IMG/VR virus record: IMGVR_UViG_3300023175_001596 | Coordinates: 1-35,661 of that record | Origin: a virus | Direction: 5' to 3' (one strand) | DNA length: 35,661 nucleotides | Part shown: positions 1 through 35,661 of the stretch, in pieces | Layout of the letters: every line of letters begins with the position of its first letter | Position numbering within the stretch: position 1 is the stretch's first letter | Made by a program: the position numbers and the translations under genes | The notes under the pieces: model-generated | Seen by the model: the letters and a program-made list of their open reading frames with translations, nothing else | What the model was told of the DNA's origin: nothing | Databases searched by the model: none

Positions 1-16
1 GGCAAGGTTTTGCCAT
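1..16 (-). CDS. 5' end of a gene running off the left edge
   Basis: An ATG on the minus strand at 14-16 begins M-A-K-P-C and runs off the window. It is preceded at about 5 nt by AAAGGA (minus strand, 21-26), a good ribosome binding site, and it follows the stop of the 31-315 gene with a short gap, as is usual in this operon. Only five codons are visible, so no function can be given. Confidence 0.45.
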
Positions 17-30
17 AAATCCTTTATTAG

Positions 31-315
31 TTAGCCGCGGGGGATGCCGCCATAGAACCTGACATATGAATTAGGTTGTGGAGGACGCTGTGGTTCTCTG
101 TAAATTGTTTTGGGAAAGATAGGAGGCAGATTGTTTCTATACCTATTACGCTGAATCCTCAATGCTCTACGATTTCCAACTGGACTAGGTTGTTTATTAT
201 ATACTTGTGACAGTGCCATCATTTCTTTAATGCGAACTTGCTCTGCTCGTCTTTCCCCGTCAGACATTCCCATTAATACAAATGCCGCTAAAATCCAAAT
301 ATACGATCGTACCAT
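31..315 (-). CDS. Small exported protein, unknown function
   Basis: A 94-residue protein with a short hydrophobic N-terminus (YIWILAAFVLMGMS, about residues 5-18) that looks like a signal peptide or membrane anchor. The remainder is basic and rich in Arg, Asn, Pro and Tyr, with a proline-rich tail near residues 65-85 (PPIFPK, PQRPPQP). The start is supported by a strong ribosome site, AAGGAGAAGG, just upstream on the minus strand. It overlaps the upstream 288-491 gene by 28 nt and belongs to a run of tiny genes encoding envelope-directed proteins. I do not recognise the family. Export is inferred from the hydrophobic segment only. Confidence 0.6.
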   Translation of the reverse strand: MVRSYIWILAAFVLMGMSDGERRAEQVRIKEMMALSQVYNKQPSPVGNRRALRIQRNRYRNNLPPIFPKTIYREPQRPPQPNSYVRFYGGIPRG

Positions 316-491
316 CTATCCTTCTCCTTACTCCTATATGCAACGCATTTATTATAGGCAATTCCGTCGTTGTATTTTCTATCCCAGAAATGCCTAGCTT
401 CGCAATTTATAAATGCACTACAAGATGATTGTATTATACTTATAAATAATACTAGTATAAAATATTTTTTTATTGAACAAATGCCATACAT
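288..491 (-). CDS. Small exported cysteine-motif protein, paralogue of the 470-595 gene
   Basis: A 67-residue protein with a hydrophobic stretch (YFILVLFISIIQSSC, about residues 10-24) ending in a cysteine, so it is either a signal peptide or a weak lipoprotein signal. The mature part carries C-x-ARHFWD-x-K and then KCVAY, ending in a charged tail. The same C-x-ARHF-x-D...C-x-A pattern recurs in the next gene upstream, so the two are paralogues. The ATG at 491 overlaps the end of that gene by 22 nt in another frame, and AAAGG lies about 9 nt upstream. A pair of cysteines in the exported part could form a disulfide (inference). Function unknown. Confidence 0.6.
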   Translation of the reverse strand: MYGICSIKKYFILVLFISIIQSSCSAFINCEARHFWDRKYNDGIAYNKCVAYRSKEKDRWYDRIFGF

Positions 492-595
492 TGGCTTCTA
501 GCCTTTTCGTCAAAGAAATGACGAGCATTGCATTCACTTGCTGTTATTGTATAGCAAGAAGTTAACAATAATGAAATTATTATAACTCTTACCAT
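470..595 (-). CDS. Tiny lipoprotein-like cysteine-motif protein (41 aa)
   Basis: This minus-strand reading frame codes for 41 residues starting MVRVIIISLLLTSC, a compact lipoprotein signal with the lipobox-like LLTSC at residues 10-14. The mature part carries ECNARHFFDEK and then QCMAF, matching the C-x-ARHF-x-D...C-x-A pattern of the neighbouring 288-491 protein. The start is well supported: AAGGA lies 6 nt before the ATG on the minus strand. The gene is opposite to a plus-strand frame at 594-800 that I reject. The role is unknown; the features point to a membrane-anchored periplasmic peptide. Confidence 0.6.
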   Translation of the reverse strand: MVRVIIISLLLTSCYTITASECNARHFFDEKARSQCMAFVQ

Positions 596-610
596 GTGTT
601 TCCTTATGTG

Positions 611-766
611 TTATATTGATGTGCCTAGCACAAAAAATGCTATCAATAGCATCGCAATTCCAATTGGTTCCATCCTATTCCTTTTTAGATATTTATCTAT
701 GTCTAAACGACTGTTAAAAAAAGAATCGTTATTTACGGTGTATTCCGTAGCGTTGTTTGGTGTCAT
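611..766 (-). CDS. Small single-span membrane protein (51 aa)
   Basis: A minus-strand frame of 51 residues. The N-terminal half is polar and Asn-rich (TPNNATEYTVNND) with a charged stretch DIDKYLKR. The C-terminal third is a hydrophobic helix, GIAMLLIAFFVLG at about residues 36-48, ending three residues later. This looks like a C-terminally anchored membrane protein. There is no clear Shine-Dalgarno before the ATG at 766. It lies 15 nt upstream of the 470-595 gene and on the same strand, and it fits the series of small envelope proteins better than the opposing plus-strand frame. Function unknown. Confidence 0.5.
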   Translation of the reverse strand: MTPNNATEYTVNNDSFFNSRLDIDKYLKRNRMEPIGIAMLLIAFFVLGTSI

Positions 767-819
767 AAATGCTGGTTGTATAAAAACTAAACTTATATAA
801 TGTTCGTGTAGTAAGTTAT

Positions 820-1320
820 ATGATACAAATTTATCGAGTATTTAAAGACAAAAATAAAACTTGGTTACGCAAACATAATTACCCAAATGATGTCCTTACC
901 CCTTGTATATGGATGTCAGGGTGTAATTGGTTTGACGAAGGCTATCTAGTAACTCAATCATGTCTCAATACACAATCTCTTCTAAATTATTATAACTGGG
1001 GGTTGTTTAGAAAGCCAACATCATATCCTAAAAAAGTAGTAGAATGGACAACCCCTATTAGGCAACTTTTATATTATAAAAATACTGGAACAAATTTTCA
1101 TAATCATAAAATCCATGTAGATCGACAAAGTAAAGTTCAATATAATATATGGGTGTCAATATCTGCTACTACTGTATTTGAAATAAAAGATTTAATGTCA
1201 GTTAGATTAAAGCTAGGTTATGCTATTGCTATTCCACCGGAAACAATATATAGAATAGTATCTACTAATAGAGATCGTAGATTACTATCCTATAGTGCTA
1301 TGGCTAAGGTCCGCCCATAG
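820..1320 (+). CDS. Unknown 166-residue phage protein, possibly cupin-like at the C-terminus
   Basis: One of only four plus-strand genes in the window. The protein has a cluster of Trp, Tyr and Cys in the first 65 residues, then FHNHKIHVD near residue 93, and ends with a strand-rich section that includes GYAIAIPPETIYRI. An H-x-H followed by beta-strands and a late IPP turn is reminiscent of cupin or 2-oxoglutarate-oxygenase folds. That is only a shape resemblance, and no full motif is present. The ATG lacks an obvious ribosome site; TATAAT occurs about 20 nt upstream. The 3' end overlaps the convergent membrane-protein gene by 17 nt, so no terminator separates them. Confidence 0.6.
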   Translation: MIQIYRVFKDKNKTWLRKHNYPNDVLTPCIWMSGCNWFDEGYLVTQSCLNTQSLLNYYNWGLFRKPTSYPKKVVEWTTPIRQLLYYKNTGTNFHNHKIHVDRQSKVQYNIWVSISATTVFEIKDLMSVRLKLGYAIAIPPETIYRIVSTNRDRRLLSYSAMAKVRP

Positions 1321-1864
1321 ATGTTGTAGTTGGTGTAACACCTTGTCTCATAGCTTCCATAACTACTGCTGGAGGATTATTTGCTTGTGGATTTTTTTGC
1401 GGCAAATACTTAGCAGGATCTAAATCATATAGTTCCAATGCTCCGCCAGCAGACTTAGAAGAACCTAAAACAAATGATCCATCGTTCTCCTCAAGAGCCT
1501 CTTCTTCCATAAACTCACCTCTAACAGTTTTTCCTTGCTCTCTAGAAGCGTCTCCTGCTTCAAGTTCAGCTTGAGTTTGCTCTGTATAGGGTTTAGCATA
1601 TGAGCGTGGTTCATCCTCGTCATCGTGCTTTACCCAAATCCAAATAGTTTCACCATCAGTATGATATGAGAGATATTCAAACTCTTTACTATTCAGTGCA
1701 GTAGTTGGATATCCTAATACAGTATTATAAAAGAATACAATACCAATTACTGTAGCTAGTGCTGTAGGAATAATATAATATTGATGTAGTGTTGCTCTAC
1801 TTTGGATAATAGCATATACAAACAAAGCTGCGGCTAAGAAGCCAAATATCATTAAAAGTGTCAT
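1304..1864 (-). CDS. Two-span membrane protein, third gene of the ExbB/ExbD-like module
   Basis: A 186-residue protein with two N-terminal membrane segments (about residues 2-20, LLMIFGFLAAALFVYA, and 28-46, YYIIPTALATVIGIVFF). A soluble part follows, containing TDGETIWIWVKHDDEDEP and then an acidic, Glu-rich low-complexity tail ending in PTTTSMGGP. The ATG is preceded by GGAGAGATAC, a good ribosome site. It starts 12 nt after the stop of the ExbD-like gene and is the last gene of the three-gene module. That position suggests it is an accessory membrane subunit of the same complex (inference). I know no named family for it. Confidence 0.7.
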   Translation of the reverse strand: MTLLMIFGFLAAALFVYAIIQSRATLHQYYIIPTALATVIGIVFFYNTVLGYPTTALNSKEFEYLSYHTDGETIWIWVKHDDEDEPRSYAKPYTEQTQAELEAGDASREQGKTVRGEFMEEEALEENDGSFVLGSSKSAGGALELYDLDPAKYLPQKNPQANNPPAVVMEAMRQGVTPTTTSMGGP

Positions 1865-1876
1865 GTATCTCTCCGG

Positions 1877-2653
1877 TCAGTTTGATGATGGTGGTGATGG
1901 ACTTGGTGTTGTTGGGCTTGGGCCCGGTGCTGTCTGTTGCCTCAATGCTCGTTGTAATCCTTCATCAACTTCATCAGGTACATCTGATAGATGATATTCT
2001 TGTCCAGGTACTTTACCCCGAATCAAATTCTTTGGTAGATAGTTAATGTTTCTAACTACTCCTAGATCATCAAGTTCAAAATTGATAAAAGTTTTTTGGG
2101 CTCCTTTTTCTTCTAAAATATGCGAGCTTGTATGCACAATATAGAAAGGATTCAACCTTATAACCTCAACAGTAACATTGGCAGGACCTCGCATAGATGG
2201 ATTCTCTTTGAGCCAACCTTCTTCTACTAACTGCTTTGGAAATACTGCTGGAGCTGAAGAATAATAATGAGCATTGATTGTGTAGTCTCCTACTTCTAAT
2301 GCTCTAAAGGTAACAACTTCTCGGTTGATACGAACAACTTCCAATTCACCGTTTGGTTTCCAATACCAATCATTTCGTGTTCCTAAATCATCTTTGTCTA
2401 AGAACACATTGCCTCTAGTTGGTTGAACAAAGTTCACCGTTCCATGAGGCGTTTGTACCCAGAGATCAATGTCAGCTTCATGCATGTCTTCCCAATGCAT
2501 TATGACTATCATCTCTGCTTTCTTTTCTACGTCAGCAGTCTTCTCTGGTTTGTTAATCAATAAAAAGCTAATAAGGAAAAGGAATACAAATCCTAAAATT
2601 AGATTGAATAATAAATCCGTAAGGGCGAGAGTGCTTATATACTTATTTTTCAT
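1877..2653 (-). CDS. ExbD/TolR/MotB-like stator subunit with a DUF2135-like domain
   Basis: A 258-residue protein. A short cytoplasmic N-terminus leads into one membrane helix at about residues 12-33 (TDLLFNLILGFVFLFLISFL). Asp13 sits at the start of that helix, where ExbD, TolR and MotB carry their proton-binding Asp. The periplasmic part then shows DIDLWVQTPHG (residues 61-71) and GDYTINAHYY (122-131). These match the pattern of DUF2135/YfaP-like beta-sandwich domains (D-x-DLWV...G-x-Y-x-V). The C-terminus is a Pro/Ser tail. It overlaps the ExbB-like gene by 11 nt, indicating coupled synthesis. Assignment rests on the helix, the Asp and the neighbour. The usual TolR/ExbD or OmpA-type periplasmic domain is absent, so the energised target is unknown. 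Confidence 0.7.
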   Translation of the reverse strand: MKNKYISTLALTDLLFNLILGFVFLFLISFLLINKPEKTADVEKKAEMIVIMHWEDMHEADIDLWVQTPHGTVNFVQPTRGNVFLDKDDLGTRNDWYWKPNGELEVVRINREVVTFRALEVGDYTINAHYYSSAPAVFPKQLVEEGWLKENPSMRGPANVTVEVIRLNPFYIVHTSSHILEEKGAQKTFINFELDDLGVVRNINYLPKNLIRGKVPGQEYHLSDVPDEVDEGLQRALRQQTAPGPSPTTPSPSPPSSN

Positions 2654-3107
2654 ATTTCACAAACTCGTCCATATACACTAATTGCAACTTTAGCAAGATG
2701 CTACAGATAAGGCCCGTTAGTGTTGTCCATAATGCCGTCCCCATACCAGTTGCCATTTGTCCCAATGCATATTGAACGCTATTAATGTCTTGAACATTAA
2801 TGTCTGTGAACATTGTGCTGAGCATATAGATAAAGCCTATAACAGTTCCTACCATTCCTAGGCTTAGCAGCATTTCACTCATATACCATTCTGGGCGTGA
2901 GCTAGATTGCTTATCGTTTGTAATGTCGAACATATGGATCTTCCAACCAGCTCTCAAACTCAATACGATGTATAGTCCAATAATCAACCAACTAATATAT
3001 GTTACATCTGTATTATAAAGTGTTGTAAGAAATCCAAACTGCCAACATAAAAATAACATTACTATCGACGAGCAAAACATTGCCCACCATTTCAATCTTG
3101 TTTCCAT
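2643..3107 (-). CDS. MotA/TolQ/ExbB-family proton-channel-like protein
   Basis: From the preferred ATG at 3107 (AGGA 6 nt upstream; a TTG start at 3122 is also open) the protein has 154 residues. Two hydrophobic segments near the N-terminus (about 12-30 and 36-53) are followed by a cytoplasmic loop. Then comes MLLSLGMVGTVIGFIYML, the classic LG-x-x-GTV-x-G signature of TolQ/ExbB/MotA, and ATGMGTALWTTLTGLICS in the last helix. Thr88 and the Thr cluster at 124-131 lie where TolQ and ExbB carry channel-lining Thr. ExbB/TolQ usually exceed 200 residues, so this is a short form. With the ExbD-like gene downstream it probably forms a proton-driven stator in the inner membrane (inference). Confidence 0.8.
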   Translation of the reverse strand: METRLKWWAMFCSSIVMLFLCWQFGFLTTLYNTDVTYISWLIIGLYIVLSLRAGWKIHMFDITNDKQSSSRPEWYMSEMLLSLGMVGTVIGFIYMLSTMFTDINVQDINSVQYALGQMATGMGTALWTTLTGLICSILLKLQLVYMDEFVKYEK

Positions 3108-3123
3108 AAAAAATCCTATCAAT

Positions 3124-3131
3124 TATTTATC
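3124..3131 (-). promoter_or_regulatory. Candidate T4-type late promoter (GATAAATA)
   Basis: Minus-strand GATAAATA, one base from the T4 late consensus TATAAATA. It lies 16 nt before the ATG of the ExbB-like gene and overlaps the stop of the reductase gene. It would let the membrane module be transcribed late and separately from the replication genes upstream. Confidence 0.4.
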
Positions 3132-3990
3132 CTACGAATGCTTTCTCTAGAACGTAGGTTCCTTGTTGTTGATTACTTCCTTCTACAAACCCACGCTCTT
3201 CTAGTATCTCACGCAAGTCTTCGTTGAACTCCATAGAGCCGCATAACATAACTCTGTCCTTTATAGGATCTAGTTCTGGAATCATAGTCAGTCCGTGTGT
3301 AGCAGGATCTAACAAATATTCTTGAATGCGCTTAGTCCAGCCAAAGTGTTCAGCATCTTGTGTAACGATTGGCATATAATGAATAAACGAATTTCTAGTT
3401 AGCTCCTCGTCATATGCTAGTAAGTCTTCTTTTTTACGAACACTCCACATTACATATGTTTTTCTTTCAAACATAGTTTTAAGTTGCCTACTTCTAAGTA
3501 TAGACATAAATGGAGCAATACCTGTTCCTGTAGCTAGTAGCCATACTCGTTCAGATTCTTTAGGTGTAAAGTTTTCTGCAAGCAAAGTGCCTTTGGCTTT
3601 TTTACCAACATGCATTGTGTCGCCAGGTAAAACATACTTCAATAATGATGTAAGTTCTCCGTTAGGTGCTTTGATAGAATAAAACTCTAGGTAGTCATCA
3701 CTAGGTGCTGATGTAAAAGAATAAGCTCGCTTTATACTGTCAGGTAGCCCAATCATTGTAAACTCACCTGGCTTGAATGCGTAACCTTCTGGCTTTGTTG
3801 TTCTAATCTTAAATAGTGATGGTGTTGTATGATGTACTTCTAGTACAGTGACTTCGTGATACTTTGTGTTTGATTTTGCTTCCTGTTGTTCCTCAATACG
3901 AAACTTAGCAAGTTCTTCTTGCCATTCTTCTTCTGTAAGAGCGTGCCATCCTCTACAAAAGTCTGGCGAGCGCCCGCATCCACATGACAT
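3127..3990 (-). CDS. Ferredoxin-NADP reductase-like flavoprotein with a Cys-rich N-terminal extension
   Basis: A 287-residue protein. Residues about 45-287 are a complete bacterial-type FNR: RAYSFTSAP (88-96, FAD binding, R-x-Y-S), ATGTGIAPF (153-161, NADP-binding G-T-G-x-x-P), LCGS near 250, and an aromatic-poor end GTYVLEKAFVG. The enzyme would pass electrons between NADPH and ferredoxin or flavodoxin. The first 44 residues are extra: C3-G-C5...C12-x3-H16 (CGCGRSPDFCRGWH) followed by an acidic helix. This resembles a shortened CDGSH iron-sulfur motif. The start has a strong AAAGGAGA ribosome site. It lies between the helicase and the membrane module on the same strand. Confidence 0.85.
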   Translation of the reverse strand: MSCGCGRSPDFCRGWHALTEEEWQEELAKFRIEEQQEAKSNTKYHEVTVLEVHHTTPSLFKIRTTKPEGYAFKPGEFTMIGLPDSIKRAYSFTSAPSDDYLEFYSIKAPNGELTSLLKYVLPGDTMHVGKKAKGTLLAENFTPKESERVWLLATGTGIAPFMSILRSRQLKTMFERKTYVMWSVRKKEDLLAYDEELTRNSFIHYMPIVTQDAEHFGWTKRIQEYLLDPATHGLTMIPELDPIKDRVMLCGSMEFNEDLREILEERGFVEGSNQQQGTYVLEKAFVG

Positions 3991-4019
3991 AGTTCTCCTT
4001 TTATTTTACTTATTAGTTG

Positions 4020-5444
4020 CTAGTCTTCCTCAGACGTTTTAAGGTTGTTTAGAAAATCTCGAAGTTTAGTGCTATCTGTTTTAGCTGTGATTTTCATTTT
4101 AGGTTCGTCGGGTACTTCATCTGGACTTGTAGGTGCTGATCCGTTTCTCTTTACCTTGCTCAATATAGACTGAGCACTTGTGTTAGATGTAACAGTTACA
4201 CCTTCCTCATCCTCTGAGTCTGTTATGCGTAGTGTATCAATATTAAAATCTAAATCTATTTTAGCATTTACTCCTGAGGAGTTTCTAGTTTTCATTAGCT
4301 GGATTTGATATCGTCCTCGTTCCCGCATAGCTCTAGAAGTAAAGATACCTATTACATTATCTGCTGTTTGTATTTTAGATAATCCTCCTGAGATATGACT
4401 ATGATCGAATTCTATCTCTTCTACAGAGGCTCTATTCAACTGAGATGCTGTTACAAATAGTGTGTTTGTTTCCATAGCTAAATTACGCAACTCTTCAGAT
4501 ACATATTTGTCTTTTACAAATAAGTTCTCAGCCGAGATGCGTTTGCCAATAGGCATCATCAAATCTAAATAATCTACAAGCAATACATCTATTTTTCTAT
4601 CTGTTTTGATTTCTAATTCTTTTATGTATGCTCTAATATCGTTTGCTGTTTTACCTGATGGCATATACTTTACTTGGAATGCGCCAGACTTTTTTCCTAT
4701 AATCTTTACCTTCATCTCTACATCATCTATACTCTTAAATATTTCTCGAGAAGGTATCTCTGTAACCATAGAGTCAAGTCTCATACTAACAATCTGTTCT
4801 GAAAGCTCAAATGTTAGATAAACTACATTCAATCCTTCCTTTGCCCAATTGACTCCTAAGTTAGCCAGGAATAAACTTTTACCTGCGCCAGAGCCTCCAG
4901 CAAATATATTCAGTTCTCCTCTGTTGAATCCACCAAATAGTTTCTGATCCAGTGTTGTCCAGCCTGTGCTTACTTGTCCGTTCCTACTTTTGATCCACTC
5001 TAGTCTGCCTCTAGGATCTGCCCAGTAGTTAGTTCCTAAATCTTTTTGTAATCCTATCTGCACTGCGTTCTTTACTAGATCCTCTACTGGGCCATACTCG
5101 CCTTTCTCTAGTAAGTCTGCTGACTTGAGAATAGCTTCCTCAAGTGCTTTGTGTCTGCTGAAAGTTTCAAACTCTGCTAGTAGCCAATCATAATGCTCTG
5201 TCTTCATTGGGCCAGGATCTCGTAGCTCTGTACCACACGCACCATTCACCATATCCCGTGTAGGTATTGCGTTATGCTCTGCTACATAGTCTGCTAGAAA
5301 CTTTGCTGCTGATTGTAATCTCTTATCAAATGTCTTTGGCTCAAATACACCTTGACACCTAATAAACGATTCAGCATCTGTTAGAAACATCTCAAGATAT
5401 ACACGTTGTATATCATATCCATAGTCTGTGTTCTGTCTGCTCAT
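4020..5444 (-). CDS. gp41: Replicative DNA helicase, T4 gp41 (DnaB-like)
   Basis: A 474-residue RecA-fold helicase that unwinds the fork 5' to 3' and loads gp61 primase. Visible motifs are Walker A GGSGAGKS (183-190), the Glu-bearing strand VVYLTFELS (about 208-216), Walker B LLVDYLDLM (about 285-293), VTASQLNR (H3/arginine-finger region) and HISGGLSKIQTADNVIGI, all in gp41/DnaB order. The N-terminal about 130 residues are the helical dimerisation domain. The C-terminal tail is acidic and low-complexity. The ATG overlaps the stop of the upstream carbamoyltransferase gene (TAATG). Length matches T4 gp41 (475 residues). Confidence 0.95.
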   Translation of the reverse strand: MSRQNTDYGYDIQRVYLEMFLTDAESFIRCQGVFEPKTFDKRLQSAAKFLADYVAEHNAIPTRDMVNGACGTELRDPGPMKTEHYDWLLAEFETFSRHKALEEAILKSADLLEKGEYGPVEDLVKNAVQIGLQKDLGTNYWADPRGRLEWIKSRNGQVSTGWTTLDQKLFGGFNRGELNIFAGGSGAGKSLFLANLGVNWAKEGLNVVYLTFELSEQIVSMRLDSMVTEIPSREIFKSIDDVEMKVKIIGKKSGAFQVKYMPSGKTANDIRAYIKELEIKTDRKIDVLLVDYLDLMMPIGKRISAENLFVKDKYVSEELRNLAMETNTLFVTASQLNRASVEEIEFDHSHISGGLSKIQTADNVIGIFTSRAMRERGRYQIQLMKTRNSSGVNAKIDLDFNIDTLRITDSEDEEGVTVTSNTSAQSILSKVKRNGSAPTSPDEVPDEPKMKITAKTDSTKLRDFLNNLKTSEED

Positions 5445-6946
5445 TAGAATACTTTTGCTCCGTATTTCTTTTCAAAGTCACGTGCGTCTCCTAAGTCATT
5501 TACCATAGGCTGTCCTTTTATATTTAGGCTAGTGTTTAGCAACATAGGACAGCCTGTCTTGTCATACCATAGTTCTAACAATTCTCTAAAGCTAGGGTTA
5601 TCCTCTCTTGTAACTGTTTGGACTCTTGAGGTTCCATCAGTGTGTACAATGCCTGGGAAACGTTCTGGCTCTCGACACTTCGGAGTGTATTGCATATATG
5701 GTCCTGTTGGGCCGTCGAAATATTCATCGGCATATTCAGCGAGGATTGCGGGGGCGAAGGGTCTGAACTCTTGCCGCTGTTTAATATGGTTAACCCTACG
5801 CTTGCAATTTGGATCCCGAGGATCAGCAATAAGAGAGCGATTGCCGAGGGCACGAGGACCAATCTCTGCATGTCCTCTTGCAATTCCGCAGAGTCCGATG
5901 GATTCAAGTTCTGAGATGATTCTGTCATAATTTAGTGTTCCTTCTATTTCATATCCTAAGTATGGACCGGGCCAGTCTATATGTCTGCCCCTATATGCTA
6001 ATACAGATCCAATTGATGAACCGGAGTCACCTGGATCAGGCATAATCCATACATTATCCCACATACTGTATATATTAGTATTAGCACTACAATTCAAAGC
6101 ACACCCGCCCATAAGGACTAGGTTATTGCTAGTAGTTCGACTCTTTACTTCTCTAGAGATTGTCTCAAGTAACATCTCATAGACTCGTTGTGTTGCTGCT
6201 GCCACATCATATGCCCAAAAAGTTGGACCACCAAATTCGTGTGCTATCATATCTGGCTTCCACCATAAGCATCCTCGATGTAGATTATGCTTTAGCTTTA
6301 TAGTTGGTATCTTGCCAAATATATTATCTATAGCAGATGGCGTCAAGTCAAAAAATGTATCTAGTATCTCGTCAAAATATTTATTGCTATCACCAAATGC
6401 TGCCATTCCCATCAGTATATATTCTTCCTCATTTGGCTTTAGTCCTAGTCGTTGCGTCATAGCACTATACCATAAACCAATTGAGTGTGGATATCCTTGT
6501 GAGAATATTTGATGTAGGTTCTGTCCAGTGCCTTCCCATACAGTTAGAGTCTCAAATTCTCCAATAGAATCTATTACTATAACTGTAGCATTTGAAAATC
6601 CTGAGGTGTAGTATCCTGCAGCGGCATGTGACTGATGATGGCTCATTGTATTCACGGGAGAGTGTATGCCATACTTTGCCATATACTTTTCAACATTGTT
6701 CTCGCCAAACTTCCAACCTTGACCCGCTTTTAGCTGCCTGACACTTTTTAGAATTGGATCTTCATACCATATTACTTCAGAAGGGTAGCCCCATTGTAGA
6801 GCATAGTTTATAATTTTACTGTTTAGATGTGGATCGTTTTTTATTCTACTAAATCGTTCTGAGTGACTAGAGAATACAATTTTATCTCCATCGAATGCTG
6901 TTAGCGATGCGTTATGACTGTTTGCGCTGACGCCCCAAGTAATCAT
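5444..6946 (-). CDS. Carbamoyltransferase, NodU/CmcH family
   Basis: A 500-residue protein. The N-terminal Kae1-like domain shows MITWGVSANSHNAS, the metal-binding HHQSHAAAGYYTS (about 103-115), VIVIDSIGE, and LMGGCALNCSANT. The C-terminal YrdC-like domain shows EIGPRALGNRSLIADPR, FRPFAPAIL and LNTSLNIKGQPM. These are the family's diagnostic strings. The enzymes use carbamoyl phosphate and ATP to carbamoylate a hydroxyl on a sugar or other small molecule. It is slightly shorter than TobZ or NodU. It sits between gp61/44-aa and gp41, so a role on phage nucleotide or glycan chemistry is possible, but the substrate cannot be read. The segment around 5700-5900 is visibly richer in G and C than its flanks. 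Confidence 0.92.
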   Translation of the reverse strand: MITWGVSANSHNASLTAFDGDKIVFSSHSERFSRIKNDPHLNSKIINYALQWGYPSEVIWYEDPILKSVRQLKAGQGWKFGENNVEKYMAKYGIHSPVNTMSHHQSHAAAGYYTSGFSNATVIVIDSIGEFETLTVWEGTGQNLHQIFSQGYPHSIGLWYSAMTQRLGLKPNEEEYILMGMAAFGDSNKYFDEILDTFFDLTPSAIDNIFGKIPTIKLKHNLHRGCLWWKPDMIAHEFGGPTFWAYDVAAATQRVYEMLLETISREVKSRTTSNNLVLMGGCALNCSANTNIYSMWDNVWIMPDPGDSGSSIGSVLAYRGRHIDWPGPYLGYEIEGTLNYDRIISELESIGLCGIARGHAEIGPRALGNRSLIADPRDPNCKRRVNHIKQRQEFRPFAPAILAEYADEYFDGPTGPYMQYTPKCREPERFPGIVHTDGTSRVQTVTREDNPSFRELLELWYDKTGCPMLLNTSLNIKGQPMVNDLGDARDFEKKYGAKVF

Positions 6947-6948
6947 AC

Positions 6949-7083
6949 TTACTCATAAATAAAAGGGTCTTGTTCTCTCAATTTCTTTAATCGTTTTCTA
7001 AATTCAATTTCTTCTTTTACCCATACAAATGGAAAAGAAATAATTTCCCAGAGCTTACGGAAAGCATCTTTTATTTTATCCAT
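6949..7083 (-). CDS. Small conserved-looking basic protein (44 aa)
   Basis: A minus-strand frame from ATG at 7083 to TAA at 6949. It starts MDKIKDAFRKLWEIISF, continues with FVWVKEEIEFRKRLKKL and ends DPFIYE. An amphipathic helix with Trp and Phe and then a highly charged helix suggest a membrane-surface or nucleic-acid-associated peptide. It overlaps the end of the primase gene by 13 nt and ends 2 nt before the carbamoyltransferase ATG, exactly as a real gene in this operon would. I recall similar short charged proteins ending DPFIY in marine T4-like phages but cannot verify it. Function unknown. Confidence 0.6.
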   Translation of the reverse strand: MDKIKDAFRKLWEIISFPFVWVKEEIEFRKRLKKLREQDPFIYE

Positions 7084-8048
7084 CTTTTCATTCTCAATTT
7101 TATTTTTAGACTGGTCCTCTCTTTGTATTTCATTATACTGTAAAGAGTTAGTGTTCTACCGTATTTAGCTACTGCATCGCTTATGTCATTTATTTCATTA
7201 CGCCAAGGAGGCATACTTACCATCCATTCATTCTCCAATGCTGCCTCAATCATCTTTGCTCCTGCTTTATCTCTGTCAGGTACTACGATGATATTCTTAT
7301 TCAGAGAGTTTATAAGAAGCGCCTGCTGCGGGTTTATGTCACTACCTAATACTGCTAACCCATTGATGAGAAGAGCGTCTAGCGGGCCCTCACACACGAT
7401 AGCGTAAGGCCTATCATATGGTTGAGCATCCATACCATATACGAATCCTGGCTGCGAGTATGTTAGATACTTTGCTATGCTCCCTTCAGTCTTGTAGGTA
7501 CGAGCTGTATAGCCAACACATTCTCCGCCATAGTAGAAGGGAATAATAAATCTATTCTTCATACCTAGCTCAGGACTCCAGTAGAAGTTTGTATCAGACA
7601 TAAGCAAGTTTCTACTAGCCATATATTCTAATACAGGAACAACTGCTTCGTTTTGTGTCTCAGTCATTAGTTGAGAACCAACAGGAAGTCTAACAGGATC
7701 AAACTGAGGACGATGTGAGACATATTGTATGTGCTCTATGTCTTGATTGACACGCATTATGTCAAATGAGATCCGTGTAATCAAATCAGAAGGAACTGAT
7801 AACCACTCTAGTAACTGCTTCATTTTAGCCGTGAGGTTGCGTCCAGGCTGCCAAGATGCCTTGTAGCCACAGTTAAAGCAAGAGTAGCTGATTACTTCGT
7901 TGGATATAATGATGCCAGAGCGCCCTCTGTTATCTGCTTTGTGTCCTCGATGATGACAACATACAGAGTTGAATGCGGTCCAGCCACTAGGCGTTTGTTT
8001 TCTCTTGTATGGAAGGTGTGCCCATACAGTATCAGATAATAGGCTCAT
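7071..8048 (-). CDS. gp61: DNA primase, T4 gp61
   Basis: A 325-residue primase that makes RNA primers for lagging-strand synthesis with gp41. The N-terminal zinc-binding module has C30/C31-H-H and C57-x2-C60 (SCFNCGYKASW). The TOPRIM domain shows YAIVCEGPLDALLING (about 213-228, catalytic Glu) and IIVVPDRDKAGA (about 252-263, D-x-D). The length is close to T4 gp61 (342). The ATG is only 6 nt after a consensus -10 box, so an mRNA from that promoter would be leaderless. There is no Shine-Dalgarno, and the N-terminus is needed to complete the zinc module, which supports this start. Confidence 0.92.
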   Translation of the reverse strand: MSLLSDTVWAHLPYKRKQTPSGWTAFNSVCCHHRGHKADNRGRSGIIISNEVISYSCFNCGYKASWQPGRNLTAKMKQLLEWLSVPSDLITRISFDIMRVNQDIEHIQYVSHRPQFDPVRLPVGSQLMTETQNEAVVPVLEYMASRNLLMSDTNFYWSPELGMKNRFIIPFYYGGECVGYTARTYKTEGSIAKYLTYSQPGFVYGMDAQPYDRPYAIVCEGPLDALLINGLAVLGSDINPQQALLINSLNKNIIVVPDRDKAGAKMIEAALENEWMVSMPPWRNEINDISDAVAKYGRTLTLYSIMKYKERTSLKIKLRMKRWIK

Positions 8049-8054
8049 ACTTTC

Positions 8055-8083
8055 ATTATAGCATGATTATTTACAAAAGTCAA
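8055..8083 (-). promoter_or_regulatory. Sigma-70-type promoter before primase
   Basis: Minus strand TTGACT (8078-8083), 17-nt spacer, TATAAT (8055-8060), then GAAAGT and the primase ATG. It matches the consensus closely. The following GAAAGTAT also occurs after the promoter at 17206-17234. The expected start site falls on or next to the A of the start codon. Confidence 0.8.
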
Positions 8084-8856
8084 TCTCGGATGAGAATCTT
8101 TTTTATCTTATCTACTGGGTCATTATCAAACTTCACACGCAAGAATGAAAATACTCCGTTGAAGTTCTTTGCTACTGGTTCTGTTTCTGTTCCGTCCAGT
8201 GTTATGTCAAACAAGTCTCCCCATGTTGGTGAGGACAGTGTGTTCTCAAGTGTAGCCTGCACAGTTACAGTGCCTGCGTATCCTGTGGTATATACTGCCA
8301 CAGTGTGTAACGCCTCAGATCCATTTAGGGCTGGTTGAGCAGATAGATATTCACTGTACCAGAAATTATTATCTGGAGTAAATACCGTCGCCACTCCGGC
8401 AGGCTTGGCTGGAGGAAAGGCATAGTCATCAACAACTATTGTAGCATTATTGTCAAAGTGACTATCTACATAAGTTATGTGACGACGGTTCTCCTCATCT
8501 ATTAGATAAATGTTATATCTCATCATTTGCTTTGGCAAGTTGTATAAATCATTTTCTGTAATTGTTGTTTGAAACTTGCCTCGATGAACTGTACTATCTG
8601 TTGGTGCGTATGGATGGCACTCTCTTTCAATTACTTTTCTACCATTGTCATCAAATGCTACAAACATTATTTTATATAAATCAATGTTTATGGGTTTGTG
8701 ATCGGCGTTCAATAATCTAAATTGTATTGTATTGTCTATTCCTTTATAGACTTTGATCTGTCGTGTATACACTGGCATCATCTCCGTAGAAAGGCCTTGC
8801 TCACTACCTACTATCGTAATAATATTATCTACTAAATAACGTGGTATTAACTGCAT
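8080..8856 (-). CDS. Probable virion protein with beta-sandwich domains
   Basis: A 258-residue protein rich in beta-strand patterns and lacking membrane segments. The N-terminal half (about 30-140) has an alternating pattern with VYKGIDNTIQFRLLNADHKP, AFDDNGRKVIER and MRYNIYLIDEENR. These recall the N-terminal domain of baseplate or fibre-associated proteins such as BppU. The C-terminal half (about 185-255) has a discoidin- or Ig-like repeat (AGTVTVQATLENT, FSFLRVKFDN). I infer a structural or receptor-binding part, not proven. A TATAAATA box lies 5 nt before the ATG, fitting late expression. Another possible start is Met25/26, preceded by ACGGAG. Confidence 0.6.
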   Translation of the reverse strand: MQLIPRYLVDNIITIVGSEQGLSTEMMPVYTRQIKVYKGIDNTIQFRLLNADHKPINIDLYKIMFVAFDDNGRKVIERECHPYAPTDSTVHRGKFQTTITENDLYNLPKQMMRYNIYLIDEENRRHITYVDSHFDNNATIVVDDYAFPPAKPAGVATVFTPDNNFWYSEYLSAQPALNGSEALHTVAVYTTGYAGTVTVQATLENTLSSPTWGDLFDITLDGTETEPVAKNFNGVFSFLRVKFDNDPVDKIKKILIRD

Positions 8857-8861
8857 AATAT

Positions 8862-8869
8862 TATTTATA
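8862..8869 (-). promoter_or_regulatory. T4 late promoter (exact TATAAATA)
   Basis: An exact minus-strand TATAAATA lies 5 nt before the ATG of the probable virion gene. T4 late transcripts start about 5-7 nt downstream of this box, so the mRNA would begin at or within the start codon. That implies a leaderless message or a downstream start. Confidence 0.6.
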
Positions 8870-8887
8870 TGGAATAAAAATAGATTA

Positions 8888-9256
8888 ATGTTACGAAACC
8901 AAATAGAAGAAAACTACCCATTTATCAGTGTAATCACATACGGCGGAAAAGAATACGTTGGTATTGTTGTAAATCAAGATAATAATATTACAACAATATT
9001 AGATTACTCTATGCTTAAGACTACTGAGGACAAACAATATCTACTAGAGATAGGACAAACATGGTGGATGGAATCAAATAGGTTAATACCTATTACAATA
9101 TTCCTAAGCAAAGATGTTGAGCCTATTAGATACTGTTTGAGAAATATGAACAGCAAAGATGTCAATATAGTGCTAGGCCCAACAGTTAATCTGCACAACC
9201 TAACACTAAAGAGAGTCAAGAGGAAGAATGTGCAGTTAGTTCGTCGTCCGAAATAA
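8888..9256 (+). CDS. Unknown 122-residue phage protein
   Basis: A plus-strand gene divergent from the probable virion gene. The sequence has regular strand alternation (YPFISVITYGGKEYVGIV, NNITTILDYSML, TWWMESNRLIPITIFL) and a basic tail (LKRVKRKNVQLVRRPK). This suggests a small beta-barrel, possibly Sm- or SH3-like, binding nucleic acid (inference). No catalytic motif is visible. No ribosome site is obvious before the ATG; the upstream is AT-rich. The 3' end overlaps the convergent DnaE-like gene by 41 nt. Confidence 0.65.
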   Translation: MLRNQIEENYPFISVITYGGKEYVGIVVNQDNNITTILDYSMLKTTEDKQYLLEIGQTWWMESNRLIPITIFLSKDVEPIRYCLRNMNSKDVNIVLGPTVNLHNLTLKRVKRKNVQLVRRPK

Positions 9257-9803
9257 TTTGCTCACAGAGTAAATTCATATGAACGACTGTAGCAATTGCG
9301 TAAGAAAAGGCATGAGCTTTCTTGAAGTAATAGTCTCCATTGTATGGAGGCTTCCATACTTCTCGGCGTATAGCGTCCCAGCCTTGATCCGCTAGATACC
9401 TTTTGGATGGACGTATGATAGCTAGGACCATTGCGAGTTCTTCGACGCTAGTAGGTTGTAGCTTACGACATAACGGTCCGTGCCCGCTCAAGTGAAATAC
9501 TTGATTTACAAATTCGTCGTGCTGTAGCAACTCCCACTCTGGCTCTGTATTCATCAACTCATCTAGATGTCCTTCATCTCTAACACCTTTGTATATATTG
9601 ACATTCAGAAAGTCTATTTTGAAATAGCCTCTCTCTTCTGCCTGCTTATAGTTTATCGTAGCTTGTCCAGTTAACGGATTCCACGGGATAGCAGTTCCAT
9701 ATATTCCTGTATTGTGTTTAGCTCCGTTCTCTAGTGTTGCTGCACGGTGAGGAATTATATCTAATAATAAATTTCTATCAGCAAAATCTATATCCACATC
9801 CAC
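9216..9803 (-). CDS. Miniature DnaE-like (family C polymerase) palm/fingers protein
   Basis: A 195-residue protein whose motifs line up in order with bacterial DNA polymerase III alpha. MDVDIDFADR (1-10) matches PDFDVDF, holding catalytic Asp401/403 in E. coli. GAKHNTGIYGTAI (27-39) matches GKHAGGVVIA. GYFKIDFLNV (59-68, Asp64) matches the Asp555 strand KFDFLGL. VFHLSGHGPLCRKLQP (102-117) matches VFQLES..MKDLIKRLQP, and YYFKKAHAFSYA (158-169) matches YGFNKSHSAAYA. PHP, OB, tau-binding and most finger sequence are missing. The start is GTG at 9803, 1 nt after the HNH stop. All three catalytic Asp are kept, so it is not simple decay. It could be a small polymerase, a regulator that mimics DnaE, or a remnant under another use. 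Confidence 0.75.
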   Translation of the reverse strand: MDVDIDFADRNLLLDIIPHRAATLENGAKHNTGIYGTAIPWNPLTGQATINYKQAEERGYFKIDFLNVNIYKGVRDEGHLDELMNTEPEWELLQHDEFVNQVFHLSGHGPLCRKLQPTSVEELAMVLAIIRPSKRYLADQGWDAIRREVWKPPYNGDYYFKKAHAFSYAIATVVHMNLLCEQIISDDELTAHSSS

Positions 9804-9804
9804 G

Positions 9805-10302
9805 TTACTTCCCCAATTTTTTAGCCCAACCGGCTCGCATCTTAGCCTTGTCCTCTTCAGTTCGAGGCACTCCTTTATTCCAAGCAGTCCTGCCTTTATT
9901 GGCTTTACTCACAGCATCCTTTACCGCTTGAGATCGAGTCATTCCTCTATTCCAAGCGGGCCTACCTTTTCTCCCGTGCTTTCCAAAATGTTGATGTGCT
10001 TCTTTACGAATAGATTCATATAACTTTGAATTGAAGTTGCCACGCAATCTATTCTTGCTACTTCTAACAAACATCATATTGAATGCGTATAGCAGTTTGT
10101 GCCTTGCTTCTCCTTCATACATTTTAGTTAGCAATAAGTGTGCAATAAAATGTTCTCTAGGTGTTAAAAGAATAAGATTTTCTTCATCATCAGAACCTCC
10201 TACACATTTGGGAATTATATGATGCTTTTCTAAATAAGTATCTTCTCGAACTGGACGTGATGTCATCAACTCAAAATACCATTTAGAATATTTACTTTCC
10301 AT
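9805..10302 (-). CDS. HNH homing endonuclease with NUMOD repeats
   Basis: A 165-residue protein. The nuclease core is LEKHHIIPKCVGGSDDEENL (24-43) followed by LLTPREHFIAHLLL, the H-H...N...H pattern of T4-type HNH enzymes. The C-terminal third carries two copies of KGR-x-AWN-(R/K)-G (about 112-119 and 136-143) and a basic KAKMRAGWAKK, typical of NUMOD3-type DNA-binding modules. Such genes spread by cutting a recipient genome that lacks them. It overlaps the deformylase gene by 11 nt and ends 1 nt before the DnaE-like start, so its insertion may have reshaped that gene's 5' end. Confidence 0.88.
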   Translation of the reverse strand: MESKYSKWYFELMTSRPVREDTYLEKHHIIPKCVGGSDDEENLILLTPREHFIAHLLLTKMYEGEARHKLLYAFNMMFVRSSKNRLRGNFNSKLYESIRKEAHQHFGKHGRKGRPAWNRGMTRSQAVKDAVSKANKGRTAWNKGVPRTEEDKAKMRAGWAKKLGK

Positions 10303-10783
10303 TTCTCTTACTCGCTTTTTTGGAAGCCATTTTCCATTTTAGTGGTGACACACGATCCTTGAAGCATACTCCTTGTAGGTGATCCCACTCGTGTAAGAAT
10401 ACTTTGACAGCATATCCTGTTAGGTGTTGTCGTCGTTGCTCCATATTCTCATCTGTATATTCTACTAGGATTTCTCTAGGGCGTTTGACTTGAACAAATA
10501 TGCCAGGGAAGCTCAAGCATCCTTCGTCTTCTAATACAGTATCCTCAGTGTGTTGTAATACTGTAGGGTTGATACAAAGCTCTGCGTTCTTTGGATCTGC
10601 TCCCATAACAAATAGTTGATGATTCAAATCAACTTGGTTGGCGCTAAGTCCAATCCCGTTGTTACTCAGCATTGTATCAATCATTATAGCTTTGATCTCT
10701 TTAGGATCAAATCCAGGATTAGTGATATCTACCTCAGCAACTTTTGTAGTGAGGATCTCATTTGGGTAATATACTATGTCCAT
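10292..10783 (-). CDS. def: Peptide deformylase
   Basis: A 163-residue metalloenzyme that removes the formyl group from nascent N-termini at the ribosome exit. All three motifs are intact: GIGLSANQ (43-50), EGCLS (87-91, metal Cys89) and HEWDH (131-135, two metal His and the catalytic Glu), followed by LQGV. Length and motif spacing match cellular Def, although the C-terminal helix is replaced by a short Lys/Ser-rich tail. Phage deformylases are known from marine T4-like phages, where they are thought to help process host or phage proteins during infection. It overlaps the sulfotransferase-like gene upstream by 10 nt. Confidence 0.95.
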   Translation of the reverse strand: MDIVYYPNEILTTKVAEVDITNPGFDPKEIKAIMIDTMLSNNGIGLSANQVDLNHQLFVMGADPKNAELCINPTVLQHTEDTVLEDEGCLSFPGIFVQVKRPREILVEYTDENMEQRRQHLTGYAVKVFLHEWDHLQGVCFKDRVSPLKWKMASKKASKRNGK

Positions 10784-11781
10784 TTAAAGTCTCCTGTTTT
10801 CCAGTTTAGTGAAGGAATAAACACACTTGCTAAATCTTCATTATATCTAAGATAAGTTTTATAAAAGTTTATAGATGGGCTTGGCATTGATCTACCATAA
10901 AACTCTTCTAGTTTTTGAATTGTCTCTTCTGGGTTAGTTATTATAGATCGATAGTCTACAAATAATATATTAGTAGTATCAGTAAATAGTTTTCCAGGAT
11001 CATCTTTTGTAGTATAATATTCTATAGAAAAAAGATCTATTCTTTCTTTTAAAAGTTTCAGCAATCCTAACTCAAGAGTTTCTTCTGATAATATCATACG
11101 CCAAGCACGATATGTTGTGTATCGTCTCTTAAATCTATATACATCATTTTTTGGTAAGGTTGAAGAATATTGATCTAAAATATCTTGCCTATCTATATAT
11201 TTTAAAATAGGATATCTTCTTTCAAGGTAGTTACATACTCTTTTACCTATCTTAATAAATGTTTTATACATTTTTTTGATATCATAATATCTCATAATCT
11301 CATTAGGTTTATCGCCTAGTTGAATAATCTCATATGGTATTTTGAGTGACGCCTTAGATCTTTTTCGAACATAATCCATTCCATCACCCAATTCATTTTT
11401 TATAATTCGTAAGAAATTTATTTGAGCAAAATCATCCTCAGTAACGAGCATCTTAATGTAGTTACAGTTTTGAAGATATTTCCCTTCAGTTTGATTTTGG
11501 AAATAAAGTTTGGACTGTTGTCCAATATTATGCCAATAATAAAATTTATAGTCAGGCGATTTATCAATTTGAGATCTCCACTCAACTTGATTTATTGGCT
11601 GGAAAGGATCTTCTGGATCAAAACAATAATGTATATTATAATGATCCATTTGATGAGCATCGCCTAGATAACCAATGGTATATTCTGGACTTTCTTGGTA
11701 CATGCTTGATATTAAAAATAAGAGCATTCTACCACCACCCCCTCCGGGAAAATCTAAATGTGTAGTTTTATACGGCGTCAT
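10774..11781 (-). CDS. Sulfotransferase-like protein, intact copy
   Basis: A 335-residue protein. The N-terminus TTHLDFPGGGGGRMLLFL (6-23) is a glycine-rich loop after a beta-strand, in the place of the PAPS-binding loop of sulfotransferases. Near the C-terminus, ILFVDYRSIITNPEETIQKL and then EEFYGR follow the sulfotransferase pattern (YEDL..dP..tl..l..FLG). It ends PSLNWKTGDFKWT. The next gene cassette (11768-12759) encodes a paralogue with the same beginning and end, so this locus is a tandem duplication. Transfer of sulfate from PAPS to a sugar or lipid is the family reaction; the substrate here is unknown. The standard P-K-(S/T)-G-(S/T) loop is not present, so nucleotide use is uncertain. 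Confidence 0.65.
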   Translation of the reverse strand: MTPYKTTHLDFPGGGGGRMLLFLISSMYQESPEYTIGYLGDAHQMDHYNIHYCFDPEDPFQPINQVEWRSQIDKSPDYKFYYWHNIGQQSKLYFQNQTEGKYLQNCNYIKMLVTEDDFAQINFLRIIKNELGDGMDYVRKRSKASLKIPYEIIQLGDKPNEIMRYYDIKKMYKTFIKIGKRVCNYLERRYPILKYIDRQDILDQYSSTLPKNDVYRFKRRYTTYRAWRMILSEETLELGLLKLLKERIDLFSIEYYTTKDDPGKLFTDTTNILFVDYRSIITNPEETIQKLEEFYGRSMPSPSINFYKTYLRYNEDLASVFIPSLNWKTGDFKWT

Positions 11782-12022
11782 CTATGTAACCTGTCCCCCA
11801 ATTTAATGATGGGAAAAATAATTTTGCAAACTCTTCATTATATTTAAGATAATGAAGGTAAAAATTTTTAGATGCAGGAGGTAATTTTTTGTTATAAAAA
11901 TTCTCCAAAGTTTTAATAGTATAATGTGGTTTAGTCATTATGTTTCTAAAATGTATAGGCAATGTATTGTTAGTAGAATGCAATACAGGATCAAAAGTAG
12001 TTTCAGAAAAATATTTTAGCAT
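11768..12022 (-). CDS. C-terminal part of a split sulfotransferase-like paralogue
   Basis: An 84-residue frame beginning MLKYFSETTF and ending FFPSLNWGTGYIDDAV. It matches the end of the intact copy: the LPIHFRNIMTKPHYTIKTLE strand-helix and the SLNW-x-TG end line up with VDYRSIITNPEETIQKLE and PSLNWKTG. The frame stays open upstream to within the preceding gene, so it probably continues that protein by -1 frameshifting at 12037-12043. Alternatively it is the separated tail of a broken gene, re-initiated at its ATG. It overlaps the intact copy's start by 14 nt. Confidence 0.55.
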   Translation of the reverse strand: MLKYFSETTFDPVLHSTNNTLPIHFRNIMTKPHYTIKTLENFYNKKLPPASKNFYLHYLKYNEEFAKLFFPSLNWGTGYIDDAV

Positions 12023-12033
12023 TCCATCTTTAG

Positions 12034-12759
12034 TTATTTTAAATCTTCATTTGTATGAACTAAGTGATCCTTTATCATCTCTTTTATTCCTAAAGGAATA
12101 TTTTTACTATGTGCTAATATAATTCTCCAAGCTCGATACTGATGCCAGTATTTTTCAAGTCGCCAGATATTTAGCGGCAAAGGTTCTTTGTAACTGTGAG
12201 ATAAATCCCATACATCTTGCCTACTCATAGTTCTTATCTTTGGCGAATGCCCCGATAGATGTTTGCTGACTTTTCTACCAATCTTGATAAACGATTTGTA
12301 AATCTCATCTACGTCATACCAATGTAATATATCTGTTGGGTCTGAAGATAAGAAAACTGTTTTCTCTCGAAGTGTTAAACTAATTGGTTCTTGTTGTTCA
12401 TGATAGTAAGTTAAAGAATCTCCTATAAAATTTTTTATTATTCTTAGGTAAGCTATCTGCTCAGTGTCTTTGTCAGTCACTACCATCCTAACGTAATTAC
12501 AGTTCTTAATAAGTTCGTGATCGACAGCCCAATCTATATGATGCCACCAATAGAAATCATCTTCTGGCTTTTTTGGTATCGTATTATCAGTTTTACGAAA
12601 GTCAAGATTGGTACTGTGATGCATATCATGTGCCTCGCCAGCCATACCTATCTTATATAAAGGATGTTTATAATACATACTTGATATTAAAGATAGGAGC
12701 ATCCTACCACCACCTCCTGCTGGAAAATGTAGATGTGTAGTACGATATCCTTTTCTCAT
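12034..12759 (-). CDS. N-terminal part of a split sulfotransferase-like paralogue
   Basis: A 241-residue frame starting with TTHLHFPAGGGGRMLLSLIS, near-identical to the start of the intact copy at 10774-11781. It keeps the shared middle (NCNYVRMVVTDKDTEQI, then LRIIKN, then IYKSFIKIGRKV). It stops at TAA directly after GAT TTA AAA, just where the intact copy continues to its C-terminal motif. Reading on in the -1 frame gives ITKDGMLKYFSETTF, aligning with TTKDDPGKLFTDTTN of the intact copy. The joined product would be about 330 residues, against 335. The gene overlaps the upstream zinc-finger gene by 4 nt (ATGA). Confidence 0.65.
   Translation of the reverse strand: MRKGYRTTHLHFPAGGGGRMLLSLISSMYYKHPLYKIGMAGEAHDMHHSTNLDFRKTDNTIPKKPEDDFYWWHHIDWAVDHELIKNCNYVRMVVTDKDTEQIAYLRIIKNFIGDSLTYYHEQQEPISLTLREKTVFLSSDPTDILHWYDVDEIYKSFIKIGRKVSKHLSGHSPKIRTMSRQDVWDLSHSYKEPLPLNIWRLEKYWHQYRAWRIILAHSKNIPLGIKEMIKDHLVHTNEDLK
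12037..12043 (-). other. Slippery heptamer T TTA AAA before a TAA stop
   Basis: Minus-strand TTTAAAA, in zero frame T TTA AAA, is a perfect X XXY YYZ heptamer. The next codon is the TAA stop at 12034-12036. A -1 slip fuses the 241-residue frame to the downstream frame with no missing alignment to the intact paralogue. I see no obvious strong hairpin right after it. Confidence 0.45.
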
Positions 12760-13451
12760 AATTTGCTTTCCTTTATCACCTCTTTTGCTAAAATAACATC
12801 CCTAGATGATTGTGAAAACTTTTTACCCCAATGATCTGGATCTAATATATGATAGATCAGTCCAAGTTGCTCCTCGTTGAATCGTCCCATCATATCCTGT
12901 GCCTGTACAGAGTTTAGTAGTAGCCATGGTGATAGCTTTCCATCTTTGATATGATATACTGCTCTGTTTAGATTTACTAATCTAAAATAATGATTCCATT
13001 GTGCTGGTGGATTCTCAGTTGCCCACTCTGTCATTGTTTGTATGCTACGCTCTAATGCTGTATGTACATCTTCCTTCTTTATAAGATCCACAGCATATTT
13101 TTCGTATAATGCCTCATCACACCATTTGTCAATCTTTACTCCGCTCATTACGATGTATTCAATATATTTCTCTGGATACAGAGGGCGGACGTTAGTAACG
13201 AATGAACCAAACTTTACAAAGGCATTGTAGTAAGGAGAGTTACAGAACTCCTCATACGTCTTGTCACGTTTGAAGCCTGTGCCTTTCCTATAGAATAAAT
13301 TGAATGCGTAAAATCCTGTTTGTACTCTTTTCTCGTCACGTTGCTGCGCTCGTCGTTTCTTTTCGCAAACGTGAACGAGTATTGTACTCTCTTTAGAAAA
13401 ACTTTTCTTACAGTATTCGCATTTGAATCTAGAGTTTGATGTCGATGCCAT
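12756..13451 (-). CDS. Zinc-finger-bearing conserved phage protein
   Basis: A 231-residue protein. The N-terminus holds a single zinc-finger-like motif, C11-x2-C14-x12-H27-x-C29 (FKCEYCKKSFSKES then LVHVC), followed by basic KKRRAQQRDEKR, so DNA or RNA binding is likely. The rest is helical and Trp/Tyr-rich without a recognised catalytic motif. It lies directly after the gp62 gene (23-nt overlap), within the replication and recombination block. I recall a protein of this shape near uvsW and gp62 in marine T4-like phages, but it has no name I can give. A role in replication or late-gene control is inference from position. Confidence 0.7.
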   Translation of the reverse strand: MASTSNSRFKCEYCKKSFSKESTILVHVCEKKRRAQQRDEKRVQTGFYAFNLFYRKGTGFKRDKTYEEFCNSPYYNAFVKFGSFVTNVRPLYPEKYIEYIVMSGVKIDKWCDEALYEKYAVDLIKKEDVHTALERSIQTMTEWATENPPAQWNHYFRLVNLNRAVYHIKDGKLSPWLLLNSVQAQDMMGRFNEEQLGLIYHILDPDHWGKKFSQSSRDVILAKEVIKESKL

Positions 13452-13881
13452 GATTGTCTGCTAGTTCCTGTATATCTTCTTTAGTTGCCATTTTTGCTAA
13501 TATGAGTAGCTCGTCCATTTTTTGATTTGGGTATGCCTTTTCAAGAACAGATAGAAACTTGCTGTTTTGTGCATCTAGTTTATCCTTGCCAGACTTCAAT
13601 CCAATCCACTCATGGTATTTAATCTTTCCGTAGTCTGCTGACAGACAGAGTAGTTGCCATTGTAGTTTAGGATGCTTTGACATAATCATATAATGTTTAT
13701 TGAAGAACTCGTTAGTCTTCAATACTGCTATCTCAGCGTCTGAACCTTTTACACTAGAAGCATATCTATTTAATAGCCAAAATGATACAGACTTTTTCTC
13801 CTCATCACTCAGCTCGTCCCATACATTCTTTGCTCCTATATCTACAGCAGCAAGAACATCTTTAACTGGTAGCTTTGCCAT
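13429..13881 (-). CDS. gp62: Sliding-clamp loader small subunit, gp62-like
   Basis: From the ATG at 13881 (150 residues, MAKLPVKDVLAAVDIGAKN). A TTG at 13908 is also open but would overlap the upstream gene. The helical protein carries SFWLLNRYASSVKG and then NEFFNKHYMIMSKHPKLQWQ, the pattern I recall for gp62 of marine T4-like phages. gp62 joins four gp44 ATPases to load the gp45 clamp. It is shorter than T4 gp62 (187). The ATG lies 4 nt after the previous stop, so translation is probably coupled. gp44 and gp45 are not in this window. Confidence 0.65.
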   Translation of the reverse strand: MAKLPVKDVLAAVDIGAKNVWDELSDEEKKSVSFWLLNRYASSVKGSDAEIAVLKTNEFFNKHYMIMSKHPKLQWQLLCLSADYGKIKYHEWIGLKSGKDKLDAQNSKFLSVLEKAYPNQKMDELLILAKMATKEDIQELADNHGIDIKL

Positions 13882-13885
13882 AATA

Positions 13886-14392
13886 CTATATAAGATTGCA
13901 GAAGTCAATAATTTCTGTTTGACGATTTACATCCTTGATGAAGAAAGCACACAATGGATTCTCATCGTCTGTTAGTGGCACCGATAGTAACTGCCCTGAC
14001 TTTATCTTAGGGAAGTACCATTTGATGTCATTGTAAAAGTTAGTTACTTTGATTTCGCCATAGTCTGCTTTGTAGCTCTTTAGAGGATTGAATAAGAATG
14101 CCTCAAAGCCTCTATCATTCAAACTTGTAAGTGGCAGGACTTCTAAGTCCTTGCCTGTGCGGCTATCACCTACAGCAATATGGAAATCAATAGGCATCAT
14201 TACTTCGTGTCCATTGATCTCTAGAACGATAGCGGAGTTGCTAAATGATTCTAAAAAGATAAGAGGCACAAAATAAAAGTCAGGATCTGACGGAGTTGAG
14301 TTATCTAAAATAGAAAACCTAAAGTCCTCATCAATCTCCTCAGGTAAGTTGTTCAAGTCAAATGATTTATTTTCAAGTGTTAGAATTTTCAT
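13886..14392 (-). CDS. Conserved phage protein of unknown function next to uvsW
   Basis: A 168-residue, acidic, strand-rich protein. Features include a long run of hydrophobic/polar alternation (DPDFYFVPLIFLESF, SAIVLEINGHEVMMPIDFHI), a DSRTGKDLEVLPL turn and a C-terminal IKWYFPKIKSGQLLSVPLTD. No signal, membrane segment or catalytic motif is visible. It overlaps the uvsW stop by 4 nt (ATGA) and precedes gp62 by 4 nt, so the three are translated together. That places it with replication and recombination functions, but I do not recognise it. Confidence 0.7.
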   Translation of the reverse strand: MKILTLENKSFDLNNLPEEIDEDFRFSILDNSTPSDPDFYFVPLIFLESFSNSAIVLEINGHEVMMPIDFHIAVGDSRTGKDLEVLPLTSLNDRGFEAFLFNPLKSYKADYGEIKVTNFYNDIKWYFPKIKSGQLLSVPLTDDENPLCAFFIKDVNRQTEIIDFCNLI

Positions 14393-15852
14393 GTCCAGTC
14401 AACCTTTTGTAGTGTAAATGGGTATTGGGCTTGTTTATAAAACTTTTTACGTTCAGTTAAATGACGCTTGGCAAATTTACAAGTAGATGTGAAGTCCCAT
14501 ATTTGTACAAAGTCCTTGTCCTTTGCTTTGCGGATTCCTCTACCAATAGACTGAATCACACGAACAAATGATTTGCCTGGCTCTATAAGAACCAGATTGA
14601 ATATTCTTGGGATGTTGATGCCTACTGCTGCTACACCATATGTAGCAATAATAACCATGTCGCTCGCATCCTGGACTTCGTCATATGTCTCTTTTCGATC
14701 TTTTACTTTTACTTCGCCACTGATAAACACTGAGTCTGGCACAAGCTCTTGTAGCTTTTTACCTGCGGATACACGATCCACTAGAATGAGTGTGTTACCT
14801 GATTGTCTAATATTGATGATCTGGCTAGCCAGATACTCAACTCTCTTGTCGTTAGTAACAAGGTATTTGAGTTCGCTTTGATAGTCACGATGCTCAACAA
14901 TGTCTATTAGTTGTTGAATGTTCACGTGACACTGTGATAGCACTCCTTTGTCCTGTAGCTCCTTAGCACTAATAGATCCAATTACAGGACCTATGGCAGC
15001 GTGGAGTGCTTCAAATTCAAATTTTTCTTTTGGTATAGTACCAGTTAGTCCCCATCGTATGGCAGCGTTCTTTAGGCTTTGTGTTAGTAGTGCCTTTAGA
15101 ACATCAGCTTTTGCTTGGTGCACTTCGTCTACAATAATAGTTTGTACACCTTGTAAAAACTCTGCGAGAGTTATTTCTACTTCTGCGTCTTTGCTTTTCT
15201 TTCCAAGGATGTTAAGACTCTGCCAAGTGCATATGGTATGTTTTTTGGCAAGGTCTTTTCGATCACCAAAGTATACGCCGACGTCCAGCCCGCAGTTTCT
15301 GTAATCTTCTTCAGTCTGCTGCACAAGAGATTTGTTTGGTACAATGACAAGTGTTCGTCCATGTTGTTCTGCTATGTGTGAGAGTGTGGCTGTGGTAATA
15401 GTTTTACCTGCGCCCGTAGCTATTTCCTGCAGTGACTGCGGGTTAGCTAAAAAATTATTTATCGCTTCTACCTGGTAGTCACGTAGTAGTATTTTTTCAC
15501 CCTCAGCAGGATGTCCTTTGGGCCAGCATACTCCTTGGTTCGCCCAATAGTTCTCTGTAATAGTTGGAAACTGTAAGTCTATTGTCTGCCGTCTATCATC
15601 AATATCTGAGATAGTGTAGTTGTGTTTAGATAGGATCTCTACCACAGTGCCTAGATGATTGACATATCCTGTTCCTCCTATGTTGAAGAAAGGAACTTTG
15701 CCATCCCAACGCCCTAGCTTGTAGTGTGGCGTATGCCTAGCATATGGAACTTCAAACTTTAGAGCGTTTGCTATTTTGCGTCTTACATCTACTGGCAAGC
15801 CTTCTAACTTGATATTGACTTCGTCTTGTATTACAAGTTTACATGGTTTCAT
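14389..15852 (-). CDS. uvsW: UvsW recombination helicase
   Basis: A 487-residue superfamily 2 helicase. The N-terminal about 110 residues are the UvsW DNA-binding domain (HYKLGRWDGKVPFF near 43-56 is its usual string). Helicase motifs follow: LLRDYQVEAI (Q-like), ATGAGKT (145-151, Walker A), TIIVDEVHQAKAD with DEVH at 242-245, RWGLTGTIPKEK (motif III), then IIATYGVAAVGINIPR and VIQSIGRGIRK (motifs V and VI). In T4 it branch-migrates recombination intermediates, unwinds R-loops at origins and helps move from origin-primed to recombination-primed replication. Length agrees with T4 UvsW plus UvsW.1 region (503). Confidence 0.95.
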   Translation of the reverse strand: MKPCKLVIQDEVNIKLEGLPVDVRRKIANALKFEVPYARHTPHYKLGRWDGKVPFFNIGGTGYVNHLGTVVEILSKHNYTISDIDDRRQTIDLQFPTITENYWANQGVCWPKGHPAEGEKILLRDYQVEAINNFLANPQSLQEIATGAGKTITTATLSHIAEQHGRTLVIVPNKSLVQQTEEDYRNCGLDVGVYFGDRKDLAKKHTICTWQSLNILGKKSKDAEVEITLAEFLQGVQTIIVDEVHQAKADVLKALLTQSLKNAAIRWGLTGTIPKEKFEFEALHAAIGPVIGSISAKELQDKGVLSQCHVNIQQLIDIVEHRDYQSELKYLVTNDKRVEYLASQIINIRQSGNTLILVDRVSAGKKLQELVPDSVFISGEVKVKDRKETYDEVQDASDMVIIATYGVAAVGINIPRIFNLVLIEPGKSFVRVIQSIGRGIRKAKDKDFVQIWDFTSTCKFAKRHLTERKKFYKQAQYPFTLQKVDWT

Positions 15853-17186
15853 ATTGTAAAGTAATGATGTCCTGTGAAAAATTCATCTGAGTACGTTAAG
15901 TTTAAGTCTGCTGATTCTCTAAAAACAGTAATAGTTCTATTAGTAGAGATAGAAGCTCGTAGCATCAATACAGTTCTAGGCCTCCAACTAGATTCAAGCA
16001 GTGGCTTAGGTATTCTCTTTTGCTGATGTAAAAAGATAACTTTAGTGTCCTTGGTTGGTAAATTATTTAGTTCGTGTCTAGTGACATAGTTATTAAATTC
16101 ACAATCATCTATTGATCTCTTATCCTTGCGATACAAAACTGCCATCTCAGAATTTTTTACATATGATTCTAAATATGTATGTAGCTTGGCTAGGATAACA
16201 ATATCAGGAACTGACTCGCCAGGACCTAAGACATGATCAATTCCATTAGCTTGATAGAATGAAACAGACTCGTGTCGAGATAATACTGGCATAGATATGA
16301 GTAATGGATATCTATCTAGCTCGTGTATGCTTTCAAAAATTTGATCTAGTCCATATATTTTAGATGAAGCAAAGCAAAGATTAGTAGTTCTCAATAATAT
16401 ATTTTGGCTGACTTGTGTTAGCTTCGCATCGTTTTCTCTACTAGCTTTCAAATCAAAATGAGACAGTCCTAATATACCTGCAGCATCTCGATATAAATGT
16501 AAGTTGTGCGGTCCTGGTTCGCCAAACTTTTCATGTGCGTATTCAACCACTCGTGGATGAACATTGCGTAACTGATAATCATATACACCAGGGCAATGAG
16601 TATCACTGTTAGATTGTATTTGACATACCTCATCATAATACTCTAATAGCTGAGGCTCAATATCAAATTCTAAATCTTTGAAGTGTGTGATAATATCTAA
16701 TGCGTTGCGTTCGTTTAGTTTGACGAAGTGCGTCTTTGTTTTATTGTCGTACATTTTTTTATCTTGTACAGACTTGATAAAATCAATATGCTTTATCATT
16801 TTATTAGAAAATGGAAAGCGTATAGCCATCATCTGAGCTTTGATGAGTCCCCCAAACACTGGCACTTCTCGCTCTATTACTTTGATAGTTCTTGTTCTAT
16901 CAATAATACGATATGGGTGACGCAGATGATCCAAGTCTTCTCTAAAGTCAGGATAGCGTGCCTCGAGCCACTCAGAGTATTCAAGTAGTTTGAGTTTTAG
17001 CAGTTCGTGCTGCCGTTCAGTCAAACCCATACCCTTCATAGATTGTCTGTGTAAGCTATAGAATAACTTTTGATCAGGATCTGTTAGAATTTTTTTATTA
17101 GCTGATATAATATCTAAATAATCTTCAATAGTCACTGGGTCCTGTGGTTCGTGAGAATCTACATCCTCTAGTCCAAATGTCATCAT
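15849..17186 (-). CDS. Conserved 445-residue phage protein upstream of uvsW
   Basis: A large soluble protein, overlapping the uvsW start by 4 nt. It has its own consensus promoter just upstream and an AGGTAG ribosome site. The first 110 residues are helical and charged (LFYSLHRQSMKGMGLTERQH). The middle has a His- and Asp-rich section (SHFDLKASREND, RDAAGILGLSH). The last 120 residues alternate strand and helix with KVIFLHQQKRIPKPLLESSW and VLMLRASISTNRTITVF, which could be a RecA-like second domain. No Walker A was found, so it is not a complete helicase. Position and an early-type promoter suggest work with UvsW; no function is assigned. Confidence 0.75.
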   Translation of the reverse strand: MMTFGLEDVDSHEPQDPVTIEDYLDIISANKKILTDPDQKLFYSLHRQSMKGMGLTERQHELLKLKLLEYSEWLEARYPDFREDLDHLRHPYRIIDRTRTIKVIEREVPVFGGLIKAQMMAIRFPFSNKMIKHIDFIKSVQDKKMYDNKTKTHFVKLNERNALDIITHFKDLEFDIEPQLLEYYDEVCQIQSNSDTHCPGVYDYQLRNVHPRVVEYAHEKFGEPGPHNLHLYRDAAGILGLSHFDLKASRENDAKLTQVSQNILLRTTNLCFASSKIYGLDQIFESIHELDRYPLLISMPVLSRHESVSFYQANGIDHVLGPGESVPDIVILAKLHTYLESYVKNSEMAVLYRKDKRSIDDCEFNNYVTRHELNNLPTKDTKVIFLHQQKRIPKPLLESSWRPRTVLMLRASISTNRTITVFRESADLNLTYSDEFFTGHHYFTI

Positions 17187-17205
17187 AAATTCTACCTATA
17201 CTTTC

Positions 17206-17234
17206 ATTATAACAGGTTATAAAATATTTGTCAA
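17206..17234 (-). promoter_or_regulatory. Perfect sigma-70 promoter before the 445-residue gene and uvsW
   Basis: Minus strand TTGACA (17229-17234), 17-nt spacer, TATAAT (17206-17211), all at consensus. It is followed by GAAAGTAT as at the primase promoter, then AGGTAG and two possible ATG codons. It lies over the end of the glycan gene 17217-18065 and would start the uvsW-gp62-def operon early using the host polymerase. Confidence 0.85.
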
Positions 17235-18065
17235 TCGTTTTAGTGGCTTACCCGTAGATATTTCTTTCGTAGTCCATTCGGTATATGCAAAATCATTCAG
17301 CCATTGTCGTCTGTCAGGTGTGTCTGGATTGTTTATATTATTTACATCCAGATTACCCACGCTCCACGCTAGGCTCGAAAAGGAAGTAAAGAGTGGTATT
17401 CCTTTCATTGCTGCTATGATGCCTGGGTTGGAACTCCAATTGACTACGGCGTATGCCTTCTCAACAGTAAAGTCATAGTCATCATATGTGTTAGGAATCT
17501 TTTTAGGTATTTGTAGAATAGTGTTGGCAGGTAGGTTTCTCAGACGCATTGGGCATCGTGGATGCTGCCTTACAATAATATTTCTATCAGTATGTTTTCT
17601 TATTGTAGCTAGTGTATCCATCAGCCATCGCTCTTGATGTTGCTCGTCGTGCCATTGTGCTGACTTATTGTTTTGACAAGCTATGAGTATAGAACCATTT
17701 GTGTTTTGTTTCCATGGATCTAGCTTTAGTCCTAGCTTGTCAGCTCGCTTGCTGTCGTTTGCTCGAGGTCCAAAGTAAGCTGAGTTATTGACTCCGCCTA
17801 CTCCCATTTTCCATGTGACATTGCGTTCTATAGCACCTACTTCTAATACTATGACAGGTGTACGATTGCGAGCTGCTCTGTGCCATATCTCTTTGTTCTT
17901 CAACATTCTACCATGCCAGAGGACGCCCCATATGACATCTACATCTCCTTTGTCGGAGTTATGGTAAACAGTGTAGCCTAATCGTTTAGCTCCAGCCTCG
18001 AAGGCAGCGAATACAGATTTGGAGTTGAGTGCTCCATTATTTGTGTGCAAATTAAATGATTTCAT
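17217..18065 (-). CDS. Capsule-type glycosyltransferase-like protein, copy 1
   Basis: A 282-residue protein of the GT-B kind seen in capsule synthesis (KpsS/KpsC-like). The C-terminal half has NIIVRQHPRCP, then AYAVVNWSSNPGIIAAMKGI followed by PLF. These match the donor-binding pattern (R-x-HP...S-x-PG-x-x-A-x-x-G-x-P). SILIACQNN marks the inter-domain strand. The end, NPDTPDRRQWLNDFAYTEWT, aligns with the copy at 19631-20590, so the two are paralogues that flank the plus-strand transferases. It would add sugars to a polysaccharide or to a phage or host surface; donor and acceptor are unknown. It is shorter than KpsS. Confidence 0.7.
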   Translation of the reverse strand: MKSFNLHTNNGALNSKSVFAAFEAGAKRLGYTVYHNSDKGDVDVIWGVLWHGRMLKNKEIWHRAARNRTPVIVLEVGAIERNVTWKMGVGGVNNSAYFGPRANDSKRADKLGLKLDPWKQNTNGSILIACQNNKSAQWHDEQHQERWLMDTLATIRKHTDRNIIVRQHPRCPMRLRNLPANTILQIPKKIPNTYDDYDFTVEKAYAVVNWSSNPGIIAAMKGIPLFTSFSSLAWSVGNLDVNNINNPDTPDRRQWLNDFAYTEWTTKEISTGKPLKRLTNIL

Positions 18066-18104
18066 ATTAAATACTTATATATACTATATATACAGGAGAA
18101 ACTG
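18066..18104. promoter_or_regulatory. AT-rich divergent intergenic region of the glycan island
   Basis: A 39-nt gap between divergent genes, almost entirely A and T, with near-palindromic TATATATACTATATATAC. TATACT-like boxes can be read on both strands, but no -35 match is clear. On the plus strand it ends in CAGGAGAAACTG, giving the next gene a good AGGAG ribosome site. Confidence 0.4.
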
Positions 18105-18950
18105 ATGACAGACATTCTTGCGGTAACAACTTTCAACAAAGAGGGTTTAGATCTCTATGCTCAAAAGTTCTTAGACACATGGGCACAAAATACAGATGAT
18201 AATATGAAGTTGCTAGTGTATGCTGAGGATTGTGATCCAATCAATCCCGCACCTAGCAAGATTCTAATATTGAATCAACGGGAAGCATTACCAAAGTTGA
18301 TGAAGTTCAAAAAGAAATGGGGCAAGGTTCCTAAGGCTAATGGCGAGTGTCCTTTCCCGCACAAGCGTCCTAGGGACTATGATAAAAAATTCAAATGGGA
18401 TGCGATGCGATTTGCAAACAAGGTATATGCGGTATTTGATGCTTGTGAAAGAAATACTGGCAAAGGTTGGGTTGTATGGATTGATGCTGACATGGTTGTG
18501 CATAGTCACTGGAACTATGAACAATATGCATCTCTGTTCCCTTCTGATGTATGGCTAACATATGTAGGCAGAGGCAAAGGATCTCAGACATGGCCTGAGT
18601 GTGGCTTTTATGGGATTGATTGCAAATCCGCTAAAGCACGACAGTTTGTAGCTAATCTTGAATATCAATATGAGAATGCTGAGGACGGGATATTCAAATT
18701 AGATGAATGGCACGATAGTTATGTGTTTGGCTCCTGCTTAGAAAAATTTATGCGTATGTATCCAGATGTGTTAGATTACAGTGCTGGTATGTATAGCGTG
18801 GCTGTAAAGACTGGTGGGGGAGGACATCCTCTCATCAATGGTGTGTTAGGTACTTGGTTAGATCATCTAAAGGGTGACAGAAAACAAACAGGTAAAAGCA
18901 ATAAAAGAGATCTTATGGTGAAGCGTGGAGAAAAATACTGGAAGTTTTGA
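18105..18950 (+). CDS. GT-A-fold glycosyltransferase-like protein, copy 1
   Basis: A 281-residue plus-strand protein with a strong AGGAG ribosome site. It opens with a strand (DILAVTTFN). GWVVWIDADMVVHSHWN (about 123-139) then has the D-x-D metal and nucleotide-sugar motif, followed by CGFYGIDCKSAKARQFV and DEWHDSYVFG, as in GT-A enzymes using UDP- or GDP-sugars. The end is basic (KGDRKQTGKSNKRDLMVKRG). It overlaps copy 2 downstream by 26 nt in another frame. The pair is read opposite to the rest of the region, which suggests a separately acquired unit. The sugar and acceptor are not readable. Confidence 0.75.
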   Translation: MTDILAVTTFNKEGLDLYAQKFLDTWAQNTDDNMKLLVYAEDCDPINPAPSKILILNQREALPKLMKFKKKWGKVPKANGECPFPHKRPRDYDKKFKWDAMRFANKVYAVFDACERNTGKGWVVWIDADMVVHSHWNYEQYASLFPSDVWLTYVGRGKGSQTWPECGFYGIDCKSAKARQFVANLEYQYENAEDGIFKLDEWHDSYVFGSCLEKFMRMYPDVLDYSAGMYSVAVKTGGGGHPLINGVLGTWLDHLKGDRKQTGKSNKRDLMVKRGEKYWKF

Positions 18951-19674
18951 TGTTGTAACAAGTATGAGTCTCGACTATTACAACAAGGTTGGGACTTATA
19001 TGATTCAAACTTGGCTGAAGTATTGGACTGGCTTTACTCTTACTGTTTATACAGAAGACACTTTGCCTATAACTGATCCTAGAATTACAATCAAGGATGT
19101 GAATAATTTAGGATCTGCTTTTCATAAATTCCAAAAAGCAACACATACTAACAGCCGAGCTACTATATTTTCTAAAAAGGCATTTCCTATTATAGAACAT
19201 CTCAAGCCTTCTACTGGTTATCTAGTATGGGTAGATGCTGATGTAATCTCAGAAGGTTACATTACACCCCTTTGGTTACACTCTTTGATAGGGGATGATA
19301 GTTCAGATAATATATCTGCTCACTTTGGAGTTCCCCAGCAAGGTTACTATTCTGTAGAGACAGGATTCTTTATAATCAATCGAGAGCATAGATACAAGCC
19401 TATGTTCTATGCAAAGTATCGCAGCATCTATCATCGTCGAGACTTTTCAAATATGTATAAGCCTTTTGATGGAGATTCGTTTGGTAGAGTTATTCGTGAG
19501 TGTAGAGAGTTTGTAGATGACTTTAGCTATAGAGAATTATCTCCAAAGCCAGATAAGATACTAAGCCCATTCAATAATCAAATGCAAGGAAAACTATGGC
19601 ATTTAAAAGCAAAGCACAAAGATAAAGACTTTACTTCTTCCCTAAGGTTACATAAGGCTCTTTATCGGAGATAA
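18925..19674 (+). CDS. GT-A-fold glycosyltransferase-like protein, copy 2
   Basis: A 249-residue paralogue of the gene before it. FDVVTSMSLDYYNKVGTYM matches the first strand and helix of copy 1, and GYLVWVDADVISEG carries the same D-x-D motif. QGYYSVETGFFIIN and PFDGDSFGRVIREC follow as acceptor-side motifs. The start is GTG at 18925, inside the previous gene; starting at the next ATG (18964) would cut off the first strand, so GTG is preferred. The 3' end overlaps the convergent glycosyltransferase gene by 44 nt. Activity is inferred from the motif; specificity is unknown. Confidence 0.7.
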   Translation: MEKNTGSFDVVTSMSLDYYNKVGTYMIQTWLKYWTGFTLTVYTEDTLPITDPRITIKDVNNLGSAFHKFQKATHTNSRATIFSKKAFPIIEHLKPSTGYLVWVDADVISEGYITPLWLHSLIGDDSSDNISAHFGVPQQGYYSVETGFFIINREHRYKPMFYAKYRSIYHRRDFSNMYKPFDGDSFGRVIRECREFVDDFSYRELSPKPDKILSPFNNQMQGKLWHLKAKHKDKDFTSSLRLHKALYRR

Positions 19675-20590
19675 ATTGTTTCATATGTCGCCAAGCATCG
19701 CCATTGCGTAGCTCTTCCATTTTCCAATGACACATAGCTAATCGCTGTAGCCAATCTGTTCTATCAAATGTTTGTGGAGACTCAATAGTAGATAAATCTG
19801 TATTGGCTACAGCAAATGCTTGGCTAGTCTGTGGAATTGGATCTGTAACATACAGAGGTACTCCTTCAATAGCACTGGCTACACCTGGACTAGAATTGTA
19901 TGTTATTGTAGCCCATGCTTTTTCAAAATCCTTTTTGATACTTTTGTTGTTAGATATTTTATGCTTTGTCTCTCGCAAATATCTATGAGCGTGTTTGTCT
20001 CCTGGATGAGCTCTTACAAGTATGCCTCTGTCTGTATGCTTGCGGATCTCTTGAACTGTTTGATGAATCCAATCTACAACAGACAGTCCTTTCATACTCC
20101 AACCTTCGTTGCGTTGGCAACATAGTAAGATGTAACTTCCTAACTTACGCCATGGCTTTACTTTTATATCTAAATCTGTGGATATCTTATCCCAGCGTGT
20201 CTCATCTACAATAGTATCAAAATAGTTAGCAGTAGTTGGAAATACTCCGCCCATGCTAAAACGATGATACATCATAGGGTGTAACTTATCTACATTGTAA
20301 CCAAACAGGTTACTATCAATAACAATAAGATTTTTATTATCGTCTTGTTGTCGTTTTATAATACTACGACGAAAATTTAGATGAGGAGTTCTTGAGGAAT
20401 TCTCATGCACCCAGCCTTGTAATACAGCAACATCAACTGGGACGGGGCGATTATATCTAGAGTCATAAATTTTGCCAGAGTCTTTATTAGCATTGACTCC
20501 TTTGATAAAATTTATGAGTAAGTCTGCTTTGTGACTTCTACGGGCAGATGGAGGTATTGAGTTGATGAAGGCACAAACAGTGGTTTTCAT
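19631..20590 (-). CDS. Capsule-type glycosyltransferase-like protein, copy 2
   Basis: A 319-residue paralogue of the 17217-18065 protein. Shared motifs in order are YILLCCQRNEGWS, RGILVRAHPGDKHAH, AWATITYNSSPGVASAIEGV followed by PLY, and SPQTFDRTDWLQRLAMCHW. The N-terminal 120 residues differ between the copies (MKTTVCAFINSIPPSARR here), which suggests different acceptors. It is the last gene of a block that starts with uvsX; the overlap with the GT8-like gene is 4 nt. Glycosyl transfer to a polysaccharide is inferred from the GT-B-like donor motif. Confidence 0.7.
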   Translation of the reverse strand: MKTTVCAFINSIPPSARRSHKADLLINFIKGVNANKDSGKIYDSRYNRPVPVDVAVLQGWVHENSSRTPHLNFRRSIIKRQQDDNKNLIVIDSNLFGYNVDKLHPMMYHRFSMGGVFPTTANYFDTIVDETRWDKISTDLDIKVKPWRKLGSYILLCCQRNEGWSMKGLSVVDWIHQTVQEIRKHTDRGILVRAHPGDKHAHRYLRETKHKISNNKSIKKDFEKAWATITYNSSPGVASAIEGVPLYVTDPIPQTSQAFAVANTDLSTIESPQTFDRTDWLQRLAMCHWKMEELRNGDAWRHMKQFISDKEPYVTLGKK

Positions 20591-21303
20591 TTATCAACAG
20601 TGTCCTTGATGGTAAATTCTCTCTCCATTAGTTGTTGATACTCATCCTTCCAAACATCTGATAAGTCCTGCATAAAATAGTTTTTGAACCAAGGCCCGCC
20701 TTCTGTATAGTGTATTAGCTTTGGTGATCCATCGTGTTTGTAGTAGTGCCCTACAAGCCAGTTCCATTCGTGATGCAGTTCGCCTATCTCATCATCCTGC
20801 AGCCAATTGAAACGATGGAAGTATCCACCATCTTTAGATGGGTCACTAATAAGTTCCTTAGTCAAAACTTTATTAGAAGGATGCTCACAGTTGAACAACA
20901 TTACCGAGGACCAGTTTTTGCGTGGATATACAGTTTGTAGTCTGCCATCCATTTTAGTTTGGCTGAGTGGTGTGTAGTCGTGCTTCACTACCATTACAGC
21001 ATACTTGTCGTCAGCTAAATCAAACAGTTCGTTCAAGTCAGTTTGTAATAGCGTATCACAATCAATAAACAATGCCCACCCTCTGTAGTGTGTTAGCGCA
21101 GGTACTAGAAATCTAGTAAATGTAAATTCAGTAGATGATAATCTATCTATTGGACGCCAGTACCAGCCTGACTTCTCTAACATTGTTTTCTTAATTGGAT
21201 ATACAGTAGCGCCAGGTGTTCGTGTTAGAATGCTATGGCGACATACTTCATATGCTAAGTCCTCTCTTGGATCATAGCCCACATAAATTTTTAAATCTCT
21301 CAT
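20587..21303 (-). CDS. GT8-like glycosyltransferase
   Basis: A 238-residue protein beginning LKIYVGYDPREDLAYEVC. It then shows STEFTFTRFLVPAL and GWALFIDCDTLLQTDLNEL (about 95-113) with the D-x-D motif, then WSSVMLFNCEH and LIHYTEGGPWF. These are standard GT8 features: retaining transfer from a UDP-sugar with a metal-binding H-x-x-x-G end. Phage-borne members are common in marine T4-like phages. It overlaps the pyruvyl transferase gene by 32 nt and the next glycosyltransferase by 4 nt. The substrate is unknown. Confidence 0.88.
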   Translation of the reverse strand: MRDLKIYVGYDPREDLAYEVCRHSILTRTPGATVYPIKKTMLEKSGWYWRPIDRLSSTEFTFTRFLVPALTHYRGWALFIDCDTLLQTDLNELFDLADDKYAVMVVKHDYTPLSQTKMDGRLQTVYPRKNWSSVMLFNCEHPSNKVLTKELISDPSKDGGYFHRFNWLQDDEIGELHHEWNWLVGHYYKHDGSPKLIHYTEGGPWFKNYFMQDLSDVWKDEYQQLMEREFTIKDTVDK

Positions 21304-22033
21304 AAAACCGTTTGTTTAGATCTCTACATTCTTCCAAGTATGTAGGATGGATATACATAGTGTCATTGGACACATCATTGATTGACTCTAACATTACAGG
21401 CGTATATTTAAAAGTTTTGAACTTTGTGCTCCACGGCACTACTTGAACATTCCTGCCAAGTAGCATAGCCCAATAGGCTCCGTGATAGCTAGTAGTTACT
21501 ACAGTTTCGCCTGAAGCTAAAAAGCGAATAATATTATATATGTCTTTTGCCTTGTTAGTTAGTACAGGTGCATCTACATCTGGCTTTTCTTTTCTTGCGT
21601 GTAGATAATATACTTTGTCATGCTTTATTTCATAAGGATTATCAAATGCTGGATGCATACAAGTTACACACGGAACATATTCGCCAATGCCTATATTGTT
21701 AGCATCTCGCAAACCAATCATATCAGCATTGCCAAGCCATTCAGGATATCCTCTGTCCTTATTTACATCATAATTGGTTCCAATACCCCAGACTACGAGT
21801 TTTGCGGGTTGCTGTTTTACAATAAATTCAATATTCTCTGTGAACGTTGGATGTATCAAACCACCTCCTCCTATAACAACAATCTTACCCTCGGCATCAG
21901 TTACTTGATATCTTGGATTATCTTGAAGTTGAATAGGACAAGTCTTGGCAGAAAAATCTGCAAAGTATCTGCTAGGGTTACAGTAAAAGTCTCCTGCGTT
22001 GCCTCGATGCTGTCTATGAAATTCGTAAATCAT
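21272..22033 (-). CDS. Polysaccharide pyruvyl transferase family protein
   Basis: A 253-residue protein with the family's strings: HRGNAGDFYCNPSRYF (9-24), IVVIGGGGLIHPTF (about 51-64), LVVWGIGTNYD, MIGLRDANNIG, VPCVTCMHPAFD and VVTTSYHGAYWAMLLGR. Members transfer pyruvyl groups from phosphoenolpyruvate to sugars (CsaB, WcaK) or act as GT-B-like partners. It directly follows uvsY with an ATGA overlap, so surface-glycan chemistry is in the same mRNA as recombination genes. The modified sugar is unknown. Confidence 0.88.
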   Translation of the reverse strand: MIYEFHRQHRGNAGDFYCNPSRYFADFSAKTCPIQLQDNPRYQVTDAEGKIVVIGGGGLIHPTFTENIEFIVKQQPAKLVVWGIGTNYDVNKDRGYPEWLGNADMIGLRDANNIGIGEYVPCVTCMHPAFDNPYEIKHDKVYYLHARKEKPDVDAPVLTNKAKDIYNIIRFLASGETVVTTSYHGAYWAMLLGRNVQVVPWSTKFKTFKYTPVMLESINDVSNDTMYIHPTYLEECRDLNKRFYERFKNLCGL

Positions 22034-22488
22034 AATGTTGCGTCCTCCATACCTGCTACTCTTAGTTTAGTAATGTTAGTAATTTGCCATTGCTTCTGAT
22101 CTAAGCCTTTCATAACGCCTAGCCATTTATTACGAAGCAGTGCAAACTCATTTATGATATGTTCAAAATCAACAACATCAGGTTCACCATCTACATATTT
22201 TTCTACATCTCTACTAGACAGTGCTCGCTGATAATTTTCTAAATATTTTTTAAAGAATGAGGATCTTAGTTTGCGAAGTTCTATGTTTAGGTAGTTGAGA
22301 ATAGCCTCAATCTCTTGTAACTGATTGAACCTATGCTCAACTATACCTGGAAGTTCAGAACTAGCTTTTTCAAGTGAGCCTCTCAGCTTACACTCCATAC
22401 GAGCTTGTGCTAGTTCTGATTCAAAGTGTTGAATAGCATTAGGTATAGAGTTTACGTCTCTAGTAACACTAGAGTACCATCCTGCCAT
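22030..22488 (-). CDS. uvsY: UvsY recombination mediator
   Basis: A 152-residue helical protein. HRFNQLQEIEAILNYLNIEL, FKKYLENYQRALSSRDVEKY, VDGEPDVVD and the end QWQITNITKLRVAGMED are the UvsY pattern of marine T4-like phages. UvsY forms hexamers that help UvsX replace gp32 on single-stranded DNA. It is close to T4 UvsY (137) in length. It lies in order uvsX - 70 aa - uvsY, with a 2-nt gap from the preceding gene. Confidence 0.88.
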   Translation of the reverse strand: MAGWYSSVTRDVNSIPNAIQHFESELAQARMECKLRGSLEKASSELPGIVEHRFNQLQEIEAILNYLNIELRKLRSSFFKKYLENYQRALSSRDVEKYVDGEPDVVDFEHIINEFALLRNKWLGVMKGLDQKQWQITNITKLRVAGMEDATL

Positions 22489-22490
22489 AT

Positions 22491-22703
22491 TTACTCATCG
22501 TATTCGAGGTCAGGTTCGTCCAAGTAGTAAGCAATTGCGTGATCCAAATAAGGACAGTTGCCTAATACAGTTTTTAACGTTGGATCATCTACCCCGTAGT
22601 CAGCACATAGTTCAACAAACTGTTCTGCTACAGCAGGTAGATTCTTTTTATCTAAATGATCTTTGAATAAAGTCCATGTATCAACAATGAGCTGTTCATT
22701 CAT
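22491..22703 (-). CDS. Small acidic protein between uvsX and uvsY
   Basis: A 70-residue acidic protein. TWTLFKDHLDKKNLPAVAEQ and FVELCADYGVDDPTL look like paired helices, and the tail YYLDEPDLEYDE is strongly acidic, like a single-stranded-DNA mimic or protein-interaction tail. Its ATG overlaps the end of uvsX by 8 nt. It is fixed between uvsX and uvsY here, so an accessory role in strand exchange is possible (inference). I do not have a name for it. Confidence 0.7.
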   Translation of the reverse strand: MNEQLIVDTWTLFKDHLDKKNLPAVAEQFVELCADYGVDDPTLKTVLGNCPYLDHAIAYYLDEPDLEYDE

Positions 22704-23763
22704 CTTGTGTTATCTCCTCTTGAGTTTCAACATATGGTATATTTAGCTCAAGAGGACGATTGGGTAGATCATTTATAATCATGTCTAGTCGCTCACCAGT
22801 CCATGCCTTGCGATACTCTTTATGCTCTACTCCTGCAGAGTCTGTGTAACGTAGTCTGTTGCCATCCTTTACAAGCAATCCTTTCTTCTCAAATAGATCC
22901 ACTAATCCACTATACGGATCCATTCCTGTCTCATACGGAATCTTAACTTGTACTCCTTCAAACGGTTTAGCATATCGTGTTTTCATAACTTTACAAGCAG
23001 CACGAATGCCATTTACATTTGAGGTTTTATTTCCATCCTCATCTTCTTTTAGCTTTAGCTTTTTCATCGCTACTACAATAGAAGAGGCGTAAATAAATCC
23101 TTGTCCGCCTGAAATTTTATCATCCGGATCAAACATATCCTGAGATGCATATGTATGATTAGTTGCTACAAGTCCTACGTTATGGCTACCAAACATATTG
23201 ACACAATTTCTTACTAGGGCTGTTAGTGCTTTAGGTTTCCTACCCATATCACCTTTTAGATCGCCTTTGCCAAACTGATCAACATCTGTTGGAGTTAGCA
23301 ACATACCTAGTGAGTCAATAACAAATAATACTTTGGGTTTGTCTTCTCCGTCTAGCTTTTTGAAGTCATCCATAAAGACAGAGATTGTTTTAGCTACATC
23401 ATCAATCATACTCATATTGAGTTTTAGCAGTTTGCTTTCGGATGTATCTACATTTAGATTGCGTAGCCATTCTTCGTCTAGTGCGTTCTCACTATCTACT
23501 AGCACAACGAAGATATCTTGTTCCTGTGCGGCTTTTACAATATTGCCAGCACAAATATAACTTTTACCAGCGCCTGACTCTCCTGCAAATACGCTCACTT
23601 TACCTAGAGGTATTCCTTTATAGAAGTCGCCGGATATCAAATAATTTAGTGCGTAGTTTCCTGTACTAACCCAATCAGTAGGATCATTAAATCCTGTACT
23701 CATACCTGAGATAGATTTAGTCAGTTCTTTGCGAAACTTTGATGGGTCAAAAGCCTTTGCCAT
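22696..23763 (-). CDS. uvsX: UvsX RecA-like recombinase
   Basis: A 355-residue RecA-family protein. Walker A GESGAGKS (61-68), VVLVDSENALDEEWL (catalytic Glu region), KVLFVIDSLGMLLTP (Walker B) and VGLVATNHTYASQ then ISGGQGFIYASSIVV (loop L2 and following helix) are all present. It forms filaments on single-stranded DNA for strand invasion, needed for recombination-dependent replication. AAGGA lies 6 nt before the ATG. Length is near T4 UvsX (391). The tRNA gene lies just upstream on the same strand. Confidence 0.95.
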   Translation of the reverse strand: MAKAFDPSKFRKELTKSISGMSTGFNDPTDWVSTGNYALNYLISGDFYKGIPLGKVSVFAGESGAGKSYICAGNIVKAAQEQDIFVVLVDSENALDEEWLRNLNVDTSESKLLKLNMSMIDDVAKTISVFMDDFKKLDGEDKPKVLFVIDSLGMLLTPTDVDQFGKGDLKGDMGRKPKALTALVRNCVNMFGSHNVGLVATNHTYASQDMFDPDDKISGGQGFIYASSIVVAMKKLKLKEDEDGNKTSNVNGIRAACKVMKTRYAKPFEGVQVKIPYETGMDPYSGLVDLFEKKGLLVKDGNRLRYTDSAGVEHKEYRKAWTGERLDMIINDLPNRPLELNIPYVETQEEITQDE

Positions 23764-23784
23764 TAAATTCCTTAAAGGGTGAGG

Positions 23785-23858
23785 TGGAGCCCCGTACTAG
23801 AATCGAACTAGTAACGGAAGATTACAAATCTACTGTTATACCATTTAACTAACGGGGC
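23785..23858 (-). tRNA. tRNA-Thr (anticodon UGU)
   Basis: On the minus strand a full cloverleaf can be drawn. Acceptor is GCCCCGT paired with ACGGGGC. D-stem is GTTA/TAAC with loop AATGGTA. Anticodon stem is GTAGA/TCTTC with one T-T mismatch and loop TTTGTAA (anticodon TGT). The variable loop is 4 nt, and the T-arm is ACTAG/CTAGT with loop TTCGATT. Base 73 is T and CCA is encoded. It reads the ACA Thr codon. It lies between gp32 and uvsX and would be cut from their transcript. Confidence 0.92.
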
Positions 23859-23867
23859 GCCAATATA

Positions 23868-24851
23868 TTAATCTTCAGACTTTTGTCTGTTACGGATCAT
23901 TGCTAAAATGTCATTAGCATCAGCTCCACCTTTAGCAGCATCGGCTGCCGCTTTGGGCTCGTCTGGCTCAAATGGTAGATCGTCGTCTTCTACCTTTTCT
24001 ACCTTAGCTTCTACCTTTGGAGCAGGTGCGGGAGCAGGAGCGGATTGTGGATCACCAGTCTTAGCTGCCAACCCAGCAGGGCGGAAGTAGCTACCCCACT
24101 TCTCTTCGTCATATGCCTCGCCATCGACAGATGCCTCAAACATTTCCTGCATAATCTTCAATTCTACATCTGTTGGCTTCTTTGGAAGGAAGTCATTCAG
24201 ATTGAACAAGCCGTTGTTATTCACAGCCTGCATTTCAGCATCGCCTAGTGGGCGTGTTCGTCGTGCCCAGCTGGATGTTGAGTAATCAGCGTATCCACCT
24301 TTGGAAGTCTTCTTCAGTCTAAAGTCCAAGCCTGATGTGTAATCAGTTGGCATCTCTTCCATGTCTGGATCCATAAGAGCATCCTTGACTAGGGTAAAGA
24401 TTTGTGGACCAAGTATAAAACGACGAATAAGATTCTCAGGTTTCGATTCTTCGTTCATTGGATCTTCTACTACAAATCCTTGAAACAAATAAGAACGCTT
24501 CTTCCAATACTTACGCCCCATTGACTCCATCTCCGGAGACTTGAACCAAGCACGAACTTCGTTCAAGATAGGGCAAGACTCTCCGTACATTTCCATACAA
24601 GGAATCTGTACCTGTACTGGCTTAGAGTCCGTTTGTCCTTTGATGCCACCTTCAAAAGGTAGTTTAATCATCAAACGTTCTCGCCAAAAGAAAGTGTTGT
24701 TTGTATCTGCGTCAGGTAGAAATCTCAATACCGCAGTCGTTCCTTCTGAAATATTCCAGAAGGGATAAATTGCGTTATCGCCGCCACCTTGTCCTGTTGA
24801 TTTGGATTCTTGTTCTTTGAGTTTTGCTCGGATTTCTGCTAAAGATGCCAT
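23868..24851 (-). CDS. gp32: gp32 single-stranded-DNA-binding protein
   Basis: A 327-residue SSB of the T4 gp32 type. The basic N-terminal head (about 1-20, MASLAEIRAKLKEQ) mediates cooperativity. The core OB-fold contains IYPFWNISEGTTAVLRFLP (28-46), then FFWRERLMIKLPF, and a partial zinc-knuckle C85-x7-C93 (PCMEMYGESCPI). SYLFQGFVVEDP and DFRLKKTSKGGYADY follow. The C-terminal tail is acidic (VEDDDLPFEPDEP), used to contact gp41, UvsY and others. The T4 zinc site uses three Cys and one His; only two Cys are evident here. AGGAGAATATT precedes the ATG. The leader may hold a regulatory pseudoknot. Confidence 0.93.
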   Translation of the reverse strand: MASLAEIRAKLKEQESKSTGQGGGDNAIYPFWNISEGTTAVLRFLPDADTNNTFFWRERLMIKLPFEGGIKGQTDSKPVQVQIPCMEMYGESCPILNEVRAWFKSPEMESMGRKYWKKRSYLFQGFVVEDPMNEESKPENLIRRFILGPQIFTLVKDALMDPDMEEMPTDYTSGLDFRLKKTSKGGYADYSTSSWARRTRPLGDAEMQAVNNNGLFNLNDFLPKKPTDVELKIMQEMFEASVDGEAYDEEKWGSYFRPAGLAAKTGDPQSAPAPAPAPKVEAKVEKVEDDDLPFEPDEPKAAADAAKGGADANDILAMIRNRQKSED

Positions 24852-24880
24852 AATATTCTCCTATAATAATAGCCTGTTAA

Positions 24881-24915
24881 ATATGCCTAAGTTGAGTTAA
24901 AAGTAGCATATACTT
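24881..24915 (-). promoter_or_regulatory. Possible H-type pseudoknot in the gp32 leader
   Basis: On the minus strand, AAGT(A) at 24911-24915 can pair with (T)ACTT at 24901-24905, and TATGC (24906-24910) with GCATA (24882-24886). These are interlocking stems in positions -64 to -30 from the gp32 ATG. T4 gene 32 has an autoregulatory pseudoknot at about -67 to -40. The stems are short and AT-rich. Confidence 0.4.
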
Positions 24916-24918
24916 CTT

Positions 24919-24947
24919 AGTATATACTATATTTTATCTAAAGTCAA
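24919..24947 (-). promoter_or_regulatory. Sigma-70-type promoter before gp32
   Basis: Minus strand TTGACT (24942-24947), 17-nt spacer, TATACT (24919-24924), followed by AAGAAGTAT, which resembles the GAAAGTAT after the other two promoters. It overlaps the end of the SGNH hydrolase gene. The expected start lies near 24912, giving a leader of about 60 nt before gp32. Confidence 0.65.
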
Positions 24948-25746
24948 GAGGAAATATTTCTTGCTTTAGAACCGTTGTGCTAAATGAACTAGCTTCAGTT
25001 TTATTTATCCATAATGACAGCGCATTATAAAAAAGATGATGATTTGTTTCTGACAGATGATTGGGGGAGAGATTTATCTCATGAGTGACGAAGAGTGAAT
25101 CAGTATATGGCATATTCATATAAGTCTCCAGACCAGGTCCTTGATTGACGCTCACATTATCAAATATATGTTCATTATTTGCTTTTAAAAACATGTCTGT
25201 ATAACTAGAAGACTCATTTAGTGGCAGTTGTGGAACTTGTATAACAAGAACCTTTTTAAATAATTTTCCTTGAGCAATTAATGTTTGTAAGTTTCGAATT
25301 TCATCTATTTCATCAACATTATAAGGAATTCGATGATGCCGAGCATATATCTTAGCCCATTTATACCAAGGTAAATATTTCTCTGCGTCTTTAATTTCAA
25401 TTATAGATTCCTCTCTAGTTCTATAAAACATATGTGCAAAATTACTAGCTTCACTAGCCTCAAATGGCTTAAAATCAAATCTATGAGCATAAGATAATAA
25501 AAAAATTAAATTTATATCTTTTAGCTGTTCAAGTTTTCGTTTATGTTTTATAATTTTCTTAAAAAGTTCATTCAGCATCCTTATGGGTGATGATCCACTA
25601 AGACAGTAATTTCTTACTTGATACTGATGGTTAAGTTGGTAGGTATATGTATATGGTATGTGGGAAAAGCATGGATCTCCAAAGCTATCTCCAAAGATCC
25701 AAACTTTTTCCCTTGTATCATCCTTCGTGGGAATGATTGTGATCAT
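24934..25746 (-). CDS. SGNH/GDSL-like hydrolase
   Basis: A 270-residue protein. VWIFGDSFGDPCF (15-27) holds the block I Gly-Asp-Ser. YCLSGSSPIRML (about 47-58) gives a block II Gly, INLIFLLSYAHRFD sits at block III, and a late NHLSETNHHLFYNAL supplies the block V His, although the usual D-x-x-H reads differently. The family hydrolyses esters on sugars, lipids or peptidoglycan. No signal peptide is seen, so it would act in the cytoplasm or in the particle. It overlaps the lipoprotein gene upstream by 29 nt. Phage members may trim acyl groups from surface glycans (inference). Confidence 0.7.
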   Translation of the reverse strand: MITIIPTKDDTREKVWIFGDSFGDPCFSHIPYTYTYQLNHQYQVRNYCLSGSSPIRMLNELFKKIIKHKRKLEQLKDINLIFLLSYAHRFDFKPFEASEASNFAHMFYRTREESIIEIKDAEKYLPWYKWAKIYARHHRIPYNVDEIDEIRNLQTLIAQGKLFKKVLVIQVPQLPLNESSSYTDMFLKANNEHIFDNVSVNQGPGLETYMNMPYTDSLFVTHEINLSPNHLSETNHHLFYNALSLWINKTEASSFSTTVLKQEIFPLDFR

Positions 25747-25966
25747 GGTATTGATCGTGCTTCTTCACTGACTGATGATGATGAGGTGCTGCCTCTGGTG
25801 CTTTGTTATGCTCGTGGTAGTCACAAATAACATCTGTGCCACGGGTATAGCAAATCTTATCGTGATCGTCGTGCTGCATGAAGTAAGGTCCTTCAACTGC
25901 AGGTTGAGGTGCTGTACAGCCTACTGCGATGAGTGCCACTGCGCTCAATGCCAAAAATAATTTCAT
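25718..25966 (-). CDS. His-rich lipoprotein
   Basis: An 82-residue protein with a clear lipoprotein signal, LSAVALIAVGC (Cys17 as the lipid site). The mature part is strongly His-rich: QHDDHDKICYT, then DYHEHNK, APHHHQSVKK and HDQYHDHNHSHEG. There is a Cys pair (C39 and C48). The pattern suggests metal binding, for instance zinc, copper or nickel, at the membrane surface (inference). A good AGGAGAAAC ribosome site and an AATAAATA box lie upstream. It overlaps the SGNH gene by 29 nt. No known phage family is recalled. Confidence 0.75.
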   Translation of the reverse strand: MKLFLALSAVALIAVGCTAPQPAVEGPYFMQHDDHDKICYTRGTDVICDYHEHNKAPEAAPHHHQSVKKHDQYHDHNHSHEG

Positions 25967-25987
25967 TGTTTCTCCTAAATTATATTT

Positions 25988-25995
25988 TATTTATT
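25988..25995 (-). promoter_or_regulatory. Candidate late promoter (AATAAATA)
   Basis: Minus-strand AATAAATA lies 21 nt before the His-rich lipoprotein ATG, one base from the T4 late box. TATAAT also occurs 3 nt further downstream (AAATATAATTTAGG), but without a -35 match. Confidence 0.35.
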
Positions 25996-26476
25996 ACCAA
26001 ACAGTGAACCACAGCATATTGTTGCCAATAGGTGATTCCATGTCAGTAAGTTCAACCACTCCCATTTTCATATCGGGGTGTGCCTCAAACAAAGCCAATT
26101 CATGATAAGATATCATTGGCTCATCCTTTAACTTTTCGTATAACTCCATTACTTCCATTGGACTGTCAGCAATGAACAGAGTAATATCAAGATCAGGATA
26201 GGTTGTAAATCTAACGCCATGCCGTTGTGCTATTTGTCTATCGTAGTAAATATTTTTCATTTCAGCTACGACATAATCAAATGAGAATGCATAGACGTCA
26301 TCTCGAGATGTATAAAAAACAGGATATTCTACACCACCTCGCATAATAGGCCTTTTGATGTCATGGAAGATTCTTCCATTACCTACATAGCCATTGTCGT
26401 GAATTTCAGCTGATGCTGTGCTTGTCATTATAACAGACATTACCAGTGCTACTAAAAGCCCGCTAATGTATTTCAT
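25994..26476 (-). CDS. Secreted protein of unknown function
   Basis: A 160-residue protein with a typical Sec signal: MKYISGLLVALVMSVIMTST then ASAEIH, with cleavage expected after ASA (about residue 23). The mature part, about 137 residues, includes YVGNGRIFHDIKRPIMRGG and DITLFIADSPMEVMELYEKL, then ELTDMESPIGNNMLWF. It has no cysteine and no clear catalytic pattern. It sits between two lipoprotein genes, which points to a periplasmic function during late infection (inference). Confidence 0.72.
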   Translation of the reverse strand: MKYISGLLVALVMSVIMTSTASAEIHDNGYVGNGRIFHDIKRPIMRGGVEYPVFYTSRDDVYAFSFDYVVAEMKNIYYDRQIAQRHGVRFTTYPDLDITLFIADSPMEVMELYEKLKDEPMISYHELALFEAHPDMKMGVVELTDMESPIGNNMLWFTVW

Positions 26477-26487
26477 TCAGTACTCCT

Positions 26488-26772
26488 CTACTTTATTTCC
26501 TCAACTATAGTTCTATCAACTGGAGTCTGAACATAACCTACTTCCTCACTCCAAAAATAATAGTAGCCTGTTGGTATTCCATTCTCTTTTTGTCCTGATG
26601 TTATTTTGCCATCTTTAATGGTCCATGTCTTAACTACCTTTCCCTCATCTATATATGAGACACGATAGTCTTGCCCTATAACATTATCAGCAGAACGAAA
26701 GAGTTTGTTTCTGGCTTCCTCGGTACAAGCAGATAAAAGTATCAATACAATCGTTATAATGATGACACGCAT
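26488..26772 (-). CDS. Small lipoprotein of unknown function
   Basis: From the ATG at 26772 the protein has 94 residues (a TTG seven codons upstream is also open). The signal MRVIIITIVLILLSAC gives a lipobox LLSAC with lipid Cys16. The mature part includes FRSADNVIGQDYRVSYIDEG, KVVKTWTIKDGKITSGQ and GYYYFWSEEVGYVQ, a short beta-rich domain. It follows the 477-residue gene by 17 nt and precedes the secreted protein gene by 11 nt. A role in blocking superinfection or in lysis (a spanin-like outer-membrane part) is possible, but no partner is visible. Confidence 0.7.
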   Translation of the reverse strand: MRVIIITIVLILLSACTEEARNKLFRSADNVIGQDYRVSYIDEGKVVKTWTIKDGKITSGQKENGIPTGYYYFWSEEVGYVQTPVDRTIVEEIK

Positions 26773-26789
26773 CAATTGAGCTAACCCTT

Positions 26790-28223
26790 TCAAGCCCCTA
26801 TTCCACTCAACCTAATAATATCATTCAATCCACCTGCAGAATCTTGTACAAACTCTCCACGTGATCTTGTGTGATATTCTTTGAACTTTTCGTTTATTGC
26901 TCTAATAAACTTATTAGCTCCTTCAACGTATTTTGGGCCATAGTCTTTTTCTACGGCTGTCAATACTGCTGTTTCGCCTTTAGGAAACTGTCCTGTTTCC
27001 TTATCATAGTAACCTAAAATAAATTCGGTTACGGGGATTTTCTTTTCTTCTCTATGATCCACTATCTCATCGTCGATAGGATTGAACTTGCTACCTTTGT
27101 GATGATGACGCTTTTTTAGATCTCGTAATTTTTCTTGTTGGACTGCATTATCAACTCTATGTTGTGCCCAAGCCTCAAATTTTTCTACTGGGGATGAAGA
27201 TTTTTTTGCTGCTCGATTTCTTTCTGTTGGTTCTTCTTTTACTAAATCGTCTGGACCAATTGACTCTAAAGGAGCCTCTGCTACTAGACGATAAAGGTAA
27301 GGGAATGCTTCTTTTAGCTCTTCATCAAATTGCTTTACAGTAAGTTGATCAATCCAATTTACAGAAATGTCCTCAGGAACTTCTGTAAGTTCCTCAGCTA
27401 CGAATTGTGATGTAATGTGCTTGTAGCTATACTCACGTTGTATTGATTCTAGTGTTCGTTTGATTGACTGGATACGTTCTTTTACAAGTCCGTGATAGTT
27501 TTTCATTCCCTCTGTAACTGCTTTAGATTTGCCTACATAAGTTTTAAACTTACCTAAAATACCAAGCTCTTCAGATAGTCCCGTAATGTGTTTTCCAAAA
27601 TCATCAAATGGATGCCCGCCTTCAGACATATGCCGTGCCATAGCTCGTGCACCGTTCAAATGCTTATATGGATATTTAAATCTTTCTCCATCAGCATTTT
27701 CAATATAAATGTTTTTGATGTTCTGTGTTCTTGAATTCATCAAATCTTGATTTACCTTGCGGGTGTGCTCTAGGTGGATACGTGATGTTCCAACATCTTG
27801 ATAGCTATCTCGAGCAGTCCCGTATAGTTTTGATTCTGTCATTGCTTGATCCCCAAAGTGTTGTGATGACATAAATTTATAATCGCGTTTGTCTAAGTTG
27901 CTCTTTGTAATGTTTCTCACATCAAAGTTCATTAGCCTTTTTCTAGCAAACTGTCGTAATTCTTTTAGAAAAGAATACCATCCTTTTTTTGTAGTAGAGG
28001 TTTGGTCCTCTAGAAAAGTTTCAGCGTACATTACATTCAAACCCTCTTGGCTCAGTTCAACATTTATTGATCCTGTTCCTGGTTTGAATTCAAAGTCAAA
28101 GTAGCGTCCTTCCTTAGGATTGTTTGTAACATTTCCTGATTCGTCACCAATAGTAACCTCAGGAAATCTTCCGCGGATTTTATTAAACAGCTCTTCGCCT
28201 ATAAAGTCAATATTCTTATCCAT
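26790..28223 (-). CDS. Late phage protein downstream of terminase, unknown
   Basis: From the ATG at 28223 it has 477 residues (a TTG at 28238 overlaps the terminase stop). The N-terminal third resembles a small nuclease- or protease-sized domain (EGRYFDFEFKPGTGSINVE). The middle is charged and helical (IQSIKRTLESIQREY). The C-terminal part has VTEFILGYYDKETGQFPKGE and ends NDIIRLSGIGA. That last motif recurs at both ends of the 29828-30847 protein. A GATAAATA box lies 5 nt before the ATG. It is probably a late head or packaging-related protein (inference). Confidence 0.65.
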   Translation of the reverse strand: MDKNIDFIGEELFNKIRGRFPEVTIGDESGNVTNNPKEGRYFDFEFKPGTGSINVELSQEGLNVMYAETFLEDQTSTTKKGWYSFLKELRQFARKRLMNFDVRNITKSNLDKRDYKFMSSQHFGDQAMTESKLYGTARDSYQDVGTSRIHLEHTRKVNQDLMNSRTQNIKNIYIENADGERFKYPYKHLNGARAMARHMSEGGHPFDDFGKHITGLSEELGILGKFKTYVGKSKAVTEGMKNYHGLVKERIQSIKRTLESIQREYSYKHITSQFVAEELTEVPEDISVNWIDQLTVKQFDEELKEAFPYLYRLVAEAPLESIGPDDLVKEEPTERNRAAKKSSSPVEKFEAWAQHRVDNAVQQEKLRDLKKRHHHKGSKFNPIDDEIVDHREEKKIPVTEFILGYYDKETGQFPKGETAVLTAVEKDYGPKYVEGANKFIRAINEKFKEYHTRSRGEFVQDSAGGLNDIIRLSGIGA

Positions 28224-28228
28224 AATTT

Positions 28229-28236
28229 TATTTATC
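28229..28236 (-). promoter_or_regulatory. Candidate late promoter (GATAAATA)
   Basis: Minus-strand GATAAATA overlaps the terminase stop codon and lies exactly 5 nt before the downstream ATG. That is the same distance as the TATAAATA before the 8080-8856 gene, again predicting a start of transcription at the start codon. Confidence 0.4.
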
Positions 28237-29815
28237 AATAATGATTAGATATAAAGATTGGCATTGGTGGTTCGTATTCGTCATCTTGCGTCAAACTCTT
28301 GAAAGAGTTATATATTCTAGGATCCCAATCTCGTAACACGCCAATCATTCGTATAGCCAGCAGCATGGCAGAAACCAAGTCATCTGTTTCCTCCATCTTA
28401 GCACTATAAGATGCACCGTTAGCTACAAAATTTTTCAGTTCTGATATCAATGCTGCTGAATTTATTTCTAGTTCGTAGTTCTCAATCATAGTTTTCATTT
28501 TACTACACGCATTGAGTTTAGAGCTATGTGTAGTGTTGAAGCCTTTCCTATACTTCCGCATATGTCCTTTGCGGATAGGCTCGCTCAAAAATAATCCAGG
28601 TATATGTTCTTCACCTAAGTCATTAATAACAATAAGTGCCGCCTCACCAATGGAATTATTTTCTACACTCCAATATAATGAATTTACATTGTCTAATTTA
28701 GATGCAATATGAATACACAAATCTTTTAGCAATCGTATTTGTCCAGGAATAGCAGTAGTGTTATGTCGCCACTCTGCTACCTGCTTCCAAGTAGGAACTT
28801 CTACAACTTGTATAGCAGCATAGTCACCACCAGTTCCCATAGCCGGGTCCAGTGCTACAACATATGTAGCCGCTGGATCTATTTTTCTATACCAGCGTAT
28901 CTGTCCCATGTTCATTATAATTTTGTTGCCTACCATCTCAGCTAAACGTATAGAGTTGATTAGTGTTTCATCATATACTAAGAACTCGCAGCCATATTCA
29001 CGTCTAAAACGCTCTTCACCAATACGTCCTAGTTCAGCCTCTTTCCATTTTTCATCTCTATCAGGATGCTCGTCCCAGCGGCAGGTAAAAGATTTAAATC
29101 CGTTTATACCTAAATCTTGTTCGTTGCCGTGCTCGTCAAACTTGTGTTCAGCTTGCTTCCAAATTGTAGCAAATGTATCTTCGTCTGAGTTTGGAGTAGA
29201 TGTAATAATGGCACGCCCACCAGTTGCTAGTGTAGGAGAGATAGAAGTCCAAAATTCTTCAGCTATGTTTGGAGCAACGAACGCAAACTCATCACAGTAT
29301 AGCAGTGATATGGACATACCTCTACCAGTGTTACCTGTAGTGGTTGCACTTACAATCCTGCTACCGTTTTCGAATTCAATGCTACCTTTATTGTAACTGA
29401 TTACACCTGCACGAATATGATCTGGACAACATTCATACACATAGCGAACTCTCTGCATAATCTCTTGAGCGCCTGTGTATTTGTGAGCAGCGATTAGAAT
29501 TGTTTGATCTGGATGAAACATAGCGTACCACATCAAATATATTGCCGCGCAGGTTGTTTTGCCTGTCTGGCGTGGTAGCATATTCACATTGAAGCGATGA
29601 TTGTGATATGTATCCATTAGTCTGACTTGATAGTCAAACGGATCAAATAACAATTTACCTTTGACAGGATGTTGTATGTAAGCGTAGTGTTTGGAAAAGT
29701 GCAAGTATCCTTCCTCAGGATCCATGCACTTCATTAATTCTTCTATTTGTTCATTGGTGTATTGTTCTTGCTGGTTAGCTTTTTTAGTTAATACCCCATC
29801 CAAAGATTTTGACAT
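28235..29815 (-). CDS. gp17: Terminase large subunit, T4 gp17
   Basis: A 526-residue DNA-packaging motor that sits on the portal, translocates DNA with ATP and cuts concatemers. The ATPase domain has Walker A PRQTGKTT (81-88), GRGMSISLLYCDEFAF with Walker B and catalytic Glu (CDEF at 174-177), and IITSTPN as the coupling motif. The nuclease domain has ALDPAMGTGGDYAA (321-334, Asp323 and Asp331) and a late EETDDLVSAMLLA acidic residue set. Length is slightly under T4 gp17 (610). No Shine-Dalgarno precedes the ATG; translation may couple to the gene upstream. Confidence 0.96.
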   Translation of the reverse strand: MSKSLDGVLTKKANQQEQYTNEQIEELMKCMDPEEGYLHFSKHYAYIQHPVKGKLLFDPFDYQVRLMDTYHNHRFNVNMLPRQTGKTTCAAIYLMWYAMFHPDQTILIAAHKYTGAQEIMQRVRYVYECCPDHIRAGVISYNKGSIEFENGSRIVSATTTGNTGRGMSISLLYCDEFAFVAPNIAEEFWTSISPTLATGGRAIITSTPNSDEDTFATIWKQAEHKFDEHGNEQDLGINGFKSFTCRWDEHPDRDEKWKEAELGRIGEERFRREYGCEFLVYDETLINSIRLAEMVGNKIIMNMGQIRWYRKIDPAATYVVALDPAMGTGGDYAAIQVVEVPTWKQVAEWRHNTTAIPGQIRLLKDLCIHIASKLDNVNSLYWSVENNSIGEAALIVINDLGEEHIPGLFLSEPIRKGHMRKYRKGFNTTHSSKLNACSKMKTMIENYELEINSAALISELKNFVANGASYSAKMEETDDLVSAMLLAIRMIGVLRDWDPRIYNSFKSLTQDDEYEPPMPIFISNHY

Positions 29816-29827
29816 TGTTCTATATTT

Positions 29828-30847
29828 TTAGAGCCCAGATAGTTTGCGGATGTCGTCCATCTCTTCATCATATTGACTACTATTGATTTGATCCTCTGGT
29901 GCGTCCTCAATCTTCTTCTTTAGATGTGGAGGAAGATTGTGCTGCTTACCTTTGAGTTCTTTTTCTCGTGCTGCTTGCTCGCCTTCTGTTCTTCTTCCTG
30001 CAGATCCACCTGCACGTGTTCGACTAATGTTTGCTAAATGTCTGCGTTTTGCTTTCTTCTCTTCTCGTTCTACAGCCTCGTCATAGTCTGTGCCTAGATC
30101 CAATACTTTGTTGCCGTACATTCTTTTGAGTTTGCGGAATTTGGAGTTTGGAAGCGCCATGATGTCTGCGTTCTCATTAGGGACTTCAATGTCACCAGCA
30201 AAGCGATTATCGTCTTGGATGTCCATATAGTCATCGTCGTTAGGAACTATAAAGTATGTTCTGTCACTACGTCCTGAGAAGTTGTTACTACCTTCATCTC
30301 TGCCATCAATCTCTGTAAAGTATTTTTCATTCAATGCTTTCCAAAGTTCTTTCTTAAATTTACTTTCCATTGCCATTGGATCCTTTACTCTAATGTCTGA
30401 TTTTTTGTTGCTTGGTCCACCTGATACATTCTTTCTCAAAAAGTCTCCGTCTTGATATTTCTCATCTGGGGAGTTGTCCCAGTCACCATCGCCTTCTGCT
30501 TCTCCGCAGGGTTCGTCACCGTGGATTCCTCCACAAGTGTCACAAGTTGAAGGTCCGTCTAAATCTAATCCAAGAGGTTTAGATGGAGGCATCCCGTCCA
30601 AGTCTGGAGCAAGTGCTGGTCCAATTGGTGGCTTAATGTCTGGAATGTCCAGCCCAATTGGTGGCTTTGGTGCGTCACCTAATCCAATTGGCGGGAGAGC
30701 GGGTTTATCTAAACCCATAGGTGGTTTATCTCCACCAGTAAAGATTCCCATCAAATCTTTTATCTCTTGACTGTTTGTTCCGTTTAGCGATATATTTACG
30801 CTAGCTTCATTCAGCCCAGCCAATTTTTTCATGTCTTGTAAATTCAT
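29828..30847 (-). CDS. Pro/Gly-repeat phage protein between the giant gene and terminase
   Basis: A 339-residue protein starting MNLQDMKKLAGLNEA and ending MDDIRKLSGL, so both ends bear the same (D-h-x-x-L-(A/S)-G-L) tag. Residues about 38-95 hold a run of PP-(I/M)-GL repeats separated by Asp-containing spacers. CDTCGGIHGDEPC follows as a possible zinc site (about 101-113). The rest is charged and disordered-looking, with ALNEKYFTEIDGRDEG. It starts 1 nt after the giant gene's stop, with an AGGAAGG ribosome site. I infer a virion-assembly or packaging accessory because of its position; no family is assigned. Confidence 0.6.
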   Translation of the reverse strand: MNLQDMKKLAGLNEASVNISLNGTNSQEIKDLMGIFTGGDKPPMGLDKPALPPIGLGDAPKPPIGLDIPDIKPPIGPALAPDLDGMPPSKPLGLDLDGPSTCDTCGGIHGDEPCGEAEGDGDWDNSPDEKYQDGDFLRKNVSGGPSNKKSDIRVKDPMAMESKFKKELWKALNEKYFTEIDGRDEGSNNFSGRSDRTYFIVPNDDDYMDIQDDNRFAGDIEVPNENADIMALPNSKFRKLKRMYGNKVLDLGTDYDEAVEREEKKAKRRHLANISRTRAGGSAGRRTEGEQAAREKELKGKQHNLPPHLKKKIEDAPEDQINSSQYDEEMDDIRKLSGL

Positions 30848-30848
30848 A

Positions 30849-33800
30849 TTACCTTCCTGTTATAAAGTATTTAGCGTTCCTGTATGTATTTAATCTCTCA
30901 GTAAGTTTTTTCATCTTACGATACAATATTATTTTGTGAGATTCTGTTGTTTCTTCTTTATAATGTCCTGAGCTAAGTCTTCTAAGAATAAATTCTTCGT
31001 GAGCATCAGCACGTTCATCTTTATATGCTAGAGGATTTATTGCCTTTACTCTTTCATATTGCTTCTCAGCTTCTGTTGCTAAAAATCTTGCCATCTCTAC
31101 TTTTATACCAACAACACCGGATGCTCTTCCATTAAATATGTCATCAACATATCTTCTATCATTAGGATTTTTTATATTTTGGATAATTTGGTTATAGTTG
31201 TCTGTTAGAAAATATCCATCATAGTTATCGAGAACTTCTTGAAGGGCATACTTAGCATCTGTCATTTTATTTGGATCTACCATACCAAAGCCCAAAGCCC
31301 CTTGACTCAAATCAACTGTAGGTGCGTTTCTAGCATCATACCTTCCAGCTGGAGCAGTTGTTTCATTACTTCCTATAATAATAGGATGTCCTTCTGCAAA
31401 TACTTGATTGTTAGGCTCGTTTCGTATATCCTTAAATGTTTTACTTAAGACTTGTAATCCACCATTTTTGTCAATATTTATGAAATAATATGGTCCTTGC
31501 TTCCATCGTCTTGCTATACTTTCTACTCTTTTCCTAAACTCTCTCATATCACCGCTTGTTCTAGGTTGTTTAGGAACATCTCGAACAACACTTAATTTAT
31601 GAATATTAAACGGAGTCAAAGGCATTTCTACAGGCTCATCTTTTCCTGTTTCAGCATTTGGTTTAGACACTGTTACAGCAAATCCTCCTCCACCATATGT
31701 TTCTCCCATAAAGTTTTCTTTAGCCCATTTGTTGTTGAAAACTCTACCACCTGTAATATCGTTTTTCCATTGCTCAAGTCCGCCAAACCACCACTTTGGA
31801 TTGAAGGCTGATACAGAATCATATTGTAACATTCTAGCTACATATGCTCGTTTATCGTCATCGCTAGTATCATCGTTTCTTAAATAGGCATCTATTTTTT
31901 CTAAATCTTTTTCTCTCAATGCCATTAGCTCTTCATTAGTGTCATCTATCCATCCAGCTGCTACCATGAGAACTACTATATCATATACATCTAATAAATC
32001 AAGAGCCCATATAGCCAAACCAAATGCGGCACCAGGTACGGCACCAATAGCAGCACTGGTTGCAACTATTGCTATTCCTAATTTTTTAGCTATTGAAGTT
32101 GCGACTGATTTAGGCATCTTAGCTAATCTCTCAGCTATCTCTCTACTAGATGGGAGACTTTTTGATACGTTAGCTTTATGTTGTTTCTCTAAACTTTCTG
32201 AGTTAGCTCCTGCTTCTATCTCTTTTCGTTGAGCCTCTATTTTTGCTGTGCCTTTGTTTATTGCTGTATCTAATTTCTTTTGTTCGTCTCTTCCGCCTTC
32301 AAGTTCATCAAGTTCTTTAGCATCCTTAACGCCTAATCTATCAGCCTGGGCTCTATCAGCATCTGTTAGGTTTTTCTTGCGTTCTTCAAAGTTGCCGCCT
32401 GACGTTCGTTCGTCGATAGCTTTTCTCTCTTCTTTAAACTCGCCCCATGTATTTTTATTTTCTTCAGATACTGGAATTAGTTTTCCAGGACCAGCTTTGT
32501 TTATTGCGTCCTGTGTTGTGCCTGCCATCGTGTTTGTTTCTGGGCCAGCCATACTACTTGATGTAGGCTTTTGTAGTTCTCCGTCTTTTGGGGTAATGTT
32601 TCTTTGATTTATAGTTCCTGGTTGTTCTGAGTTTGCTACGCCTAAATCGCTTAATGCTTGTTGCATTTGAGCATCAGCTTTTTGAGGTATAGTAGCAGTT
32701 TTTAGTGGAGTAGTGGGACTGTTAAGTTGTTGTGCTACAGTGCTAGTAGCCATTTTGCCAGTAGTATTATTTCTCCACTGTGCTCCTAGCCATTCATACT
32801 CAGCACCGTTTACCATCTTTTTGTCACCAACAGTGTATTTTGTTTGTGTTGAGGATGGCGGTGATTGACCATTCATAGCAGCAATTTTATCAGCTTGTGC
32901 TTGAATTTCTGCTGCTGGGGTAGATGGTTCTGGTTCTACTGTAAGCTGACTTTTAGGATCAAAGTTTGGTGATGGATCTGGCTCTGCTAGCTTTCTTTGT
33001 TGGATATTGTCAAACTCTGTATTGGCTTGTTTTGTTAGTTCAGCTGATTTATCTCCAGCTGGTGCTGTGCCAGTCTCTGGAAATGTTTTAGCATCGCGCA
33101 TTTCTCGTTCAACAGATTGTTGTAGTTGTTCTGAGTTGGGAGAATTTTTTACAGAATTCCAATATGCTGTCGCTGCTTTATTTGTATCAGCTTGGAGTTG
33201 AGCTATCTCTCTTTCATAGGCAGCAGTTCGTCTAGCCCTTGCTGCTTCTTCTCTACCTTCAGCTCCTAATTTTTGAGCATCTTCAATATATTTTTTTCTT
33301 GCGGCTTGTTCTGCTGCCATTGCTTTTTCATATGCTGTATATGCTCGCATACTTTCACCTTCGGCATTTTGCATCAGCCGACGCATCTCTCTTTCATGTT
33401 TTTGCATAGCAAGAAGCTGTTCTTGCTTTCTAGCTATCGCAGCATTCTCTGCAGCTGATAGATTAGTTTCCAAACTACTACCAAAAGTAGAACCATCAAC
33501 CGGTCTATTGTTTGGTGTATGTGCTGCCAGTGTCTTGCTAATATTTGCCTGTCCCATAGCTTTTTCAAGTTTGTCTAAATCTATTGTGCTACCTTGCATA
33601 GCATTGGCAACAAACTTTGGAGCATTTTTATCTTTCCAAGTTACTTCTATAGACTGTGCAAACTCTTGAGGTTTTATTTGACCATGTGTTAATCTTTCTA
33701 GTGCTTCTTGCCCAGCGTCTGAAGTTAATGATTTATTCAGTGTAGAATCTTTAGCTTGGAATATGTTTAATAATTCTTCAGTTTTTGTAACTTTTGGGTC

Positions 33801-35661
33801 CACCAGTTCAAATGGAATGTTATTTCGTGTAACCCCGTTTTGCTGTATCCATGATGCTAAATCATCTCCTGAAAGAACTGTAGCAGAATTTCGGTATCGC
33901 TCTAAATCTATTTCTCCACTCGTTAAAGGTTTAGATTCTTTTGAGATTGGTTCTAGTTTTGCGTTGGGTCTTGGTAGCCTAGTATCAACATTAATCTCAA
34001 AGTTTTTAAGCTCATCCATAAAACCTCCATTGGTATAAGTGGAGTTATTAGATATTAGTCCCGCAGTAACTTGTTTCAAGTTTGTCTTACTTGCTTCTGG
34101 CAATCCACCAACATTTATTTTACTGACATATAGTTTAGTTAAATCAGTAATGTCATCTAATAGTTTAGGATTAATATTTTTCATTGATGCCCGCATGTCA
34201 TTTAGATACTTTTCTAAATTTCCATCTGGTGGATTATCAGCTCCGTCTAATATTCCTAGTAATAGTTTATGCTGAGCGTTATGTTCTATTTTAGGAAGCT
34301 CAGGCATCTTGTTAGGATCAAGAGCTTGAAGCACCTTGACTGGAGTGTTGCTATTGATATCTATTTTGATAGGACGATGGGTTGCAGGTGTTATGCCTCC
34401 ACCGCTTACTGATTGAGCTGGTGCAGGAATTTGATTTCCAAGTCTTAGTTGTTGAGCCGTAGGCATTTCTGCTTTTTTAGATTTCGTAGATGCCGGCGTT
34501 ATAATTGGCTCTTTAGGTAGAGCAGGCTTGGCAGGTTTTTCACCTCGTAATGCACCTGGGTCATCGAGATTAACTGGGACTGGTCTTTTGCTTGGATCAG
34601 TTGTTTTTGTCCTTAAAGTATCGTCAACATCACCACTTCCTTGTCGAGCTACTCCTGATTTACCTGGACCTTCTTTATCAAACTCTATTGGTGTATTTTT
34701 ACTTGGGGTAACATCATCGTATTTTGATAATGGATTTTCATTTGGGTTTTTTAGAAACTGTTGGCTTTTAGCTATTGCTCTTTCTTTGCTAGCGTCATCT
34801 ATACCTGTTTGCCATATAGGCTTTCTTTCTCCATATCCATCATTCGAACTAGTTTTAATGGTCTCTTTACCACCTGTCTTTTTTATTTGATCATTTCTTA
34901 GTGGCTGTTGCGGCCCATGTGGAGTGGGTCTAACGATTGGCTCTTTTATGCTTGATCCGCTTGGGGTAACATCATTGTATTTTGATAATGGATTATTTGG
35001 CTTTGGATTCTTAAGAAATTGTTGAGCTTTCCTAGCAGCATTCTGTCGTCGAAGTTCTTCAGGATCCAATTGCCCAGCAAGCTCGTCAGCGTGATTTGGA
35101 CTGGCGCTAGAACCAACACCTGCTTTTAATCTATCTGGGGTTCTCCTGTATTTAGGACCAACATCGTTTGTCCTATATCTATTAGCTAGTTCTGTATCAG
35201 GGTTAGATCCATCGTATGCTGCAGCATTTCTTCTTGCTAAATCATCAGCACTGCCTAATCTACTTTTGCTTATATCTGTCTTTTTAGATGCTTCCGGGCG
35301 TTGTCTAAATTGATCTTTTCTAGCATTGTCCCATTTATTGTAATTTGAATCGTAACCTGCGTATCTTTTACCGCCTAACCTTTGATGACTTCCTGCTACA
35401 CTGCTTGGACTAGTTAATTTTGATAATCTGTTTAATTTTCTAGTATTAATATCATCAGCTCTTCGTGCTATTTCTTCTGGGCTAGACGCTCTGTTTCTGC
35501 CCATACGAGTATTAGTTCTAAGATTTTGTTTTCGTCTAGTTTCAAAATCAGCAGCTCGTCTTCCTGCTTCATCTGGATTAGATGCTCTAGTTCTTCCCCT
35601 ATTAGCATCAACTCGAAGATTTTGTTTTCGTCTAGTTTCAAAATCAGCAGCTCGTCTTCCT
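30849..35661 (-). CDS. Giant repeat-rich phage protein, 5' end outside the window
   Basis: The frame runs from the right edge to the stop at 30849 (about 1600 codons visible). An ATG at 35504 is internal, because the same frame continues upstream through more repeats. The N-terminal part has 32-residue tandem repeats (G-R-R-A-A-D-F-E-T-R-R...R-A-S-N-P-D-E), then two QQFLKNP...NPLSKY-x-DVTPS repeats. A long disordered, Ser/Pro/Lys-rich region and a coiled coil with KHEREMRRLMQ and REEAARARRTAAYEREIA follow. A hydrophobic segment around 31945-32090 (IAIVATSAAIGAVPGAAFGL) may insert in a membrane. The C-terminus is more globular. It may be a virion or ejected protein (inference). Confidence 0.7.
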   Translation of the reverse strand, partial: GRRAADFETRRKQNLRVDANRGRTRASNPDEAGRRAADFETRRKQNLRTNTRMGRNRASSPEEIARRADDINTRKLNRLSKLTSPSSVAGSHQRLGGKRYAGYDSNYNKWDNARKDQFRQRPEASKKTDISKSRLGSADDLARRNAAAYDGSNPDTELANRYRTNDVGPKYRRTPDRLKAGVGSSASPNHADELAGQLDPEELRRQNAARKAQQFLKNPKPNNPLSKYNDVTPSGSSIKEPIVRPTPHGPQQPLRNDQIKKTGGKETIKTSSNDGYGERKPIWQTGIDDASKERAIAKSQQFLKNPNENPLSKYDDVTPSKNTPIEFDKEGPGKSGVARQGSGDVDDTLRTKTTDPSKRPVPVNLDDPGALRGEKPAKPALPKEPIITPASTKSKKAEMPTAQQLRLGNQIPAPAQSVSGGGITPATHRPIKIDINSNTPVKVLQALDPNKMPELPKIEHNAQHKLLLGILDGADNPPDGNLEKYLNDMRASMKNINPKLLDDITDLTKLYVSKINVGGLPEASKTNLKQVTAGLISNNSTYTNGGFMDELKNFEINVDTRLPRPNAKLEPISKESKPLTSGEIDLERYRNSATVLSGDDLASWIQQNGVTRNNIPFELVDPKVTKTEELLNIFQAKDSTLNKSLTSDAGQEALERLTHGQIKPQEFAQSIEVTWKDKNAPKFVANAMQGSTIDLDKLEKAMGQANISKTLAAHTPNNRPVDGSTFGSSLETNLSAAENAAIARKQEQLLAMQKHEREMRRLMQNAEGESMRAYTAYEKAMAAEQAARKKYIEDAQKLGAEGREEAARARRTAAYEREIAQLQADTNKAATAYWNSVKNSPNSEQLQQSVEREMRDAKTFPETGTAPAGDKSAELTKQANTEFDNIQQRKLAEPDPSPNFDPKSQLTVEPEPSTPAAEIQAQADKIAAMNGQSPPSSTQTKYTVGDKKMVNGAEYEWLGAQWRNNTTGKMATSTVAQQLNSPTTPLKTATIPQKADAQMQQALSDLGVANSEQPGTINQRNITPKDGELQKPTSSSMAGPETNTMAGTTQDAINKAGPGKLIPVSEENKNTWGEFKEERKAIDERTSGGNFEERKKNLTDADRAQADRLGVKDAKELDELEGGRDEQKKLDTAINKGTAKIEAQRKEIEAGANSESLEKQHKANVSKSLPSSREIAERLAKMPKSVATSIAKKLGIAIVATSAAIGAVPGAAFGLAIWALDLLDVYDIVVLMVAAGWIDDTNEELMALREKDLEKIDAYLRNDDTSDDDKRAYVARMLQYDSVSAFNPKWWFGGLEQWKNDITGGRVFNNKWAKENFMGETYGGGGFAVTVSKPNAETGKDEPVEMPLTPFNIHKLSVVRDVPKQPRTSGDMREFRKRVESIARRWKQGPYYFINIDKNGGLQVLSKTFKDIRNEPNNQVFAEGHPIIIGSNETTAPAGRYDARNAPTVDLSQGALGFGMVDPNKMTDAKYALQEVLDNYDGYFLTDNYNQIIQNIKNPNDRRYVDDIFNGRASGVVGIKVEMARFLATEAEKQYERVKAINPLAYKDERADAHEEFILRRLSSGHYKEETTESHKIILYRKMKKLTERLNTYRNAKYFITGR
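34703..35028 (-). repeat. Two-copy 60-66-nt repeat inside the giant gene
   Basis: Copies at about 34703-34768 and 34963-35028 encode QQFLKNP-x(2-4)-NPLSKY-(N/D)-DVTPS. The first 35 plus-strand bases of the two copies differ at one base, so this is a DNA-level duplication and not just protein similarity. Confidence 0.7.
35520..35661 (-). repeat. 96-nt tandem repeat at the right edge
   Basis: Bases 35520-35565 recur exactly at 35616-35661, giving a 96-nt (32-codon) period in frame with the giant gene. A diverged third unit follows at about 35410-35515 (R-A-S-S-P-E-E-I-A-R-R-A-D-D). The array runs past the window edge, so copy number is unknown. Confidence 0.8.

Follow-up and report, generated by a model that had tools for sequence, protein, structure and literature searches.

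Three genes on the minus strand, here called the trio, form the locus under study. The window, that is, the whole stretch of viral DNA that was analysed (35,661 nucleotides; IMG/VR virus record IMGVR_UViG_3300023175_001596), carries them with the following features:

2643..3107, minus strand: gene for the ExbB/TolQ/MotA-like subunit, 154 aa, with a Pfam MotA_ExbB match
1877..2653, minus strand: gene for the ExbD-like subunit, 258 aa, with a single membrane helix and a beta-sandwich in the AlphaFold model
2615..2617, minus strand: codon of Asp13, the candidate proton-binding residue, Asp in 56/58 relatives
2042..2512, minus strand: DUF2135-like or TerD-fold sandwich, residues 48-204, proposed from the model and from fold and sequence comparison
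1304..1864, minus strand: gene for the third subunit, 186 aa, with an AlphaFold model (pLDDT 81)

The coordinates and reading frames of the three genes in the original prediction were found correct on rechecking. The ExbB-like gene shares 11 nt with the ExbD-like gene (2643-2653), the ExbD-like and third genes are spaced by 12 nt, and an AGGA stretch lies upstream of the ATG at 3107 that starts the ExbB-like gene. A GATAAATA box, which had been read as a hint of late expression, is present too; since it ends 16 nt before that ATG and ATAAATA is rarer than expected in the window (11 observed vs 16.7), the late-expression reading is left without support.

Gene order and descent of the trio

Of 33 viral loci searched with the three profiles, 32 carry the trio on one strand and with its order unchanged; 31 came from the first search, L033 was added by a wider profile, and L032 is truncated where its contig ends. 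Three of these loci belong to contigs of the same virus type as the window, and there are some near-duplicates among the rest. The order is thus kept in other phages, marine ones included, and the trio is no phage peculiarity, since 50 of 52 bacterial loci keep the same order (ExbB-like protein in 52, ExbD-like in 52, third protein in 50, the exceptions being L099, which is cut, and L058, without a match). The order was also the same in 15/15 larger genome regions chosen by an ExbD-like hit, four of them from genomes already counted. The genes are mostly adjacent, with a small extra gene or gap in some loci (e.g. L002, L005, L015, L043, L047, L048, L077, L078) and 2.3 kb between members in L100. 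Carriers range from isolate phages of rhizobia and contigs of marine and jumbo phages to the genomes of alpha- and gammaproteobacteria, among them Rhizobium phages N34, AF3, N3_13 and the temperate 16-3, and the bacteria Thiothrix eikelboomii and Azospirillum. In the isolate phages examined, the annotation of the genes reads hypothetical, a p-number or, as a note, 'Bll5685 protein'. The same genes in the same order in so many unrelated phages and bacteria indicate a real but unnamed machine.

In a FastTree phylogeny of 58 loci chosen from 103, the trios of lytic phages group in a single clade (support 0.97). Next to it stands a bacterial clade, some of whose trios are close to genes for PQQ quinoproteins; the temperate 16-3-like phages acquired theirs separately from the lytic-phage clade. 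On this tree, phages gained the trio at least twice.

The putative channel subunit and its Asp-bearing partner

Assignment of the first subunit to the ExbB/TolQ/MotA type, as originally predicted, was borne out by a match to Pfam MotA_ExbB (PF01618; E 2.5e-7, 30.9 bits, above the gathering cut-off of 22.9) and by PDB chains matched with the family profile, of which MotA 8gqy was the best (2.3e-9), followed by TolQ (2.1e-6), ZorA (5.4e-4) and ExbB (6.7e-4). The member from phage 16-3 falls below the PF01618 cut-off (12.4 bits, E 0.14), and the best PHROG match of the window protein has E 0.97. Two threonine stretches line the pore in TolQ and ExbB; in the ExbB-like protein, LG..GTV.G and the TT cluster align to GLFGTVWGI and ALIATAIGL in TolQ chains of solved structure (8odt). 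Among phage and bacterial rows, Gly87 is kept in 57/57, Thr129 in 56/57, Asp34 in 54/57 and Thr88 in 51/57, with Asn or Ala replacing Thr88 in the other six. Four membrane helices can be read from the sequence, and helices 2 and 3 are joined by a short loop, the median length of which is 14 aa in 24 phage rows vs 58 aa in 33 bacterial rows. The alignments of this protein and of the third protein hold 57 rows each, drawn from 63 and 62, with cut, over-long and near-duplicate rows left out; that of the ExbD-like protein holds 58 of 61 non-redundant rows, with L079, L080 and L099 dropped because their ends are uncertain or cut, and L092 replacing L089.

The AlphaFold model of the ExbD-like protein (pLDDT 84.1, pTM 0.68) consists of one helix (residues 5-33), within which Asp13 lies, and a well-folded head. 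Asp13 is kept in 56/58 relatives from phages and bacteria; two bacterial rows (L094, L102) have Val there and an Asp four residues earlier. A 19-column profile match aligned Asp13 to the canonical Asp of ExbD/TolR (TPLIDV), at E 0.005 and a probability of only 7%. Pfam ExbD/TolR (PF02472) was not matched by the window protein (E up to 1) or by seven relatives (E up to 5), no sequence relative of the family was found in the PDB below E 0.26, and PHROGs gave no match at E up to 1. The predicted ExbD-like partner therefore stands by its conserved Asp in a single helix and not by a Pfam match, and its putative kinship to ExbD rests on that helix. The retention of Asp13, Thr129 and Thr88 in both phages and bacteria suggests selection for a working channel, the chemistry of which is not strictly fixed, given the Val in two rows and the Asn or Ala in six.

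The sandwich head and the third protein

The head, taken to be periplasmic, has seven residues invariant in 58/58 relatives (Trp54, Asp61, Asp63, Leu85, Asp88, Asp89, Glu112). Against DUF2135 (PF09906; cut-off 22), the bacterial relatives L087 and L064 scored 17.4 and 11.8 bits, and the window protein had no match at E up to 1. The ExbD-like family profile also matched a VIT/TPR protein (E 2.0e-4), in which a clear DUF2135 domain adjoins the matched stretch; two larger proteins found by the same profile (L239, L237) had no DUF2135 match at 0.001. By fold, the head resembles three TerD-type chains (Z 10.6, 9.9 and 9.5, the highest to 3ibz over 131 residues), the first unrelated group following at 6.1. 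Foldseek gave a best E of 1.8e-3 with a probability of 1.00, and no match at or below 0.001. A sequence relationship to TerD was rejected, because hhalign gave a probability under 1% with 4 and with 47 TerD sequences, and TerD is retained as fold only; the TerD profile (PF02342) had no match in the window at E up to 1. A separate search of a viral structure library returned an unnamed protein as best match (E 3.6e-4). As judged from sequence comparison and the predicted model, the head is DUF2135-like by sequence (below the cut-off) and TerD-like by fold, and not an ExbD domain. Of the DUF2135-like sandwich that was said to replace the usual periplasmic domain, the likeness holds, but at a level below the Pfam cut-off.

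The third membrane subunit was rightly predicted, as its AlphaFold model contains two helices (2-21, 28-50) and the gene co-occurs with the other two. A small beta domain follows at about 58-118, and the tail carries LPQK 29 residues from its end; a [LMIVPA]PxK motif occurs in the last 39 residues of 32/57 relatives vs a mean of 4.8 and a maximum of 11 in shuffled tails, a comparison in which related rows are not independent. Pfam yielded no match near a cut-off, and PHROGs none at E up to 1. The best chain by structure, eIF5A (Z 6.9), lies within background, and no fold is claimed.

A putative proton-driven motor and its possible use

Several known systems resemble the trio in part. It shares with TolQR/ExbBD the pore stretches with both threonines and the single-helix partner with a conserved Asp, and its third gene could take a TolA- or TonB-like linking role; unlike them, it has a DUF2135/TerD-like head instead of an ExbD/TolR fold, a two-helix third protein with no TolA/TonB match in the Pfam scans, and in phages a very short loop. 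With MotAB/PomAB it shares the best PDB match and the four-helix layout read from sequence, but the Pfam matches of the partner include no OmpA-like domain and no flagellar genes were noticed near the trio. The DxDLxV..P.G and PG.Y motifs recall DUF2135/YfaP-type domains as the fold recalls TerD; in contrast to these, a stator-type helix carries the domain, the DUF2135 score is below the cut-off and a TerD profile-profile match is absent.

We consider it probable that the trio is a compact relative of the 5:2-type proton-driven motors (MotAB, ExbBD, TolQR, ZorAB), distinguished by a new kind of periplasmic head and by a third subunit. A ring of the ExbB-like protein would enclose two ExbD-like helices, and protons passing over Asp13 between two Thr-lined helices would generate the force that moves the ExbD-like pair, which would carry its two sandwich heads along in the periplasm. 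The third protein may sit beside the channel, with its small beta domain and flexible tail as link or regulator. Since the phage form is nearly devoid of the cytoplasmic loop, the work is presumably done on the periplasmic side. The system would have originated in cells, part of one bacterial clade having it near PQQ quinoprotein genes, and been gained later by phages, in which its most likely role during infection is to power a process of the cell envelope, e.g. the upkeep or remodelling of a function of the periplasm or outer membrane, rather than a mere leakage of protons.

Superinfection exclusion or counter-defence, in which the subunits block phage entry or poison ZorAB, TolQR or ExbBD by mixing with them, would accord with the membrane location and with weak PADLOC matches to ZorA (1.4e-6) and ZorB (0.025) of Zorya. 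We regard it as unlikely, as a decoy would have no need of Asp13 and the pore threonines, both of which are mostly conserved, as the three genes are inherited together, and as some bacterial homologues lie near metabolic gene clusters. Compared with Zorya, the ZorA models of which span 420-1063 positions, the 154-aa protein lacks a long cytoplasmic tail (best match at residues 75-145), its best NCBIfam ZorA score is 18.1 bits vs a cut-off of 500, and the trio is carried by phages. ZorC/ZorD and ZorE were not seen among the Pfam and PHROG matches of the window proteins scanned, PADLOC having covered the three trio proteins.

An auxiliary metabolic module that helps to load PQQ or its metal (calcium or lanthanide) into periplasmic quinoprotein dehydrogenases appears rather improbable. 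Matches to PqqE, PQQ dehydrogenase, SoxYZ-like, CXXCW or SoxH-like families lie near the trio in 15/67 bacterial loci from 13 genomes (a raw count, L095/L233 and L087/L234 being from the same genomes; examples named by Pfam and NCBIfam), including 6 of the 15 bacterial loci of the clade sister to the lytic-phage clade. PqqB and PqqC occur in L224, and the TerD-like, possibly calcium-binding head has five invariant acidic residues (61, 63, 88, 89, 112) in the alignment and model. However, 52/67 bacterial loci, the Azospirillum type included, show no match to the five query families within the flanks examined, and no pqq gene was noticed beside the phage trio in the loci examined.

Least probable is an ungated channel through which the host proton gradient would drain, serving takeover of the host or the timing of lysis: it fits a membrane channel of the right class by Pfam and PDB profile matches, lysozyme genes annotated a few kb upstream in RHph_X2_25 and RHph_TM3_3_14B, and a gene near the trio in L033 that we take to be endolysin-like, but a leak needs neither a conserved folded head nor a third subunit, trio copies are present in bacterial genomes, and for about 7 kb around the trio in RHph_N34, AF3, I1_18 and N3_13 the annotation shows no lysis gene, though most neighbours there are 'hypothetical'.

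SbmA/BacA is a proton-driven inner-membrane peptide importer. Its gene follows the trio at a distance of 10-1,743 nt in 19/80 viral SbmA loci (some near-duplicates), several of marine phages, and also near the trio in L043 and L029-L031; the trio was not found in the other 61, many of them cut by contig ends, and SbmA was not found in any of the 67 bacterial trio loci. In 13 of the latter (11 genomes) a DUF3108-like protein (22 bits, cut-off 27), presumably with a lipoprotein-type signal, directly follows the trio and is possibly its outer-membrane partner. Beyond the trio, only clade-specific families are conserved among bacterial neighbours, and as phage neighbours vary by lineage, the process served is not readable from context.

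Some phages enter by way of proton-driven machines of the host, as phage fd is reported to do with TolQR (PMC10424213), and a telomere-phage paper contains 'ExbB' six times (PMC12042878). Among the titles and abstract openings listed from the open-licence literature, none concerned a phage-encoded ExbB/ExbD pair, and no paper there was found to combine DUF2135 with ExbD.

More tentatively than the motor itself, the trio may represent a distinct unnamed class of proton-driven envelope motor in Pseudomonadota, marked by a head of DUF2135/TerD fold and a regular third subunit, which lytic phages have reduced to one of the smallest of its kind. Very different phages would keep it because they have to supply power actively to some periplasmic or outer-membrane process of the infected cell. 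Since cultivable phages (N34, AF3, N3_13, 16-3) and named bacteria carry it, knock-outs are feasible. A phage with a proton-driven machine of its own would be an unusual case. The trio would extend the 5:2 motor class by a third subunit and a new head in the periplasm, and would allow a test of whether the proton gradient is spent by lytic phages on envelope work.

The trio and its ExbB-like subunit

Three minus-strand genes, present in the window as first described, make up the trio, and a gene for an oxidoreductase recognised by Pfam lies directly upstream:

2643-3107 (-), ExbB-like gene
1877-2653 (-), ExbD-like gene
1304-1864 (-), third-protein gene
3127-3990, FAD/NAD oxidoreductase, without a PHROG match at E <=1

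The window also encodes a DnaB-type helicase, primase, UvsX-like recombinase, single-strand binding protein and large terminase (Pfam/PHROG); the terminase is closest to those of PA5oct-type jumbo Pseudomonas phages (54%), followed by Sinorhizobium phage Phosso (48%). A Nol-like carbamoyltransferase at 5444-6946 (PHROG 4.6e-99) is flanked by helicase and primase genes, and a weak sulfotransferase match was seen at 10774-11781 (21.2 bits, cut-off 22).

The class of machine to which the trio belongs is well supported. The ExbB-like protein was predicted to be a MotA/TolQ/ExbB-type subunit, and it does pass the Pfam MotA_ExbB cut-off (30.9 bits against 22.9), as do its relatives in the isolate phages N34 (23.0 bits), N3_13 and I1_18, while the phage 16-3 member stays below it at 12.4 bits. 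Against the PDB, a profile of 57 relatives found MotA (8gqy, 2.3e-9), TolQ (8odt, 2.1e-6), ZorA (8qyy, 5.4e-4) and ExbB (7ajq, 6.7e-4), with GLIGTV and ALyTTLvGL aligning to GLFGTVWGI and ALIATAIGL of TolQ. Gly87 is conserved in 57/57 relatives, Gly84 and Thr129 in 56 each and Asp34 in 54, and Thr88 is kept in 51, being replaced by Asn in five and Ala in one. Helices 2 and 3 are joined by a loop whose median length is 14 residues (range 10-28) in 24 phage rows and 58 (range 10-90) in 33 rows from bacterial genomes, one probable prophage included.

The ExbD-like and third proteins

An ExbD-like partner was likewise predicted, and the claim is supported: one helix is predicted and Asp13 is Asp in 56/58 relatives (L094 and L102 have Val, with Asp four residues earlier), but neither the window protein nor seven relatives matched Pfam ExbD. 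Comparison with 12 canonical ExbD/TolR proteins gave a sole match of 19 columns, which covers the start of the helix and pairs the Asp residues (E 0.005, probability 7%). Trp54, Asp61, Asp63, Leu85, Asp88, Asp89 and Glu112 are invariant (58/58). The AlphaFold model (pLDDT 84.1, 53 sequences) places a single helix at residues 5-33 and a sandwich at 48-204. With this model TerD proteins ranked top in Foldseek (E 1.8e-3, probability 1.00), nothing falling at or below E 0.001, and VIA-align gave TerD 3ibz at Z 10.6 (131 aligned, 3.6 A), 2qng at 9.9 and 2qz7 at 9.5, then two chains without a TerD label at 9.3 and 9.1, the next at 6.1. The predicted head resembles TerD in fold but not at the sequence-profile level, where comparison of the family with TerD gave no match. 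As for the DUF2135-like sandwich of the original prediction, DUF2135 is indeed the nearest named family by sequence, although a Thiodiazotropha relative scores below the cut-off (17.4 against 22 bits). Larger proteins are weak hits of the family profile; one of them (E 2.0e-4) has a clear DUF2135 domain (9.4e-20) adjoining the matched stretch.

The third protein, modelled by AlphaFold (pLDDT 81) with a pair of helices, a small beta domain and a tail, had no significant match in family searches, Pfam and PHROG among them. A Pro-x-Lys motif lies close to the C-terminus in 32/57 relatives, rows that are related and hence not independent, against a mean of 4.8 and a maximum of 11 in shuffled tails.

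Distribution and descent

The ExbB-like and ExbD-like proteins occur at 100% identity on three IMG/VR contigs. The contig scans were keyed to short conserved peptides, which makes their counts lower bounds. One scan gave 33 viral loci, on contigs up to 328 kb, and one gave 52 bacterial loci, of which L077-L080 are probably prophages; the third protein is present in 50 of the 52. The complete trio in 32 of the 33 viral loci bears out the expected co-occurrence in other phages, and the order was kept in 15/15 larger genome regions examined. Among 50,697 isolate phage records, 27 match the N34 ExbD-like protein at E <=1 (GenBank and RefSeq copies counted separately), all with Rhizobium or Sinorhizobium names, and 25 match with the window protein as query; in the isolate loci read, the trio is annotated as hypothetical or by p-numbers, with one note 'Bll5685 protein'. 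In 150-genome samples, a full-length ExbD-like gene was found in 5 genomes and any match in 8 for the phylum of Thiothrix, itself counted in the sample, and 14 matches at 1e-20 for the order of Rhizobium esperanzae, that genome included.

A tree built with FastTree from the joined trio sequences of 58 loci (SH-like support, midpoint root, its position assumed) unites the window with marine T4-like, jumbo, Pootjesviridae and N3_13-like phages in one clade (0.97). Its sister group consists of 15 bacterial loci (0.983), which the record titles assign mostly to gammaproteobacteria and Hyphomicrobiales. Across the root, temperate phages of the 16-3 type and the Rhizobium loci L077-L080 group with Azospirillum-type bacteria. 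On this tree, with its assumed midpoint root, phages would have gained the trio at least twice.

Neighbourhoods and possible function

Around the phage trio, SbmA/BacA (Pfam 1.5e-135) lies <=2 genes downstream in three loci (L020, L028, L043) and a few genes beyond in L029, with matches in L030 and L031 too:

L020:6589-7584, SbmA/BacA gene
L043:6017-6988, SbmA/BacA gene
L029:9266-10237, SbmA/BacA gene

Conversely, the trio stands 10-1,743 nt upstream of SbmA in 19/80 viral SbmA loci (80 retained out of 276; the 19 include several near-duplicates, and short contigs account for many of the other 61). SbmA/BacA genes are common in viral contigs of IMG/VR, where one scan gave 276 relatives, loci L103-L182 among them, versus matches in 4/50,697 isolate records, two of them short and unannotated. 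In the 328-kb viral contig L020, SbmA is present around the trio within L020:1902-10570, together with genes that we take to be DnaK-, small heat-shock-, ClpS-, aldehyde dehydrogenase- and ClpP-like. T4-like contigs have the trio between what are presumably capsid/tail genes and uvsW/gene 55-like genes, and in phages 16-3, NV1.1.1, X2_25 and TM3_3_14B a trypsin-like protease adjoins the ExbB-like gene or sits one small gene off.

Near the bacterial trio, matches to PqqE, PQQ dehydrogenase, SoxYZ-like, CXXCW or SoxH-like proteins occur, by raw count, in 15/67 loci (13 genomes); NCBIfam names of example neighbours are PqqE, PqqB, PqqC, methanol/ethanol-family PQQ dehydrogenase, SoxYZ-like carrier, PQQ CXXCW protein and zinc metallohydrolase 1. 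In L233:8315-19458 and L224:8844-19035 the trio adjoins pqq genes and PQQ dehydrogenases, and there it may be an accessory, so far unrecognised, for the maturation of quinoproteins. In 13/67 bacterial loci the trio is followed by a protein whose DUF3108-like match falls below threshold.

By analogy with the family, as described in PMC9389320, PMC12505986 and PMC12204202, the trio's topology, assembly, proton flow and force would be those of its relatives. Neighbours differ among phage lineages, so that context points to no single powered process. Conservation of Asp and Thr favours a functional channel over a dead decoy, and the short cytoplasmic loop with the kept head argues that phages need the periplasmic output. 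A compact 5:2-type proton-driven motor, kin of MotAB, ExbBD, TolQR and ZorAB, with a role at the envelope, is the somewhat favoured reading of the trio.
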